A DNA stretch of 64,000 nt, taken from positions 1 to 64,000 of the forward strand of contig PEAD01000007.1 in assembly GCA_002753335.1 (NCBI GenBank). The letters are read 5' to 3'. The translations under genes were made by a program, and so were the position numbers. Positions 1 through 64,000 of the stretch are shown here, one piece after another (position 1 is the stretch's first letter; every line of letters starts with the position of its first letter). The DNA is from Nitrospirae bacterium MYbin3 (GTDB lineage: Bacteria > Nitrospirota > Thermodesulfovibrionia > Thermodesulfovibrionales > Dissulfurispiraceae). The notes below the pieces were generated by a model that ran no database searches, was not told the origin of the DNA, and worked only from the letters and a program-made list of their open reading frames with translations.

Positions 1-330
1 ATAGTTGCTGTAGAGCCGGCAAGCTCGCCGGTGCTTTCTGGCGGACAACCCGGCAAGCATAAGCTGGCCGGACTTGGCGCAGGTTTTGTTCCGGACATAC
101 TCAACACTAAAATATACGATGAGATTATAAAGGTTGCTGATGAAGATGCAGCCGAAACAGCGAGGCAGCTCGCAACTAAAGAAGGGCTTTTGGTCGGGAT
201 TTCCTCAGGAGCGGCAATGTGGGGGGCTTTAAAAACTGCCGAAAAGTTGGGCGCGGGTAAAAAACTTGTTGTGGTTCTTCCTGACAGGGGTGAGCGCTAT
301 CTGAGCACAGGTCTTTTTGCAAGAACCTGA
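1..330 (+). CDS. cysK: Cysteine synthase A, C-terminal part (cut by window edge)
   Basis: This is the C-terminal 109 residues of a PLP-dependent O-acetylserine sulfhydrylase, which makes cysteine from O-acetylserine and sulfide in the cytoplasm. The frame is open from base 1. It reads [15 protein letters not shown], then a GAGFVPDIL segment and [13 protein letters not shown], all typical of the CysK C-terminal half. The catalytic PLP lysine lies upstream of the window. An ATG at 31 is internal and not the start. The ending [11 protein letters not shown] is the usual end of the family. Confidence 0.95.
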
Positions 331-380
331 AAGCAAACAGATAAAACTGTTAAACTAAAAACAGTTGTTCATGTGGGGTT

Positions 381-1745
381 ATGCGTTCCCGGGAAAGAAA
401 AATCAATATAAAACTGCATGCTTTTCTGCTGCTTGCGGCTGCGCTGTGGTTGCAAATCTCGGTTTGCTGCCAAGCCTCAGCATCAGAAATAGACCCTCTT
501 ATTAAGGCCGCAGAAGCCGGAGACGCAAACGCACAGGCGACTCTAGGAGAAATGTACCATAAGGGAATAGGCATGCCACCGGTTTACGGGGATGCCTTGA
601 AGTGGTATATGAAAGCTGCTCAGAACGGAAATGTACTCTCTCACTATCTTTTGGGCGAGCTTTACGAGAAGGGATTGGGCGTTCCAAAAGATTATGCTGA
701 AGCAGAGAGATGGAACTCAAAAGGCGCTGAACTGCTCATCCCGCTTGCAGAGCTCTATATGCAGTCAAAACTAAAGACAGGAGAACCGGTTCCAAAACAG
801 GCTGCCGAAGCGATTAAAAAATATACAGACCTCTCTGACAATGGCAGCGAAACAGCACAGATTATACTCGGAGATTTTTATCTGGCAGCCAAAGAACCTG
901 CCGAGGCCGAAAAATACTACAGAAAAGCCATAGGGAAAAATAGCGCTTTAGCAGAGATAAAGCTCGGAAAGCTTTTATATTTCGGGGAGAGCGGGGCGAT
1001 AAAATATCTGAACGGAGCGCTCGATTGGTTCAGTGAGATTGCTGAACAAGGCAACGCGATGGGGCAGATCCTGCTCGGTGACATTTATATTAAAGGACTT
1101 GGCCCTGCCAAGGCGATAGAATTGTATGCAAAAGCAGCAGAGCAGGGCAACACTATTGCGCAGCTTAGGCTCGGGTATCTTTATGCGGACGGGAACAGCG
1201 TAAAAAAAGATTATGCGGAAGCTATGAAATGGTTTCAGAAAGCTGCCTCACAGGGCAATGCTCAGGCGGTTGTCCGCATTGGCGATATGCACAGAAACGG
1301 AGAAGGTGTTAAGAAAGATATTGATGAGGCTATGAAGTGGTATATGGCAGCAGCAGAAAAGGGCGACATGAAAACCCAATTTTATCTTGGCACGTTATAT
1401 ATGCAGGGTTTAGTCGTTAAAAAAAATGTGGCCGAAGCTATGAAGTGGTTCAAGATGAGTGCAGACAAGGGTGATGTAAAAAGCATAGTGCATATAGGCA
1501 ACCTCTATCGTGATGGCGACGGGGTTAAGCACGACATGGCAGAGGCTCTGAAATGGTACAGGATAGCGGCAGACAAGGGTGATGTTGAAACCCAATACCA
1601 TCTTGGCCATATCTATCTTTACGGCACCGGTGTTGCCCGGAACTACACTGAGGCCGAAAAATGGTTTAAAAAAGCTGCTGCAAACGGAAGCGATGCCGCC
1701 AGAAAAAGGCTTTATGAAATGGATCAGCAAGGGCTGCTGCAATGA
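381..1745 (+). CDS. Secreted Sel1-repeat (SLR) protein
   Basis: This 454-residue protein has an N-terminal signal peptide (basic residues 1-10, hydrophobic core about 12-28, AxA-like end near residue 34). The rest is a string of about eight to nine Sel1-like repeats of about 36 residues, with the LGxxYxxGxGVxxDxxEAxKWYxxAAxxGx pattern. They are degenerate in the middle (residues about 120-230) and regular from about 250 to 445. Sel1 repeats form alpha-solenoids that bind partner proteins, so a periplasmic scaffold role is likely; the partner is unknown. Its stop overlaps the tmk start by 4 bases, so it heads the tmk-holB operon. Confidence 0.85.
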   Translation: MRSRERKINIKLHAFLLLAAALWLQISVCCQASASEIDPLIKAAEAGDANAQATLGEMYHKGIGMPPVYGDALKWYMKAAQNGNVLSHYLLGELYEKGLGVPKDYAEAERWNSKGAELLIPLAELYMQSKLKTGEPVPKQAAEAIKKYTDLSDNGSETAQIILGDFYLAAKEPAEAEKYYRKAIGKNSALAEIKLGKLLYFGESGAIKYLNGALDWFSEIAEQGNAMGQILLGDIYIKGLGPAKAIELYAKAAEQGNTIAQLRLGYLYADGNSVKKDYAEAMKWFQKAASQGNAQAVVRIGDMHRNGEGVKKDIDEAMKWYMAAAEKGDMKTQFYLGTLYMQGLVVKKNVAEAMKWFKMSADKGDVKSIVHIGNLYRDGDGVKHDMAEALKWYRIAADKGDVETQYHLGHIYLYGTGVARNYTEAEKWFKKAAANGSDAARKRLYEMDQQGLLQ

Positions 1746-2365
1746 ACGGAATATTCATATCTTTCGAGGGCATAGATGGCTGCGGAAAAACCACACAGAG
1801 CAGAATGCTGCAGGAGTTTTTTGCCTCCAAAGGGCGTAACGCTATACTTACACTCGAACCGGGCGGGACATTGATAGGAACAAAAATAAGAGAGCTGCTG
1901 CTTAAGCCGGAGCATAAAGAGATGTCGCCTGTAGCCGAACTTCTGCTTTATAATGCGGCCCGGGCACAGCATATTGACGAAAAGATAGTTCCGGAGCTTA
2001 AAAAAGGAACGGTTGTGATTACCGACCGCTTCACCGACTCGACAATCGCTTATCAGGGTTACGGCAGGGGCATAGATCTCTCTCTGATAAATTCTATAAA
2101 CAACATCGCCACAAACGGGATAAAACCTGACCTGACTATTTTGCTGGACCTCGACCCCGAATCCGGGCTCGGAAGGAATAAAGGCATAAACAAGGTGGAC
2201 AGGTTTGAGCTTGAGGCGCTGACTTTTCACAAGAAGGTGCGGGAAGGCTTTCTGAAAATAGCGGAGATTGAGCCCGAAAGATTTGAGCTTGTCGATGCTT
2301 CGATGCCTCTAGGCGCAGTAACCAAAAAAATTCTTGATACTGTTGCAAGGCGCTATGGCATTTAG
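1742..2365 (+). CDS. tmk: Thymidylate kinase
   Basis: This enzyme phosphorylates dTMP to dTDP for DNA synthesis. The 207 residues show the P-loop EGIDGCGKTT near the N-terminus, the DRF motif in VITDRFTDSTIAYQGYGRG, and the DLDPESGLGR segment before the lid. Length is normal for the family. It overlaps the upstream Sel1 gene by 4 bases and holB downstream by 11 bases, so the three genes are probably translated from one message. The tmk-holB pairing is widely conserved. Confidence 0.96.
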   Translation: MNGIFISFEGIDGCGKTTQSRMLQEFFASKGRNAILTLEPGGTLIGTKIRELLLKPEHKEMSPVAELLLYNAARAQHIDEKIVPELKKGTVVITDRFTDSTIAYQGYGRGIDLSLINSINNIATNGIKPDLTILLDLDPESGLGRNKGINKVDRFELEALTFHKKVREGFLKIAEIEPERFELVDASMPLGAVTKKILDTVARRYGI

Positions 2366-3326
2366 AGATGTCATAGGACAGAAGCAGGCCTTACGCATTC
2401 TGCAGGGCACAATAAGAAAAGGCCGCACCCCATCTTCTTTTATGTTTTCGGGAGACCGCGGCATAGGCAAACACCTTGCTGCGGTTAATTATGCCAAAAC
2501 CGTAAACTGTCTGCAGCCCGAAGATTTTGACTGCTGCGACAAATGCATATCCTGCAAAAAGATAGCAGCGGGGGGACACCCCGATGTAGCGAGTATAAGT
2601 CCCGAAAACGATGTAATAAAGATAGAAGCGATCCGCTCTGCCGAAGAGTTTATACACCTGAAAACTTTTGAAGGAAATAAAAAAGTTCTGCTTGTTGACG
2701 ATGCTGATGCAATGAACATATCAGCGGCCAACGCATTTTTAAAAACGCTTGAAGAGCCGCCTTCAGACAGTCTTATAATTCTCATAACATCAGAGGCGGG
2801 CAGTCTGCCCGACACCATAAGATCACGCTGCTCTAACGTAGTGTTCAGGCCCCTCCCGACTGCCGAATGCAAAAGGCTTGCGGAGGCCAAGATGGGCGCT
2901 TCAACAGAACTGGTGCTGAATCTTGCGGGAGGGAGGCCCGGACTGTGCATCGCATATGATTTTGCACAGGACAAGAAGCTGTTTATCTCAAGCCTGCAGG
3001 ATATTTTTTCGGGCGCTTCGTCAAAGGACATATGGAAGGACAAGGCCGAAATCAGGCAATGGCTTGATATGGCAGCGGTCTTTATCCGGGATATTGTAAT
3101 ATCAAAACTGACAGGCAGTGAAAAAAATCTGCTCTTCGGAAATGTTGGCGAGCTAAGAACCTCAAACAATAAGCCTTTTGCTGAATCGGCAAAAAAAGCC
3201 AGCCTTGAGCGGCTGCTCGAAACACACCAGCTTTTGGAAAAATTTAAAGGTCTGCTTGATTTTAATCCCAACAAATCCATATCATGGAACTACGTGTCAA
3301 GCCTTATGAAAGGCTGTCTCGACTGA
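2355..3326 (+). CDS. holB: DNA polymerase III delta-prime subunit
   Basis: This is a clamp-loader AAA+ subunit. I take the ATG at 2355 (MAFRDVIGQKQALRIL) because the family begins with this F..(V/I)IGQ motif; an in-frame upstream start at 2334 would add seven unrelated residues. It has a P-loop-like GDRGIGK, a zinc-binding four-cysteine cluster (CLQ...CCDKCISC) and the SRC motif in IRSRCSNVVFRPL, all seen in delta-prime or tau-like loaders. At about 323 residues it has typical length. It overlaps tmk by 11 bases. Confidence 0.92.
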   Translation: MAFRDVIGQKQALRILQGTIRKGRTPSSFMFSGDRGIGKHLAAVNYAKTVNCLQPEDFDCCDKCISCKKIAAGGHPDVASISPENDVIKIEAIRSAEEFIHLKTFEGNKKVLLVDDADAMNISAANAFLKTLEEPPSDSLIILITSEAGSLPDTIRSRCSNVVFRPLPTAECKRLAEAKMGASTELVLNLAGGRPGLCIAYDFAQDKKLFISSLQDIFSGASSKDIWKDKAEIRQWLDMAAVFIRDIVISKLTGSEKNLLFGNVGELRTSNNKPFAESAKKASLERLLETHQLLEKFKGLLDFNPNKSISWNYVSSLMKGCLD

Positions 3327-3363
3327 TTTGTCAAACTCAGAAATCCCCGGGGGTGTCGTATAA

Positions 3364-4323
3364 ATGCCGGAAATTGTAGGAATTAAATTTAAGCAGTGCG
3401 GTAAAGCCTATGATTTTGAGGCTAACAATCTTGAGCTGAAGGTCGGCGATAATGTGGTTGTTGAATCCGATTTTGGCATAAGTATAGGCAGGGTGGTAAC
3501 AGAAAAAAAATCTCTTGAACAGTCGGACCGCCAGTTTAAAAAGGTGATCCGCCATATGAACGAGAACGACAAAAAGACAAAAGAGGAAAACGTAAAAATC
3601 GAAAAAGATGCCCGTGACTACTGCAGGGAGCGCATTATGGTGCGTGGCCTTCCGATGAAGCTGGTCGGCGCAGAATCTACTCTCGACAGAAAGCGAATCG
3701 TCTTTTATTTTACGGCAGACGGAAGGATAGATTTCAGAGAGCTGGTAAAGGATCTCGCTGCAAAGTTCAAGACGAGGATAGAGATGCGCCAGATTGGGGT
3801 GAGGGATGAGGCCCGCTTTATAGGCGGTATAGGCATATGCGGCAGGACGCTGTGCTGCAGCACTTTTCTTTCCTCGTTTGAACCTGTTTCGATAAAGATG
3901 GCCAAGAAACAGGAACTGACATTGAATGTTGGGAAACTCTCGGGCCAGTGCGGCAGGCTGATGTGCTGTCTGCGCTACGAGTACGAAGGCAGGCTTGAAG
4001 GTATCACGTTGGATGAAGAGATTCCTGCAGAAATCGGCGAGAAAGACAAAAGCGAGCCTGAAGTTATGATATCTCAGGTGCTTTCCAGGATAGACGAAAA
4101 TGGCCATGAAAATCGGCCGGCACCAGACCGCAAAGCCCATACACCTAACAGCATGCCAAACAAAGATAACCGGCAGAGGGGGCGCAGAGATTTCAGGGAA
4201 CAGCAAAAACCGGATACGAAAACACCACAACCAGAGAACCAACCCAAAACTGAAGGTGATCAGCAGAAGCCCGAAAAACCGCATGACCGCCGGCCAAGGA
4301 GACGAAGACGGCCTAAAAAATGA
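3364..4323 (+). CDS. PSP1-domain protein (RicT/YaaT-like)
   Basis: This 319-residue protein has the PSP1 domain in residues 1-220: an N-terminal beta domain (MPEIVGIKFKQCGKAYDFEA), GDNVVVESDFGISIGRV, and the cysteine-rich core GRTLCCSTFL...SGQCGRLMCCLRYE. In Bacillus the homologue RicT/YaaT works in an Fe-S-containing complex affecting RNase Y-dependent RNA maturation. The C-terminal 85 residues are low-complexity, rich in Lys, Arg, Gln and Pro, and look like an RNA-binding tail. The stop overlaps the metG start by 4 bases. A holB-PSP1-metG order is common in bacteria. Confidence 0.88.
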   Translation: MPEIVGIKFKQCGKAYDFEANNLELKVGDNVVVESDFGISIGRVVTEKKSLEQSDRQFKKVIRHMNENDKKTKEENVKIEKDARDYCRERIMVRGLPMKLVGAESTLDRKRIVFYFTADGRIDFRELVKDLAAKFKTRIEMRQIGVRDEARFIGGIGICGRTLCCSTFLSSFEPVSIKMAKKQELTLNVGKLSGQCGRLMCCLRYEYEGRLEGITLDEEIPAEIGEKDKSEPEVMISQVLSRIDENGHENRPAPDRKAHTPNSMPNKDNRQRGRRDFREQQKPDTKTPQPENQPKTEGDQQKPEKPHDRRPRRRRRPKK

Positions 4324-6266
4324 ACTCTTTATCCGAAAAATTCTATGTAACCACGCCGATCTATTATGTGAATGATATTCCTCACATCGGCCATGCCTAC
4401 ACCACAATAGCGGCCGACATACTTGCGCGCTACAACCGTATGAAGGGAAGCGATGTTTTTTTTCTGACCGGCACCGACGAACATGGACAAAAGGTTGAGA
4501 AGGCCGCAAAAGACCGCGGCATGACGCCTAAAGAGCATTCGGATTTGATGGTCAAAAACTTCAATGAGCTTTGGGGAAAACTTAATATAATTAATGATGC
4601 GTTTATCAGAACAACCGACAGTGAGCACAAAAAAATAGTTCAGGAAATAATGTCCGGGCTCTGGAAAGCCGGAGAGATAGAGAAGCGCTCATACAGCGGC
4701 ATGTACTGTACCCCATGCGAAAGGTTCTGGACAGAAAAAGATCTTAAAGAAGGCAACTGCCCAGACTGCGGGAGGCCGGTTGAGAAGATCGAAGAGAACA
4801 ACTATTTTTTTCTCATGTCTAAATATCATGACAGACTTATAAAGCATATCGAGCAGAATCCTGATTTTATTCTGCCCGAAACCAGACGCAACGAAGTGCT
4901 CGGCTTTTTAAAAAACAACCAGCTCGGAGACCTTTGCATATCAAGGCCTGTAAGCAGGCTGGCATGGGGCATACCGCTGCCTTTTGATGAGGGCTACACA
5001 ACCTATGTCTGGTTTGATGCGCTCGTAAATTATTATTCGGCAACAAAGTATCTTGCACCAGAAAAAACCAAAACCGATTTCTGGCCTGCACAGCACCACA
5101 TAATAGGCAAGGATATCCTCACAACACATTCGGTCTATTGGTCAACAATGCTGATGGCCCTCGGCATGCCGCTGCCAGAAAATATATTTGCACATGGCTG
5201 GTGGACGGTCAGCGGCAAGAAGATGTCCAAGTCCCTTGGCAATGTAACTGCGCCGGGTGAGCTGGTGGACCGCTTCGGGTCCGACGCCTTCAGATTTTTC
5301 CTGTTCAGGGAAATCCCTTTTGGCCTTGACGGCGACTTTTCTGAAGAGGCTCTGATAAAAAGAATCAATACAGATCTTGCCAATGATTTCGGCAATCTTG
5401 CCAGCAGGGTTTTAACTATGGCAGAAAAATATTTTGCAGGAGCGATTCCTGAGCCTGCCGATGAAGAAAGCGAAATGAAACTCCTGTCCGAAGAAGTTTC
5501 TTCCGGATTTGACCGGTCGCTCAAGCGGCTCGATTTTCATCGAGCGCTTGATGAGGTTTGGCGGCTTGTTTCTTACACGAACAAATATGTGGATTCTTCG
5601 GCGCCCTGGAATCTCGCAAAAGATCCGGCGCTTGAGGGCAGGCTGCGCACCGTAATATATTCGGCTGCAGAGGCTGTCCGCATAATCACGCTTTGTCTGC
5701 ATCCCTTTATTCCCAATTCAACAGGCAGATTATGGAAGCAGTTTGGATTCGGGCAGGATATCCAGTCTTTCAACATTCAGACGGCCTGCTTGTGGGGACT
5801 GCTGCAACCGGGGATAAAGGTGCAAAAAGGGGATGCTCTATTCCCCCGCATCGAAACCGAAAATACAGCCGCTAAACAAGAAAAGCAGAAAAACAAAGAA
5901 GCAAAAAAGGAGAAGCAGCCAATGACAGAACAAAATATAACCGACCTGATCGGCATAGAGGATTTTGCAAAGGTGCAGCTCAAGGTTGGACTTGTGCTCA
6001 GCGCAGAAAAGGTGGAGAAATCCGAAAAGCTTATAAGACTTAAGGTTGACACCGGAGAAGAGAGGCAGATAGTTGCCGGAATAGGAAAATCCTACAACCC
6101 GGAGTATCTGGTCGGCAAAAAAATTATCGTGGTAGCAAATCTAAAACCTGCCAAGCTTATGGGTAATGAATCTCATGGGATGCTTCTTGCCGCAACTGGC
6201 GATGATGGCGTTTGCTCGGTTTTGGTTCTTGACAGAGATGTGAAGCAAGGCTCGCGGGTGAAGTAG
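4320..6266 (+). CDS. metG: Methionyl-tRNA synthetase with C-terminal tRNA-binding domain
   Basis: This enzyme charges tRNA-Met. The 648 residues include the HIGH signature (HIGHAYTT near residue 20), a CxxC/CxxC zinc knuckle (CTPC...CPDC), the KMSKS loop (KKMSKSLGN) and an anticodon-binding helical domain. A Lys/Glu-rich linker with EKQKNKEAKKEKQ leads to a C-terminal OB-fold (about residues 545-648, EDFAKVQLKVGLVLSAEKV) that dimerises and binds tRNA. It starts at the ATG overlapping the PSP1 gene stop. Intact. Confidence 0.97.
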   Translation: MNSLSEKFYVTTPIYYVNDIPHIGHAYTTIAADILARYNRMKGSDVFFLTGTDEHGQKVEKAAKDRGMTPKEHSDLMVKNFNELWGKLNIINDAFIRTTDSEHKKIVQEIMSGLWKAGEIEKRSYSGMYCTPCERFWTEKDLKEGNCPDCGRPVEKIEENNYFFLMSKYHDRLIKHIEQNPDFILPETRRNEVLGFLKNNQLGDLCISRPVSRLAWGIPLPFDEGYTTYVWFDALVNYYSATKYLAPEKTKTDFWPAQHHIIGKDILTTHSVYWSTMLMALGMPLPENIFAHGWWTVSGKKMSKSLGNVTAPGELVDRFGSDAFRFFLFREIPFGLDGDFSEEALIKRINTDLANDFGNLASRVLTMAEKYFAGAIPEPADEESEMKLLSEEVSSGFDRSLKRLDFHRALDEVWRLVSYTNKYVDSSAPWNLAKDPALEGRLRTVIYSAAEAVRIITLCLHPFIPNSTGRLWKQFGFGQDIQSFNIQTACLWGLLQPGIKVQKGDALFPRIETENTAAKQEKQKNKEAKKEKQPMTEQNITDLIGIEDFAKVQLKVGLVLSAEKVEKSEKLIRLKVDTGEERQIVAGIGKSYNPEYLVGKKIIVVANLKPAKLMGNESHGMLLAATGDDGVCSVLVLDRDVKQGSRVK

Positions 6267-6271
6267 CAGTT

Positions 6272-6955
6272 ATGCCGGGCCGCAAGGTTAAAGACTGGCC
6301 TGAGAGCGAAAGACCCCGCGAAAGGCTGCTTAACAACGGCCCCGAAGCATTGTCAGATGCACAGCTTCTCGCAATAATCCTAAGAACCGGCAGCGGCAAA
6401 ACAAATGTTATGGAGCTTTCGCTCTCGCTGCTCGAAGAATTCAGATCCCTTAAAAATATCGACGATGCCTCCGCTGCAGAGCTATCAAAGATCAACGGCT
6501 TGGGAACCGCCAAAATAGCGCAGCTTAAAGCGGCGTTTGAGATCGGCAAAAGGATGATGGCAGACCCCAAGGACAACAGGCCTGTGTTAAGTTCAAGCAG
6601 CGCGGTGTATTCATTTCTGAGTCCGGCCTTAAGGCATATAAAGAAAGAAAAATTCTTATGCCTGATGCTCGATGCGAAAAACAGACTGCTGAGGGAGCAC
6701 CTTGTATCCGAAGGCACACTAACAAATTCGGTGATTCATCCGAGAGAAGCTTTTAAAGAGGCTATCAAAGAGTCGGCTGCCTCTGTGATATTCGTCCATA
6801 ACCATCCGAGCGGCGATCCCACGCCGAGCAAAGAGGACATCTCAATAACCGAACGGCTGAAAAGCACCGGAAACATTGTAGGCATAACAGTGCTGGATCA
6901 TCTGATTATAGGTGACGGGAGATATGTAAGCCTAAACGAACAGGGTTTGATGTAA
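6272..6955 (+). CDS. radC: RadC/JAB-domain protein
   Basis: This 227-residue protein has an N-terminal helix-hairpin-helix-like region (residues about 10-95) and a C-terminal JAB/MPN+ metalloprotease-fold domain. The metal-binding signature HNHPSGDPTPSKED and an upstream glutamate in LVSEGTL are present. RadC family members are widely annotated as DNA repair proteins, but the biochemical role is not settled. The gene lies 5 bases after metG. Confidence 0.93.
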   Translation: MPGRKVKDWPESERPRERLLNNGPEALSDAQLLAIILRTGSGKTNVMELSLSLLEEFRSLKNIDDASAAELSKINGLGTAKIAQLKAAFEIGKRMMADPKDNRPVLSSSSAVYSFLSPALRHIKKEKFLCLMLDAKNRLLREHLVSEGTLTNSVIHPREAFKEAIKESAASVIFVHNHPSGDPTPSKEDISITERLKSTGNIVGITVLDHLIIGDGRYVSLNEQGLM

Positions 6956-6968
6956 CTTTCCATAGCAT

Positions 6969-6996
6969 GCTGTAAAGGAGTGTCGCACCCCTTTAG
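6969..6996 (+). terminator. Possible weak hairpin after radC
   Basis: AAAGGAGTG and CACCCCTTT flank a three-base loop shortly after the radC stop, giving nine positions with one A-C mismatch. There is no clear T-run after it, so termination is uncertain. Confidence 0.25.
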
Positions 6997-7052
6997 TGAA
7001 TGCTCAAAACAGTATCTTGTTGATTATAAAACAATATTGTCTTTATACGACT

Positions 7053-7069
7053 TTAGCACACTTATTGCA
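7053..7069 (+). promoter_or_regulatory. Sigma-54-like element, imperfect, before the sensor kinase
   Basis: TAGCACA-CTTA-TTGCA has the -12 TTGC and correct 10-base spacing of a sigma-54 promoter, but the -24 GG is AG. If used, transcription would begin near 7080. That would put the 12-bp hairpin at 7104 in the leader and favour the ATG at 7151. Weak evidence alone. Confidence 0.25.
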
Positions 7070-7103
7070 TAACTAATGCTACTCCCCAATTACCCCTCAG
7101 AGT

Positions 7104-7130
7104 CCCAATCCCTTTCAAAAAGGGATTGGG
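7104..7130 (+). repeat. Perfect 12-bp inverted repeat in the kinase leader
   Basis: CCCAATCCCTTT, a three-base loop CAA, then AAAGGGATTGGG. It lies between two candidate starts of the kinase (7076 and 7151). There is no T-run after it, so it is not a standard terminator. It could be a protein operator or an RNA hairpin controlling translation. Confidence 0.6.
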
Positions 7131-7150
7131 TAAACTCAAACGATGTTGAA

Positions 7151-9496
7151 ATGACAGTTAAGGATAGAAAAAGAAATCAGATCCCAATTAGCCTGAACGC
7201 CCTATTTGCTATGCTGGCGTGGTTTATTTTTGTCTCGTTTTCTGGAGCTCAAGCTAATCAGCAGGCTAATAATCTAACAACTCTGACAGCGGTTGTTCAT
7301 CATGATTATCAGCCTACAGCCTTTCAGGACCCTAAAACAAAAAAAGCAAAAGGCTTTGCAATTGACCTTATGGACGAAATAGCCAAGAGGGCCGGATTTC
7401 AGGTCAGCTACCGCTTTGAAAATGACTGGACCGAAATTGTTGAGGCGGTCAGAACCGGCAAAGCTGACTTAGCTCCTGCCATCGGGATAACAGCAGAAAG
7501 AGAAAAAACATCGTTATTTACTTTGCCTTTTGACACCATCCCGATATCAATGCATGTAAGGTCTAACAGCAGTTTGTCCGGAATTAAAAATGGCATAACC
7601 ATTGGAGCAATAAAAGGCAGCGCAGCTCATAATTTGCTGAAGTTAAAACACAAAGAGGTGGATATCAGAACTTATGTAAGCTATTCGTCCGGATTATTGG
7701 ATTTGTTGTCCGGACATATAGATGCTTTTTGCTGTCCGGAACCTACATTGATGCAATTGGCTAAAGATGCCGGTTTTGAGGACAAAATCAAAGTTGTCGG
7801 CTCGCCTCTTGCCGAAATAAAGCGCGCTATAGCTCTGCACAAAGACAACAGGGAGCTGCTTGCAAAGCTCAATGCAGCAACAAAAGAGTTCGTTGGCTCT
7901 CCCGAATACAATCGGCTTTATGACAAATGGCATGCCTCCCCCAAGCCATTGATAGCAGTCTCGGGGAAAACAGTATTGATCACTTTAATAATATTCCTGG
8001 TTATCGGCGCTATGGCCTTATGGCGATATATTTCGTTAGCCCATTTGAATCAAAGGCTTCAGTCCGAGATAGAAGAGCGCAAGCGAACAGAAGAGGAACT
8101 GCTCAAGAGAGAGCAACAACTGCAGGCCTTAAACGCAAATCTTGCTGATGGAATGGTATACCAGATTAATAGCGGGTTGGATGGCCTGCAGCGTCAATTC
8201 ACATACCTGAGTGCTGCTTTGGAACGACTGCACGGATTGAAGATAGAGGATGTGAAACAAAACCCCATGCTTTTATACGATCAGGTGGTTGAGGAAGACA
8301 GGGCTGTAGTGTCCGAAAAAGAGGCTTATGCCTATGTAACCCGGACCAGGCTTGATATTGATGTAAGGGTTCGCATTCCCTCAGGAGAAGTCCGGTGGCG
8401 GCGCTTCATATCTGCTCCTCACACTGAACCGGATGGCAGTTTAGTGTGGGACGGGATTGAAATGGATATAACCGAACGTAAGCAGGCCGAAATTGAACGG
8501 GAACAGTTTTATCAATTATTCCAGACCTCTGCCGACCTGATGGTCATAGCAGATCCGAACGGAGCCTTTATCAGGGTTAACCCTGCCTGCACCGAAGCGC
8601 TTGGATACAACGCAGATGAGCTGGTTTCAAAACCGTTTATTGAATTTGTGCATTCGGAGGATAAACAGCCGACACTCGATGAAATGGCAAAACAGCTGCA
8701 GAGGGGTTTTTCGCTCAATTTTGAAAACCGCTACCAATGCAAAAATGGTTCTTTCAAACTGCTTTCGTGGCGCGCAACTTATATCAAAGAGCAAGGAATC
8801 ACCTATGCCACAGCTCGGGATATTACAGAACTCAGGCAGGCAGAGGAGCAGATTCAACGCTCTCTTAAAGAAAAAGAGGTTTTGCTTAAGGAGATACATC
8901 ATCGCGTAAAAAACAATATGCAGGTAATTTACAGCCTGCTGAGCCTGCAGGCAAAAGGCATAGATGATGAGGCTGTCCGTGCAAAATTCGAAGAGAGCCG
9001 GAGCAGGGTATTATCAATGTCGCTGGTTCATGATAAATTGTACAGGTCAGAAGATCTTGCCCATATAGATTTCAAAGATTATCTGCAAAGCCTTGTCAAA
9101 AGCATTGCGGACACCTACAAGCGGCATGATGTCACTTTTTTTATTGATATGGAACCCATCTTGCTTGATGTCAATGTTGGTGTTCCCTGCGGACTTATTG
9201 TAAATGAGCTGGTATCAAACAGCCTCAAATACGCATTCCCCCAAAACATAAACGGAAATGTCAAAGTAGGCATTAAAAAAAGCGGCAAAGAGAATTATAT
9301 TTTGTTTATTGAGGACAACGGCATCGGCTTTCCGGCGGACATTGATTTCCGCAATACTTTATCTCTCGGCATGCAGTTGGTAAATGGTTTGACCCGGCAA
9401 ATAGGTGGAAAGATAGAGCTTTCAAGGACAGAAGGCACAAGCTTTGCTATATGCTTTCCCTGCAAGCAGGAACCCGGAGATGCGCAGAATGGATAG
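7151..9496 (+). CDS. Sensor histidine kinase: periplasmic SBP_bac_3 + two PAS + HisKA_2
   Basis: This is a membrane sensor of about 781 residues. It has a signal/anchor segment (about 14-34), a periplasmic solute-binding type 3 domain (about 45-260, FQDPKTKKAKGFAIDLMDEIAKRAG), one transmembrane helix (about 272-291), a short coiled coil, two PAS domains (about 320-445 and 450-575), a HisKA_2 box (EIHHRVKNNMQVIYSLLSLQA) and an HATPase. The ligand of the binding domain, perhaps an amino acid, cannot be told from sequence. The start at 7151 gives a basic n-region before the hydrophobic stretch; 7076 is an alternative adding 25 residues. It overlaps the next gene by 8 bases, so the two form one signalling unit. 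Confidence 0.85.
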   Translation: MTVKDRKRNQIPISLNALFAMLAWFIFVSFSGAQANQQANNLTTLTAVVHHDYQPTAFQDPKTKKAKGFAIDLMDEIAKRAGFQVSYRFENDWTEIVEAVRTGKADLAPAIGITAEREKTSLFTLPFDTIPISMHVRSNSSLSGIKNGITIGAIKGSAAHNLLKLKHKEVDIRTYVSYSSGLLDLLSGHIDAFCCPEPTLMQLAKDAGFEDKIKVVGSPLAEIKRAIALHKDNRELLAKLNAATKEFVGSPEYNRLYDKWHASPKPLIAVSGKTVLITLIIFLVIGAMALWRYISLAHLNQRLQSEIEERKRTEEELLKREQQLQALNANLADGMVYQINSGLDGLQRQFTYLSAALERLHGLKIEDVKQNPMLLYDQVVEEDRAVVSEKEAYAYVTRTRLDIDVRVRIPSGEVRWRRFISAPHTEPDGSLVWDGIEMDITERKQAEIEREQFYQLFQTSADLMVIADPNGAFIRVNPACTEALGYNADELVSKPFIEFVHSEDKQPTLDEMAKQLQRGFSLNFENRYQCKNGSFKLLSWRATYIKEQGITYATARDITELRQAEEQIQRSLKEKEVLLKEIHHRVKNNMQVIYSLLSLQAKGIDDEAVRAKFEESRSRVLSMSLVHDKLYRSEDLAHIDFKDYLQSLVKSIADTYKRHDVTFFIDMEPILLDVNVGVPCGLIVNELVSNSLKYAFPQNINGNVKVGIKKSGKENYILFIEDNGIGFPADIDFRNTLSLGMQLVNGLTRQIGGKIELSRTEGTSFAICFPCKQEPGDAQNG

Positions 9497-10712
9497 CAAA
9501 CGAATATTGGTTGTTGAAGACGAATTCATAACAGCGCAGGATTTGAAATTCGAGCTGGTTAAGCTTGGCTATGAGGTTCCTGACATTGCGGTCAGCGGAG
9601 AAGAAGCCCTGTGCAAAGCCGCTGAATTCAAGCCCGACCTGATCCTTATGGACATTACGCTTGATGGCCCTATGACCGGCATAGACGCGGCTGAGAAAAT
9701 AAGGACGACCCTTAACATACCGACCACCTACCTAACCGCGCATATTGATTCAGCAACTATTGACCAAGCGAAGAAAACAAACCCATACGGTTATCTGCCT
9801 AAACCTTGCACTGCAGACACGCTGAAGACAACAATAGAGATTGCTCTTTATATGAGTGAGGCGGATGCGCAGCGCAGAAAGGCCGAAGCCGCTCTCTGCG
9901 AACTCAATGCAAAGCTGGAGCAGCGTGTCGCTGAAGAGACAGCCTTGAGGCTCGAAAAAGAGCTGCTGCTGATGCAGCAGGCAAAGATGGCGGCCATGGG
10001 CGAGATGATTGGAGCTATCGCGCACCAGTGGAGGCAACCGCTAAATGCGCTGGGGCTGCTTATTCAGGCGACGCAGGATGCGTATGAATTTGGAGAGCTC
10101 AACAAAGAATCCCTCGCAAAGTTTGTGGATGATGGAATGAAGCAGATACGGTTTATGTCAAAAACCATCGACGATTTCAGAAACTTTTTCAAACAGGATA
10201 AACTACCGGTTCTTTTTGATGTAAAGGCGGCTATGGCAGAGGTTCTGGCCCTTATGTCATGGCAGTTGAAGGTCAACAATATCGCTTACAGACTGACCTG
10301 CAAAGAGCACAATCGCACTTTTGAAAATTTTACCGAAATAATGCATTGCTGTGAAATGGCGATGTATGGATTCAAAAATGAACTCGAACAGGTGATTCTA
10401 AATATCATAAGCAATGCAAAGGATGCGCTTGTTCAAAAACATAAGGAAGACAGGAGCCATAATGGCCTTATCAAAATAGAGATCGAAAGGTCTGGAGACA
10501 AGATAATAATTGCTATAAGCGACAACGGCGGCGGGATACCCGAGAATTCTTTGGACAAGATATTTCAGCCTTACTTTACGACAAAGAAAGAGGGTACCGG
10601 CATAGGGCTGTATATGGCTAAGATGATCGTAGAAGGGAATATGGGCGGTTCTATTTCGGCCCACAATAATGGCGGCGGGCCGGAGTTTAAGATAGCGCTT
10701 CCGACTGGTTAG
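9489..10712 (+). CDS. Response regulator-histidine kinase hybrid (REC + HisKA + HATPase)
   Basis: This soluble protein of about 407 residues has a receiver domain at the N-terminus (phospho-acceptor in DLILMDITLDGP, K in GYLPKPC). A coiled-coil linker (about 125-170) leads to a HisKA box GAIAHQWRQPLNALG and an HATPase (NELEQVILNIISNAKDAL, then two G-rich loops). There is no output DNA-binding domain. The ATG at 9489 has GGAG nine bases upstream and overlaps the upstream sensor kinase by 8 bases. REC before HK suggests it receives phosphate from the upstream kinase and passes it on to an unknown final regulator. Confidence 0.88.
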   Translation: MDSKRILVVEDEFITAQDLKFELVKLGYEVPDIAVSGEEALCKAAEFKPDLILMDITLDGPMTGIDAAEKIRTTLNIPTTYLTAHIDSATIDQAKKTNPYGYLPKPCTADTLKTTIEIALYMSEADAQRRKAEAALCELNAKLEQRVAEETALRLEKELLLMQQAKMAAMGEMIGAIAHQWRQPLNALGLLIQATQDAYEFGELNKESLAKFVDDGMKQIRFMSKTIDDFRNFFKQDKLPVLFDVKAAMAEVLALMSWQLKVNNIAYRLTCKEHNRTFENFTEIMHCCEMAMYGFKNELEQVILNIISNAKDALVQKHKEDRSHNGLIKIEIERSGDKIIIAISDNGGGIPENSLDKIFQPYFTTKKEGTGIGLYMAKMIVEGNMGGSISAHNNGGGPEFKIALPTG

Positions 10713-10749
10713 CCGCTTTATAGTTAAAGCAAAAAAAAGCGGTCTTTGT

Positions 10750-10755
10750 TATATT
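10750..10755 (+). promoter_or_regulatory. Candidate -10 box seven bases before a leader ORF
   Basis: TATATT ends so that +1 falls at 10762, the A of an ATG that opens a 20-codon ORF ending on the purH start. No good -35 was found at 16-18 bases. Confidence 0.3.
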
Positions 10756-10761
10756 ATCACC

Positions 10762-10824
10762 ATGGCAGCCGCCGAAATTTTTCAACAAACCAAAAACCAA
10801 GACAGCTCTCCGGAGGGCAATTAA
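10762..10824 (+). CDS. Possible 20-residue leader peptide upstream of purH
   Basis: ATG at 10762 opens a 20-codon ORF ([20 protein letters not shown]). Its TAA stop shares its last base with the ATG of the IMP cyclohydrolase gene (TAATG). The ORF contains the GGAGG that serves the downstream gene, so its translation would be coupled to purH. It has no ribosome site of its own and would have to be leaderless. It may be a chance ORF; conservation is untested. Confidence 0.3.
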
Positions 10825-11429
10825 TGATTAAACGGGCTTTAATAAGCGTGTCTGATAAAAGCGGTGTGGTGGAATTTGCAAGAGAGCTTTCTTCTATGGG
10901 CGTTGAAATACTTTCTACCGGAGGGACCGCTAAAACTCTTCGCGAAGCGGGCGTGCCGGTCATCGAGGTGTCTGATTACACCGGCTTTCCAGAAATGATG
11001 GACGGCAGGCTGAAAACACTGCACCCGAAGATTCATGGAGGTTTGCTTTCAAGAAGAAGCAATCCACAAGACATGGAGGACATAAAGAAACATGGCATTA
11101 ATACGATTGATGCCGTGGTGGTCAACCTCTATCCTTTTGAACAGACTATATCAAAACCGAATGTGACTTTCGATGATGCCATAGAAAATATCGACATAGG
11201 CGGGCCGGCAATGCTAAGGGCAGCCTCAAAAAACTTTCAGGATGTTGCGGTGATTGTTGATCCGGCAGACTACAGCAATATAGCGGAAGAGATAAAAAAT
11301 TCCAACGGAGAGCTGAGCCGTAATACCAAGCTGCGGCTTGCTCAAAAGGTGTTTGCGCATACAGGACGCTACGACTCGCTTATTGCCGGATATCTCGAGA
11401 AGGCAGTGTCAGGGGGGGGCAGCATATGA
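10824..11429 (+). CDS. Stand-alone IMP cyclohydrolase (PurH N-terminal domain only)
   Basis: This 201-residue protein matches only the MGS-like IMP cyclohydrolase half of bifunctional PurH, which closes FAICAR to IMP. It opens [24 protein letters not shown] and carries [52 protein letters not shown] and ends [17 protein letters not shown]. This is the boundary where the AICAR transformylase domain would begin in PurH. The start at 10824 has GGAGG eight bases upstream. The stop overlaps purD by 4 bases, so the truncation looks like a natural domain boundary, not a frameshift. The formyltransferase half must be encoded elsewhere. Confidence 0.9.
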
Positions 11430-12697
11430 AAGTGTTGGTGGTTGGAAGCGGTGGAAGGGAGCATGCGATAGTCTGGAAGCTCTCGCAGTCAAGACATGTG
11501 GATAAAATTTACTGCACGCCCGGGAATGCCGGCATCGCTGATATTGCGGAATGCATATCGGTTGACACGTCAGACTTCAAGGGGCTTATAGATTTTGTGA
11601 AATACGACTGGATAGACCTTACCTTTGTTGGGCCGGAAGAACCGCTTTCCAGAGGCATTGTGGATGCGTTCGAAAAAGAGGGCAGAAAGATCGTGGGCCC
11701 GACAAAGGATGCGGCGCAGCTCGAATCCAGCAAAGTCTTTTCAAAAGATTTTATGAGACGCTATAAGATTCCGACCGCGGAATACAAGGTTTTTTCATCG
11801 CACCCGCAGGCCGAGGACTATGTACGTATGAAAGGAGCCCCAATAGTTATCAAGGCGGACGGACTTGCCGCAGGCAAAGGGGTTATCGTTGCATCAACAG
11901 TTGACGAGGCTATCAAGGCCATCAGGCTGATAATGAAGGACCGCGCCTTTGGCGATGCCGGAGACAGGATTGTTGTGGAAGAATGTTTGCAGGGAGAAGA
12001 AGCATCTTTCATGGCTTTTACCGATGGGATAACTATTGTGCCTATGGTAAGCTCGCAGGACCACAAGCGGGTTTATGATCAGGACAAGGGGCCAAATACA
12101 GGCGGAATGGGGGCTTACAGCCCTGCTCCGGTTGTAACAAAAGAGCTTGAAGAGTTGGTTATGGAGAAGGTTATGAAACCTACGGTTCTGGGCATGAAGT
12201 CCGAAGGCATAGTTTTTAAAGGGATTTTGTATGCCGGACTGATGATAAAAGATGGTGTGCCCAATGTGCTTGAATTCAACTGCAGACTCGGAGATCCCGA
12301 AACCCAACCTGTATTGATGAGGCTCGACAGCGACTTTTACGAAATATGCGATGCGATAGCCTGCCAGAAGCTTTCTGAAATAAATATTTCTTGGAAAGAT
12401 GAAGCTGCTGTTTGCGTGGTTCTAGCGTCGGGCGGATATCCGGGAAAATACGATAAAGGCAAGATCATTTCGGGGCTGGACGAGGCCGCAAAGGTTGCCG
12501 ACTCTTTTGTTTTTCATGCAGGAACCTCTTTTGAGAATGGGAAAATTGCAACAAACGGAGGCCGCGTGCTTGGCGTAACAGCGACCGGCGCAGATATTGC
12601 TGCCGCTAAAGCTAAGGCTTACGAAGCTGTCAGCAAAATCAGTTTTGAGGGCATGCATTACAGAAAAGACATTGCCGACAGGGCAATCAAAAGGTGA
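11426..12697 (+). CDS. purD: Phosphoribosylamine-glycine ligase
   Basis: This ATP-grasp enzyme makes GAR in purine synthesis. The 423 residues include [33 protein letters not shown], the ATP-grasp loop [12 protein letters not shown], and the metal-binding [13 protein letters not shown]. Normal length for the family. It overlaps the IMP cyclohydrolase gene by ATGA and the DUF89 gene by GTGA, showing one operon. Confidence 0.97.
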
Positions 12698-13551
12698 ATG
12701 TACATCTCGACTGCTTCCCCTGCTTTCTAAAGCAGACACTTATTGCTGCAAGGCTTGGAACCGATGACCTAATAATGCAGGAGCGGCTGGTAAAGGGAGT
12801 CCTCGACGAGATAGGGGCTACCGACATGAACCGCCCTCCCGCTTATTCGACAACCTTCCTGCATAGAAAGATTAGGGATATTTTGGGGAAAGACCCATTT
12901 AAAGACAACAAATCCGAATATAATCAAAAGGCGCTGAAGCTGTATCCCGCACTAAAAAAAATGGTGCATGATAGCAAAGACCCTCTGTGGACAGCAGCGA
13001 GGCTTGCGATAGCCGGAAACATAATAGATTTTGGCATATACAGCTCGATTGATATCGAAGGCACCGTGAAAAGGGCTCTAGAAACCCCGCTTGCGGTTGA
13101 CAATTACGCTGAACTCCGCAAAACACTTAACGAAGCTGATGAAGTTCTATATCTCCTGGACAATGCAGGGGAGATAGTATTCGACAGGATACTTATAGAG
13201 CAGCTGAAAGACAACGGCATAAAAACCAAGGCGGTAGCAAAGGGGATGCCGGTGCTTAATGATGCCACCCTTTATGATGCTAAAGAGGTTGGGCTGACCG
13301 ATGTATGTGAGGTGATAGACAACGGCTCCGACTGCATCGGCACTATTTTGGATATGACACCTGAGACTTTTAGAGATGAGTTCGAAAATGCGCGGCTTGT
13401 GATAAGCAAAGGACAGGGAAACTTCGAGACGCTTTATTCTCCTGGCAAATCTGCCTCAAAAAACAAACAAATATTTTTTCTTCTTCAATCAAAATGCGAG
13501 GTTGTATCAAGAGAGCTCGGTTATGAAAAAGGGGCTATGTTGCTTATTTAA
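12694..13551 (+). CDS. DUF89/ARMT1-like metal-dependent phosphatase family protein
   Basis: This 285-residue protein starts with GTG overlapping the purD stop. It has CFPCFLKQ near the N-terminus, DNAGEIVFD (residues about 153-161), DNGSDCIGT, and ISKGQGNFETL, which are the conserved metal and phosphate-binding elements of DUF89. Characterised DUF89 proteins are Mn/Co/Ni-dependent phosphatases proposed to remove damaged or overflow phosphometabolites. Being translated directly after purD suggests a damage-control role in early purine synthesis, for example on phosphoribosylamine breakdown products; that substrate is inference. Confidence 0.85.
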   Translation: MNVHLDCFPCFLKQTLIAARLGTDDLIMQERLVKGVLDEIGATDMNRPPAYSTTFLHRKIRDILGKDPFKDNKSEYNQKALKLYPALKKMVHDSKDPLWTAARLAIAGNIIDFGIYSSIDIEGTVKRALETPLAVDNYAELRKTLNEADEVLYLLDNAGEIVFDRILIEQLKDNGIKTKAVAKGMPVLNDATLYDAKEVGLTDVCEVIDNGSDCIGTILDMTPETFRDEFENARLVISKGQGNFETLYSPGKSASKNKQIFFLLQSKCEVVSRELGYEKGAMLLI

Positions 13552-13576
13552 GCAGCATAGCACAATCCAGGTGTTC

Positions 13577-14146
13577 ATGATGAATTTTTTACAGCGTCTA
13601 TTTAAAAAGAAACCTTCAGAACGGATTGAAAAGAAGTTTGTGGAGCGTCCACCTGACTGGAGCCTTAAAATTTCTGATCTTATGGAAGAGATGAAGGCAG
13701 GCAAGCGCAAATCGATTTCTGGTCAAGAGATTGATTGGGCAAGAGAATATGAACGCAGCTTAATACCTCAAGGCTATAGATTCCCACAAAAAGGCGACCT
13801 GTATGAAGCCTTAAAAGATATGACTGTAGATTATATTACGGCGTGGTCTGCGCCTTATTCGGGCGGCGGCGAGACTAGCCTGATGATAGGGGAGCAGGTA
13901 TGGATAGATGCAGAAATAAAAGAGCCCAATCCTATTGGAGCCTATGCGCTGCCGGTTAAATATGAGCAGATGGAACAAAGAATTGTGGCAAAAGAAGAAA
14001 GAGAAAGTCCGAAATATGGCGGCTTTCATTTTTATCTAACTACCGTAGAATTGAACGAAAACTTTAAACTGCTGCAGACCGGTTATAAAAAGTGGCAAAA
14101 CGTATTGAATCTAACCGACGCAGGCAGAAGCAGGCGTATATCTTGA
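13577..14146 (+). CDS. Hypothetical protein, 189 residues
   Basis: I do not recognise this protein. It begins MMNFLQRLFKKKPSERIEKK (ATG at 13577 or 13580; a start at 13502 or 13523 would overlap or crowd the DUF89 gene). A basic amphipathic N-terminus is followed by a mixed alpha/beta sequence with a GGGETSLMIGEQVWIDAE stretch. There is no signal peptide or membrane helix. It sits 25 bases after the DUF89 gene, on the same strand and probably on the same message. Confidence 0.6.
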   Translation: MMNFLQRLFKKKPSERIEKKFVERPPDWSLKISDLMEEMKAGKRKSISGQEIDWAREYERSLIPQGYRFPQKGDLYEALKDMTVDYITAWSAPYSGGGETSLMIGEQVWIDAEIKEPNPIGAYALPVKYEQMEQRIVAKEERESPKYGGFHFYLTTVELNENFKLLQTGYKKWQNVLNLTDAGRSRRIS

Positions 14147-14236
14147 ATGCATGTTATCCCCTTTGTATCCCATTGTTTTTCTGTTTTAAGCGGACGAATA
14201 TTCCTTAAAACTCAAAGGCATTCTCCAAATTTCCCC

Positions 14237-14266
14237 TTGACAACCTGGTTTGCTACCTGCTAAACT
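14237..14266 (+). promoter_or_regulatory. Sigma-70-type promoter for rpsU
   Basis: TTGACA (14237-14242), an 18-base spacer, then TAAACT (14261-14266). Start of transcription would be near 14273, leaving a leader of about 33 bases with an AG-rich stretch (GAGAGAGAGGGG) before the rpsU ATG. Confidence 0.6.
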
Positions 14267-14305
14267 GTCAAATCCTATAAAGAGAGAGAGGGGTGATAAA
14301 CAGGT

Positions 14306-14512
14306 ATGCCCTCTGTTAAAGTAAAAGATTCAGAGTCATTCGAGTCGGCTCTCAAGCACTTTAAAAAGCAGTGCGAGAGAGAAGGCATCTTGTCCGAGAT
14401 AAAAAAAAGGGAGCATTACGACAAGCCGAGCATTAAGAAGAAAAAGAAGATAATTGCTGCACGCAAAAAGGCCGTAAAAAGATCCAGACCCGCACCGAAA
14501 CCAGCGAAATAA
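14306..14512 (+). CDS. rpsU: 30S ribosomal protein S21
   Basis: This is a small basic ribosomal protein of 68 residues. It has the family pattern [45 protein letters not shown] and a Lys/Arg/Pro-rich tail. It sits before yqeY and dnaG, the classic macromolecular synthesis neighbourhood (rpsU-dnaG), here with yqeY and a NIF3-like gene between. Confidence 0.96.
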
Positions 14513-14514
14513 AG

Positions 14515-14548
14515 AAACCGGCCTTAAAAAGGCCGGTTTTAATTTTTT
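14515..14548 (+). terminator. Rho-independent terminator after rpsU
   Basis: AAACCGGCCTT, loop AAA, AAGGCCGGTTT followed by TAATTTTTT. An 11-bp perfect stem with a T-rich tail, right after the rpsU stop and 12 bases before yqeY. It may act as an attenuator so that rpsU is expressed more than the genes after it. Confidence 0.9.
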
Positions 14549-14560
14549 AATAAACATCCA

Positions 14561-15016
14561 ATGGAAGATATTTTTCAAAAAATAGACCAAGATCTCAAAG
14601 AAGCGATGAAGGCAAGGGCTGAAGTCAGGCTTTCTGCTATCAGAATGATTAAAGCTGCGCTCAAGAACAGGTCAATAGAGAAGATGGGGCAGCTTTCTGC
14701 GGATGAAGTTATCAGTGCGCTTTCCTCTCTTGCAAAGCAGCGCAGGGAGTCGATAGAGCAATTTCTGGCTGCAGGAAGAACAGAGCTTGCGGACAAGGAA
14801 AAGCAGGAACTTGAAGTTCTTCAGGAGTATCTCCCAAAACAGCTTTCTGCTGAAGAGATTGATGAAATAATAAAGGCGGCCATTGCAGAATGTGGAGCTG
14901 TATCCCCAGCCGATATAGGCAAAGTAATGAAAATCGTTTCTCCAAAAACCAAGGGCATGGCTGACGGCAAAGCGGTCAACCAGAGAGTGAAAGAACTCAT
15001 TACGCCCGCTTCTTAA
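14561..15016 (+). CDS. GatB/YqeY family protein
   Basis: This 151-residue protein has the YqeY layout: an N-terminal helical half (EDIFQQKIDQDL-like start, KARAEVRLSAIRMIKAALKN) and a C-terminal half resembling the tail domain of GatB (LPKQLSAEEIDEIIKAAI, IGKVMKIVSPKTKGMADGKAVNQRVKE). It is proposed to bind tRNA or aid amidotransferase function, but a defined activity is lacking. It starts right after the rpsU terminator. Confidence 0.92.
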   Translation: MEDIFQKIDQDLKEAMKARAEVRLSAIRMIKAALKNRSIEKMGQLSADEVISALSSLAKQRRESIEQFLAAGRTELADKEKQELEVLQEYLPKQLSAEEIDEIIKAAIAECGAVSPADIGKVMKIVSPKTKGMADGKAVNQRVKELITPAS

Positions 15017-15037
15017 TCTCAGTAATGCATTACAGAA

Positions 15038-15169
15038 AACCACAGAGCGCTCAGAGAAAAAGCTATACAAAAGAGTTCACAGAGTTTTTTTATGGCACAT
15101 TTTTGGTGTCTTCTCTGTGAGTGTTATTCTGTTTTAAAAATATTTTATTATCTCTGTGACCTCTGTGGT
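15038..15169. repeat. Nested palindromic intergenic repeat (CACAGAG/CTCTGTG type)
   Basis: The 206-base gap between yqeY and the NIF3-like gene holds an outer pair of inverted arms, ACCACAGAG... at 15038 and ...CTCTGTGGT ending 15169 (15 of 19 positions complementary). An inner pair is TCACAGAG near 15077 and CTCTGTGA near 15112. The whole could fold into one long imperfect hairpin. It has no coding content. Confidence 0.6.
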
Positions 15170-15222
15170 AAAAGCTTTTAAAGGTTTAGATATTCCCTAA
15201 AATAAATTGTGAGGTAACCGGA

Positions 15223-16179
15223 ATGAAACTGTCAGAATTTTACAGAAAGGCGTTGTCGGCCGCAATCGAAAATGACCCGCGCGGAAAAGAGTTTGTTGAA
15301 CAGGAGCTCGCAAGAAAGAAAAAAGATTTTGAAAAGCTTACGGGAGAGGAAAAAGAAAATTTCGATCCGGAAAGTCTTTTAAATCCATATGCTGATTCTA
15401 AAATGCTCTATGGAACCGGCGACGAGGAGATAAAAAGAGTCCTTGTGGGCATCGATATTGATGTGTCTGAACTTTTGCTTGCCGAAAGCCTGAGAGCCAA
15501 AGGCCGCAGTGTTGATCTTGTGCTTGCCCATCATCCCGAAGGCAGGGCTTATGCGAACCTTTATAATGTGATGAATATGCAGGCCGATATTCTGCATCGT
15601 TTCGGAGTGCCGATAAATACGGCAGAAGCTCTCATGGAATCGCGCGTAAAGGAAGTTGAAAGAAAGCTTATGCCCGCAAACCACTCAAAAACTGTGGATG
15701 CAGCAAGGCTTCTTAACATCCCGCTTATCTGCCTGCACACTATGGCTGACAACATGGTGGCAACATTCCTTCAGCAGAATTTTGAGGATAAGAAGCCTTA
15801 TACGTTAGATGACGTAATAACCATGCTTAACGAAATTCCGGAATATAAAGTCGCAAAAAAAGAGAGTTTCGGGCCGCGCATTCTTATCGGATCAAAGAAC
15901 AGAAAAGCCGGAAAAATATTTGTTGATATGACCGGAGGAACAGAGGGCTCCAAAGAGATTTTCTCAAGCCTTTCGTTAAGCGGAATAAACACCATAGTAG
16001 GCATGCACCTTAGTGAAGATCATCGCAAAGAAGCCGAGAAAAATAACATAAATGTGGTTATCGCCGGACATATAGCGAGCGATAATTTAGGCCTGAACCT
16101 TCTCTTCGACCAGATTTCGAAAGGCGATGAAATCGAGTTTCTCGAGTGTTCAGGGTTCAGAAGGGTCAGCAGAACATAG
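15223..16179 (+). CDS. NIF3-like dinuclear metal-center protein
   Basis: This 318-residue protein resembles the NIF3/YqfO superfamily: a HHPEGRAY element (residues about 106-113) gives metal-binding histidines. A C-terminal segment, GMHLSEDHRKEAEKNNINVVIAGHIASDNLGLN, provides the second metal site. The N-terminus is longer than in typical bacterial members. The biochemical role is unknown, although the family often sits next to dnaG or rpoD as here. The start at 15223 has GAGG nine bases upstream. Confidence 0.82.
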   Translation: MKLSEFYRKALSAAIENDPRGKEFVEQELARKKKDFEKLTGEEKENFDPESLLNPYADSKMLYGTGDEEIKRVLVGIDIDVSELLLAESLRAKGRSVDLVLAHHPEGRAYANLYNVMNMQADILHRFGVPINTAEALMESRVKEVERKLMPANHSKTVDAARLLNIPLICLHTMADNMVATFLQQNFEDKKPYTLDDVITMLNEIPEYKVAKKESFGPRILIGSKNRKAGKIFVDMTGGTEGSKEIFSSLSLSGINTIVGMHLSEDHRKEAEKNNINVVIAGHIASDNLGLNLLFDQISKGDEIEFLECSGFRRVSRT

Positions 16180-16194
16180 CCTGACTCACAAACC

Positions 16195-17943
16195 GTGAAG
16201 TCTGACAACCTAGTTGAAGACATCAAGGCAAGGCTCGATATAGTCGAGCTTATCTCCGAACATGTCGAACTGAAACGTTCAGGCAGCAACTTCAAGGGGC
16301 TTTGCCCGTTTCATGCCGAAAAGACCCCGTCATTCATGGTAAGCCCCGCAAAGCAGATATTCCATTGTTTTGGCTGCAGCAAAGGCGGTGATATATTTGG
16401 CTTTACCATGGGCTACGAAAATATGGATTTTTCAGAAACGCTCTCTTTTCTTGCTGATAAGGCCGGTCTTAATATCGATGAATACAGAGGTGCGAAAACA
16501 GACAAAGGCATAAAAGAAAATGTTTTGGCTGCTCAGGTTGAGGCTTTAAATTTTTTCAGACAAAACCTGTCAAAGTCGAAACAGGCAAAAAAATATCTTG
16601 AAGACAGAGGTGTTTCGGAAGAGACTGCTGCAGTATTTTCTCTTGGCTACACAATATCTGACAGGGATGCGCTTTATAAGAAGCTCAAAGCCAAGGGACT
16701 GTCGGATGCGCATATAAAAGCATCGGGGCTTGTGAACTTCGGAGAAAGGGGCCCGTACGATTTTTTTCGTGACCGCTTAATGTTTCCCATATTTGATCTG
16801 CAGGGTAAGCCGATAGCATTCGGAGGCAGAACATTTTCATCATCAAAGGAAATACCTAAATACATAAACTCTCCTGACAGTCCGGTGTTCAGAAAAGGCG
16901 AGACCTGCTTTTCTCTAGACAAGGCAAAGTCTGCTATTGTGCAGAAGAAATATTCGGTGATAGTCGAAGGGTACTTGGACGCGATAATGTGCCATCAGCA
17001 CGGGATTGCAAATGTTGTTGCGCCTCTCGGTACGGCGCTTACGGCAGGACAGGTGAAAAGACTCAAACGGTTTGCCGAGAAAGTGGTGCTTGTGTTTGAC
17101 GGCGATTCCGCAGGCATTTCGGCCACCAAGAGGGCTTTGTCAGTAGTTTTCGGCGAAGGCCTGCAGGCTAAAGTGCTTATTCTGCCGGAAGGCGAAGATC
17201 CTGATTCTTACCTAAAGAAGCACGGGGCAGAAAAGTTCAGGAAGCTCATGGCCGGAGCGCTGTCACCGGTAAATTTCCTGCTGAAATATTCCGGCAGCAA
17301 CAGACTTGATGCGGTTCGGCTTGCCATACAGTCGATCGCTGCATGTGCTGATTCTTTGCAGCGTGATGAACTGGTTAGAGAACTGGGTGAACGATCTGGG
17401 GTAAGCGAACTTACCCTCAGACAAGAACTAAAAACAACCGTACAAAAAACATTTAAGAACTCGGGGCAAAATCGGAATTCCGGCAGAAACGAAACCCATA
17501 TTCGGGCAGACCAGACAAATAAAGAGGAGCTGCTGCTTTTAAATATCATGCTTACGATGCCCGAGAAAGCTTATGATATACTGCATGGCATTGAAGGCGG
17601 CTTTATCGAAAATACGGTCATAAGGGCAATATTTGATAAGGCCGCAAAATTTATCAAAAACAAATCACAGTCCGCTAATCTAACAAATGCACTTCTTGAT
17701 GTTTGCAGCGATGATGAGCGCGTAATGATAACCAAACACTCTATCTCTCATGAATGCGACATTGAGCATGCAGATACAGCCATAGAGGATTGCATTTCGA
17801 AAATAAAGCTTCGTGAAATAGAAAAGAAGATAAAAGAAGCGGAGCTCAAGGCCAATGAAACAGGAGATTTAAAGGAGCTGAGTCTGCTGCTTACCGAAAA
17901 AAATGAGTTTAACAATAAGCGGATGCTTAGAGGCCAGGGATAA
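16195..17943 (+). CDS. dnaG: DNA primase
   Basis: This enzyme makes RNA primers at the replication fork. The 582 residues start at a GTG. They contain the CHC2 zinc finger (CPFHAEKTPSFMVSPAKQIFHCFGC), the catalytic TOPRIM core (VIVEGYLDAIMCHQHG, VLVFDGDSAG), and a C-terminal region (about 430-582) for DnaB interaction. Normal length. It lies 15 bases after the NIF3-like gene. Confidence 0.97.
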   Translation: MKSDNLVEDIKARLDIVELISEHVELKRSGSNFKGLCPFHAEKTPSFMVSPAKQIFHCFGCSKGGDIFGFTMGYENMDFSETLSFLADKAGLNIDEYRGAKTDKGIKENVLAAQVEALNFFRQNLSKSKQAKKYLEDRGVSEETAAVFSLGYTISDRDALYKKLKAKGLSDAHIKASGLVNFGERGPYDFFRDRLMFPIFDLQGKPIAFGGRTFSSSKEIPKYINSPDSPVFRKGETCFSLDKAKSAIVQKKYSVIVEGYLDAIMCHQHGIANVVAPLGTALTAGQVKRLKRFAEKVVLVFDGDSAGISATKRALSVVFGEGLQAKVLILPEGEDPDSYLKKHGAEKFRKLMAGALSPVNFLLKYSGSNRLDAVRLAIQSIAACADSLQRDELVRELGERSGVSELTLRQELKTTVQKTFKNSGQNRNSGRNETHIRADQTNKEELLLLNIMLTMPEKAYDILHGIEGGFIENTVIRAIFDKAAKFIKNKSQSANLTNALLDVCSDDERVMITKHSISHECDIEHADTAIEDCISKIKLREIEKKIKEAELKANETGDLKELSLLLTEKNEFNNKRMLRGQG

Positions 17944-17969
17944 GAGTTCAAGCCTATCCTAAGACTTCT

Positions 17970-19274
17970 ATGCGCCTAATCGCAATCCAATCACTCATAA
18001 AAATCTTCACCCATCCGGCAAAGCCAAAAGATGTTTTTGATAACATTTTTAACGGGCTTGAGGTCCGTGACCGTGCATTTATTATGGAGCTTGTTTATGG
18101 TGTGCTCAGGCACGCTATCTATATAGACTGGCTGCTGGAGCCTTTTATTAAAACGCCTGCAAAGGTCGCTCCTTTCACGCGGAATAATCTGCGGGCAGCG
18201 ATTTATCAGCTGATGTTTATGCGTGTGCCTGACTGGGCAGCGGTAAATGAAGCGGTTGAGGCAGAAAAAATCAACAGCCAGAAAGCGCCATTTGTGAATG
18301 CGGTGCTTAGAAATTTCTTGAGAAGTGCTTATAAAGATCGGCAAATTCCTGAAGATAGTATTGTTAAACAAATTTCTATAAAAACCTCACATCCGGAATG
18401 GCTGATAAAAAAATGGATTGAACGTTTCGGAGCCGATGAAGCAGCGGCCCTTGCCGAAGCAAATAATCAGATCCCGCCTATTGTGCTGCGGGTGGTTGAT
18501 CAGGCAAAGAAAGAAAATATTTTAAGACTTCTTTCAGAAAAAGGTGTTAATGCGCAACTGACGAAATACTCTCCGTATGGCATTATGCTGGATGCTTGTC
18601 CCCCTGATATTTATACCGAACTTCTTTTGCTCGGCGCTTTTATTCAGGACGAGGCGTCGCAGCTTGTTGCACAACTTCTCAACCCTCTGCCCGGAGAAAA
18701 AATACTCGATGCCTGCGCTGCACCGGGCGGTAAAGCCACGCATATAGCGCAGCTTATAAAAGACAGCGGTGAAGTTGTTGCAATAGAATCAGACAGCAGA
18801 AGGATTCCACAGTTAAAAGAAAATATCGCGAGGCTTTCCCTAAAATCCATAAAAATAACAAACACCGATGTTTCGGCGCCCGGCAAAGACATTGGCTCTG
18901 ATTTTGACAGGATACTTTTGGATGCTCCCTGCTCCAGTCTCGGTGTTATACGGAGAAACCCTGACGTGAAATACAGGCATTCCGAAAAAAGCCTTGCAGC
19001 TTTTCACGAAAAACAGTATGCGCTTTTGTGCTCGGTTTCAACTATGCTGAGAAAAGGCGGCACACTCGTATATTCCGTCTGCTCTACTGAGCCTGAAGAG
19101 GGGGAAAAGGTTGTCGAACGCTTTTTACACAAATGCCCTGAGTTTAGTATCATAAGAGCGGTTCAGCCATTTTTTTGTGCTTTTGAAACAAGCAGCGGAT
19201 TTTATTACAGAACTTATTCCCACAGGCATGGGCTGGACGGGTTCTTTGCAACAATGCTGATAAAAAACTTATGA
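17970..19274 (+). CDS. rsmB: 16S rRNA m5C967 methyltransferase (RsmB/Sun)
   Basis: This 434-residue protein has an N-terminal NusB-like RNA-binding domain (about 1-130) and a C-terminal SAM-dependent methyltransferase. The SAM loop is LDACAAPGGKATHIA, and the two functional cysteines are in LDAPCSSLGVIRRNPD and VYSVCSTEPEEGE. It overlaps the PASTA gene by 4 bases. Intact. Confidence 0.95.
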   Translation: MRLIAIQSLIKIFTHPAKPKDVFDNIFNGLEVRDRAFIMELVYGVLRHAIYIDWLLEPFIKTPAKVAPFTRNNLRAAIYQLMFMRVPDWAAVNEAVEAEKINSQKAPFVNAVLRNFLRSAYKDRQIPEDSIVKQISIKTSHPEWLIKKWIERFGADEAAALAEANNQIPPIVLRVVDQAKKENILRLLSEKGVNAQLTKYSPYGIMLDACPPDIYTELLLLGAFIQDEASQLVAQLLNPLPGEKILDACAAPGGKATHIAQLIKDSGEVVAIESDSRRIPQLKENIARLSLKSIKITNTDVSAPGKDIGSDFDRILLDAPCSSLGVIRRNPDVKYRHSEKSLAAFHEKQYALLCSVSTMLRKGGTLVYSVCSTEPEEGEKVVERFLHKCPEFSIIRAVQPFFCAFETSSGFYYRTYSHRHGLDGFFATMLIKNL

Positions 19275-19792
19275 ACACATATATAAAAATACCGCTCTTT
19301 ATTGTTACGCTTGTGATTCTGGCGCTTGTATCAGGCCATTTTACTTTCAAACTCTTGAGTTTCAGCAGAACGGTTGATGTGCCGGACCTGAAGGGGAAAA
19401 CCACCACAGAGGCCAACGATATTGTACGTCATAAAAGTTTGTATTTAAGGATGGATGGCGAGGATTTTGATTCGAACATACCGCAGGGAAGAATCATAAG
19501 ACAGGATACGCCTTCAGGAAGCAAGGTAAAAGAGGGAAGGGAAATACGGATTGTGGTCAGCAAGGGCCCGCGCTTTCAGTATATGCCTGAGGTTGTTGGG
19601 CAAACCGTTGCGGCGGCAGAGGCTATGCTTGCAGAAAAAGGGATAAAAATGGGCAGGGTGGTTTATGCACATTCAGAGACTTCGCCGAAAGACGTAATAA
19701 TCGCGCAACGCCCTGAAACAGGCGAAAAGGGCGGCACCGAATTTAAGGTGGTTGTGAGCCTAGGCGATTACGAAGAGAAGCTGAAACAATAA
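19271..19792 (+). CDS. Membrane-anchored double-PASTA protein
   Basis: This 173-residue protein has one N-terminal transmembrane helix (about 6-27). Two periplasmic PASTA domains follow (about 35-100, VPDLKGKTTTEANDIV; about 104-170, MPEVVGQTVAAAEAML). PASTA domains bind peptidoglycan fragments or beta-lactams in kinases and PBPs. There is no kinase or transpeptidase domain here, so it is a stand-alone cell-wall sensor or binder. It sits between rsmB and rpe, a placement common in these lineages. Confidence 0.88.
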   Translation: MNTYIKIPLFIVTLVILALVSGHFTFKLLSFSRTVDVPDLKGKTTTEANDIVRHKSLYLRMDGEDFDSNIPQGRIIRQDTPSGSKVKEGREIRIVVSKGPRFQYMPEVVGQTVAAAEAMLAEKGIKMGRVVYAHSETSPKDVIIAQRPETGEKGGTEFKVVVSLGDYEEKLKQ

Positions 19793-19809
19793 ACATACTG
19801 GGAGGAACA

Positions 19810-20472
19810 GTGATAAAGATTTCACCATCAATTCTTTCGGCAGATTTTATGAGGCTTGGCGCAGAGATAAAGGCTGCGGAAGCGGCAGGCGCAGATGTAC
19901 TGCACATAGACATTATGGACGGCCATTTTGTGCCTAACATTACGATTGGCCCCGGAGTTGTCGAGTCTATAAAAAAAATATCCGCAATTCCCCTTGATGT
20001 TCACCTTATGATATCTGACCCGGATAAATATGCAGAAGATTTTATAAAGGCAGGCTCCGACTATCTGACTGTGCATGTGGAAGCTGCAACACATCTTCAC
20101 AGGACTGTTCAGGTGATTAAAAATGCCGGAATCAAAGCGGGTGTTTCGTTAAATCCGGCCACACCGGTATGCAGCCTCGACTGCATATTGTCCGATATCG
20201 ATCTGGTGCTTGTAATGTCGGTGAATCCGGGATTTGGAGGACAGTCTTTTATTCCCTCCGCTCTCTCCAAAATAAGGGCAATTAAAACCGCAATAAAAGA
20301 AAAAGGTTCAAACGCTATTATTGAAGTTGACGGCGGCGTGAAGCCGGCAAATGCCCGCGAAGTAGCAGAGGCGGGAGCTGACATGCTTGTAATGGGCTCG
20401 GCTTTTTTCAGCGTTGAAGACTATGGTGTGCTGATGAAAGATTTAAGAAAAAAACTTGAGGGTTTGGGTTGA
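19810..20472 (+). CDS. rpe: Ribulose-phosphate 3-epimerase
   Basis: This TIM-barrel enzyme interconverts ribulose-5-P and xylulose-5-P. The 220 residues start at GTG with GGAGG upstream. Signatures include SPSILSADF, HIDIMDGHFVPNITIGP, DVHLMI, SVNPGFGGQSFIP and VDGGV, with the metal-binding His and Asp present. The gene stops one base before the converging minus-strand gene. Confidence 0.97.
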   Translation: MIKISPSILSADFMRLGAEIKAAEAAGADVLHIDIMDGHFVPNITIGPGVVESIKKISAIPLDVHLMISDPDKYAEDFIKAGSDYLTVHVEAATHLHRTVQVIKNAGIKAGVSLNPATPVCSLDCILSDIDLVLVMSVNPGFGGQSFIPSALSKIRAIKTAIKEKGSNAIIEVDGGVKPANAREVAEAGADMLVMGSAFFSVEDYGVLMKDLRKKLEGLG

Positions 20473-20473
20473 T

Positions 20474-20770
20474 CTATTTTTTCGGTATATGTCTTTGTAG
20501 CGTTCCGAAAAGCTTTCCGATAAGATAACTGAAGCCGCCGCCCATCAATCCACCGATCAGGCCTACGATTCCTATCACAACGAAGGATAGGATTATTACC
20601 AATGGATGGTCTGTGGAATAAGAACTTTTCAGCATCCTGTTAAGATCGTTCGCAACAGCTTCGCTCCATCCGGAACCGAGAGTTTTTCCAAGCAGCAGAT
20701 CCATGCTTAGCGCAACGGCGATGCCGAGAACAAAGCCGGCGCTGAATCCGCCATAAAAGATTTTCTTCAT
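20474..20770 (-). CDS. Small membrane protein, two TM helices, unknown
   Basis: This 98-residue protein has two hydrophobic helices (about 5-27 and 57-84) with glycine-rich stretches (IVGLIGGLMGGGFSYLIG). It overlaps the end of the sigma-54 response regulator by 4 bases, so it is the last gene of the heme-kinase module. I do not recognise a family. A role as a membrane accessory of that signalling module is inference from position only. Confidence 0.7.
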   Translation of the reverse strand: MKKIFYGGFSAGFVLGIAVALSMDLLLGKTLGSGWSEAVANDLNRMLKSSYSTDHPLVIILSFVVIGIVGLIGGLMGGGFSYLIGKLFGTLQRHIPKK

Positions 20771-22116
20771 TCAGCATCTATTCCGTATTTTTTGAATTTT
20801 CTATAAAGCGTGGCAAGATCGATTCCGAGCGCCTTTGCGGTTTCCTCTTTATTTTTGTTGTGAGCGCTATAAATCTTTAAAAGCAGGTTTTTTTCATAAT
20901 CATTTATGTATGCTTTTAAGGTTGAGGTTTCAACAGCGCTTTCGGTTTTTCTGAGTTTTTCGGGCAGATCCTGTACAGAAATTCTTGCTCCTTCAGTAAG
21001 CACCACGGAACGTTCGACCACGTTTTTCAGCTCCCGAACATTTCCGGGCCATGAGTATCCTATAAGTATTGCCATAGTGTCTTTATCGAAGCCGGTTATC
21101 TTTTTCTTGTGTTCGTCAGCAAACTTTTTCATGAAATGCATCGCAAGGGTTTCTATGTCTTCGCGTCTTTCTCTTAGGGGGGGGATTTTTATTTCGATAA
21201 CATCAAGCCTCCAGTACAGATCCTCTCTGAACTTGCCTTCTTTAAGTCTGCTCTCGATATCAATATTGGTTGCGGTTATAAGCCTTATGTCAACCGTTTT
21301 TAGTTTTGTGTCTCCAAGAGGCTGTACATCGCCGGTTTCAAGCACTTTAAGGAGCTTGGCCTGCAGTGCAAGCGGCATATCTCCTATTTCATCAAGGAAA
21401 AGTGTTCCGTTGTCTGCCAGCGGAATAAGGCCGGTCTTATCGTTTACCGCTCCGGTAAAAGCGCCTTTTTTGTAGCCGAATAGTTCCGATTCAAGCAGCC
21501 CCTCCGGAATAGCCGAGCAGTTGATAGATATGAAAGGTTTGTCTCTTCTCGGGCTGTTGCAGTGTATGAGTTCGGCAAAGAGTCCCTTGCCTGTTCCGCT
21601 TTCGCCTAAAATCATAATGTTGCTTTTGGTGGGAATAACCTTTTCGAGGGTGTCCATAATATTCGCCATCTGCTCCGAGTCGGATATAAACTCCCTGCAG
21701 GACATCTTCTGGCTGCGTTCTTGTTTTAAAGCTATATTTTCGCTGACAACATTTTTGTGCTCTAGGCTTTTTCTTATGGTAAGCTTTACCTCTTCGTTTA
21801 GAAAAGGCTTAACGATATAGTCCGCGGCGCCCCTCTTCATAGCATCCACCGCCGACTCTACCGATGAAAAGGCTGTCATCATTATCGCTACTGTTTCTGG
21901 TGCTGATTGCTTTATTTTTTCGAGGACAGTAAAGCCGTCAATTTTGCCCATTTTTAAATCGGTCAAAACGGCGTCGAAATTTTCTTTTGAGAGCCGCTCT
22001 AAAGCTTCTTCCCCGCTGTAAAGCGTGGTTACCGAATAACCTTCTCTTGTCAGCAGAAGGTCAAGTGCACGGCAGATATCCGGTTCGTCATCAATCACAA
22101 GAATTTTAGGCTTCAT
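20767..22116 (-). CDS. Sigma-54-dependent NtrC-family response regulator
   Basis: This 449-residue protein has a receiver domain (1-120, Asp in DAVLTDLKMGKIDGF), a AAA+ sigma-54 activation domain (about 140-380) with Walker A GESGTGKG, the GAFTGA loop and DEIGDMPL, and a Fis-type HTH at the end (KEETAKALGIDLATLYRKFKKYGI). It activates sigma-54 promoters when phosphorylated. It overlaps the heme sensor kinase by 11 bases, so that is its partner. Likely sites are the TTTTGCAA inverted repeats and sigma-54 element at 24182-24298 in front of its own operon. Confidence 0.93.
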   Translation of the reverse strand: MKPKILVIDDEPDICRALDLLLTREGYSVTTLYSGEEALERLSKENFDAVLTDLKMGKIDGFTVLEKIKQSAPETVAIMMTAFSSVESAVDAMKRGAADYIVKPFLNEEVKLTIRKSLEHKNVVSENIALKQERSQKMSCREFISDSEQMANIMDTLEKVIPTKSNIMILGESGTGKGLFAELIHCNSPRRDKPFISINCSAIPEGLLESELFGYKKGAFTGAVNDKTGLIPLADNGTLFLDEIGDMPLALQAKLLKVLETGDVQPLGDTKLKTVDIRLITATNIDIESRLKEGKFREDLYWRLDVIEIKIPPLRERREDIETLAMHFMKKFADEHKKKITGFDKDTMAILIGYSWPGNVRELKNVVERSVVLTEGARISVQDLPEKLRKTESAVETSTLKAYINDYEKNLLLKIYSAHNKNKEETAKALGIDLATLYRKFKKYGIDAE

Positions 22117-24157
22117 TTGCCAAGTATCCTTTCAGGGGAATGGTAATTATAAAGGTTGTGCCTTTGCCCTGCTCGCTTTCAACCGAAAGTGTGCCGTTCA
22201 TTTTTTTGATGATGTTGTAGCTTACAGCCAGTCCAAGGCCGGTTCCTTTTTCTTTGGTTGTGTGGAATGGATCAAAGATTCTTGCAAGATCGCTCTTGGA
22301 TATGCCGATGCCTGTGTCGCGGAACTCTATTAAAACATTATCACCTAATAGATGGCTCTTAACCTCAAGAATGCCTTCATCAACTATCGCGTCAAAGGCG
22401 TTTAGGATAAGGTTTACAAAGACCTGAGAAAGCTGGTTGCCGTCGAGTGTTAGAACAGGGATATCATTGCCGAGATCTTTTTTGATCGTAACATTCTTCG
22501 CTTTTTTATCATACTGTATAAGGTTTAGTGAGGTGTCTATCACTTCGTTAATCCGGCATTCCTTGGGCTCTCCGGCCGGCATTCTCGAAAAGCCCGAGAG
22601 CTGTTTAAGTATTTCGGACACTCTGTTTACATGGAAATATATTGTATCGAGGCTTTCTTTTTTGAATGTATCCTCTTCATTTTCTCTCAGCAGCTGGACA
22701 AAAGAGAAGATAGAGGTCATCGGATTTCCTATCTCATGTGCGATGCCTGCCGCAAGGCGGCCTATAGAGGCGAGCTTTTCGGAATGTATTATCTGCTCTT
22801 CCATTTTTTTTATTTCGGTAATGTCCTGAATCAGTCGTATGTATCCGTGAATAGCGCCGTCATCGCTTTTGATGGGCGCAGTGGTCACCTGAAAAAAGAT
22901 GTTTGTCTTTCCGAAAAGGTTCGACATGACCATCGTCTCTATGCCGTCTTTCGTATATGTGCCGGATATATGGCAGTCTCTGCAGACATCTTCGCAGTAC
23001 ATTCCGTTTATGTCTATGCCTGCCATATCTTTTATTGTGTTGTTCGTCCACTGAATTCTGCCGTCCTTGTCCATAAGGACAAGGCCGCCGCCGATTGTGC
23101 TGACTATTGTATCGAGCTTTTCTTTTTCGCCTTTCAGTTCTGCGGTTCTCTCCGAAACTTTGTTTTCGAGGTCTTGGGTGTAGTGTTCAAGCTCCCGCTG
23201 CCTTTTTTCGAGCTCTATCGCCTGAATCCTTTTTTTGTTCATGATGATAAGAATTGCCGACACCAATGTGGTTGCGACAAAGATAGAGATAATCAGATAC
23301 GAGTACAGCTTCATGCTCTGGCCTGTTACGCGTGTTATATCTGAGTACGGCGATGACATAACAACAAGCCATGAAAGGCTTTCCCTGTCAACATCCGCAA
23401 AGGCAAGAATCTTGTCCTCACCGTGAGGAGCGATATATCTTCCATAGTTGCCGCTTTTGCCCTCAAGCATCTTTTTTTCAAAATCAAAGCTCAAATGGCA
23501 TTTAAAGCAGGAGTCATCTGCCTTATAAAGATTCCTCCCGATCATTTCGGGATGTGTGGGATGATAAAGCAGGTCGCCGTTTCTGTTGATCATCCATGCG
23601 TACCCTGAGCTTTCTGCGCGGACATTTTCTAGAAAATGGTTTGCTATATCTTTGACCGCAAAAGAAATAAAGATAATATCGTTCAGTCTGTTTTTTCTGA
23701 AAACAGGCGCCACAATTGTTATGTTTTCGGGTGCATTTATCAGAGCTGCGTCTTTGTTTGGCAGGCTTTTGCCTGTTGATATGATTTGGGGCAGCACCTG
23801 CTTTATTAGATCCCCGTTGCCGTTGATTACCGCTATCTTCCCATCAGTGCCTATAAGACCTGTTACCGCCTTAAGCACCCCTTTATGCTTCATCTCCTCT
23901 TTGGTGAGATCTTCAAAAGTTGCTTTGGTTGTATAAGGTTTCTCGGCAAGTTCATGAGCGACCTCAAGCGCCTCTTCTTTCATAAACTGGATATAAGACC
24001 TGATATTGTTCGCTATTGATTTAGAGAGGAGAAGCTGTTCTTTGTTGAACTGCTCCGCTATTTCCATCTGCAGTGATTGCTGAAAAAATACGTTAAGTGT
24101 GACCAGAATAGAGATTATTGCTACAATTATGCTGACTATAAGAAAGTACCCTTTCAT
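22106..24157 (-). CDS. Sensor histidine kinase with periplasmic c-heme motif
   Basis: This is a 683-residue membrane kinase. TM1 is about 4-25. A periplasmic Cache-like domain spans about 30-280 and contains a CxxCH heme-c motif, CFKCH at 217-221. TM2 is about 284-306, followed by a coiled coil (310-350), a PAS domain (about 350-450) with a second CxxCH (CRDCH, 392-396) on the cytoplasmic side, HisKA with GIAHEIGNP (His near 474), and HATPase. Start ATG at 24157 has GGGGAGG upstream. A covalently bound heme in the sensor domain would let it report redox state or a gas ligand, as in Geobacter c-heme chemoreceptors. It is coupled to the sigma-54 regulator and sits just after a multiheme cytochrome gene. 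Confidence 0.9.
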   Translation of the reverse strand: MKGYFLIVSIIVAIISILVTLNVFFQQSLQMEIAEQFNKEQLLLSKSIANNIRSYIQFMKEEALEVAHELAEKPYTTKATFEDLTKEEMKHKGVLKAVTGLIGTDGKIAVINGNGDLIKQVLPQIISTGKSLPNKDAALINAPENITIVAPVFRKNRLNDIIFISFAVKDIANHFLENVRAESSGYAWMINRNGDLLYHPTHPEMIGRNLYKADDSCFKCHLSFDFEKKMLEGKSGNYGRYIAPHGEDKILAFADVDRESLSWLVVMSSPYSDITRVTGQSMKLYSYLIISIFVATTLVSAILIIMNKKRIQAIELEKRQRELEHYTQDLENKVSERTAELKGEKEKLDTIVSTIGGGLVLMDKDGRIQWTNNTIKDMAGIDINGMYCEDVCRDCHISGTYTKDGIETMVMSNLFGKTNIFFQVTTAPIKSDDGAIHGYIRLIQDITEIKKMEEQIIHSEKLASIGRLAAGIAHEIGNPMTSIFSFVQLLRENEEDTFKKESLDTIYFHVNRVSEILKQLSGFSRMPAGEPKECRINEVIDTSLNLIQYDKKAKNVTIKKDLGNDIPVLTLDGNQLSQVFVNLILNAFDAIVDEGILEVKSHLLGDNVLIEFRDTGIGISKSDLARIFDPFHTTKEKGTGLGLAVSYNIIKKMNGTLSVESEQGKGTTFIITIPLKGYLANEA

Positions 24158-24181
24158 GCCTCCCCTTGCAAAAACGGTTTA

Positions 24182-24199
24182 AAATGCAAAACTGCAAAA
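24182..24199. promoter_or_regulatory. TGCAA-type site, copy 3 (imperfect)
   Basis: AAATGCAA-AA-CTGCAAAA on the plus strand. It resembles the inverted repeat at 24252 but the first half is degenerate. It overlaps the expected transcription start (near 24194), where bound protein might repress. Confidence 0.3.
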
Positions 24200-24204
24200 A
24201 ATTA

Positions 24205-24220
24205 AGCATGAAACGTGCCT
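24205..24220 (-). promoter_or_regulatory. Sigma-54 promoter of the heme kinase operon
   Basis: Minus strand AGGCACG-TTTC-ATGCT has the GG-N10-GC core, with GGCACG fully matching the -24 consensus. Predicted start is near 24194, leaving a 36-base leader with a GGGGAGG ribosome site before the ATG at 24157. The operon encodes its own sigma-54 activator, so autoregulation is likely. Confidence 0.65.
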
Positions 24221-24251
24221 AATGCATCTTATTGTTTTTAAATGGAACCCC

Positions 24252-24269
24252 TTTTGCAACATTGCAAAA
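24252..24269. promoter_or_regulatory. Perfect inverted repeat TTTTGCAA-N2-TTGCAAAA, copy 1
   Basis: TTTTGCAACATTGCAAAA is a perfect 8+8 inverted repeat about 65 bases upstream of the predicted sigma-54 start. This is suitable as an enhancer site for the downstream regulator. Confidence 0.55.
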
Positions 24270-24280
24270 CAGCGACATTT

Positions 24281-24298
24281 ATTTGCAGTATTGCAAAA
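24281..24298. promoter_or_regulatory. Inverted repeat TTTTGCAA-type, copy 2
   Basis: ATTTGCAG-TA-TTGCAAAA on the plus strand, two mismatches from copy 1. The centre-to-centre distance is 29 bases. It lies directly after the cytochrome gene stop. Confidence 0.5.
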
Positions 24299-24300
24299 GC

Positions 24301-25191
24301 CTAGTAAACAAACGTCTTAGGTGATTTGTAGGTGTGGCATTTTGAACAGAGTTGTCTTGCCTTGGATTCTGTGACTATCCATGAGTGGGGTTTGTGGCAG
24401 TCAAGGCAATGCAGCGACTGGTTTGCATGCAGGCCATGCTTGCCGGCCGCAGCTTGGTTGCGATGGCATTCGCTTGTGCAGTTTGTTTCCTGCGGAATGA
24501 TTTTTTTGTGCGGCTTATGGCATTGGCGGCACATAAGTCCTGACATAGGACCGGTGGTTTTTATCTTGGTGTGGCAATTTATGCATCTGTCCTGAGGTAT
24601 CATTGATGGTGTCTTTTCTGAAAATGTGTGGCATTTTAAGCAGGAGAAGGTTTCCATGCCAATACCATGAACACCTTTGTCTTTATGGCATTCCTGACAT
24701 GCTTTTTCGTTAGGCCTGAAATTGTGCAGAGAGCTTTCGTGGCAGGTCTTGCAGCCGATGTTTTTTACCGCGATATGCAGGTCATGTCCGCGAGACTTTT
24801 TAATGGTGAGCGAACCCTGAGCCATTTCTCCTGCATGGCACTTTTTGCAGGCAGCCCAAGGCTTCTCCCTGCCATGGGTTTGTGACAGCGGCTGGTTGCC
24901 CTGCACCACATAAGCGATGAGCAGCTTGTTTTGTTCAAGCATTGTCAGGCTATGGCATTGCTGACAAAGAACCTCGCTATGTTTGCCGCGCTCCCACTCT
25001 TTATATGCCTCCTGCATAAGGTGACAGGATACACAGTAGTGCGGGTCGTCTTCTGTATATCGGTAGTATTTATATCCGGTTAAAAGTCCTAAAACCGCCA
25101 CAACAGCAATTACAGCAAGCACAAGCCCCTTAGAATGCTCGATGAGTCCTTCGATAAATTCCGCAATTTTTTCTTGCAATGGGATCTTCAT
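24301..25191 (-). CDS. Membrane-anchored multiheme cytochrome c (10 CxxCH + 1 CX3CH)
   Basis: This protein of about 296 residues has a single N-terminal transmembrane anchor (about 20-40) and a NapC/NirT-like first part (CVSCHLMQEAYKEW). Ten CxxCH motifs follow through the protein: CVSCH, CQQCH, CKKCH, CKTCH, CQECH, CLKCH, CINCH, CRQCH, CLDCH and CSKCH. One spaced CTSECH is a CX3CH variant. It would carry electrons between the quinone pool and periplasmic acceptors; the acceptor is unknown. I use the ATG at 25191; an in-frame TTG at 25197 overlaps the upstream stop. It is adjacent to a c-heme sensor kinase. Confidence 0.88.
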   Translation of the reverse strand: MKIPLQEKIAEFIEGLIEHSKGLVLAVIAVVAVLGLLTGYKYYRYTEDDPHYCVSCHLMQEAYKEWERGKHSEVLCQQCHSLTMLEQNKLLIAYVVQGNQPLSQTHGREKPWAACKKCHAGEMAQGSLTIKKSRGHDLHIAVKNIGCKTCHESSLHNFRPNEKACQECHKDKGVHGIGMETFSCLKCHTFSEKTPSMIPQDRCINCHTKIKTTGPMSGLMCRQCHKPHKKIIPQETNCTSECHRNQAAAGKHGLHANQSLHCLDCHKPHSWIVTESKARQLCSKCHTYKSPKTFVY

Positions 25192-25193
25192 AA

Positions 25194-25892
25194 TCAATAA
25201 AAAATTTTAAACAACATAAAAGTTATAATTGTGCCGAGAACAGATCCGGCAATAACCTCCAGTGATGTATGTGCCTTTATCGTTATTCTGCTCTGAGCGA
25301 TAATTACGGCCAGTCCAAAGCAAATAAGCGATATGCTGAAGTTTTCGGTAATATAGGTTACAGAAAGCCATCCTGAAAAGGCTATGGCTGCGTGGCCGCT
25401 CGGCATTCCGCCGCTGAGAGGATGCCCTTTGCCTGTGTAAGCTTTTAAAACAATGACCGAGATAAGCACGAGAATTATCGCTATGAGAGCGATCTCTTCT
25501 TTGGAATGTTTGGCTATATGAAGGCCTGAATCGAAAATTTTTTTCAAATAAGGAAAAAGGGTTATATATCCTATAACCGCTGCTCCGAAAGCTGTTATAA
25601 GCACAGCGCCTGCAGAAACATCTTTTGTTATTCGCGCTTTTTCACTGTATTCGGGCGACAGGATGTCAACCACATATTCGATTGCTGTGTTTAGCATTTC
25701 GGCAAGCAGGACCAGAATTACCGCCACGGCTATAATCAAAAAATCTGTACGGTGCAGGCCTAGGGCATAACTCAGCATAAGCACCGCAACCGCGCAGTAG
25801 AGGTGATAGCGCAGATGGCGCTGCGTTTTCGCAGCATGCAGGATGCCTTCTATTGCATTGTTGGCGCTTTCTATCCAGCGTCTCAGCGGCAC
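25194..25892 (-). CDS. Diacylglycerol kinase-like / PAP2 phosphatase fusion
   Basis: This 232-residue membrane protein starts at GTG with GGAG upstream. The first 115 residues are DgkA-type (ILHAAKTQRHLRYHLYC, AEMLNTAIEYVVD). Residues about 125-232 are PAP2-type with the KAYTGKGHPLSGGMPSGHAA and SRITIKAHTSLEVIAGS phosphatase motifs. So kinase and phosphatase lipid activities sit in one chain; undecaprenol or diacylglycerol are possible substrates. It overlaps ybeY by 10 bases, the usual ybeY-dgkA neighbourhood. Confidence 0.88.
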   Translation of the reverse strand: MPLRRWIESANNAIEGILHAAKTQRHLRYHLYCAVAVLMLSYALGLHRTDFLIIAVAVILVLLAEMLNTAIEYVVDILSPEYSEKARITKDVSAGAVLITAFGAAVIGYITLFPYLKKIFDSGLHIAKHSKEEIALIAIILVLISVIVLKAYTGKGHPLSGGMPSGHAAIAFSGWLSVTYITENFSISLICFGLAVIIAQSRITIKAHTSLEVIAGSVLGTIITFMLFKIFY

Positions 25893-26356
25893 AATATCTC
25901 CATAAGTTCTTTTTCGCGTCTTCGCATTTTTAACGCTTTATGCCTGCCATCTTCATGGTCATAGCCGAGCAGATGCAGAAGTCCATGCACCAAAAGACGC
26001 GACAGTTCTTCATAAAAACTAACGCAATTTTCCAGCGCTTGTGCTTTTGCTTTAGGGATGCTTATCACGATATCTCCTAAATGGATCGGAAGTCCGCTGT
26101 TTTTCGAAAAGTAAAAGGGATCGTTCTGAGGAAAAGAAAGCACATCTGTAACCTTATCAATGCCCCGATAATCGCGGTTTAAACTTTTTATGATCCTGTT
26201 GTTCACCAGCATAACGCTAAGCTCCAAGCGGCCGGCGCGGTTTTTTAGGCTATTATTTTTCTGGACTAAATGTTTGAGAGTCCTGCTGGCCGTTTTTTTT
26301 ATTCTCAGCAGGTTTATCTTTGTCGTCTTTTGCCTGTTCCTTACTGATATTTCCAT
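25883..26356 (-). CDS. ybeY: Endoribonuclease YbeY
   Basis: This zinc-dependent RNase of about 157 residues acts in rRNA maturation and ribosome quality control. The metal site HGLLHLLGYDHEDG is complete, and DVLSFP and LGDIVIS motifs are present. I start at the ATG at 26356 (MEISVRNRQ) because family members begin this way and AAGG lies upstream; an earlier in-frame start at 26401 is less likely. This start makes the gene overlap the 3' end of the HD-domain gene by 104 bases in another frame. Confidence 0.9.
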   Translation of the reverse strand: MEISVRNRQKTTKINLLRIKKTASRTLKHLVQKNNSLKNRAGRLELSVMLVNNRIIKSLNRDYRGIDKVTDVLSFPQNDPFYFSKNSGLPIHLGDIVISIPKAKAQALENCVSFYEELSRLLVHGLLHLLGYDHEDGRHKALKMRRREKELMEILCR

Positions 26357-27908
26357 TTTCTGCCGCCTTGGATATATTTTTTCCGGGCGCAGCCTCCACA
26401 AGCAGCATGTCGGCTTTATGCGTCAGCGTTTTCTGGTCTATCTCTGGATATTCGATTCTTTTATGGAAAATGCTGGTCAGAATAAAGTTGAATCTTTTCT
26501 TGATTTCGGACAGGTCCTTTAGTGTCAACTCACATTCATCAATCTGTCCATCAAGGAAAATGTTGTTTATAATTCTATCCACAAGCGCCGAAATTCTTGC
26601 AGGGGTTGGGTCGGCCAAAGACCGTGAGGCAGCTTCCACAGCATCCGCCATCATCACAAGAGCGGCAACCCTTGATTGTGGTTTGGGGCCTGGATACCTA
26701 TAGCTTTCTTTTGACAACCCCACCTCAATGCCGGAATCAAGCGCTTTTTGATAAAAATATGTAATGAGCGACGTTCCGTGATGCTGACTTATGATATCCA
26801 TTACCGATTTGGGAAGCTTGTATTGCCTGCCAAGCTCTATGCCCTCTTTCACATGAGCGGTCAGTATAATGCTGCTCATGCTGGGTGTGAGCTTGTCATG
26901 TTTGCTTACAGTATGCCGCTGGTTTTCTACAAAGTATTCGGGCATTTTTACTTTTCCGATATCATGGTAGTAGGAACAAACCCTGGCAAGCAGCGGGTTT
27001 GCGCCGACCGCCTCGGCTGCCGATTCGGCAAGTGTTCCGGTGATGACGCTGTGGTGGTATGTGCCGGGGGCGTTTATCATGAGGCTTTTCATAAGAGGCT
27101 GGTCGAGGTCGAGAAGCTCTATAAGGCTTATGTCTGTTGTTATATTAAAAATGAATTCAAGTATGGGCAATAGCACCGATATTAAGGCTGACACAATAAT
27201 CCCGGACATTAGTGCAAAAATAAAGGCATATAAGGCTTCTGATGAAAACAGGGTTCCATTTGTTAAAACGATAATTTCGGCTGCCGTAACATTTACAAGA
27301 CTTACCCAGAGGCCGCCTTTTATCAGGGCAGATCTTTTTTTGCATCGAATTACGCTGAAGGCTGCTGTAAGGCTTCCAAAAAAGGCATAGATGGCGATAA
27401 ACGGATTGTTGAGCCAAATGCCGGTAAGCAAACTTATGGCGAACGAGAAGATCATGGCGGTATGGAAATCGAATATCATCGCAACAAGCATGGCGCCAAC
27501 AGGTATAGGTATGCCGAAGATGAAGGCATCTCCGCCGATAAGGTCAAGTCCTTTTTGCAGGCCCGATAAAAGGTAGGCAGATACTCTTCCTAAAAGCAGG
27601 GTCCCCGAAACGAGCAGGCCAAGAAGCAAAAGCATTTTATAGTCTTTTAAATAGAGCGGTTTGAAACGCCTGATGTCTTTATAAAAAAACAGCAGTATAA
27701 AAGATGCAATGAGGAAGCTGCCAACGAAGCGCTCTATGCTTTTCTGTTCGGTGATTATAAAGGCAGAAACAAGCCCGATCACAAGCAGCACAAAAACCTT
27801 GGACATGTCGTCCTTATGGCTGTCCCTGTAATCTTTAAGCCTCTCTACAAGGCTTTTGGGTTTCTTAATTTGAACCGTCTTCTGTGAGCCGTTTTTCGTA
27901 TCTTTCAT
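26253..27908 (-). CDS. PgpH/YqfF-like 7TM-HD phosphohydrolase
   Basis: This is a 551-residue membrane protein with about seven or eight hydrophobic helices (about 40-275) followed by an HD domain (HHSVITGTLAESAAEAVGAN, YYHDIGKVKMPEYFVENQ, ISQHHGT). Members such as PgpH hydrolyse c-di-AMP to pApA. Unlike typical members of about 700-850 residues, it has almost no extracellular 7TMR-HDED sensor domain. The last about 45 residues are hydrophilic low complexity and are shared out-of-frame with ybeY. It overlaps phoH by 44 bases. Confidence 0.88.
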   Translation of the reverse strand: MKDTKNGSQKTVQIKKPKSLVERLKDYRDSHKDDMSKVFVLLVIGLVSAFIITEQKSIERFVGSFLIASFILLFFYKDIRRFKPLYLKDYKMLLLLGLLVSGTLLLGRVSAYLLSGLQKGLDLIGGDAFIFGIPIPVGAMLVAMIFDFHTAMIFSFAISLLTGIWLNNPFIAIYAFFGSLTAAFSVIRCKKRSALIKGGLWVSLVNVTAAEIIVLTNGTLFSSEALYAFIFALMSGIIVSALISVLLPILEFIFNITTDISLIELLDLDQPLMKSLMINAPGTYHHSVITGTLAESAAEAVGANPLLARVCSYYHDIGKVKMPEYFVENQRHTVSKHDKLTPSMSSIILTAHVKEGIELGRQYKLPKSVMDIISQHHGTSLITYFYQKALDSGIEVGLSKESYRYPGPKPQSRVAALVMMADAVEAASRSLADPTPARISALVDRIINNIFLDGQIDECELTLKDLSEIKKRFNFILTSIFHKRIEYPEIDQKTLTHKADMLLVEAAPGKNISKAAENGNISKEQAKDDKDKPAENKKNGQQDSQTFSPEK

Positions 27909-28839
27909 AAGCCCTTACAATTGTCTGAACCAGTTTATGTCTTACCACATCCCGCTCAGAGAAATATACTATTTTTATTTCATCGACATCGTTCAAAATT
28001 TTTATAGCCTCTACAAGTCCTGAATTTTTTCCTGTCGGAAGGTCTATCTGTGTTATATCGCCCGTAATCACGGTTTTAGAAGAGAAGCCGAGCCGAGTGA
28101 GATACATCTTCATCTGCTCCGGTGTTGTGTTTTGGGCCTCATCAAGGATAATGAAGGAATCGTTCAGTGTCCTTCCACGCATGAAGGCGAGTGGCGCAAT
28201 CTCGATGATACCGCGCTCCACAAGCTTTGTCGCTTTTTCTATTTCCATCATATCGTAAAGAGCGTCATAAAGCGGCCTCAGATAAGGGCTTACTTTTTCG
28301 GCTATGTCGCCAGGAAGAAAGCCCAATTTTTCTCCCGCCTCTACAGCCGGCCGTACAAGCACAATTCTAGATATCTGCTTTGTCAAAAAGGCGTTTACTG
28401 CCATCGCCATTGCAAGGTATGTCTTGCCTGTGCCTGCCGGTCCGATTCCGAAAACAATATCATGTTTTTTCACCGCATCGATATAGCGGCGCTGGTTTTG
28501 GGTTTTTGGAAGTATAAAGCGTTTTTTGGATGAGACCGCAATGTTGGTGGAAAAAAGGCTTTTTAAAGAAAGCTCTTCCCCCTCTTTTAACGAGCGGATT
28601 GCATAGGATATGTCTTCAGGTTTCAGACAGTATCCTTCGGAGTTTATTCCGCGCATCTCCTGTACCAGCTTTTCGGCAGTGTCGGTTTTTCCATTATCTC
28701 CCTGCAGGATCAGTTTATTTCCTCTTACGCTGATTGCAACTCCGAGAGTCTCTTCGATAACCCTAAATGTTTTATCAAGACCGCCGTGAAGAAAAGGGTA
28801 TTCTCTCTCTTCGTCTAAAATCAGCTCAATGGTTTTCGT
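27865..28839 (-). CDS. phoH: PhoH-like ATPase with no standard start codon
   Basis: PhoH-like P-loop ATPase: GIGPAGTGKTYLAMAMA (Walker A), FIILDEAQNTTPEQMKMYLTRLG (Walker B) and an N-terminal KH-like part. Homology-type sequence (KTIELILDEEREYPFLHGGLDKTFRVIEE) runs upstream of the first in-frame ATG at 28656. But between the in-frame TGA at 28858-28860 and 28656 there is no ATG, GTG or TTG. A GGAGG at 28844-28848 lies just upstream of ACG (28839), AAA, ACC, ATT. I set the boundary at 28839; true initiation may use ACG, ATT or CTG, or the assembly may have an indel. It overlaps the PgpH-like gene. Confidence 0.82.
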   Translation of the reverse strand, partial: TKTIELILDEEREYPFLHGGLDKTFRVIEETLGVAISVRGNKLILQGDNGKTDTAEKLVQEMRGINSEGYCLKPEDISYAIRSLKEGEELSLKSLFSTNIAVSSKKRFILPKTQNQRRYIDAVKKHDIVFGIGPAGTGKTYLAMAMAVNAFLTKQISRIVLVRPAVEAGEKLGFLPGDIAEKVSPYLRPLYDALYDMMEIEKATKLVERGIIEIAPLAFMRGRTLNDSFIILDEAQNTTPEQMKMYLTRLGFSSKTVITGDITQIDLPTGKNSGLVEAIKILNDVDEIKIVYFSERDVVRHKLVQTIVRAYERYEKRLTEDGSN

Positions 28840-28877
28840 AGCGCCTCCATGAAAAGTTCAAGGAATTGGGAAGTGAG

Positions 28878-29669
28878 TTACTGTTTTACCGCAACAAAGT
28901 TAGGCAGGCCGGTCTGCTTTTGAAACTCTGCCGCCGCTTTTTCAGCCTCTTTTCTGTTTTTGTATGAGCCGGTTCTTACTCTGTAGTAAGGATCGCCTTC
29001 AGCACGTTCGGTTATGTAGGCATTGATTTTTTTAGATTTGAGCGACTGGGCAAGCTGTGATGCGCCTTCGCTGCTTGGAAAGGCTCCGAACTGAACAGTA
29101 TAAACCTTTTTTGGTGCTGCAGCGTCCTGTTTCGTTTCAGTTTTTTCTGCCTTTGCAGAAGCTGCCGGCTGTTTTGCCTCTTCTATTGGAGCTTCGGCCG
29201 TCTTTTTTGCAGCGCGTTTTTCTTTAAGAGTTTTTGCAACAGGTTTCTCAGCCGCAGGTTCGGGCTCTAATATTTGTCCGGTCTTTTTCTCTTTTAGTTC
29301 ACGATCTCTTTGGGCTGCCTTTGGGCTGCGATCCTGAGGTTTTTTTGTTGGAGGTTCATCTTTAATGACAGGCTGTTCAGGCTCTTTTTGTTCTTCAAGG
29401 GCGGCTGCTTGCTGCTGAGTATTAGGTGCTACAGGAAGAACCGGAGCATCGCCTGAGGGGGATACGATAACTTTTTTCTCTTCAGCAGGGAGCGGCAGTT
29501 TTGTTTCGGTTGTGTTTTGCAATTTATCGCCAATGCCGAGCAGCCCACCCTTGTACCCAAGCAGATAGCCCAAACCCAATCCGAACACGGTGATCACAAG
29601 AGCGCCGATTATTACGGTATTGCGACTGAGGAGTAAAATTGAGGACTTTTCTGTTATCCTGCCCCTCAT
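28878..29669 (-). CDS. SPOR-domain membrane protein
   Basis: This 263-residue protein has one transmembrane helix (about 17-38). A long Pro/Lys/Glu/Ala-rich linker (about 50-185) leads to a C-terminal SPOR domain (about 190-262, YTVQFGAFPSSEGASQLAQSL...YYRVRTGSYKNRKEAEKAAAEF). SPOR domains bind denuded peptidoglycan at division sites. It overlaps queA by 4 bases. Confidence 0.9.
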   Translation of the reverse strand: MRGRITEKSSILLLSRNTVIIGALVITVFGLGLGYLLGYKGGLLGIGDKLQNTTETKLPLPAEEKKVIVSPSGDAPVLPVAPNTQQQAAALEEQKEPEQPVIKDEPPTKKPQDRSPKAAQRDRELKEKKTGQILEPEPAAEKPVAKTLKEKRAAKKTAEAPIEEAKQPAASAKAEKTETKQDAAAPKKVYTVQFGAFPSSEGASQLAQSLKSKKINAYITERAEGDPYYRVRTGSYKNRKEAEKAAAEFQKQTGLPNFVAVKQ

Positions 29670-30712
29670 AATAAAAGTAGCATAGCATCACCATAGGAGA
29701 AAAATCTATAATCTCCGGACAATGCCTCCTTGTAGCTTTTTTGTATATTTTTCAAACCTATAAAGGCTGATGCAAGCATCAACGGTGTTGATTTGGGAAG
29801 GTGAAAATTAGTTATCAGACCGTCAACCGCTTTGAAAGCATAATTCGGATAGATAAAAATATCTGTATATCCCCGCACTTTGCCGTTTGCTGGGCCAAGG
29901 GCATCAAATCTTCCGCTCATAAATCCCTCAATCGCTCTGGTTGCTGTTGTGCCGGTTGCAATCAGCCGTTTATTGTTTTGCTTGGCTTTTATTATTTCCT
30001 CAGGCAGACTTGCATCCATCTCAAAATATTCCGGGGCCATTCTGTGTTCAGAAACAACTTCGGTTTTTATAGGCGTAAAAGTCCCTGTGCCGACATGCAA
30101 TGTCAACATTCTAATAACAACGCCTTTGCTCCTGAGGGCTGCTAACAACTCATCAGTAAAATGCATGCCTGCTGTTGGAGCTGCGATAGAACCTTCATTT
30201 TCGGCATACACCGTCTGGTATCGCTCTTTATCATGGCTGTCTGGGCTTCGTTTTATGTAAGGAGGAAGCGGCATCTCTCCATGCTCCCAAAGAGTTTTAA
30301 CAATTTTTGATGGTTCGATATCCAAAAACCTCAGAAACCGTTTGGTTTCTGTTTTAGCATCATTTTTTTCGGACCATATTTCGACATTGAAGTTATTTCC
30401 GAATGTTGCTTTGCCGCTGAACTGGCCTTTAAACAAAACTTCCCACACATCATCATTTGTTTGCTTCACGAGGATTAGATCGAGTTTTCCACCCGAAGGC
30501 TTGCGGCATATTATTCTTGCAGGGAAAACCTTTGTATTGTTTAGAAGCAATAAATCACCTGTGTTGAAATAGGAAACAATATCAGAAAAAGATTTGTGTT
30601 CGGTTTTACCGTTGCTGTGCAGAACAAGCAGTCGGGATTGGTCTCTTTTGTCGGCCGGTCTCAACGCAATGCATTCAGGCGGAAGGCAAAAGTCGAAATC
30701 AGCGATTTCCAT
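29666..30712 (-). CDS. queA: S-adenosylmethionine:tRNA ribosyltransferase-isomerase
   Basis: This enzyme makes epoxyqueuosine on tRNA from preQ1-tRNA. The 348 residues include ALRPADKRDQSRLLVL, LLLNNTKVFPAR, GSIAAPTAGMHFT, TLHVGTGTFTPI and LITNFHLPKSTPLML. Intact. The queH-type reductase gene that finishes the pathway lies three genes upstream in the same run. The gene overlaps the SpoIID-like gene by 14 bases. Confidence 0.97.
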   Translation of the reverse strand: MEIADFDFCLPPECIALRPADKRDQSRLLVLHSNGKTEHKSFSDIVSYFNTGDLLLLNNTKVFPARIICRKPSGGKLDLILVKQTNDDVWEVLFKGQFSGKATFGNNFNVEIWSEKNDAKTETKRFLRFLDIEPSKIVKTLWEHGEMPLPPYIKRSPDSHDKERYQTVYAENEGSIAAPTAGMHFTDELLAALRSKGVVIRMLTLHVGTGTFTPIKTEVVSEHRMAPEYFEMDASLPEEIIKAKQNNKRLIATGTTATRAIEGFMSGRFDALGPANGKVRGYTDIFIYPNYAFKAVDGLITNFHLPKSTPLMLASAFIGLKNIQKSYKEALSGDYRFFSYGDAMLLLL

Positions 30713-31718
30713 AAAGTTCTATTGTGGTTGAGGGGTAAAAAGTTGCGAGAATTTCTTTGTAGTTCTTTCCTGATTTTGCCATCTGGAGTGCCGACCATTG
30801 GCACATGCCTACACCGTGGCCGTATCCTTTGCCTTCAAAAATAAAGGTGTCGTTGTCTTTTCGCAGGTTTGTTATAAGAGTACTTGGGAGCTTGTCCCAG
30901 CCTATATTTTTTCGCAGATCCTTTGCCGGAATAATATGCTCTTTGCCTTCGGCGATGAATTTCAGGTTGCGCACTCTGTTAGAAACCGTAAAAGAGTCTA
31001 TTGATATTTCTTCAAGAGCCTTTATATTGGTCGCTTTTTGAATATCCTGCAGCGCAATTCTTTTTTCCCACAGATAAAAAGGCGATATCTCACAATTTGT
31101 TGAAACAGGCTTCAGATAGGGGTAGCTTTTCCCAAAAACTTCTGCGGGATCTTCGGTTATTCCTCCGCTTGTAGAATGATAATATGCGATTATGGGTTTG
31201 CCTTCGAATGTTAAAATTTCTCCTACAGTTTCTTTAACGGCACGGGAAATGTTTTCATGCACGCTGCCGCCTTTATAGACCTGATGAAGAACGGAGGAGG
31301 TGAGGTGGTAAGAAATCTTGTTTTTCCCTCCGTTCTGTTTTTGTGTCAAAGCATACGTGCGGGCAACCACCGCCTGTGCTTTCAATGCCTCTATATCCCA
31401 GCTGCTGCCAACCTCGGCCGCAACTACGCCTTTGATGTACTCCTCAAACGGAAGCTCATTAATAACATAAAGCCCGTTATCGCCCCGCCATACTTCAAGA
31501 ACCCCCGAATATTTCATGCCTCCCAGCAGTGCAGACCCCTTGCCGTTTCCCAGCCTTTCGACCCGCTCATTTTTCTGGGGCAGCTTCGAATTTTTAGCGT
31601 CTAGAAGGAGAACCCTTATTGTATCCGCAAACGCAGTTCCGAAACTAAAAAAGAAGAGTGCTAAAGAAATAGTTGCCGCGATAAAAATCCTGGACAATGC
31701 AAAGTCGATTTTAAACAT
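30699..31718 (-). CDS. Secreted SpoIID/LytB-domain protein
   Basis: This protein of about 339 residues has a clear signal peptide (MFKIDFALSRIFIAATISLALFFFSFGTAFA). I therefore choose the ATG at 31718, with GGGAGG upstream. The longer open frame to 31853 has no such support. The SpoIID domain shows NELPFEEYIKGVVAAEVG, EALKAQAVVARTYAL and GYGHGVGMCQWSALQMA. SpoIID in sporulators is a lytic transglycosylase on denuded glycan; in non-sporulating Gram-negatives it is probably an envelope enzyme. Confidence 0.9.
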   Translation of the reverse strand: MFKIDFALSRIFIAATISLALFFFSFGTAFADTIRVLLLDAKNSKLPQKNERVERLGNGKGSALLGGMKYSGVLEVWRGDNGLYVINELPFEEYIKGVVAAEVGSSWDIEALKAQAVVARTYALTQKQNGGKNKISYHLTSSVLHQVYKGGSVHENISRAVKETVGEILTFEGKPIIAYYHSTSGGITEDPAEVFGKSYPYLKPVSTNCEISPFYLWEKRIALQDIQKATNIKALEEISIDSFTVSNRVRNLKFIAEGKEHIIPAKDLRKNIGWDKLPSTLITNLRKDNDTFIFEGKGYGHGVGMCQWSALQMAKSGKNYKEILATFYPSTTIELYGNR

Positions 31719-31723
31719 AGTTT

Positions 31724-31948
31724 TTATTTCCTCCCTATCAGCCAGAACAAAAACGAGAGCACTGCGCTCAATAAAATGCTTGTGGCCAATGGAAAATAGA
31801 ATGTAAAATTCTTTTTTTCGATCATAATATCCCCAGGCAGTTTGCCAAGCCACGGTATTTTCCCGGACAGCATAAGCAAGCCACCTACCGCGGCAAGAAC
31901 TATTCCGCCTATAATCATCGCTTTGCCTATCTGTTCAATGCTGTTCAT
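31724..31948 (-). CDS. DUF2905 family small membrane protein
   Basis: This 74-residue protein begins MNSIEQIGKAMIIGG and has two TM helices flanking the family signature GKIPWLGKLPGDIMIEKKNFTFYFPLATSILLS. The ATG at 31948 is preferred; the open frame to 32011 runs into queH. DUF2905 proteins are often next to ruvB and queH-type genes; function unknown. Confidence 0.85.
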   Translation of the reverse strand: MNSIEQIGKAMIIGGIVLAAVGGLLMLSGKIPWLGKLPGDIMIEKKNFTFYFPLATSILLSAVLSFLFWLIGRK

Positions 31949-31953
31949 CTGTA

Positions 31954-32496
31954 TCAACTTTTTTGTTTTCCCGAAAGATAGCGTTCCATTTCTGAATATA
32001 TGCAGCCGCAATATTTCTGGCTGTAAAGTCCCAGCTCTTTTGCCTCACTGCGGCCTTTTCTGAAGCCGCTTCTGAAATCCTCGGCCATAAACTCTACCGA
32101 ATATTTGCCTTCAAGCATTTTGCCAATGTCCATAAGCAAATTAAACTTTTGATACGGGCTTACCAAAAGCGAGGAGGTGAAGGCATCTGCGTTTAGCTCC
32201 TTCGCTTTTTTTGCGGTCTCTTCAAGCCGCACCGTATAACAATATTCGCAGCGACCTGATTCTTTGCCCGCCACGTTACGCACAAATTCGGTCAGACCGT
32301 ACTCATCTTTATATTCTAACTCCATAAGCCAAAGTCGCTCAAGCGTTTTTAGAGAAGCGAGCCTGTTTTTATATTCTGTGAACGGATGAATGTTCGGATT
32401 GAACCAGAAACCGGTGATATTTATTCCCCGGTCTTTAAGCGTCGATACAGGATAAACCGCGCAGTTGGAACAACAGATATGCATTAGAAGATTCAT
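31954..32496 (-). CDS. queH: Epoxyqueuosine reductase QueH (DUF208)
   Basis: This enzyme performs the last step of queuosine synthesis, the reduction of epoxyqueuosine in tRNA. The 180 residues show the adjacent cysteine pair MHICCSNCAVYP, the GRCEYCYTVRLEET pair, and CGCIYS near the C-terminus, which carry the Fe-S and second metal site of QueH. It lies between ruvB and the DUF2905 gene in the same operon as queA. Confidence 0.92.
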   Translation of the reverse strand: MNLLMHICCSNCAVYPVSTLKDRGINITGFWFNPNIHPFTEYKNRLASLKTLERLWLMELEYKDEYGLTEFVRNVAGKESGRCEYCYTVRLEETAKKAKELNADAFTSSLLVSPYQKFNLLMDIGKMLEGKYSVEFMAEDFRSGFRKGRSEAKELGLYSQKYCGCIYSEMERYLSGKQKS

Positions 32497-32508
32497 TATT
32501 CAGTGGTC

Positions 32509-33531
32509 TTAAAACAGTCCCTGCGGCAGCTTGATCCCTAAATGTTCGTACGCGAATTTTGTGGCGAGTCTGCCGCGCGGGGTCCTTTCGAGCAGGCCTT
32601 CCTGCAGCATAAAAGGCTCATAGACGTCCTCTATGGTTTCCCTGTCCTCTCTTAAGGCGGCTGCGATTGCTTCAACCCCTGCAGGCCCGCCACCGAATTT
32701 TTCTATAATGGTGCGGAGCAGCTTCCGGTCTATTTCATCAAGTCCCAAGTGGTCTATATCAAGGGCATCGAGCGCTTCCTGAGAAATCTTCATGTCGATT
32801 GTTCCATCGCCCCGCACCTGTGCAAAATCTCTGACCCGTTTGAGCACCCTGTTTGCGATTCTCGGAGTGCCGCGCGAACGCTTTGATATTTCCTCTGCAG
32901 CGTCTTTTTTTATTTCGATTTCGAGGAGTCCGGCAGAGCGTGTTACGATTTCGCAAAGCTCTTTCGGGGTGTAGAATTCGAGCCTGCATATCACGCCGAA
33001 CCTGTCTCTGAGCGGGGAGGTGAGCAGCCCTGTTCTTGTGGTTGCGCCTATCAGAGTAAACTTTGGCAGCTCTATTTTAAGTGTTCTTGCACTCGGCCCC
33101 TGCCCGATGATTATATCGAGCTTATAATCCTCCATTGCAGGATACAGCACTTCCTCAACAACTCGCGGCAGTCTATGGATCTCGTCAATAAATAGAATGT
33201 CTCCGGGCGAGAGGTTTGTAAGTATCGCAGCAAGGTCGCCCTGCCGTTCAAGCACAGGGCCGGTGGTGGTCCTGATATTTACTTTGAGCTCATTTGCGAT
33301 GATGGTTGCGAGCGTTGTTTTTCCTAGTCCCGGAGGCCCAAAGAACAGAACATGGTCAAGCGCCTCCTGGCGCATAGTTGCAGCTTGTATAAAGACCTTT
33401 AAATTTTCTTTGATTTTTTCCTGACCAACGAATTCATTGAGGGTGCGCGGCCTGAGAGTTGTCTCGTATTTTATTTCCTCTTCGTCCGCTTCGGGAGCAA
33501 GGGGGCTTATCTGTCCGTCTTCGACTCTCAT
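32509..33531 (-). CDS. ruvB: Holliday junction helicase RuvB
   Basis: This branch-migration motor has 340 residues with Walker [12 protein letters not shown], Walker [11 protein letters not shown], sensor GATTRTG and the C-terminal winged helix ([31 protein letters not shown]). It overlaps ruvA by 4 bases. Confidence 0.98.
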
Positions 33532-34103
33532 CGCCCCTCTTTTGTGAGATGCTTAAGCGCTTCTTTAAGCAGGCTTTCGATGTCTCTGATGCCGCTGTTG
33601 TAAGACTTTTCGAGCGCTTCTATGGCAATAGCTTTCTTATACCCTAAATTTACAAGCGCCGAAAGGGTATCATCGTAATTTTTATCTTTCTTTTCCCGCA
33701 GCGAGGGTAGTTTTTCCCTGAGCTCAAGAATGAGCCTGTGAGCTGTTTTCTTCCCTAGTCCCGGAACTCTGCATAGCGTGTCAACATCTTCGGCATCGAT
33801 TGCGGAATAAAAATTATCCGGTCTTATCGTAGATAGAATATTTAGTGCTATTTTAGGGCCTATGCCCGAAACCCCGATAAGTGTAGTAAATATTCGCTTT
33901 TCATCCTCGGTTTGAAACCCGTATAAAATAATCGCGTCTTCTCTGACATGTGTATATATATAAATCGTTACTTCGCGGCCTTCGTCCGGAAGTGAGGAAA
34001 CAAGAGATATTGGAACAAGCACCTGATAGCCCACGCCATTTACGTCAATAATCAGGCTGTCAGGTTTTTTAGAAAAAAGGCGGCCTCTCAAAAATCCGAT
34101 CAT
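33528..34103 (-). CDS. ruvA: Holliday junction protein RuvA
   Basis: This 191-residue tetramerising DNA-binding subunit has an N-terminal OB domain ([30 protein letters not shown]), two HhH motifs ([32 protein letters not shown]) and a C-terminal RuvB-binding domain. It has no Shine-Dalgarno; a TATACT ends eight bases before its ATG, so its mRNA may be leaderless. Confidence 0.97.
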
Positions 34104-34110
34104 AGCATTT

Positions 34111-34116
34111 AGTATA
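34111..34116 (-). promoter_or_regulatory. Candidate -10 of ruvA, leaderless position
   Basis: TATACT on the minus strand gives a predicted start at 34104, one base before the ATG at 34103. A CTGACG with 18-base spacing could be the -35. No ribosome site is present. Confidence 0.4.
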
Positions 34117-34154
34117 ACGCAGTTCGGTCGAACACGTCAGCATCACAAATCGCC

Positions 34155-34183
34155 TTGCCCGGTATATTTTCGCTGTGTTATCA
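34155..34183 (+). promoter_or_regulatory. Candidate promoter of argD, leaderless position
   Basis: TTGCCC, a 17-base spacer and TTATCA predict a transcription start at 34190, the A of the argD ATG. No Shine-Dalgarno precedes it. It is divergent to the ruvA promoter. Confidence 0.4.
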
Positions 34184-34189
34184 TGACCG

Positions 34190-35389
34190 ATGGAAGTTAA
34201 AAAAATAATCGAAGATTCCGAGCGTTACCTGATGCATACCTACAACCGCTTCCCAATTGTTTTGCGCAAGGGCCGCGGAATGAAGGTTTGGGGTGCTGAT
34301 GGCAAGGAGTACCTCGATTTTATAGCCGGAATCGCCGTAAATATTTTAGGGCATTGCCATCCAAAGGTAGTTGTGGCGATCCAAAAACAGGCACAGCGGC
34401 TTTTGCACGTCTCCAACCTATACCACATAGAACCTCAGATTAAACTGGCCAAGCTTTTAGTAACGCATTCTTTTGCGGATAAAGTCTTTTTTTGCAATTC
34501 CGGTGCTGAAGCTAACGAAGCTGCCATAAAACTGGCGCGCAAATATTCAAAGGACCATGACGGACATAATCGTTATGAGATTATAGCTGCGAAAAATTCA
34601 TTTCACGGCAGGACGTTGGCCACAGTAACCGCTACAGGACAGGAGAAATTTCAGAAAGGTTTTGAGCCGCTTATGCCGGGCTTTAAACATGTCCCTTTTG
34701 ATGATATCGATGCGCTGAACTCAGCCATAAACAAACACACTTGCGCCGTGCTTCTTGAGCCTATTCAGGCAGAGGGCGGAGTGAGGATTCCTAAGGAATC
34801 TTACTTTCAGCAGGTTCGCCAGCTTTGCAATGAGCACAATCTGCTGCTTATTTTGGATGAAGTGCAGACAGGCATGGGCAGGACAGGCAAGCTGTTTGCG
34901 CATGAGCATTACGGAATAACCCCTGACATTATGGCGCTTGCAAAAGGATTGGGCGGCGGGGTTCCTATAGGCGCTATGCTTGCAACCGAGAAGGTGGCGG
35001 CCTCTTTTCAGCCCGGAACGCACGCTTCAACCTTCGGCGGCAATCCGCTAGTATGCGCCGCTGCAATAGCAACTTTTGAAACATTAATGGAAGATGGTTT
35101 TATACTTGACCATTGCAACAGAATGGGAGCCTATTTTCAGGAGAAGCTAAAACAGATAGCAGAAGCTTTGCCTGATAAGGTTGTAAATATCCGAGGCAAG
35201 GGGCTTCTTGTTGGCATGGAGCTGCCTTTTGAAGGCACCGTATTAGTAAAATCCTGTATGGACAGGGGAATGTTGATAAATTGCACCTCCGGCAATGTGC
35301 TTCGTTTTGCGCCGCCGCTGATAGTTGAAGAGCGTGACATAGATAAGCTGGCGGATGTGCTTGAAGAGGTTTTGGATAAGTTCATATGA
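34190..35389 (+). CDS. argD: Acetylornithine aminotransferase
   Basis: This PLP enzyme of arginine synthesis has 399 residues. It shows FCNSGAEANEAAIKLARKYS, FHGRTLATVTATGQEKFQ, the PLP loop LILDEVQTGMGRTG, and the Schiff-base lysine in ALAKGLGGGVPIGAM. It overlaps argF by 4 bases. The missing SD and close -10 suggest leaderless translation. Confidence 0.95.
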   Translation: MEVKKIIEDSERYLMHTYNRFPIVLRKGRGMKVWGADGKEYLDFIAGIAVNILGHCHPKVVVAIQKQAQRLLHVSNLYHIEPQIKLAKLLVTHSFADKVFFCNSGAEANEAAIKLARKYSKDHDGHNRYEIIAAKNSFHGRTLATVTATGQEKFQKGFEPLMPGFKHVPFDDIDALNSAINKHTCAVLLEPIQAEGGVRIPKESYFQQVRQLCNEHNLLLILDEVQTGMGRTGKLFAHEHYGITPDIMALAKGLGGGVPIGAMLATEKVAASFQPGTHASTFGGNPLVCAAAIATFETLMEDGFILDHCNRMGAYFQEKLKQIAEALPDKVVNIRGKGLLVGMELPFEGTVLVKSCMDRGMLINCTSGNVLRFAPPLIVEERDIDKLADVLEEVLDKFI

Positions 35390-36291
35390 AAAAAGATTTT
35401 TTGAAAATATTCGATGTTTCGCCGAATGAGTTCACAGGCCTTGTTAAAAGGGCGATTGAGTTGAAATCGGGCAAAGATGCAAGCAAATGTCCGCTAATTG
35501 GAAAGAGTATCGGACTTTTTTTTGAGAAGCCTTCAACTCGTACAAGGGTTTCTTTTGAGGTCGGCATTTACCAACTTGGCGGCCAGACAATATATTTGAA
35601 CCCCAAGGAGATACAGTTGGGCAGAGGAGAAACCATTGCCGACACAGCTAAAGTGCTTTCGCGGTACTTGAGTGCGATAGTCCTTAGAACCTACACGCAC
35701 GCTACGGTTGCGGAGTTTGCAAAGCATGCGACTGTGCCTGTGATAAACGGACTTTCTGATATGCATCACCCCTGTCAGGCCCTTGCGGACTTGATGACTA
35801 TACTTGAAAAAAGAGGGCGGCTCGAAGGCGTGCGGGTAGCCTTTATTGGCGACGGAAACAATGTAGCCAATTCATTGATAGAGGCTGCTGCGCTGACAGG
35901 AATGGAGCTTGCGCTTGCATGTCCTGAAGGCTTCGAACCGAACGCCGAGATTATCGATTATGCAAGGGGAAAATACAAAAGCAATATAACTGTAGTGAGG
36001 AGGCCTGAAGAAGCGGTTGGTATGGCGGATGTTGTTTATACCGATGTCTGGGTGAGCATGGGGCAGGAAGACGGCGCCGACAAGAAAAAAGAAAAATTCC
36101 GAAATTATCAGATAAACAGCAATCTGCTAAAACAAGCAAAAAAGGATGTTGTTGTCCTTCATTGCCTGCCGGCATACCGCGGCTCCGAGATAACTGATGA
36201 GGTTATGGACGGTCCTCATAGTGCGGTATTTGATCAGGCAGAAAATAGGCTTCATACAGAAAAAGCGCTTTTGGAGTTTCTTATAAAATAA
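35386..36291 (+). CDS. argF: Ornithine carbamoyltransferase
   Basis: This enzyme makes citrulline from ornithine and carbamoyl phosphate. The 301 residues have the carbamoyl-phosphate loop FEKPSTRTRVSFEVG, MHHPCQALADLMTI and VLHCLPAYRGSEI, the OTC-specific signatures. Normal length. It forms an operon with argD. Confidence 0.96.
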   Translation: MKKDFLKIFDVSPNEFTGLVKRAIELKSGKDASKCPLIGKSIGLFFEKPSTRTRVSFEVGIYQLGGQTIYLNPKEIQLGRGETIADTAKVLSRYLSAIVLRTYTHATVAEFAKHATVPVINGLSDMHHPCQALADLMTILEKRGRLEGVRVAFIGDGNNVANSLIEAAALTGMELALACPEGFEPNAEIIDYARGKYKSNITVVRRPEEAVGMADVVYTDVWVSMGQEDGADKKKEKFRNYQINSNLLKQAKKDVVVLHCLPAYRGSEITDEVMDGPHSAVFDQAENRLHTEKALLEFLIK

Positions 36292-36343
36292 GTCTGTCCG
36301 GACGCAGCCCTTCCGGTGCGGATATGCCTGAAAGGAGAGTTAA

Positions 36344-36793
36344 ATGCTTAAAGCTAGAGATATCATGTCCACCAATACCATCACCGTATCTCCCGATGCG
36401 ACGGTTGGAACCCTCGCAAAGATTTTTGTCGAAAACAGGATAAGCGGTGCGCCTGTTGTTGACAGCAGCGGAAGCATTTGCGGCATCGTAACCGAGAACG
36501 ATCTGATAAGCCAAAACAAGCGGCTGCATATTCCTACGGTGCTCAGAATTTTTGATGCTTTTATAATGCTCGAAAGTCCTGCAAAGATCGAAAAAGAGAT
36601 GCAGAAAATGACCGCGACAACAGCTGGCGAAATTTGCACCAAGGATGTGATTACGGTTTCTGAAGAAACCCCGCTGGAAGAGGTTGCCACTATAATGGCA
36701 GAAAAGAAGATACATCTTGTTCCTGTGGTTGAAGGCAAGAAAATTAAGGGCATAATAGGGAAGATCGACCTGATAAAAGCGCTGGCCAAATAG
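36344..36793 (+). CDS. Two-CBS-domain protein
   Basis: This 149-residue protein consists only of two CBS domains (MSTNTITVSPDATVGTLAKIFVENRISGAPVVDSSG...GIVTENDL and CTKDVITVSEETPLEEVATIMAEKKIHLVPVVEGKKIKGIIGKIDLI). Such pairs bind adenosine nucleotides and regulate partners. A clear GGAG ribosome site precedes it. It leads into tsaE-nadK. Confidence 0.9.
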   Translation: MLKARDIMSTNTITVSPDATVGTLAKIFVENRISGAPVVDSSGSICGIVTENDLISQNKRLHIPTVLRIFDAFIMLESPAKIEKEMQKMTATTAGEICTKDVITVSEETPLEEVATIMAEKKIHLVPVVEGKKIKGIIGKIDLIKALAK

Positions 36794-36797
36794 CGCG

Positions 36798-37250
36798 GTG
36801 GAAAAAGTTCTGAAGCTTTTATCCGAATCCGAAAGCGAAACGGTAGCTTTCGGGCGCAAGATTGGCGAATATGCAAAAGGCAAAAAAATTCCTGTTTGTT
36901 TGTACGGCGACTTGGGAGCAGGTAAGACAACACTGATAAAAGGCATAGGCTCGGCGTTTGGCATATCTGAGCGGGACATTTGCAGCGCAAGTTTTTTGAT
37001 AGTTGCCGAGCATGAATCTGTTCCGCCTTTGTATCATATTGACTTATACAGAATCGAAGGCAGAGAAGCTTTGCATGAGCTGGGGATATGGGAATATCTT
37101 GAGGGTGAAGGCGTTGCGGTGGTTGAGTGGGCCGAGAGGCTTGAAGACCGCCCGCCCAGAGCATTGGCATTATTTATAAAAGCGGACGGGATGGACAGGC
37201 GCCTAATAACGATAGAGGATTTTGATGAAGAAGATTGGAATAATCTGTAA
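36798..37250 (+). CDS. tsaE: tRNA threonylcarbamoyladenosine ATPase TsaE
   Basis: TsaE is the ATPase partner in t6A tRNA modification. The 150 residues start at GTG. Walker A GDLGAGKTTLIKGI and HIDLYRIEGREALHELGIWEYL are characteristic. The usual SPTF motif reads SASF here. The 3' end overlaps nadK by 26 bases. Confidence 0.92.
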   Translation: MEKVLKLLSESESETVAFGRKIGEYAKGKKIPVCLYGDLGAGKTTLIKGIGSAFGISERDICSASFLIVAEHESVPPLYHIDLYRIEGREALHELGIWEYLEGEGVAVVEWAERLEDRPPRALALFIKADGMDRRLITIEDFDEEDWNNL

Positions 37251-38076
37251 GGCCGGCCGGCCAGAACCTGCAGAAATAGCAAAAACATTTTTGCCGTGGC
37301 TTAAGGAGCGCGGCTGCGAAATTTTTCTTGAAGATGGCGTGGCAAAACCTTTGGGGATGCGGGGTACAGCGCGAGAGGAAATGCCGGATATCTGTGATAT
37401 TCTTGTAGTGCTCGGCGGAGATGGAACAATGCTGAGCGTTGCGAGGCTTGCGATCGGCAGAGATGTTAAAATCCTCGGTGTGAATTTAGGCGGCCTAGGT
37501 TTTATCACCGAATTCAATAAAGAAGAACTTCATGCATCTATGGCAAAGGTGCTTTCGGGGAAATGCCCCTATGAAAATCGGATAATGCTGTCAACAACTG
37601 TTCACAGAGAAGACAACCAAATATTCGACTCGATAGTGTTTAACGATGTTGTGATCAACAAAGGGGCGCTTGCCAGAATAATCGATATCGAAACCTATGT
37701 CAACGATCTCTATGTTACAACCTTTAAGGCGGACGGCCTGATAATCTCATCGCCTACCGGCTCTACAGCATATTCTCTATCGGCCGGCGGCCCCATTTTG
37801 TATCCCACACTCAACAGCATAGTTATGACTCCGATATGTCCGCATACTCTTACGAACAGACCGATAGTGCTTCCGGACGATTTTGCGGTTGAGTTGATTA
37901 TGCGCTCCGATACCGAGGATGTTTTCCTGACTCTCGACGGGCAGTCCGGTTTTCCCTTAAAAAAAGATGATGTGATAGAGGTTAAGAAATCTGTTTATAC
38001 AACAAAGATACTCATTCCTTGCGACAGGGATTATTTTCAGGTGCTGAGGACAAAGCTCAAGTGGGGGGAAAGATAG
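37225..38076 (+). CDS. nadK: NAD kinase
   Basis: This enzyme phosphorylates NAD to NADP. The 283 residues contain the GGDGTMLSVAR motif, NLGGLGFITEF, and SPTGSTAYSLSAGGPIL. The ATG at 37225 has GAGG just upstream; a TTG three bases earlier is the alternative. It overlaps tsaE and directly abuts the TPR gene. Confidence 0.95.
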   Translation: MKKIGIICKAGRPEPAEIAKTFLPWLKERGCEIFLEDGVAKPLGMRGTAREEMPDICDILVVLGGDGTMLSVARLAIGRDVKILGVNLGGLGFITEFNKEELHASMAKVLSGKCPYENRIMLSTTVHREDNQIFDSIVFNDVVINKGALARIIDIETYVNDLYVTTFKADGLIISSPTGSTAYSLSAGGPILYPTLNSIVMTPICPHTLTNRPIVLPDDFAVELIMRSDTEDVFLTLDGQSGFPLKKDDVIEVKKSVYTTKILIPCDRDYFQVLRTKLKWGER

Positions 38077-40122
38077 ATGGCCTCTTGCAACCGGCGCAGG
38101 TTGCTGTGTGTCTGTTTTGTGCTTTTTTGTTTTTTTGTTTTTAATGCTGCTGAAGCTGGGGCCTATTCTGGCCAGACCGCAAACAGAACAGTCCATATTA
38201 AGGAAGGCGACCGTGAAACCACCGCTAAAGTTTATTACAAAGTAATCTCTGTTCAGGAAGCCGAATCTGTCGGCGACGGAGTTTTCGGGCTGAAACCTGA
38301 CGGCAAGTTTGTAATTGTCCGATTTAAGGCTGTGAATAAAGGTCCGGCTTCGGTTCCTGCGCATATTGTTTCTGATATTTCACTTTCGGACGGAAAAGGA
38401 ACCCTCTGGAAGTCGTCGGCTCGCGCTTCAGGTTTATTGAGGCTGGGGACCGAAGGCTTTGCAATAATTGAGCTTGATAAGGGCAAAGAGATAGAAGATG
38501 TTGCTGTTTTTGACATTCCGGCAAAAGCCAAACAGTATGTGGTCCGTTTCCCTTCAACGGTGAGAAGCACAAAAGAAGAGCTTCTTCATAAGGATGCCTC
38601 GCTAAAGACCAAAGATAAGACTGTGCCTAAAGAGCAGCCGATTGTACAGACAAAACCGGCCAAGCTTTCAATTGCAAAAGAGACAAAATCTGAACAAACA
38701 GAGCAGCCGAAAAAAGAATCCCAATCTGTGAAAAAAACTGAGGCGGCAAAGCCGGTAGAAGAGAAGGTTGAAGACAAAACAGATACTGCCGGGCCGGCCA
38801 AAAAAAGCATTACGCAGCCTGCTAAGAACTGTGATGCCATTGAAGAGAAAATCAAAAAGGCTCAAGAAAAAGAAGATATGCCTAAAAAAGGAAGACTGCA
38901 TTATTATGCTGCCGAATGCTATTTGGCTAACTCCAACTACACAACCGCATTGAGGCATCTGGACGAAACCGAAAATGCAGGGAAAGCGCTCAACAATCCG
39001 GAGCTTGATGTGTTGTCATTTATAGGCAGAGGGCGTGTATCCTTGGCGTCGGGGTATAAGGAAAAAGCGACCGAGATATTCAGGGCGGCTGCCGAAAAAG
39101 CGGAGCGTGAGGTTTTTCAGAGCCTCTGGGCCTCCGATTACACAAAGGCCCTGATTTCGATAAAACTCGCAGGCGTTTACTTTGAGCTTGGCGCAAAAGA
39201 AACAGCCAAAGATAGGATGGAACAGGCGCTGCTTATCAGCACTGATTTTATGCTTGAAGACGAAATTTTTTCTATGCTAAAACTGTATGACCCTAAGCTG
39301 CCCGGAAAGCTTGCCGCGGTAAGCAAAAGCATTGGAAGCGCGTGGGCAGCCTTCGAAAAAGCGGACTATAAAGGCATGGAAAAATTTGCTGCCGAAGCGC
39401 TCGACAAGGCAAAAAAAGCTTCTACCGCAAAAGGGATTTTTGACAGCGAGTATGCCCTTGCAACGGCACTTAGCAAAAAAGGTGATATAGATAATGCTAT
39501 CGGGTATGCCACCCATGCCCAAGTGCTGGCTGATAAAGGCAATGATACTGCGAGGGCGAATCTTATAAACAATCTGCTGGGGAATCTTTTGCGGCAGAAG
39601 AAATCTTATCAGCCCGCGATCGCCGCACTTGCAAAGACGCTCGCCAATGCAAGGGAGACTGGCAATAAGCGGGAAGAAGCTGCAACGCTGACCAAGATCG
39701 GCCAGACGCAGATGGAGATGGGCGAATACCGTGAGGCTTTCGAACATTTCAAGCAGGCGCTTAAGATCAGTCTTGACACAAATGCCTTAAAGCAGACGAT
39801 AGCCGGCGGCTATTTGAATATGGGAAGGTCCTTAAAAAAACTTGAACAGTATGACAAGGCCGAGAAAAGCATGACGATAGCCCTTGATATCTACAAAAAA
39901 ATCGTAAACGAAGAAGGGGAGCTTGCAGCGCTTTTGGAGCTTGCGGATAATAGTGCGCTTCAATCAGATTTTGAAGTTGCAATAAAAATACTGGAGCAAA
40001 ATCTGGGCCGCTATAAAAAATCCGGCCTCAAAAAAAGATTTGACGAAAGCCTTGCGGAGTATGTTTCCAAAGCAAAAGAAAAGACAAAAATCGAGAGATA
40101 CAAAGGAACAAAAACAGAATGA
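38077..40122 (+). CDS. Secreted protein with beta N-domain and TPR array
   Basis: This 681-residue protein has a signal peptide (hydrophobic about 10-27) and a beta-rich domain about 33-170 that resembles DUF4352-type folds (KFVIVRFKAVNKGPASVP). A Lys/Glu/Pro linker follows (about 170-255). The rest is a TPR solenoid (about 265-670; e.g. ALAKTLANARETGNKREEAATLTKIGQTQMEMGEYREAFEHFKQAL). It probably acts as a periplasmic or outer-membrane scaffold; the specific partner is unknown. Its stop overlaps the UDG start by 4 bases. Confidence 0.8.
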   Translation: MASCNRRRLLCVCFVLFCFFVFNAAEAGAYSGQTANRTVHIKEGDRETTAKVYYKVISVQEAESVGDGVFGLKPDGKFVIVRFKAVNKGPASVPAHIVSDISLSDGKGTLWKSSARASGLLRLGTEGFAIIELDKGKEIEDVAVFDIPAKAKQYVVRFPSTVRSTKEELLHKDASLKTKDKTVPKEQPIVQTKPAKLSIAKETKSEQTEQPKKESQSVKKTEAAKPVEEKVEDKTDTAGPAKKSITQPAKNCDAIEEKIKKAQEKEDMPKKGRLHYYAAECYLANSNYTTALRHLDETENAGKALNNPELDVLSFIGRGRVSLASGYKEKATEIFRAAAEKAEREVFQSLWASDYTKALISIKLAGVYFELGAKETAKDRMEQALLISTDFMLEDEIFSMLKLYDPKLPGKLAAVSKSIGSAWAAFEKADYKGMEKFAAEALDKAKKASTAKGIFDSEYALATALSKKGDIDNAIGYATHAQVLADKGNDTARANLINNLLGNLLRQKKSYQPAIAALAKTLANARETGNKREEAATLTKIGQTQMEMGEYREAFEHFKQALKISLDTNALKQTIAGGYLNMGRSLKKLEQYDKAEKSMTIALDIYKKIVNEEGELAALLELADNSALQSDFEVAIKILEQNLGRYKKSGLKKRFDESLAEYVSKAKEKTKIERYKGTKTE

Positions 40123-40838
40123 CCTCAATGGTCACGAATGACATCAGAGGCGATATATCTCTTGTGCTTAATTTCTATAAGGCATTTGGTTTTGAAAGCC
40201 TGCCACTTGATTCTGCAGACACCGATAAAGAGGCGGCATTGATGGCCTTGCGGCATGAGATAGGCGACTGCAGGCGCTGCAAGCTTTCAAAGGGAAGAAC
40301 CAATCTTGTTTTCGGCGAGGGGAATCCGAATGCGCGTATAATGTTTGTGGGGGAAGCGCCAGGCAGGGAAGAGGACAAGGAAGGACGGCCGTTTGTGGGC
40401 GAAGCAGGTCAGCTTTTGACACGCCTCATAAACAAGATGGGCGAAGACTTGGGATTTGAAAGAAAGGATGTGTATATTGCGAATATAGCGAAATGCAGAC
40501 CGCCCGGCAACAGAGATCCTGAAGCGGACGAGATCGAAACATGCTTGCCTTTTTTAAAAAAGCAGATAGCAATTATATCTCCAGAAATCATAGTCTCCTT
40601 AGGCAAGATTTCGGCGCATACCATGCTGGGCAGAAGCGGGCCTTTCAACAGCTTTTTTATTACGAAAGAGCGCGGCAAGTTCGGTGAATACAGGGACGGT
40701 GAAATCAGCATACCTGTTATGCCGACTTTCCATCCAGCATATCTTCTGCGAACCCCTTCCGATAAGGTAAAGACATGGAGCGATGCGCAGGCTGTGCTAA
40801 AACTGCTGAAGCACCCTGCTATGAGAGGCATGATCTGA
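40119..40838 (+). CDS. Type 4 uracil-DNA glycosylase (Fe-S)
   Basis: This 239-residue protein removes uracil from DNA. It has the UDG family 4 catalytic motif [23 protein letters not shown] and a C-terminal motif HPAYLLR. The Fe-S cysteines are CRRC near the N-terminus, CRPP, and a further C in ETCLPFL. The first about 40 residues are a variable extension. It overlaps the TPR gene by 4 bases. Confidence 0.92.
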
Positions 40839-40839
40839 T

Positions 40840-41316
40840 ATGAAAAACCTGTGGGCTCCATGGAGAATGGAATATATACTTTCCGAAAAAGAACCATACT
40901 GTATTTTCTGCGTAAAGCCTTCCGAAAAAAACGACAGGGATAACCTTATTCTGTTCCGAGGAAAAGAAGCTTTTATCATTATGAACAAATATCCATACAA
41001 CAACGGGCATCTTATGGTGGTGCCTTATTTTCACACATCCGGACTGGAAGATATCAAAGAAAGCACACTTTCAGAAATGATGATGCTTACGCGGTATTCT
41101 ACGGCCTGCCTTAAAAAGGCGTTCAATCCCGAAGGGTTTAATGTTGGCATAAATATAGGCGGGGTGGCCGGCGCAGGCATTAAAGAACATATACACATTC
41201 ATGTTGTGCCGAGATGGGCGGGCGATTCCAATTTTATGGCTGTAACCGGAGAACTGCGCGTAATACCCGAGCATCTGCTGGAGACCTATGACAAACTGGT
41301 GAGATTTTTTAATTGA
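40840..41316 (+). CDS. HIT-family nucleotide hydrolase
   Basis: This 158-residue protein begins MKNLWAPWRMEYI. It has a CIFC zinc-type pair and the HIT signature HIHIHVVPRW. It is close to the Ap4A-phosphorylase-like branch and acts on dinucleoside polyphosphates or AMP adducts. It starts one base after the UDG stop. Confidence 0.92.
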   Translation: MKNLWAPWRMEYILSEKEPYCIFCVKPSEKNDRDNLILFRGKEAFIIMNKYPYNNGHLMVVPYFHTSGLEDIKESTLSEMMMLTRYSTACLKKAFNPEGFNVGINIGGVAGAGIKEHIHIHVVPRWAGDSNFMAVTGELRVIPEHLLETYDKLVRFFN

Positions 41317-41328
41317 CAGCTTTGTAAA

Positions 41329-41337
41329 TGGTATAAT
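41329..41337 (+). promoter_or_regulatory. Extended -10 promoter, leaderless position
   Basis: TGGTATAAT is a perfect extended -10 (TGN plus TATAAT). It predicts a start at 41344, the second of two consecutive ATGs (ATGATG at 41341). A TTGACA at 41313 is only 13 bases away, too close to serve as the normal -35. Confidence 0.5.
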
Positions 41338-41340
41338 TGC

Positions 41341-41823
41341 ATGATGGAACTTCACCGTGAAATACGTGCCCTCTATATAAAAACATCTGCCGAAGGCTCA
41401 CCTGCAACCCAGGAAACGGTAGACGGCCTCTGGCGCTTGGCAGCCGAAATTCCGCTTGTTGCGATTGATATGGGCGACAGCGGCGACATTGTTCTGCATT
41501 GCGCTTTTGAATTCAGCCTCGATAGCTGGAACACTTCGATGCGGGCTCTGCGTACGGCCATGTCGCTGCTTCGTACGAAAACCGGATATCTTGCTGTCCG
41601 CAAAGTTCTGGGCTCCGAAGATGCGCTTAAAACCGATCTCGAATGGTACAAAGTTACAAAGAGAGGCATTTACAATGTCGATCTTTCTGATCCTGCCGAT
41701 ATAATCGAAGACCTGGTAAGATATTCGGGCAACAACAAGAGGCACCAGCAGATAGGCGCTCTCGAAAAGCTTTTCCGATTTATTCAGAGGCAGGAAGACG
41801 GCGACAAAACAGCCGGTGACTAA
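41341..41823 (+). CDS. Hypothetical protein, about 160 residues
   Basis: I do not recognise a family. The sequence (LHREIRALYIKTSAEGSPATQETVDGLWRLAAEIPLVAIDMGDSGDIVLHCAFEF) looks like a compact soluble alpha/beta protein without signal or membrane segments. The start may be 41341 or 41344; no ribosome site exists and a strong extended -10 abuts it. The stop overlaps the radical SAM gene by 8 bases, so the two are probably co-translated. Confidence 0.7.
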   Translation: MMELHREIRALYIKTSAEGSPATQETVDGLWRLAAEIPLVAIDMGDSGDIVLHCAFEFSLDSWNTSMRALRTAMSLLRTKTGYLAVRKVLGSEDALKTDLEWYKVTKRGIYNVDLSDPADIIEDLVRYSGNNKRHQQIGALEKLFRFIQRQEDGDKTAGD

Positions 41824-42910
41824 AAAGCTGTACGGCAATCTACCAATCCCTCTAAAACGGGTTCATATCGAACTTACCAATGTTTGTGATTTCAACTGCG
41901 TATTCTGTCCGAAATCCGAGATGAAGCGCAGCTATGGATACATGGACACAGCACTTGCAAAATCCCTGATCACCGAACTTTCCGAAAACAAGGTCTGCGA
42001 AAAAATAACCTTCCATGTTATGGGTGAGCCCACGCTGCACAAAGACTTTTTCGAAATTTTGGAGCATGCAGATCATGCCGGTATGAGTGTAGGCTTGACA
42101 ACCAACGGCAGCGGTTTAGGCACAGGAAAAGGGAAGAAACTTTTGTTTCACAGGCTGCATCAGATCGATGTTTCGTTCCAAACTCCGGATGCAAAGTCAT
42201 TTGTTTTGAGAAAAGCGGGCGGCATAAATTTCGATAATTATTTAAAAGGCGTGTTCGATTTTTTTGCAGAATATCACAAAAAATATCCGGAAACAATATT
42301 CAAGTTTCGCTTCCTGAATACACGGTTTTCGAAAAAAAGCCTCGAAAAAAGAAAAGGCGCGATTAATGTCATCTCCTCCACACGTGAACTGCGTAATATT
42401 TTTCAGGACTGGGCAGGCCGTGTTTATGATATCATCGGCGCGGACGAGGCTCTTCGTACTAAGGCCATGAAGGCTTTGAACAAGCTGACCGCCTACAAAT
42501 GGAATGTCATAGAAATCTGCCCCAATGTTTTTTTTGAAACATACATTCTTGAGGATTGGGGACATGCATTTGATGACCGTCCTGTGAGGGATGCCTGGGC
42601 AGGCTACTGTTTTGGCATGCGCGACCATTTTGCTGTGCTGCACAACGGCGATGTTGCGCTCTGCTGCATAGATTATGACGGGAACACAGCAATCGGCAAC
42701 CTTCACAAAGAATCTCTGAAAGATATTCTATCTTCCGAAAAAGCGAAAAATATTATCGATGGCTTCAAAAAATTCAGGCTGGAACACCCCTACTGCAAAA
42801 AGTGCTTGGGCAGCAGCTCATTGGCAGAGTGGCTTTTCAAGCCTGTTGCCTCGGTTGTGGCGCTTAAGACACTTAAGCCTTTTTTTTACAATAAGACAAA
42901 AGTTTTTTAG
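41816..42910 (+). CDS. Radical SAM/SPASM-type protein
   Basis: This 364-residue protein starts at GTG. The radical SAM cluster CDFNCVFCPKSE is near residue 25, HVMGEPTLHKDFFEIL follows, and a C-terminal SPASM-like cysteine set ends the protein (CFGMRDHFAVLHNGDVALCCIDYDG ... YCKKCLG). SPASM enzymes modify peptides or cofactors using extra Fe-S clusters. The substrate is unknown; the small upstream gene translated with it is a possible partner. Confidence 0.85.
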   Translation: MTKKLYGNLPIPLKRVHIELTNVCDFNCVFCPKSEMKRSYGYMDTALAKSLITELSENKVCEKITFHVMGEPTLHKDFFEILEHADHAGMSVGLTTNGSGLGTGKGKKLLFHRLHQIDVSFQTPDAKSFVLRKAGGINFDNYLKGVFDFFAEYHKKYPETIFKFRFLNTRFSKKSLEKRKGAINVISSTRELRNIFQDWAGRVYDIIGADEALRTKAMKALNKLTAYKWNVIEICPNVFFETYILEDWGHAFDDRPVRDAWAGYCFGMRDHFAVLHNGDVALCCIDYDGNTAIGNLHKESLKDILSSEKAKNIIDGFKKFRLEHPYCKKCLGSSSLAEWLFKPVASVVALKTLKPFFYNKTKVF

Positions 42911-42960
42911 CCCAGCTCCAAGATCTATTAAGCTTCTTCTGAGTTTTTGTCATTGAGCTG

Positions 42961-42969
42961 TGCTAAAAT
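42961..42969 (+). promoter_or_regulatory. Candidate extended -10, leaderless position
   Basis: TGCTAAAAT (TGN plus TAAAAT) predicts a start near 42976, two bases before the ATG at 42978. No ribosome site is visible. Confidence 0.35.
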
Positions 42970-42977
42970 TATCTCTT

Positions 42978-44609
42978 ATGAAATGCGCTGAGCTGCTTGT
43001 AAAATGCCTTGAAAATGAAGATGTTTCATTTGCCTTTGGACTGCCGGGCGAAGAGAACCTCGAGCTGCTCAGGGCGCTTGCTCAATCCGAAAAAATAAAA
43101 ACAATAATTGCGAGAGACGAACGCAGCGCAGCTTTTATGGCAAACGCTTTTGGCAGGCTTACCGGCAGGCCGGGCGTCTGTTTTTCAACATTAGGCCCCG
43201 GCGCCACAAATCTTGTTACCGGCATTGCTGATGCCCTTCTCGATTTCGCTCCTGCTTTGGCTATTACGGCTCAGGCATCATCCGCCAGAAGACACAAAGA
43301 GTCGCACCAATATGTGGACCTGCTTTCGATGTTCAAGCCTATAACAAAATGGAACTGCCGCATAGAAGCTCCTGCTACAGCTAACGAAATTGTGAGAAAG
43401 GCTTTCAGACTTGCGGTGCAGGAAAAGCAGGGGCCTGTTCACATAGAGCTTCCTGAAGACATTGCTGATATGCCTGCCGAAAGCAGCCCGATCGCAGCTT
43501 CTTATCCGGAGCATACAGTTCCTGATGAAAAGGCGTTTCATAAAGCGGCTGCAATGATAAAGGATGCAGATCTGCCGGTCATACTCGCAGGGCACGGGGT
43601 CATAAGAGGAAAAGCCACGGACGAGCTTATCAAATTTGCCAGAAAAACAGGAATAGCGGTCATTAACACCTTTATGGGCATGGGCGCTATTCCTGCAGAC
43701 GACGAACTTTTTATATCGACAATAGGGCTTCAGGCGAGGGATTATATTCAATGCGGACTTGATAGGGCGGACCTCATAATAGCGATAGGTTACGATCCTG
43801 TAGAGTTCAGCCCAAAATGGTGGGATGGAAACAAAAAGATAATTCATATTGACGCCACCCCGGCAGAAGTGGACCAAAACTACAACGCCTTTGAACTGAT
43901 AGGTGACTTGAGCTATGTTTTAAAAATGCTTACAGATGCTTTGGCCGCTCAAAAAGATTCCGGATATTTTTTAAAACTGAAAAAAGAGATCGAAAATAAT
44001 ATGTCCGACAGTGCTTTTTTGTCCGAAAGCGGCAGCATTACCCCTTTGCAGATAGTCAATGATATGAGGAAGGCACTTGGCAGGAGTGATATTCTGATAA
44101 GCGATGTGGGGGCGCACAAGATATGGATCGGAAGATTTTATCCGGCGTATAAGCCCAATACCGTTATTATTTCGAACGGTTTTGCATCTATGGGATTCGC
44201 CATACCCGCTGCAATAGCGGCTAAACTGCAGCATCCGGAAAAGAAAATTATAGCCGCAGTCGGTGACGGCGGCTTTATGATGTCGATGGCCGAACTTGAA
44301 ACTGCCGTAAGATACAAACTTCCGTTCGTCACCGTTATTTTCAATGACAATGGATACGGGCTGATAAAATGGAAGCAGCAGGCCAGATACAACAAGAATT
44401 TTTTTGTTGATCTGGGGAACCCAGATTTTGTGAAGCTCGCAGAATCATTTGGATGCAAGGCTTACAGGGCGGAGCATTCCTCCGAACTTTTTCCTGCCAT
44501 TACAGATGCGCTTAGGCAAACTGTGCCCTCGGTTATCGACTGCAGGGTTGATTATTCAACAAATATGAAGCTTACCGAAAAACTTGGACAAATAGTATGC
44601 AAGATATAA
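42978..44609 (+). CDS. Acetolactate synthase large-subunit-like ThDP enzyme
   Basis: This protein of about 543 residues has the fold of acetohydroxyacid synthase: GLPGEENLELL with the catalytic glutamate, a central domain, and the ThDP motif GDGGFMMSMAELETAVRYKLPFVTVIFNDNGYG. It would condense pyruvate into acetolactate or a related product. No regulatory IlvH subunit is adjacent, so it may be of the catabolic AlsS kind; exact reaction uncertain. ATG at 42978 (MKCAELLVKCLENEDV) fits family starts. It overlaps nadB by 13 bases. Confidence 0.82.
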   Translation: MKCAELLVKCLENEDVSFAFGLPGEENLELLRALAQSEKIKTIIARDERSAAFMANAFGRLTGRPGVCFSTLGPGATNLVTGIADALLDFAPALAITAQASSARRHKESHQYVDLLSMFKPITKWNCRIEAPATANEIVRKAFRLAVQEKQGPVHIELPEDIADMPAESSPIAASYPEHTVPDEKAFHKAAAMIKDADLPVILAGHGVIRGKATDELIKFARKTGIAVINTFMGMGAIPADDELFISTIGLQARDYIQCGLDRADLIIAIGYDPVEFSPKWWDGNKKIIHIDATPAEVDQNYNAFELIGDLSYVLKMLTDALAAQKDSGYFLKLKKEIENNMSDSAFLSESGSITPLQIVNDMRKALGRSDILISDVGAHKIWIGRFYPAYKPNTVIISNGFASMGFAIPAAIAAKLQHPEKKIIAAVGDGGFMMSMAELETAVRYKLPFVTVIFNDNGYGLIKWKQQARYNKNFFVDLGNPDFVKLAESFGCKAYRAEHSSELFPAITDALRQTVPSVIDCRVDYSTNMKLTEKLGQIVCKI

Positions 44610-46153
44610 CAACCGATTTTCTGGTCATCGGAAGCGGAGTGGCAGGGCTTCGGGCTGCAATAGAGCTTGCGGGCAAAGGAAATGTGCTGGTGGTAACGAA
44701 AGACATTCCCACCGAGAGCAGCACCGAATATGCCCAAGGCGGGGTGGCGGTAGCTTTGAGTGATGAGGATGAGGTTGGAATACATTTTGAGGATACGATC
44801 CGGGCAGGCGACGGTCTTTGCCGTGAAGATGCAGTAAAGGTGCTTGTTGAAGAAGGCCCCGAGAGGATACGTGAGCTTATAGAGTGGGGCGCCGAATTTG
44901 ACAGGGAAGGAACAAAGCTCGCGTTTACGCTTGAAGCAGCGCATTCAAGAAGAAGGGTTCTTCATGCAAATGGAGATTCTACAGGCAAAGAACTTGAGAG
45001 GTCGCTTCTTAGCAAAGTGATTTCTATCAATACTATAAGCAGGCTTCCATTTTCGATTGCGGCAGATTTGCTTGTGAAAGACGGCAGATGCTATGGGGCT
45101 TACATTCTTAAAGACGCTAAGATGTGCAGGGTTTTTGCAAGGGCTACGGTTTTAGCCACAGGCGGAGCAGGACAGGCTTTTTCGAGGACAACCAATCCGG
45201 CGGTTGCTACGGGAGACGGAATGGCAATTGCGTACAGGGCAGGAGCAGTTCTTGAAGATATGGAGTTTGTCCAGTTTCATCCCACCGCGCTTTATGCGCC
45301 CTCTGCGCCGCAGTTTCTTTTGACAGAAGCGATGAGGGGCGAAGGGGCTGTCCTAAAAAATATCGCAAACAAACCGTTTATGTCCTGTTATCACCAGCAG
45401 GCCGAACTTGCGCCGCGAGATGTGGTGTCGCGGGCTATAATTTCTGAAATGGTCAGCACAAAGAGCAATAATGTGTATCTTGACCTTACACATAAGGACA
45501 GTGGGTTTATAAAACACAGGTTTCCAAGGATTTACTCTACCTGTCTTCGCTACGATGTTGATATAACGCGTGACATGATACCTGTATCTCCCGCAGCGCA
45601 TTACATAATGGGCGGTGTAAAAACAGACCTTGATGGAGCGACAAATATAAAGGGCCTTTATGCAGCAGGCGAGGTTGCATGCACGGGTGTTCATGGTGCG
45701 AACAGACTGGCAAGCAACAGTCTTCTCGAAGGTCTTGTTTATGGGTTTCGGGCTGGACGTTCAGCAGCATCCGAAACAGGCAGAGAATTGCCGGATGGAA
45801 GATATTTTGGGAAAGGCGCGATATTTGAAAATGGAAAAGACGATGTAGCCAATATAGAAGAGGTGAGAACTTTTGTCAGGCGTATTATGTGGGACCGGGT
45901 CGGCATTATACGGTGCGGAGTTTCTCTATCAGAAGCTTGGGACAAATTTTCGGAAATAAAACCTCTGCTTGATTCAACTTTTATGACGCGCCGCGGGCTT
46001 GAACTCAGGAATATGCTTACGGTATCTCTTCTGATAACCAAAGCGGCCTTAAACCGTAAAGGAAGCATAGGTGGACATTACAGATCTGATTTTACGGACA
46101 GGGGCAGCGAATGGCATCGCCGCATAACCCTTTCAAATCAGGATGGCCTGTAA
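44597..46153 (+). CDS. nadB: L-aspartate oxidase
   Basis: This FAD enzyme makes iminoaspartate for NAD synthesis. The 518 residues show the dinucleotide motif FLVIGSGVAGLRAAIELA, TEYAQGGVAVAL, the HSRRRVLHANGDSTG active-site region, QFHPTAL and GANRLASNSLLEGLV. The C-terminal helical domain is complete. It overlaps the ThDP enzyme gene. Confidence 0.95.
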   Translation: MQDITTDFLVIGSGVAGLRAAIELAGKGNVLVVTKDIPTESSTEYAQGGVAVALSDEDEVGIHFEDTIRAGDGLCREDAVKVLVEEGPERIRELIEWGAEFDREGTKLAFTLEAAHSRRRVLHANGDSTGKELERSLLSKVISINTISRLPFSIAADLLVKDGRCYGAYILKDAKMCRVFARATVLATGGAGQAFSRTTNPAVATGDGMAIAYRAGAVLEDMEFVQFHPTALYAPSAPQFLLTEAMRGEGAVLKNIANKPFMSCYHQQAELAPRDVVSRAIISEMVSTKSNNVYLDLTHKDSGFIKHRFPRIYSTCLRYDVDITRDMIPVSPAAHYIMGGVKTDLDGATNIKGLYAAGEVACTGVHGANRLASNSLLEGLVYGFRAGRSAASETGRELPDGRYFGKGAIFENGKDDVANIEEVRTFVRRIMWDRVGIIRCGVSLSEAWDKFSEIKPLLDSTFMTRRGLELRNMLTVSLLITKAALNRKGSIGGHYRSDFTDRGSEWHRRITLSNQDGL

Positions 46154-46160
46154 AACCTGA

Positions 46161-46190
46161 TTGTATAGACCTGCACTAATCGTTTAAACT
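46161..46190 (+). promoter_or_regulatory. Candidate promoter of the PilF-like gene, leaderless position
   Basis: TTGTAT, 18-base spacer, TAAACT ending at 46190. Start would fall on or one base past the ATG at 46196. No ribosome site. Confidence 0.35.
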
Positions 46191-46195
46191 GAAAT

Positions 46196-46924
46196 ATGCG
46201 AAATAAAACTGGTCTAAATTTAATTTTCTCTTTTGCAGGGTTGTTTTTGCTTGCATTGTTTGCGGGCTGTGCCAGTGTGGGCGTAGAAGAAGAAAAAGAA
46301 GCCGAGTTTCATCTAAAAATGGGCAGCTCTTCGCTCAACGAAGGCAATATACAGGGTGCGTTTGTGGAGCTGCAGAAATCTCTTCAGCTGAATCCTAACA
46401 ACAAAGAGACGCTCAATACTCTCGGTCTTGTATATATGCATCTGGACGATTACAATAAAGCGAAGGATTTGCTTTTAAGAGCAATAAGCCTTGATGCCGA
46501 ATTCTCCGAAGCGCACAACAATTTAGGGCTTGCCTACGCAAAAAGCCAAGAATGGCAGAATGCTATAGAGTCCTATAAGAAAGCGCTTTTAAATCCCTTG
46601 TTTCAGACCCCCGAGAAGACCTTTTGCAATTTAGGTTCTGCATATTACAGAGCCGGGCAATATGACCTTGCAGCAAACGCATTTAAGGATGCGCTAAGAA
46701 GAAACCAGCAGTTTGTACAGGCATATTACGGACTTGCCCTTTATTACAACAAGGTTTCAAGATACGGAGACGCAGCCGATGCTATAAAACGCGGTTTGCA
46801 GATGGATCCCGAATATGCGGGCAATGCCAAAAAGTATGCGGAAGACTCAAGGAGAAGACTGCTCTCGGCCAAAGGGGAAGAGGAGCAGGAAATTAAAGAT
46901 CTACTCGAAATACTTAACTACTAA
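46196..46924 (+). CDS. TPR lipoprotein, PilF/PilW-like
   Basis: This 242-residue protein has a lipobox (LLALFAGC, Cys near residue 25). Five to six TPR repeats follow (residues about 38-215: AFVELQKSLQLNPNNKETLNTLGLVYMHLDDYNKAKDLLLRAISLD). This is the layout of PilF/PilW, the outer-membrane pilotin of type IV pilus secretins. No other pilus gene is in the window, so the role is inferred. Confidence 0.85.
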   Translation: MRNKTGLNLIFSFAGLFLLALFAGCASVGVEEEKEAEFHLKMGSSSLNEGNIQGAFVELQKSLQLNPNNKETLNTLGLVYMHLDDYNKAKDLLLRAISLDAEFSEAHNNLGLAYAKSQEWQNAIESYKKALLNPLFQTPEKTFCNLGSAYYRAGQYDLAANAFKDALRRNQQFVQAYYGLALYYNKVSRYGDAADAIKRGLQMDPEYAGNAKKYAEDSRRRLLSAKGEEEQEIKDLLEILNY

Positions 46925-46933
46925 TTTCCTTTT

Positions 46934-46972
46934 ATAAGAAAAGCCCCTCGATTGTTGAGGGGCTTTTCTTAT
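46934..46972. terminator. Bidirectional terminator between PilF-like gene and glnA
   Basis: ATAAGAAAAGCCCCTC, a 7-base loop, GAGGGGCTTTTCTTAT: a perfect 16-bp stem with A-rich and T-rich flanks. It works for both converging operons. Confidence 0.92.
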
Positions 46973-46992
46973 ATCTTAATTCAAACCGCTTT

Positions 46993-48405
46993 TTAAATAT
47001 CGTAGTAGAGGAAGAACTCGTACGGATGCGGCCTAAGCCTGAGCTGGTCAACTTCTTTTGTCCTCTTATAGCTTATCCATGTGTCGATAACATCCTCGGT
47101 GAATACATTGCCTTTAAGCAAGAAGTCATGGTCTTCTTCGAGATTATTAAGAGCCTCGTCAAGGCTGCCGGGCATGGTCGGAACCGTTGCAAGTTCCTCA
47201 GGCCCAAGTTCGTAAATATCCTTGTCGAGAGGTTCGCCGGGATGTATCTTATTTTCTATTCCATCGAGTCCAGCCATAAGCATCGCGGTGAACGCAAGGT
47301 AAGTGTTGCAGGACGGATCAGGGAATCTGACCTCAACCCTCTTTGCCTTCGGGCTCGCTGAGTAGGTCGGAATTCTGATAGAAGCCGAACGGTTTCTTGC
47401 GGAATAAGCAAGATTGACCGGCGCTTCAAATCCGGGGGTCAGCCTCTTGTAAGAATTGGTGGTCGGGTTGGTTATTGCGGCAAGAGCCTTTGCGTGCTTC
47501 AAAACACCGCCGATGTAGTAAAGGGCCATATCACTCAAGCCTGCGTATCCGTTGCCTGCAAAGAGAGGCTTGTCTTTTTTCCAGATGCTCTGATGGACAT
47601 GCATGCCGGAGCCATTGTCGCCGAAAAGCGGCTTGGGCATAAAGGTGACTGTTTTACCGTGCCTTCTCGCAACATTTTTGATGATGTATTTGAAGAGCAT
47701 GTTCTTGTCAGCCATCCTGACAAGAGAATCAAATCTCATGTCAATTTCTGCCTGCCCGGCTGTTGCTACCTCGTGATGCTCTCTTTCAACATAGATGCCG
47801 CATTTCTGCATTTCCATGCACATCTCTGTTCTGAGATTCACCTGACTGTCTGTTGGAGGAACAGGGAAATAGCCCTCCTTGTGTCTTGGTTTGTAGCCCA
47901 AGTTAGGATTCTCTTCACGGCCTGAATTCCAGATGCCTTCTGTTGATTCGATGAAGTAGTATCCGCTGTGGGAGTTTTGATCAAACCTTATGCCGTCAAA
48001 GATGAAAAATTCGGCTTCAGGGCCGAAGTATGCGGTATCGCCGATGCCGGTTGACTGGAGATATTTTTCTCCCTTCTGGGCTATAAAACGAGGATCTCTT
48101 GTGTAGTATTCCTTTGTTATAGGGTCAACGACATTACAGATAAGGCTTATAGTTGGATACTCCATGAAAGGATCCATGAAGGCTGTGGACGGGTCGGGCA
48201 TTATAAGCATGTCCGAGGTGTGGATAGCCTGCCATCCCCTTATCGAAGAGCCGTCAAACCCAAGACCCTCCTCAAAAACCTCTTCCTTAAGCTCCGCTAT
48301 CGGAACCGCAAAATGTTGCCAGATTCCAGGGAAATCGAGGAACTTGAAGTTTGCCATTACGGCCTTGTTCTCTTGTGCCATCTTGATTACATCTTTTGGT
48401 GTCAT
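46993..48405 (-). CDS. glnA: Glutamine synthetase type I
   Basis: This dodecameric ammonia-assimilating enzyme has 470 residues with [48 protein letters not shown] and [10 protein letters not shown]. The adenylylation region IYELGPEE keeps the tyrosine, so control by adenylylation is possible. AAGGAGG ribosome site upstream. It is the last gene of the amidotransferase-glnB-glnA unit. Confidence 0.98.
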
Positions 48406-48443
48406 TAAATCTCCTCCTTAGTTTTATGTTGCGCTATATTTTT

Positions 48444-48785
<342 letters not shown>

Positions 48786-48793
48786 TCACCTCC

Positions 48794-49480
48794 TCAGACA
48801 AAAAAGTTTTCATAAAAACCATATGCTCTTTTTGAATAAACTTTATACTCAGCTTCGGTGTCACTCTTAATTTTTTCAAAATCAACATTCTCGTTTTTCA
48901 GCCATTCAAAGACCATCTCTTTTCGCACTTCTATATGGAACTGAAACGCATAAGCATTTTTGCCTTGCCTGAAGGACTGATTCGGGAAAAGCTCCGACCC
49001 CGCCAGTCTTACAGCTCCTTCGGGGATAGTGAACGTCTCGCCATGCCAGTGGAAAACCTTGAATTTTTTTGAGAGTTTCCCGGCATTATATGCAAGGCCC
49101 TGCATTATGGGATCAACCAAAGCAGAATCTGCAAGCTCTATGTCATACCAGCCTATCTCTTTTTCGGCTCCGGCGTACACTTTCGCGCCGAGAGCTTTTG
49201 CTATAAGCTGCGCGCCCAAGCAAACGCCGAATATTTTTTTGTCATTTGCTATAAACTCACGGACTAACTCTTCTTGTTTTTTAATGTAGGGGTAGATATT
49301 GCCCTCATTAACGCTCATCGGGCCGCCCATCATCACAAGCGCATCGAAATTTTTTGTGTCCGGTATTTTTTCGCTTGCCGAAAGATCAACGATTTTATAG
49401 GGCTTTTTTGTTTTCTTGAGAAAATCCTCAATTGTGCCCGGTCCCTCGGCGCTTATGTTTTTGCATATTAAAACATTCAT
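48794..49480 (-). CDS. Class I glutamine amidotransferase
   Basis: This 228-residue stand-alone GATase-1 protein has GGPMSVNE, the nucleophile elbow GVCLGAQLIAKALG, and FQFHIEV with the catalytic His and Glu. The synthetase partner or acceptor is unknown. It is the first gene of the glnB-glnA operon, which suggests a nitrogen-stress role such as glutamine breakdown or gamma-glutamyl transfer; inference. No ribosome site precedes the ATG. Confidence 0.88.
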   Translation of the reverse strand: MNVLICKNISAEGPGTIEDFLKKTKKPYKIVDLSASEKIPDTKNFDALVMMGGPMSVNEGNIYPYIKKQEELVREFIANDKKIFGVCLGAQLIAKALGAKVYAGAEKEIGWYDIELADSALVDPIMQGLAYNAGKLSKKFKVFHWHGETFTIPEGAVRLAGSELFPNQSFRQGKNAYAFQFHIEVRKEMVFEWLKNENVDFEKIKSDTEAEYKVYSKRAYGFYENFFV

Positions 49481-49494
49481 GATTGAGCTAACTT

Positions 49495-49510
49495 TGCAAT
49501 AGTTGTACCA
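49495..49510 (-). promoter_or_regulatory. Sigma-54 promoter of the amidotransferase-glnB-glnA operon
   Basis: Minus strand TGGTACA-ACTA-TTGCA has GG-N10-GC and TTGCA. The -12 C (49496) is 16 bases from the ATG, so the mRNA leader would be about 4 bases. This is consistent with nitrogen control, but the short leader is unusual. Confidence 0.5.
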
Positions 49511-49553
49511 TAAAGAGAGTGACTGAAAAACAAGGATTTTAAGTCGATGTAGG

Positions 49554-49588
49554 GGCTGTGGCTGCCTGCAAATTAGGCAGCCACAGCC
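49554..49588 (-). terminator. GC-rich hairpin after amtB
   Basis: A perfect 14-bp stem (GGCTGTGGCTGCCT with its complement) and 7-base loop between amtB and the next operon. It lacks a T-run on the minus strand, so it may be a weak terminator or an RNA-stability element. Confidence 0.5.
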
Positions 49589-49601
49589 TGATTTATAGGC
49601 A

Positions 49602-50903
49602 TTACAATGTGTATCCGCTTTCGCCGTGCTGTGAAATGTCGAGGCCCATCACTTCGGACTCCTCATCAACCCTTATTCCGATGGTCATATCAATAACTTT
49701 AAGCATAGCGGCCGTTGCTATAAAAGAATAAAGCGCAGTTACGGCTACTCCGGCAGCCTGAATCAAAAACAGCTTGGGATTTCCGAAAAAGAGTCCGTCC
49801 GCAACTGCGGGGTTGATAGCTTTCTGTGCCAACAGCCCTGCTGCAAGGGTTCCCAATATTCCGCCGACACCATGCACACCGAAAGCATCCAGAGAATCGT
49901 CATACCTGAAACGGTTTTTCAAATTCAAAGCCGCATAGCACACCGCTCCGGCCGCAAAACCTATCAAGAGAGCGGACATGGGGCCGACAAAGCCTGACGC
50001 CGGGGTTATGGTTGCAAGCCCTGCTATTGAGCCTGTCGCCGCTCCGAACATTGTTGGCTTTCCGCGATGAACCCATTCTATAAGAACCCATATTAATGTG
50101 GCGGCAACCGCAGAAATATGCGTAACCACAAAAGCCATTGTGCTTAAACCGCCCGAGGCAAGTGCACTGCCGCCGTTGAAGCCGAACCAGCCAAACCAGA
50201 GCAGTCCTGCGCCGAGAACTGTCAGAGGCAAATTGTGCGGCGTCATAGCATCATGCATGTACCCTTTTCTCTTTCCGATTATCAAAGCGGCAGCCAAAGC
50301 AGATATGCCTGAGGTTACATGAACTACTATGCCTCCCGCAAAATCAATAACGCCAAGCTCTTTCAGCCAGCCGCCTGTCCCCCATACCCAATGAGCAACA
50401 GGGTCATAGACAAATGTTGACCAAAGCAGCGTGAATATAAGGAATGCAGAAAATTTCATGCGCTCAGCAATCGCACCGGATATAAGCGCTGGGGTGATCA
50501 CAGCAAACATCGCCTGATAGATCATGAACGCCATGTGGGGAACTGTTGCCGCATAATCGGAGTTTGGCTCAAGACCCACGCCCTTAAGGCCAATCCAATC
50601 AAGACCGCCTATAAGCCCTCTTATATCAGGGCCGAAAGAAAGGCTGTAGCCCCAAAGTATCCATTGCACGCTGATAAGTGCAATAACGACAAAACTCTGC
50701 ATTATGGTTCCGAGGACGTTTTTGCGCCTGACCATTCCGCCATAAAACATCGCAAGAGCAGGCGTCATAAGCAGTACGAGCGCCGCAGATAAAAGCACAA
50801 AAGCGGTGTCTCCTGTATCAACTTTGGCGGCTCTGACTGTTTCTTCCGCATAAGCTGGCGAAGCAATTATACCAAAGGCCGCAGCCATTAGTAGCTTATT
50901 CAT
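49602..50903 (-). CDS. amtB: Ammonium transporter
   Basis: This 433-residue AmtB-type trimeric channel has a signal peptide (MNKLLMAAAFGIIASPAYA) and eleven TM helices. Key parts are AMFYGGMVRRKNVL, the pore histidines in DFAGGIVVHVTSG and DAFGVHGVGGILG, and GFNGGSA. It is controlled by PII, whose gene is in the next operon. AGGAGG precedes the start, and a strong sigma-54 element lies 35 bases upstream. Confidence 0.97.
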   Translation of the reverse strand: MNKLLMAAAFGIIASPAYAEETVRAAKVDTGDTAFVLLSAALVLLMTPALAMFYGGMVRRKNVLGTIMQSFVVIALISVQWILWGYSLSFGPDIRGLIGGLDWIGLKGVGLEPNSDYAATVPHMAFMIYQAMFAVITPALISGAIAERMKFSAFLIFTLLWSTFVYDPVAHWVWGTGGWLKELGVIDFAGGIVVHVTSGISALAAALIIGKRKGYMHDAMTPHNLPLTVLGAGLLWFGWFGFNGGSALASGGLSTMAFVVTHISAVAATLIWVLIEWVHRGKPTMFGAATGSIAGLATITPASGFVGPMSALLIGFAAGAVCYAALNLKNRFRYDDSLDAFGVHGVGGILGTLAAGLLAQKAINPAVADGLFFGNPKLFLIQAAGVAVTALYSFIATAAMLKVIDMTIGIRVDEESEVMGLDISQHGESGYTL

Positions 50904-50937
50904 AAAAACCTCCTGCAGTTGTTTTTTATTATGTTAT

Positions 50938-50954
50938 AGCGAAAAACGTGCCGG
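50938..50954 (-). promoter_or_regulatory. Sigma-54 promoter of amtB
   Basis: Minus strand CCGGCACG-TTTT-TCGCT has the exact GG-N10-GC core (GGCACG at -24, CGC at -12). Predicted start is near 50927, giving a 23-base leader with AGGAGG. Confidence 0.7.
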
Positions 50955-51005
50955 ATAAGATGTGTTGATTTTTAGAGGGAATAAATTGCTGTCAAAAGCA
51001 ACAGG

Positions 51006-51019
51006 CTACATTTTTGTAG
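51006..51019. promoter_or_regulatory. CTACA-N4-TGTAG inverted repeat, copy 1
   Basis: CTACATTTTTGTAG, about 85 bases upstream of the predicted amtB start, in enhancer position. Confidence 0.6.
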
Positions 51020-51074
51020 GAACTTGTGTTTACAAACCGGCGCACCCGTTAGAAAACATTGGTTTCCGAAAAAG

Positions 51075-51088
51075 CTACATTTTTGTAG
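51075..51088. promoter_or_regulatory. CTACA-N4-TGTAG inverted repeat, copy 2
   Basis: CTACATTTTTGTAG, identical to copy 1, about 155 bases upstream of the predicted amtB start. Flanked as GCTACA...TGTAGC. Confidence 0.6.
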
Positions 51089-51091
51089 CAG

Positions 51092-51105
51092 CTACAATTT
51101 TGTAG
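51092..51105. promoter_or_regulatory. CTACA-N4-TGTAG inverted repeat, copy 3
   Basis: CTACAATTTTGTAG, centre 17 bases from copy 2. It ends three bases before the NRAMP gene stop. Confidence 0.6.
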
Positions 51106-51107
51106 GA

Positions 51108-52346
51108 CTAAACCGAGGGGACAGCTATGCTTATGACCAGCACCGCGGTTAGGGCTATTACTACAACAACTGTGCCCCAAGATATATAGTTGTAAAACCG
51201 GGGATTTGTGTATTCACCCATAAGCTTAGTGTTGTTTACGAGCGCTATGGCATAAACAAGCACAAAAGGAAGAAGAATCCCGTTGATAAAGGCCGAAAGC
51301 ACCATCATAGAAACAAGCGGTGCACCCGGCGTCAGAACTAGAAGCGCAGAAAAAACTATAGTCAGGGTATAAATCCACATAAACTGAGGGGCTTCTTTAA
51401 ACGTCTTGTTTATTCCGGCTTCCCAGCCCATAGCTTCGCAGACATAGTAGGCGGTGGCAAGGGGCACTATAATCGTGCCGAGCAAAGATGCATTTGCAAG
51501 GCTGACCGCAAAAATCAGCGAAGCGTAGTCACCCGCAAGAGGTTTTAAAGCGATCGCAGCTTCGGAGGCTTCGTTAATCCTTATTCCGTGCGGAAACAGC
51601 AAGGCTCCGCAGGCCGTGATTATGAAAAAGCTTATTATGTCGGTTATAAGACATCCGACAACCACATCCAGTCTTGAAGCCTTATAATCTTCCTTTTTTA
51701 TGCCCTTTTCTGCTATCGAAGACTGAAGATAAAACTGCATCCACGGCGTGATTGTGGTTCCGATTATCGCGATGCTGAGCATTATGTATTCGGAGTTCCA
51801 CTGCACTTTTGGCACCAACATACTTTTTGCCACGTCGCCCCAATCAGGTTTTGCGAGCACTCCAGAAATAACATAGCCGATATATATAAGGCACGCGAAA
51901 AGAAGTATCCTTTCGACCGACCGATAACTGCCTTTAGTAACCAGTATCCAGATCGATATTGCGCCTATCGGCACCATTACGTATTTGCTCAATCCCAAAA
52001 TCTCCATGCTTGCGGCCCATCCTGCAAAATTGGCAACGGTGTTCCCGAAGTTTGCAATCAGCAGGCCTATCATCATAAAAAATGCTGTCTTAACACCATA
52101 ATTTTCCCGGATGAGGTCTGACAAACCTTTGCCGGTGATGACACCCATCCGCGCCACCATTTCCTGTATGACAACGAGCGCTATTGTGGTGGGAATCAGC
52201 GTCCAAAGAAGGTTGTAGCCGAAACGGGCGCCGGCGACCGAATAAGTTGTGATGCCGCTCGCATCGTTGTCAATATTGGCTGTTATTATCCCCGGTCCCA
52301 TAACCGCAAAAAAGAGAAGGAACCTTTTCCAGCGGCTGAGCGTCAT
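51108..52346 (-). CDS. NRAMP-family transporter with altered metal site
   Basis: This 412-residue protein has the NRAMP fold with about eleven TM helices. The TM1 DPGN motif aligns to DASG at residues 28-31, keeping the Asp but losing Asn. In TM6 the metal-binding Met of the usual MPH is Thr200 (TPW). Loss of the soft Met ligand is a feature of NRAMP-related Mg2+ transporters, so hard-ion (Mg2+) transport is likely. The start overlaps the stop of an MgtE-like sensor protein by 4 bases, supporting Mg2+ as substrate. This function is inference. Confidence 0.85.
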   Translation of the reverse strand: MTLSRWKRFLLFFAVMGPGIITANIDNDASGITTYSVAGARFGYNLLWTLIPTTIALVVIQEMVARMGVITGKGLSDLIRENYGVKTAFFMMIGLLIANFGNTVANFAGWAASMEILGLSKYVMVPIGAISIWILVTKGSYRSVERILLFACLIYIGYVISGVLAKPDWGDVAKSMLVPKVQWNSEYIMLSIAIIGTTITPWMQFYLQSSIAEKGIKKEDYKASRLDVVVGCLITDIISFFIITACGALLFPHGIRINEASEAAIALKPLAGDYASLIFAVSLANASLLGTIIVPLATAYYVCEAMGWEAGINKTFKEAPQFMWIYTLTIVFSALLVLTPGAPLVSMMVLSAFINGILLPFVLVYAIALVNNTKLMGEYTNPRFYNYISWGTVVVVIALTAVLVISIAVPSV

Positions 52347-53605
52347 ACCTTTCTCCTGAGCCTCTTTGCAGCAGGCGGCAAAATTCTGTCTATGACGTCA
52401 TCAACCGTTACAATTCCTACAAGCGCACCCTCGCTGTCAACGACAGGCAGAGCTACAAGATTATATTTCGATATTATTTCGGCGACTACCAAATCGTCCG
52501 CATTGGTGGTCACGGTCTTTGTTTTTGTTTCCATAATCTCGGCTAGGGTTGCGGAGGGATCGCCAAGAATCAGTTCTCTAAGCGACGTAACGCCAACTAA
52601 CTTTTCGTTCTCGTCAACAACAAAGATATAGTAAACAGCTTCCATTTCTCCGGCGTCTTTTTTAAATCTTTCGATCGCTTGGGCCACGGTAACTTCCGGA
52701 CCGTAGGCTATAAACTCATTGGTCATGAGTCCGCCGGCAGTATCCTCTTCGTGTCCGAGCAGTTCCTGAATATCTTCGGCCTCTTCTTTTTCTATATGTT
52801 CGAGAATTTCTTGAGCCTTCTCGGTCGGCAGATCGCTGAGAACGTCGGCAGCCTCGTCAGGAGGCATTTCTTCGATAATGTCGGCCGCCTGTTCGGCATC
52901 CATCGCGTTTATAATATCGGCCTGCATGTCGGGCTTGAGTTCCGAAAGCGCCTCTGCTGCGGTTTCAAGGTCGAGGTCTTTAAATAGATGAGCGCCTTCC
53001 TCTCTCGAAATCCGGCTTATGATGTCTGCTATGTCCGCCGGATGCAGATCCGAAAGCATCTGCCTCGGTACGGTAAGCGATATGGTCTGAAGTTTGGGCT
53101 TAAGGTGCTGAATATAGTTCCAGCTTATCAGGTTGTACGGCAGGTTTGTTTTAAAAAGCCTCAGCAGTTCCTCTCCTCCGCGCTCTATGCCGAGCCTTCT
53201 CATGATGCCGCGCATGCCCACATCCACAGCAATTAAAACAGCTTCTTCTTCGTAGCCCTCTATTTTTATGTCGTTGACCCTGACAACCTTTGCGCCGTTT
53301 GCATCAACTATTTGTTTATCTAGAATATCGCGGACCGCCAAAAGATCATCGTCATCCATGTCGTAGTCTTCCGCTTCTAAGGCATTGATGAAAGAAGATA
53401 TAATGCGCTTGTTGAATATGTTTGTGCGCTCCCAGCCAATCCTGCAGATGCCTTGCGGCCTATCTATGATTATTGACGCGACTTTCGGAAGAGGGTCGCC
53501 CTTGACAACAACAAGGTCCTTGACCTTGCCGATAATCTCCCCCTTAGGGTCATAGACAGGCTTCTTAAGAATCTCGCTTATAAAAAGTTCACCGAAAAGA
53601 GGCAT
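52343..53605 (-). CDS. PRC + MgtE_N + CBS pair protein without membrane domain
   Basis: This 420-residue soluble protein has PRC-barrel-like sequence at the N-terminus (about 1-75 and possibly 85-160), a MgtE N-terminal superhelix (about 185-285, LHPADIADIISRI...EEMPPDEAADVLSDLPTEKAQEIL), and two CBS domains (about 290-415). It is the Mg2+-sensing cytoplasmic half of MgtE without the channel. An NRAMP gene overlaps its stop by ATGA, so it probably gates that transporter. No ribosome site; a TATACT lies close to the ATG. Confidence 0.88.
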   Translation of the reverse strand: MPLFGELFISEILKKPVYDPKGEIIGKVKDLVVVKGDPLPKVASIIIDRPQGICRIGWERTNIFNKRIISSFINALEAEDYDMDDDDLLAVRDILDKQIVDANGAKVVRVNDIKIEGYEEEAVLIAVDVGMRGIMRRLGIERGGEELLRLFKTNLPYNLISWNYIQHLKPKLQTISLTVPRQMLSDLHPADIADIISRISREEGAHLFKDLDLETAAEALSELKPDMQADIINAMDAEQAADIIEEMPPDEAADVLSDLPTEKAQEILEHIEKEEAEDIQELLGHEEDTAGGLMTNEFIAYGPEVTVAQAIERFKKDAGEMEAVYYIFVVDENEKLVGVTSLRELILGDPSATLAEIMETKTKTVTTNADDLVVAEIISKYNLVALPVVDSEGALVGIVTVDDVIDRILPPAAKRLRRKV

Positions 53606-53613
53606 AGTTGTTT

Positions 53614-53643
53614 AGTATAGCCCTATTGCCGGGCTTTGAACAA
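53614..53643 (-). promoter_or_regulatory. Candidate promoter of the MgtE-like gene, leaderless position
   Basis: Minus strand TTGTTC, 18-base spacer, TATACT. Predicted start 53607, two bases before the ATG at 53605. Confidence 0.4.
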
Positions 53644-53712
53644 TAGTAATGTGTGTTATATTAAAAACAGATGCGCCCTTAATCGGATAATAAATGGAAA
53701 AGGAGTCGACCT

Positions 53713-54069
53713 GTGAGCCCTGTATTTAAAGCCGTTGTATTATTGATTTGCAGTAATGTATTTATGACTTTTGCGTGGTATGCTCATCTTAAAAACCTTA
53801 ATGGGAAGCCATGGATAGTAGCCGCTATAGTTAGTTGGGGGATCGCGCTCTTTGAATATCTGCTACAGGTTCCTGCCAACAGGATAGGATATCAAGAACT
53901 TAATATAGGCCAGTTGAAGATCCTACAGGAAGTCATTACTCTGAGCGTTTTCGTGCCCTTCGCTTTTTTATACATGAAAGAACCTCTAAAATTGGACTAT
54001 CTATGGGCTTCGCTGTGCATGCTCGGCGCGGTGTTTTTTATGTTCAAAGGCAAACTGCTTGGCGCATAG
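53713..54069 (+). CDS. DUF486 membrane protein
   Basis: This 118-residue protein starts at GTG with AGGAG upstream. It has four TM helices and the family pattern TFAWYAHLKNL, FEYLLQVPANRIGY and LKILQEVITL. DUF486 proteins are related to the small DMT transporters; substrate unknown. It is a single-gene unit between two minus-strand operons. Confidence 0.9.
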   Translation: MSPVFKAVVLLICSNVFMTFAWYAHLKNLNGKPWIVAAIVSWGIALFEYLLQVPANRIGYQELNIGQLKILQEVITLSVFVPFAFLYMKEPLKLDYLWASLCMLGAVFFMFKGKLLGA

Positions 54070-54092
54070 CAAGGCTGTTCTGATAAAGCAGA

Positions 54093-55031
54093 CTACAATT
54101 CTTCGATCACCATCGCAGCAAGCAGAGGGAACATTATTTCATGGTGTCCGGTCAGGGCGTATGAGCGTCCGTTCTTCATGGTAGGTCTTTTGAGCACGTT
54201 TTCGCGAGGCCGGTAGTGCTGAATAAAATCCATATTGACTGTGGTGAAATTCTCGACTTTATTGCCTAAGTTTCTCGCTACAGTAAGCGCTTTCAAAAAC
54301 ACTTCAGGAAGAAGAACTGCAGAGCCGAGATTGATATAAACTCCGCCTTCAAGGTCTGCAACCACAGATGAAAACAATCTGAAATCCCTTAAGCTTCCCT
54401 CGCCTATGCTTGCGCCGTCAGCTTCGGGATGCATATGGATTATATCTGCTCCAACAGCCACATGGACCGTAACTGGAAGCTCTTTTTTAAACGCCTCGCT
54501 AAATATGCTCAGGCTTTTGTTCGGGAAATCTGAAGCGTTTATAAAAGAACCGATAGAGCTTCCGATGCCTTTGCCCTCTTTAACTCCTGCTGTTATCGCT
54601 TCGTTTAAAAGACCGCCTGTTTCTTTTGCCATGCCGAATGAGCCTGTGCAAAGCTCGGCCGCCACATCTTCGGAGGTGCAGCCTGCATAGGCAATTTCGA
54701 AGTCATGGATTATACAGGCCCCGTTGCAGGCAACGGCCGTAATAACATTTTTTTGCATCAGGTCGATGATCAAAGGCGAGAGCCCGACTTTGATGGGATG
54801 AGCTCCCATGCCGAGTATCACAGGCCGGCCGTTTCTGCGCGCTTCTACAATATGTTTTGCTACCGCTTTTATGTCTGTGGCTGCGAGGAAATCAGGCAGG
54901 CTCTTTGCAAAGTCCTTTAAAGAAATCCCTTTTGAAATCGGGGTTCCGGCCTTATCCAACGAAACCTTGCTTTTCCTTCCTGCAATCGAGTAGGTTTTGA
55001 GTTTTGAAAGGTCTAAAGGTACGCGTTTCAT
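54093..55031 (-). CDS. Deoxyhypusine-synthase-like protein of unknown function
   Basis: This protein of about 312 residues begins MKRVPLDLSKLKTYSI at 55031. The core GRPVILGMGAHPIKVGLSPLIIDLMQKNVITAVACNGACIIHDFEIA resembles the NAD-binding region of deoxyhypusine synthase (a G-A then HD pattern), and GSSIGSFINAS and VHVAVGADIIHMHPEADGASIGEGS follow. Bacteria normally lack eIF5A, so another substrate is expected. Distant homology only; I cannot assign a reaction. No ribosome site; an extended TGC-TACAAT lies just upstream. Confidence 0.7.
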   Translation of the reverse strand: MKRVPLDLSKLKTYSIAGRKSKVSLDKAGTPISKGISLKDFAKSLPDFLAATDIKAVAKHIVEARRNGRPVILGMGAHPIKVGLSPLIIDLMQKNVITAVACNGACIIHDFEIAYAGCTSEDVAAELCTGSFGMAKETGGLLNEAITAGVKEGKGIGSSIGSFINASDFPNKSLSIFSEAFKKELPVTVHVAVGADIIHMHPEADGASIGEGSLRDFRLFSSVVADLEGGVYINLGSAVLLPEVFLKALTVARNLGNKVENFTTVNMDFIQHYRPRENVLKRPTMKNGRSYALTGHHEIMFPLLAAMVIEEL

Positions 55032-55039
55032 AATCTGAA

Positions 55040-55048
55040 ATTGTAGCA
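55040..55048 (-). promoter_or_regulatory. Extended -10, leaderless position, before DHS-like gene
   Basis: Minus strand TGCTACAAT gives a start at about 55033, two bases before the ATG at 55031. No Shine-Dalgarno. Confidence 0.4.
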
Positions 55049-55054
55049 CAAACA

Positions 55055-55084
55055 TTGATTTTCTGCTAAAGATTGTGATAAAGT
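55055..55084 (+). promoter_or_regulatory. Candidate promoter of rpsT
   Basis: TTGATT, 18-base spacer, TAAAGT. It gives a leader of about 30 bases containing AAGGAGG before the TTG start of rpsT. Confidence 0.45.
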
Positions 55085-55121
55085 TATTGACTTTTAAACA
55101 GAAGTTAAGGAGGACATACCA

Positions 55122-55415
55122 TTGGCAGCTAAAGCAGCACCTAAGAAAAACCCTTCAGCACTAAAAAGAGTTCGTCAGGCCGAAAAAAGCAGCGATAGGA
55201 ACCAGTCGGTTCTTACATCCATAAAGACTTATGTAAAGAAGCTTGACGCGGCCATAGCCGAAAACGATCAGGACAAAATCGGCAAAGCATTGAAAGAGGC
55301 CATAGTGGTTCTTACCAAGGCTGCGGCAAAAGGCGTGATACACAAAAACACAGCATCGAGAAAAGTTTCAAGGGCAACTAAGAAAGCATCTGCAGCAGTA
55401 AGCAAAAAAGCTTAA
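55122..55415 (+). CDS. rpsT: 30S ribosomal protein S20
   Basis: This is a 97-residue basic protein starting at TTG with AAGGAGG eight bases upstream, a usual start for S20, which is autoregulated in E. coli through a weak start. It has SALKRVRQAEKSSDRNQSVLTSIKTYVKKL and IHKNTASRKVSRATK signatures. Confidence 0.95.
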   Translation: MAAKAAPKKNPSALKRVRQAEKSSDRNQSVLTSIKTYVKKLDAAIAENDQDKIGKALKEAIVVLTKAAAKGVIHKNTASRKVSRATKKASAAVSKKA

Positions 55416-55433
55416 TAAATTTTCCTGCAAGTT

Positions 55434-55466
55434 AAAGGGAGCAGTATGTTAACTGCTCCCTTTTTT
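55434..55466 (+). terminator. Rho-independent terminator after rpsT
   Basis: AAAGGGAGCAGT, 6-base loop, ACTGCTCCCTTT then further Ts. The stem is perfect. It also lies at the end of the converging nitroreductase gene. Confidence 0.9.
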
Positions 55467-55468
55467 AA

Positions 55469-56131
55469 TTATTCGACCAGCTTAAGAATTGTGTCGGTGT
55501 CTTCTCTTCCTGTTACAAAACTATTCGCCGGATGATCTAATTCCGGATATCCTAAAGAAATGCCGAGCACCAGTTTTTTAGTATCAGGTATTTCAAGAAA
55601 CTTCCTGATGGCTGGTGAGTAGTCAATCAAAAACGCCTGCGGCACGGTGCCTAGCCCGAAGGCCCAAGCTGCGAGCATAATATTCTGACAAAACAATCCC
55701 GCGTCGAACATCGACCACTCAGCGAGAGCCTTGTCCTGAAAAACAAAAATGCCGTGCGGAGCGCCGTAGAATCTGAAGTTTGCAATTTTAGATTTCTTTT
55801 TTATCTCTGGCGAGTTAAGGTCAACGCCCGCCGCGCTTCCTCTTGCCTTGAAGAGAGCGTCTATTCTCTGTCCTATTGCTGCAGGCCATGCAGGTGGCTC
55901 CGGTATGTCAGGCTCCGGTTTTGCACCGCTTTCGAGTAGTCCTGTGAGTATCTGTGTAAGCTCCTCTTTTTTCTTGCCCGAAACAATCACAGCTTCCCAC
56001 GGCTGGCTGTTTTTGTAAGATGGCGCCTGCTGAGCCGTTGCGATCACTTTTTTTAAAAGCTCCTGTGAGACAGCCTCAGATTTGAATTTTCTAATACTTT
56101 TGCGTGTTGTTATGCATTCTATTGCGTCCAA
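55469..56131 (-). CDS. Nitroreductase-family flavoprotein
   Basis: This 220-residue protein starts at TTG with GGAGG upstream. The FMN-binding start IECITTRKSIRKFKSEAVSQELL, QAPSYKNSQPWEAVIV, and GTVPQAFLIDYSPAIRKFLEIPD are typical. The substrate is unknown. It lies 15 bases after purC, so it ends the htpX operon. Confidence 0.88.
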   Translation of the reverse strand: MDAIECITTRKSIRKFKSEAVSQELLKKVIATAQQAPSYKNSQPWEAVIVSGKKKEELTQILTGLLESGAKPEPDIPEPPAWPAAIGQRIDALFKARGSAAGVDLNSPEIKKKSKIANFRFYGAPHGIFVFQDKALAEWSMFDAGLFCQNIMLAAWAFGLGTVPQAFLIDYSPAIRKFLEIPDTKKLVLGISLGYPELDHPANSFVTGREDTDTILKLVE

Positions 56132-56146
56132 GTGTTTTCCTCCTTT

Positions 56147-57025
56147 TTACGCCGTCAATATCCCTAAAATCTCTCTGTACCGGGCAGTGGTTTTTTGCAC
56201 GATGTCGTCCGGAAGCGCCGGACCCGGATATGTCTGGTCCCAGTCCAGTGTCAGAAGATAGTCTCTCACTATTTGTTTGTCGAAGCTGTCCTGTCCTTTG
56301 CCGGGCTGATAATTTTTTGCTGACCAGAAGCGCGAAGAGTCGGGAGTCAGGACTTCGTCAATAAGTATCAGCCTATTCTGATGCAGGCCGAACTCCATCT
56401 TGGTATCGGCAATGATGATGCCTTTTTTCTCGGCCATTTCACGCGCTTTTTTGTAGATGGCGATTGTCGTATCACGCAGGAATGATGCCTTGTCCTCTCC
56501 TACTATCTTTGCCATCTCTTCAAAACTTATGTTTATGTCATGCCCCTCGTCAGCTTTGGTGCTCGGCGTGAATATCGGTTCATCAAGACGCGATGATTCG
56601 ACCAGCCCGGCAGGAAGCTTAATGCCGCATACTGTGCCGTCTTTCTTATACTCTTTCCAGCCTGAGCCCGAAAGGTATCCTCTTACGATGCATTCAACAG
56701 GCATCGGCGCAGCTTTCTTTACAAGCATGCTTCTGTCTTCCAGAATGTCCGCATATTTGTGAAGAATCTGCGGATAGTCCTTAAGCTCTGTGGCAACAAT
56801 ATGGTTTTCGATAAGGTCTCTCATCTGGTTGAACCAAAAGACCGATATCTGCGTCAGAATTCTGCCCTTGTCCTGAATGCCGTTCGGCAGTACCACATCA
56901 AAGGCCGATACCCTGTCTGTTGCGATGATTAGAAAGCAGTTCTCAACTTCATATACATCACGCACCTTCCCTCGGCGCAGGAACTTTATATCAGAAAGTT
57001 TTGTTTCAAGCACTATGCCCGACAT
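56147..57025 (-). CDS. purC: SAICAR synthetase
   Basis: This 292-residue purine enzyme joins CAIR and aspartate. I start at 57025 ([30 protein letters not shown]) with GGAGGAG upstream; the open frame to 57085 lies in the ATPase gene. It contains [39 protein letters not shown]-type sequence and DTKMEFGL. It overlaps the ATPase gene by 20 bases. Confidence 0.95.
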
Positions 57026-59642
57026 ATTTTCTCCTCCATAATTTTTCGATTTCCACTGCAAAGAATACCACAGAAGATGCGGCAACTGTAAATAACAATT
57101 CGTTGAAAGTCAGTGGTTCTGTCTTTAATATCGCATTAAAAGCCGGAATGTATATAACAGCAAGTTGTGCCGCAAAGCTGAACAGAACAGCTCCGAGCAG
57201 GGCCTTATTGCTGAATATGCCGATGGTGAAAAGAGATTCCCGCTCGGAGCGTATAGCAAGCACATGGCCCAACTGTGTAAGACAGACAACCGTAAATACC
57301 ATGGTCTGCCAGTGAGCGCCGGAGTGATTAATAGACCAGTATTGGGTAAGCAGGGCGATGATTCCCATGAGCAGTCCTACCCAGACAACATGGTATCCGA
57401 GTCCGTGCGCGAAGATGCTTTCCTGCGGATGCCTCGGCGGCCGCTTCAATACATCGCCTTCAGCAGGTTCAAGCGAAAGCGCGAGTGCTGGCAGGGCATC
57501 TGTCATAAGGTTTATCCATAAAATTTGTATGGGCTGCAGCGGTATCGGAAGCCCGACAATCGGCGCTAAAAAAAGCGTCCATATCTCTCCTGAATTCGTT
57601 GTTAGAAGGTATTTTACGAACTTGCGGATGTTGTCATATATTTTTCTGCCCTCTTTTACCGCTTTTACTATTGTGGCGAAATTATCGTCAAGCAGGATCA
57701 TGTGAGCGGCCTCTTTTGAAACATCGGTGCCTGTTATGCCCATCGCTATTCCGATGTCAGCCCGTTTGAGGGCAGGAGCGTCATTCACGCCGTCGCCTGT
57801 CATTGCTGCGAACTGTCCTCTGTCCTGAAGCGCTTTTATTATTTTTAGCTTCTGTTCAGGCGCGACCCTCGCGTAAACCTTTATATGTTCCACACGGGTT
57901 TCGAATTCGCTCAACGGGAGTTGTTCGAGCTCTCTGCCGGTGATAACGGAATCGGCACTGTCTGTTTCTTCGAGAATGCCGAGCCGTTTGGCTATTGCCG
58001 TGGCCGTAAGCGGATGGTCGCCTGTGATCATTACAGGCTTGATTCCTGCGCTTTTGCAGAGCTTCACCGCCTCTTTTGCCTCTTCTCTCGGAGGATCCAT
58101 AATCCCTGCAAGGCCGATGATGGTAAGGGTCTTCTCACAATCTTCCGGAGAAAGTTTTGCGGGCACCTCATCCCATTGTCTCATCGCAACGCAGATGACC
58201 CTTAGTCCATCCGCCGCCATTTTGTCGCTTGCCTCGGTCAGGGCTTTTTTATCTATGGGTTCAATGCCGTCTGCGGTCATAAAACAATCCGCTTTTTCTA
58301 TCAGGTTTTCGAATGCGCCTTTTGTGAAAGAGACAAACCCGGTTTTTTCTGCCGACTGTTTGTGAAACGTCGTCATGCATTTTCTGTCCGAATCGAACGG
58401 GATTTCCCCAACACGCGGAAAAATTTCATGCAGGGATTTGGTTGAGAAACCTTTTGTCAGCGCTATTTCGAGAAGCGCTACTTCGGTGGGGTCGCCTATT
58501 ATATTGCCTTCAGCATTTGAGTGGGAATCATTGTTTAGTACGAAGGCGGTAAAAAGCGAAGGATGCAAGTTGCCATTCATTGCTTTTAACGCATCACTTT
58601 TAAGCAGATTTCGATCTGCCCAAATCTCTTCGACAGCCATTTTATTCATGGTAAGAGTGCCTGTTTTATCTGAGCAGATAAAAGTCACCGAACCGAGTGT
58701 TTCGACCGCCGGAAGTTTTCTGATGAGAGAGTTCTGTTGTACCATCTTGCGGGCACCCAGCGCTAAGGCTATGGTTACAACGGCCGGAAGGGCTTCGGGG
58801 ATTGCAGCTACAGCCAAAGATATTGCTGTCAAAAGCATGAGCATCGGCTTTTCGCCGCGCATAATGCCTGCCGCAAGAACTATCGCGCAGATGAATAGAA
58901 TGGCCACCGCAAGTTTTTTGCCGAATGAAGCGAGCCTTTTTTGTAATGGAGTTTTTACCTCTTCTTCGTTCTGAAGCATGCCAGCTATCTTGCCGAGCTC
59001 GGTCTGCATTCCGGTTGTTGCTACAACTCCTGTGCCCCTTCCATAAACGACACTGGTTCCTTTGTACGCGATATTTTTTCTGTCACCGAGAGGCATATCA
59101 GCATCTTTGAGATGATGGGTGTGCTTTTCAACAGCTTCTGATTCCCCTGTTAGCGCGGCTTCCTGAATCTTTAACTGTGCGGCTTCAATAATACGCAGGT
59201 CGGCAGGCACAATCCTTCCTGCTTCGAGGAGCACAACATCGCCTGGAACCAGATCTGAAGCAGGCAAAGGTGTCGGGTGGCTGTTTCTCAGAACAACAGC
59301 GGAAGCTGCCGACATTTTTTTGAGCGCTGCCACAGCTTTTTCTGCGCGGTATTCCTGAACAAAACCTATAACAGCATTTAGCACTACGATCACAATTATT
59401 GCGATTGTGTCCGAAGGCTCGCCTATAATGCCCGAAATCACCGCCGCAGCTATAAGCACAAGAATCATAAAATCCTTGAACTGATCAAGGAACATAATAA
59501 AAGGTGTTTTCCGTGCTTTTTCTTTAAGTTCGTTGGTGCCGTATTGTTCCAGTCTTTTCTGCGCTTCGTCCGATGAAAGACCGCGTAAAGAACTGTTTAA
59601 TGCCGAAAGAGTTTCATCGATATTTTTTTGATGCCATGTCAT
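57006..59642 (-). CDS. P-type (P2A-like) cation ATPase
   Basis: This 878-residue pump has an N-terminal cation ATPase domain, the TGES motif ([12 protein letters not shown]), TM4 [12 protein letters not shown], phosphorylation site [13 protein letters not shown], the [17 protein letters not shown] hinge and TM6 [12 protein letters not shown]. This is the Ca2+/Mn2+ class. It lies in an operon behind an apparent Mn2+ riboswitch, so Mn2+ export is my preferred guess; Ca2+ is the alternative. Confidence 0.93.
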
Positions 59643-59723
59643 GAGGGCCTCTTATAATAGATGAGAATAAAGTACGGGGCAGATAATCTGCCCCGGTTAA
59701 ATGCAACGTAATACTTGTGACGG

Positions 59724-60023
59724 TTATTTTTTGAAAACGCTGAAAAGTTTGTCTATGCCGGATTTCTCAAGCTTGGCGACGGTTTCGAGCTCGCCTGCAT
59801 CAAGCCAGATTCCTGCACACTCGGAGCATTTGTCGATTTTTATATGTTTGTAGTCTATCTCTATAAGCTCCATGCCGCATTTTGGGCATCTCATGTGATG
59901 CAGTTCTTTCAGTTTTTTCTTTTCCTCTTTTGCGATATGTTTATGTTTTTCTTCCTCGATTTTTTTGAGCTTTGCAAATTCCTGTCGGGCAATGAACTCT
60001 TCTTCTTTTTCTGTCGGCTTCAT
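59724..60023 (-). CDS. zf-TFIIB-type zinc-ribbon protein
   Basis: This 99-residue protein has a charged coiled coil (about 1-42) followed by a zinc ribbon CPKC...CSEC with the GIWLDAGELE motif common in these small proteins. Function unknown. It is between the ATPase gene and purE. Confidence 0.85.
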   Translation of the reverse strand: MKPTEKEEEFIARQEFAKLKKIEEEKHKHIAKEEKKKLKELHHMRCPKCGMELIEIDYKHIKIDKCSECAGIWLDAGELETVAKLEKSGIDKLFSVFKK

Positions 60024-60035
60024 GTGGTCCTCCGT

Positions 60036-60527
60036 TTATGTTTTTTTCAGTGTTTCGGATTTTTCGATTAGGCTTTGTCTGGTTTTCTCTCTGAACTTTT
60101 CAAGATTTTCTGCTATCGCAGGATATTTTATCGAAAGAATTGAACACGCAAGATACGCGGCGTTTTTAGCCCCGTCAATCGCTACGGTTGCAACCGGTAT
60201 TCCTGGAGGCATTTGTACTGTCGAGTAGAGGGCATCAACACCGCTTAAAGCTCCAGATTTCAAAGGCACGCCTATAACCGGTAATGTTGTGTGAGAGGCG
60301 ATTACTCCTGCAAGGTGCGCGGCCATACCGGCGCCAGCAATTATAACTTCGATTCCGCGTTCCCGTGCTGTTTTTGCGTATTGCGCTGTTTTGTCGGGCA
60401 GTCTGTGCGCCGAGCTAATATCCATCTTGTATTCAACGCCAATTTCTTTCAAAACCGCGGCCGCTTTTTCCATAACAGGCAGGTCACTGTCGCTTCCCAT
60501 GAGTATCCCGACAAGAGGTGCAGCCAT
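60036..60527 (-). CDS. purE: N5-carboxyaminoimidazole ribonucleotide mutase
   Basis: This 163-residue purine enzyme has [49 protein letters not shown] and [33 protein letters not shown], all class I PurE signatures. No purK is adjacent. It is 2 bases from htpX. Confidence 0.97.
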
Positions 60528-60529
60528 TG

Positions 60530-61381
60530 CTATGCCCCCATCCTCATCGCTTCAAGTCTTGCAACCCTTTCTTCAATAGGCGGATGCGTGCTGAAGAGTT
60601 TTAGTATGCCGCCGCCGGTAAGCGGGTTTACGATGAACATATGAGAGGTTGCCGGGTTTGCGTCCAGCGGTATTCTCTGCGATGCCATTTCGAGTTTTTT
60701 CAGGGCATTTGCAAGATATCTTGGGTTGCCGCAGATCTTTGCGCCGCCTGCATCTGCTCCGTATTCTCTCGCTCTCGATATCGCCATCTGGACAAGCATT
60801 GCAGCTATCGGACCGACTATCATCATTACAATCGCGGCTATCGGGTTGCTGCTTCCTTCATCATCGTCGCTTCTGCCGCCGCCGAATATCGCTGCCCACT
60901 GAGCCATCTGCGCTATATAGCTTATTGCGCCGGCAATTGTTGCGGCTATAGTGCTGACAAGGATGTCTCTGTTTTTAATATGCGCGAGTTCGTGCGCTAT
61001 AACGCCTTCGAGTTCTTCACGGCTTAACAGTCTCATAATGCCTGTTGTCACGGCAACAGTCCCATGCTCAGGGTTTCTGCCCGTAGCAAAAGCATTTGGC
61101 TGGTCCTCATCCATTATACAGACACGCGGCATTGGAAGCTGAGCCCTGTGGCTTAGGCTTCTTACCATTGAATAAAGCTCAGGAGCTTCAGATTCGGTCA
61201 CCGGTTTTGCCCCGTACATCTTTAGCACGATTTTATCGCTGAACCAGTATGAGATAAAGTTCATGCCGAAGGCCATTATCAGCGCGAAGGTCATTCCTGT
61301 TTTACCGCCGATGGCTGCGCCCACAAGCACCAGCATTAGCGTAAGTGTTACCATTAAGGCCATTGTTTTGATTCCGTTCAT
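60530..61381 (-). CDS. htpX: Zinc metalloprotease HtpX
   Basis: This membrane M48 protease for misfolded membrane proteins has 283 residues. It has two N-terminal TM helices, the HELAH zinc motif ([13 protein letters not shown]), two more TM segments, and [16 protein letters not shown] with the third ligand. ATG at 61381 is preferred (GGAGG 8 bases upstream) over a GTG at 61387. First gene behind the riboswitch leader. Confidence 0.95.
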
Positions 61382-61402
61382 TTTCACTACCTCCTTTTTC
61401 CT

Positions 61403-61449
61403 AAATCAAAAAGACCTTTACCGCAAATATCTTGATGCGGTAAAGGTCT
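61403..61449 (-). terminator. Leader terminator of the Mn riboswitch
   Basis: Minus strand AGACCTTTACCGCA, 10-base loop, TGCGGTAAAGGTCT then TTTTTGATTT: a perfect 14-bp stem with T-run. Its 5' arm contains the CCTTTA that closes aptamer helix P1, so the two structures exclude each other. Confidence 0.88.
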
Positions 61450-61538
61450 CGCTTGTTAGTTTCAAACTAACTGATGGTACCGGCCGGTTTTTTTCCAGCG
61501 TGCTGACGATATCCATCAATTCAGCTACTCCCCTCTAC
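61441..61538 (-). promoter_or_regulatory. yybP-ykoY family (Mn2+) riboswitch aptamer
   Basis: Minus strand, in order: TAGAGGGGAGTAGC (61537-61524), CGTCAGCACG in the middle, a CCGGCCGG/GTACC region, GTTAGTTTGAAACTAAC hairpin, and GCGAGACCTTTA (61452-61441). The GGGGAGUAG and GCGAGACCUUU blocks with P1 pairing of UAGAGG and CCUUUA are the marks of yybP-ykoY aptamers, which bind Mn2+ and usually turn transcription on. The overlapping terminator fits an ON switch for htpX and the ATPase operon. Assigned from memory of the motif; a covariance search is the test. Confidence 0.8.
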
Positions 61539-61676
61539 TTATTATTTAATTTAGCTTAAGGGCCTAAAACAAGTCAAGGTGAATCGTTGAGCTTTTCTCG
61601 TTATTTATGGCCATGTTATACTGCTTTAAGCTTATCTTTTTAACCAAACATTTTCCCGATGAGCTAAAAAAACAAA

Positions 61677-63062
61677 ATGATCGATGATTTCCTGCTAGAA
61701 AAACTTATGAAGAAAGCCCTTAAGCAAGGGGGCGACTATGCGGATATATTTGTTGAGCGCAGAGTTACCAGCGCTGTTCAGCTTGATGATAATCGCGTAG
61801 AAAAAGTTACCGGCGGCACTGATTCGGGTATAGGCATAAGACTTATCTATAATGGGAAAACAGCATATGCGTACAGCAATGACTTTTCTGAACAACTGCT
61901 TTTTGAGCTTGCCGACACCGTAAGTAAAATAGCCGCTGGAGACTCTCCGTCTGCAGCTGTGAATCTTAAGAAAATACGTCCCGAAAAAAAAATGGTTATA
62001 GCTTTGCCTCCTTCTGCGGTGTCGCTTAATTCAAAAGTAGATATAGTGGTGCGCGGCAACAATGTTGCGAGAAAAAGCGACAGCAGGGTTGTGCAGGCAA
62101 CTGTAATATACAGGGACTCTATTCAGCAGGTGAAAATCCTGACGTCAGAAGGAACGCTTTGTGAAGATGAGCGTGTATATACATTAGGGGTGGTACAGAT
62201 TGTTGCTGTATCAGACGGAATTGTGCAAACCGGATATGAGCCGGCAGGAGGGCATATTGGGTTTGAGCTTTTTGAAGGAGAGCTTATAGAAGAGCTTGCT
62301 GCAAAAGCGGTCAAAAGGGCAACAATGATGCTTAAGGCTGAACGCGCACCGGCCGGCAGGATGCCGGTAATAATCTCATCCGAGGCCGGAGGCACAATGA
62401 TCCACGAGGCTGTGGGCCATGGACTTGAAGCAGATCTTGTGCAGCAGGGGCTTTCGGTATATTCAAGCAAGAAGGGGCAGGAGATCGCCTCCCGAATCGT
62501 GACGGTTATAGATGATGCAACTATTCCGAACAAAAGAGGTTCATTTATTTTTGATGATGAAGGAACCCAATCCCAGAGGACTGTGTTGGTGAAAAATGGC
62601 GTACTGACAAGCTACATGTATGACAAATGGACATCAATTAAGGACAGTGTTTTATCAACAGGTAACGGCAGGCGGGAATCCTACGAAAGCAAACCTATAC
62701 CCAGAATGACAAATACATTTATAGAACGGGGAACTGCTTCGCCGGAAGAAGTTGTGAGTTCTGTTGATAGAGGTCTTTTTGTAAAAAAAATGGGCGGTGG
62801 ACAGGTAAATACCGTTACAGGGGATTTTGTATTCGATGTTCAGGAAGGGTACTTAATAGAAAATGGGGTTGTTAGTGAACCTGTCAGGGGAGCTACACTT
62901 ATTGGAAGCGGTCCGGATATTTTAAAATCTATAGATATGGTTGGCTCTGATATGGGTTTTTCTATAGGCACATGCGGAAAAGACGGACAGGGCGTTCCTG
63001 TTTCTGATGCTATGCCAACTTTGCGTATTCCTGAGATGGTGGTCGGTGGCGAAATCAAATGA
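61677..63062 (+). CDS. tldD: Metalloprotease TldD
   Basis: This 461-residue TldD/PmbA family protease processes modified peptides and stalled products. The zinc site is in MIHEAVGHGLEADLVQQGLSVYS (HExxxH), with GGGQVNTVTGDFVFDVQEGYLIENG near the C-terminus. The ATG at 61677 lacks a strong SD. Its usual partner TldE/PmbA is not in the window. Confidence 0.93.
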   Translation: MIDDFLLEKLMKKALKQGGDYADIFVERRVTSAVQLDDNRVEKVTGGTDSGIGIRLIYNGKTAYAYSNDFSEQLLFELADTVSKIAAGDSPSAAVNLKKIRPEKKMVIALPPSAVSLNSKVDIVVRGNNVARKSDSRVVQATVIYRDSIQQVKILTSEGTLCEDERVYTLGVVQIVAVSDGIVQTGYEPAGGHIGFELFEGELIEELAAKAVKRATMMLKAERAPAGRMPVIISSEAGGTMIHEAVGHGLEADLVQQGLSVYSSKKGQEIASRIVTVIDDATIPNKRGSFIFDDEGTQSQRTVLVKNGVLTSYMYDKWTSIKDSVLSTGNGRRESYESKPIPRMTNTFIERGTASPEEVVSSVDRGLFVKKMGGGQVNTVTGDFVFDVQEGYLIENGVVSEPVRGATLIGSGPDILKSIDMVGSDMGFSIGTCGKDGQGVPVSDAMPTLRIPEMVVGGEIK

Positions 63063-63156
63063 TTTTACAGCATTTTTTGTTGCAAAAAAAACACAGAATC
63101 GAATTTCAGCAACAACTCATTCCTGATAATTCATTGTTTTAAAACATGTTTATTTT

Positions 63157-63172
63157 TGGCATGCTACTTGCA
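63157..63172 (+). promoter_or_regulatory. Sigma-54-like promoter of lpxC
   Basis: TGGCATG-CTAC-TTGCA has GG-N10-GC and is very close to consensus TGGCACG-N4-TTGCA. The -12 C (63171) is 16 bases from the ATG, leaving a leader of about 4 bases. The spacing is identical to the amidotransferase operon element at 49495. Confidence 0.45.
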
Positions 63173-63186
63173 ATCTTTTGTTAGCT

Positions 63187-64000
63187 ATGAGATTGCAACG
63201 CACAATTAAAAAAGAGGTTGTATTCAGCGGAATAGGTCTGCACACAGGCAAGCAAGCTACTGTGAAAATCAAGCCTGCTGCGCGCGACACCGGAATCGTA
63301 TTTTATCGCACCGACAAAGGAGCCTTAATCAGGGCCAATATGGAGTCGGTAATAGACACCGCATTTGCGACAACTATAGGCGTTAACGGGGTAAAAATCA
63401 AAACTATAGAGCACATGCTTGCAGCAGCGGCTGGGCTCGGGATCGACAATCTTCTCGTAGAGGTGGATGGGCCGGAGATACCGGTGCTTGACGGCAGTGC
63501 TATTGAGCTTACCGAAATTCTTCTTGAAGCAGGGATAGCAAAGCAGGGCAAGAAAATGCCTTATATAAAAATATTGAAGCCGATAGTTTATGAAGATGCT
63601 CATTCGAGAGCTGTTGCAATACCTTTTGACGGCAGGCGCTTTTCATATTATATAAATTTCAGCCACCATATTCTTGGACAGCAAGAAATTACGATGGACC
63701 TGAACGAAACGAATTTTGTAAAAGAGGTAGCCCCTGCCAGAACTTTTGGTTTTCTAAAAGATGTTGAGATGCTTAGGGCTAACGGACTTGCCAAAGGCGG
63801 TTCGCTCGACAATGCGATAATAGTTGGAGAAAACGGTGTAATCAACAAATCAGGTCTTAGGTTCAAAGATGAGTTTGTAAGGCATAAACTTCTTGATTCT
63901 ATTGGGGATCTGTCTTTAATAGGCTACCCGATACAGGGGCATGTAATGCTTGAGAAGTCGGGGCATACAGCCAATCTGAATTTTCTGAAAAAACTTATTT
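63187..64000 (+). CDS. lpxC: UDP-3-O-acyl-N-acetylglucosamine deacetylase, N-terminal part (cut by window edge)
   Basis: LpxC is the zinc deacetylase committing step of lipid A synthesis. The frame starts ATG at 63187 (MRLQRTIKKEVVFSGIGLHTG) and stays open to the window end (271 codons). Zinc ligands are present: His in TIEHMLAAAAGL and His/Asp in RHKLLDSIGDLSLIG. ARTFGFLKDVE is also typical. This proves a Gram-negative envelope. No Shine-Dalgarno is seen before the start. Confidence 0.95.
   Translation, partial: MRLQRTIKKEVVFSGIGLHTGKQATVKIKPAARDTGIVFYRTDKGALIRANMESVIDTAFATTIGVNGVKIKTIEHMLAAAAGLGIDNLLVEVDGPEIPVLDGSAIELTEILLEAGIAKQGKKMPYIKILKPIVYEDAHSRAVAIPFDGRRFSYYINFSHHILGQQEITMDLNETNFVKEVAPARTFGFLKDVEMLRANGLAKGGSLDNAIIVGENGVINKSGLRFKDEFVRHKLLDSIGDLSLIGYPIQGHVMLEKSGHTANLNFLKKLI

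Follow-up and report, generated by a model that had tools for sequence, protein, structure and literature searches.

Introduction

The leader that precedes htpX on the minus strand of the window (the whole stretch of DNA analyzed here, 64,000 nucleotides in length) raises the question of which signal it senses, and how far along the following run of genes its influence extends. The first-pass annotation had read this leader as a Mn2+ riboswitch of the yybP-ykoY type, heading an htpX-purE-ATPase-purC operon. In the representatives of this class from L. lactis and X. oryzae, phosphates of the loops L1 and L3 bind the ion together with the N7 atom of an invariant adenosine (A41/A48), and mutating this adenosine leads to loss of the stably docked state (PMC6754395).

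Architecture of the Leader

Both conserved blocks are present on the minus strand (GGGGAGTAGC at 61533-61524 and GCGAGACCTTT at 61452-61442), and the helices P1.1, P1.2, P3.1, P3.2 and P4 are arranged around one junction, which is the architecture of the class, where P2 is optional (it is missing from mgtA and alx). L1 (GGGGAGUA, 61533-61526) faces RAGACC (61450-61445) between P1.1 and P1.2, as is characteristic of the class. The elements of the leader are as follows:

61548..61577, minus strand: site resembling a promoter, TTGACT-18-TAAATT, immediately before the aptamer (consensus scan, 9/12 matches)
61439..61542, minus strand: predicted yybP-ykoY (Mn2+) aptamer in its three-way-junction form, lacking P2 (leave-out covariance model R3, see below)
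61532..61538 with 61440-61446, minus strand: switch helix P1.1, 7 bp, 5' strand GUAGAGG paired with CCUUUAC
61526..61531, minus strand: L1 loop GGAGUA, side 1 of the metal core (GGAGUA in 70/74 homologues)
61500..61512, minus strand: L3 loop AUAUCGUCAGCAC, containing CGUCA at 61508-61504
61455..61471, minus strand: P4 hairpin GUUAG/CUAAC, third helix of the three-way junction next to P1.2 and P3
61403..61450, minus strand: intrinsic terminator with the P1.1 3' strand inside its 5' arm (stem of 15 perfect pairs, 10-nt loop, then the tail TTTGATTT)

All 7 bp of P1.1 are paired in 13 of 13 sequences, with two-sided changes at two positions, and the CGUCA of L3 is invariant in alignment A2 and present in 64 of the 74 homologues. 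P4 is recovered both by the free minimum of an aptamer-length transcript and by covariation, and the leader as a whole folds with a z-score of -5.5 relative to shuffles. Based on motif alignment, A61504 would take the place of A41/A48, the adenosine that senses Mn in L. lactis and X. oryzae. The window copy is without P2, which is replaced by a 4-6 nt linker in most Nitrospirota copies; those of the Desulfuromonadales have the P2 hairpin. The three-way form is not new, since S. pneumoniae mgtA has such a form and the E. coli alx leader aligns likewise.

The terminator stem is formed by 61450-61436 pairing with 61425-61411, followed directly by the tail, and the hairpin has a folding energy of -22.9 kcal/mol. 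CCUUUAC is the strand common to P1.1 and to this stem, making the two helices mutually exclusive, as in the expression platforms of the class and in line with the proposal that P1 competes with a perfect intrinsic terminator. When the transcript is folded freely at increasing lengths, a structure with P1.1 (-32.0 kcal/mol at 102 nt) gives way to the terminator form (-49.9 kcal/mol at full length); the full-length transcript with P1.1 enforced reaches -37.9 kcal/mol. A terminator that uses the P1.1 3' strand was found in 55 of the 61 homologues tested, compared to 0-14% for shuffled tails, with no terminator detectable in some homologues (the GDT1 group and others). The promoter-like site is weak evidence alone, with shuffles averaging 0.5 sites.

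This layout is the arrangement of the L. lactis yybP-ykoY riboswitch (PMC11087558, PDB 4Y1I), where the P1.1 3' strand is likewise common with the terminator, a GG of P1.1 pairs with CC, L3 contains UCA, and stabilization of P1.1 by Mn2+ results in antitermination (PMC11087558). The window switch is therefore expected to be ON at high Mn2+. Unlike the window, the L. lactis RNA has a four-way junction with P2 and controls its exporter gene directly.

Covariance Models and the Rfam Family

The covariance match to RF00080 that the first-pass annotation had looked to is formally absent: a search at gathering level gave zero Rfam matches in the whole window, and RF00080 (Rfam 15) scores the leader at 11.2 bits against a cut-off of 45, in a poor alignment. 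The same model also fails validated positives. Among the leaders of E. coli K-12 used as controls, mntP scores 41.6 bits, below the model's own cut-off, and alx is unlisted at E<=0.1, such that this test is insensitive to part of its own family.

We used three models of our own: R1, built from 13 sequences (the htpX upstream regions of relatives); R2, a broader model applied across the rest of the phylum; and R3, a leave-out model trained without the window and without its sister species. R3 scores the window at 101.5 bits (E 2.6e-27, a rough value as the calibration was short), with the next-best position in the window at just 10.1 bits, and on the E. coli leaders it gives 45.4 bits for alx and 21.8 bits for mntP (E 8.1e-11 and 6.7e-4, both likewise rough). 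The alx leader is also detected by R1, at 44.4 bits in 6 kb (rough E 2e-11). Thus, training on Nitrospirota leaders alone suffices to detect alx (44.4-45.4 bits); the alx leader has the same L1 and L3 as the window and no P2, and differs in its longer P4 and in controlling a TerC-family exporter.

The structure is further supported by covariation. RNAalifold recovers P1.1, P1.2, P3.1, P3.2 and P4 from the 13 sequences without guidance. With the hand-written structure, 92.3% of cells in these sequences pair and 13 of 25 pairs show two-sided changes, a level that 0 of 500 shuffles reach. Across 74 sequences, in an alignment that was itself fitted to the structure, two-sided changes extend to 22 of 25 pairs, again with 0 of 500 shuffles as high. 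Two sets of weaker matches were discarded: a second RF00080 match in the genome (C37:181543, 28 nt, 15.2 bits) is a fragment repeated by neither R1 nor R2, and weak matches to mir-8186, mir-451 and others are chance fits to the terminator palindrome.

Taken together with the expression platform and the genes behind its relatives (TerC, GDT1 and P-type ATPase), the sequence, structure and covariation of the leader bear out its assignment to the yybP-ykoY Mn2+ class. On this sequence evidence, we regard it as a genuine riboswitch of that class, a new member of a known family that was recognized by eye where Rfam failed.

Homologues and Their Downstream Genes

Of 150 genomes of the order, 50 carry the RNA according to R1, with 66 copies in all. 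The nearest downstream gene, assigned by tblastn with a gene panel, is htpX for 24 copies, beta-carbonic anhydrase for 8, the P2A ATPase for 11 and a zinc ribbon (normally followed by the ATPase) for 5, with TerC, GDT1 and UPF0114 accounting for 4 each, UPF0182 for 2 and SPFH for 1; none was found for 3. The homologues thus precede Mn homeostasis genes (TerC, GDT1, P-type ATPase), as is typical of the class, and htpX is the commonest single gene behind the switch in the order. The same RNA lies upstream of htpX at 17 of the 30 nearest htpX loci. In the rest of the phylum, R2 places the switch before GDT1, ATPase, htpX, UPF0182 and SPFH genes, and copies in the Desulfuromonadales precede htpX or TerC, so that the htpX pairing recurs in a second phylum. 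The HtpX nearest to that of the window (98% identical) comes from Nitrospirae DP16D_bin.35; further close relatives carry the label Thermodesulfovibrionales.

We also note that beta-carbonic anhydrase, SPFH/Band_7, UPF0114 and UPF0182 genes stand directly behind Mn switches in relatives (e.g., L166, L179, L193, L167). A carbonic anhydrase-GDT1-TerC cluster also occurs in the genome of the window itself (C44:34.1-36.1 kb); a riboswitch was sought upstream of it and none found, whereas in relatives such genes are preceded by one. MntP was looked for in this genome and is absent.

The Gene Run and the Reach of the Switch

The genes behind the leader, in order of transcription, and the hairpins among them are:

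60530..61380, minus strand: htpX, zinc metalloprotease with HELAH motif (PF01435 E 2.7e-37; NF002826 414.5 bits, cut-off 369)
60036..60527, minus strand: purE, 2 nt after htpX (TIGR01162 211.8 bits, cut-off 149.6)
59724..60023, minus strand: 99-aa zinc-ribbon (zf-TFIIB) gene, 12 nt after purE (PF13453 E 1.3e-15)
59675..59695, minus strand: intergenic hairpin CGGGGCAGA-TTA-TCTGCCCCG before the ATPase gene (terminator-like scan)
57006..59642, minus strand: P2A-type cation ATPase (TIGR01522, PMR1-type, 764.7 bits, just below the cut-off of 798)
56147..57025, minus strand: purC, overlapping the end of the ATPase gene (NF010568 419.9 bits, cut-off 251; start by RBS GGAGGAGAAAATATG)
55469..56131, minus strand: nitroreductase-family gene, last of the run, 15 nt after purC (PF00881 E 2.5e-34)
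55434..55463, no strand assigned: palindromic hairpin resembling a terminator, in the space that separates the end of the operon from a convergent rpsT-like gene (scan and sequence)

htpX starts at the ATG at 61380, preceded by AGGAGG at 61395-61390. The proposed order htpX-purE-ATPase-purC on one strand is confirmed, but the zinc-ribbon gene and the terminal nitroreductase gene had been left out of it. The position of the zinc-ribbon gene just upstream of the ATPase recurs in relatives. The nearest solved structures to the ATPase are Listeria LMCA1 and human SPCA1, making it a candidate Mn2+ (or Ca2+/Mn2+) exporter on homology; the earlier suggestion of this role gains weight from the switch lying directly upstream of its orthologues at 11 places, or 16 when those with the zinc ribbon in between are included. 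Beyond the rpsT-like gene, a 320-aa open reading frame (54093-55055, minus strand) has no Pfam match at E<=0.001; its sequence looks like that of a possible deoxyhypusine-synthase-like protein.

How much of this run answers to the switch turns on the junction before the ATPase gene. The gap there is 81 nt, compared to 2-15 nt or overlaps at the other junctions, and it carries the GC-rich hairpin at 59675-59695, which is kept in the sister species with one compensated pair change and is possibly an attenuator or an RNA-processing hairpin. Because this hairpin may attenuate transcription, switch-driven expression of the ATPase is likely, not certain. In several relatives (G006, G013, G018, G026, G030, G002), one switch precedes htpX-purE and a second follows a few kb on, before all or part of a carbonic anhydrase/zinc ribbon/ATPase/purC cluster. 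Two Mn switches less than about 10 kb apart, one at htpX and one at the ATPase cluster or part of it, were observed in the same genomes and in G132, G138 and G160 (L145-L188).

It could accordingly be argued that the window switch governs htpX, purE and the zinc ribbon alone, with the ATPase, purC and the nitroreductase gene expressed from another start and no single Mn regulon, as would be in line with the wide gap, its conserved hairpin and the separate switch of the ATPase cluster in relatives. We consider this doubtful, although a serious contender: the tail of the hairpin is U-poor and weak, the remaining genes are tightly packed, and the R1 search of the window's own genome (a 2.9-Mb Nitrospirota assembly) finds a single copy and no second switch. 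Since this genome has one switch and the two clusters abut, the window operon looks, from gene order, as though two Mn operons had been joined behind a single switch.

The first-pass annotation had further proposed a link between metal stress, membrane proteolysis and nucleotide synthesis. The adjacency of purine genes does recur in relatives, with purE following htpX in many family members and purC following the ATPase across the order, but the purine part is the weakest point of the proposal. purE and purC are both housekeeping genes and may be no more than passengers.

Identity of the Ligand

GDT1 (UPF0016) proteins and P-type ATPases belong to the families that carry out Mn efflux, to which TerC is increasingly added (PMC13274385). 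Mn2+ is favored as the ligand because the switch precedes GDT1, P-type ATPase and TerC genes, and we infer both this ligand and readthrough in its presence. A comparable case is S. pneumoniae mgtA (Martin 2019, via PMC9495176), which has a three-way-junction yybP-ykoY aptamer like that of the window, placed before a Mn2+/Ca2+ P-type ATPase whose transcription is turned on by Mn2+. In that system the ATPase is described as the direct target, whereas in the window htpX comes first and the ATPase fourth.

The same RNA architecture might instead be tuned to another divalent metal (Ca2+, Cd2+, Fe2+, Co2+ or other), with htpX answering a different metal stress. Reviewers do expect yybP variants of altered specificity, partly since some associated genes misfit Mn2+ (PMC7266159), and the mgtA aptamer is reported to have a higher affinity for Ca2+ than for Mn2+ (PMC9495176, citing Martin 2019). 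In addition, the window ATPase is closest to Ca2+ pumps, and HtpX contributes to the Cd2+ resistance of E. coli (PMC6391850). However, the letters of L1 and L3 are identical in copies before htpX, ATPase and TerC, and the TerC, GDT1 and P-type ATPase genes behind these copies belong to Mn exporter families. Given this conserved core and these exporter genes, a different metal for the window RNA appears unlikely, with a small chance of being correct. An ordinary attenuator hairpin with a chance resemblance to the class and no metal sensing would account for the zero matches over the Rfam cut-off, but is scarcely credible, being ruled out on sequence grounds by the leave-out model (rough E 2.6e-27), the covariation and the cross-detection of E. 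coli alx.

Proposed Mechanism

We put at roughly 0.88 the probability that the leader belongs to the yybP-ykoY Mn2+ class and acts as an ON-switch for transcription of the htpX run. At low Mn2+, the nascent RNA would give up P1.1, allowing CCUUUAC to enter the 15-bp terminator stem and stopping transcription before htpX. At high Mn2+, the ion would dock L1 and L3, with A61504 as a soft ligand, such that P1.1 is stabilized and the terminator blocked. RNA polymerase would then enter htpX-purE-(zinc ribbon)-P2A ATPase-purC-nitroreductase. Export of Mn2+ would fall to the ATPase, and HtpX would clear the membrane of proteins that excess metal has damaged or mismetallated. We infer the specificity of the ATPase and the reason for the presence of htpX in this scheme. 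At high manganese, the switch thus probably activates expression of the HtpX protease jointly with that of a cation pump and two purine genes.

htpX as a Target

Among the papers searched, none reported htpX as a yybP-ykoY target, although an earlier mention in the gene tables of Dambach 2015, Price 2015 or Martin 2019 is possible, and the two were named together only in two versions of one TerC study. htpX is a conserved target that is apparently little-described. In B. subtilis, SecY, FtsH, HtpX and flotillins are recovered together with purified TerC proteins, and cells lacking the TerC proteins cannot do without FtsH (PMC10550928). Considering this co-purification and the role of HtpX in Cd2+ resistance, a Mn2+-induced membrane protease is plausible, and HtpX could plausibly serve under Mn2+ to clear damaged, mismetallated or jammed membrane proteins.

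Conclusions

In its present form, the Rfam model fails to detect a large clade of Mn switches, and genome annotation therefore under-reports Mn riboswitches. For the Nitrospirota and Desulfuromonadales, we tentatively suggest, at somewhat less than even odds, that the Mn2+ riboswitch governs a membrane-quality-control module (HtpX, SPFH/Band_7, TerC, UPF0114, UPF0182) and carbonic anhydrase besides exporters, that excess Mn2+ would directly induce membrane proteolysis, and that the window represents two such operons fused under one switch. As htpX is the commonest single gene behind the switch in the order and the two are also paired in another phylum, a direct link from manganese excess to membrane proteolysis becomes testable, and such a link would fit the findings on TerC, HtpX, FtsH and flotillins in B. 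subtilis (PMC10550928).
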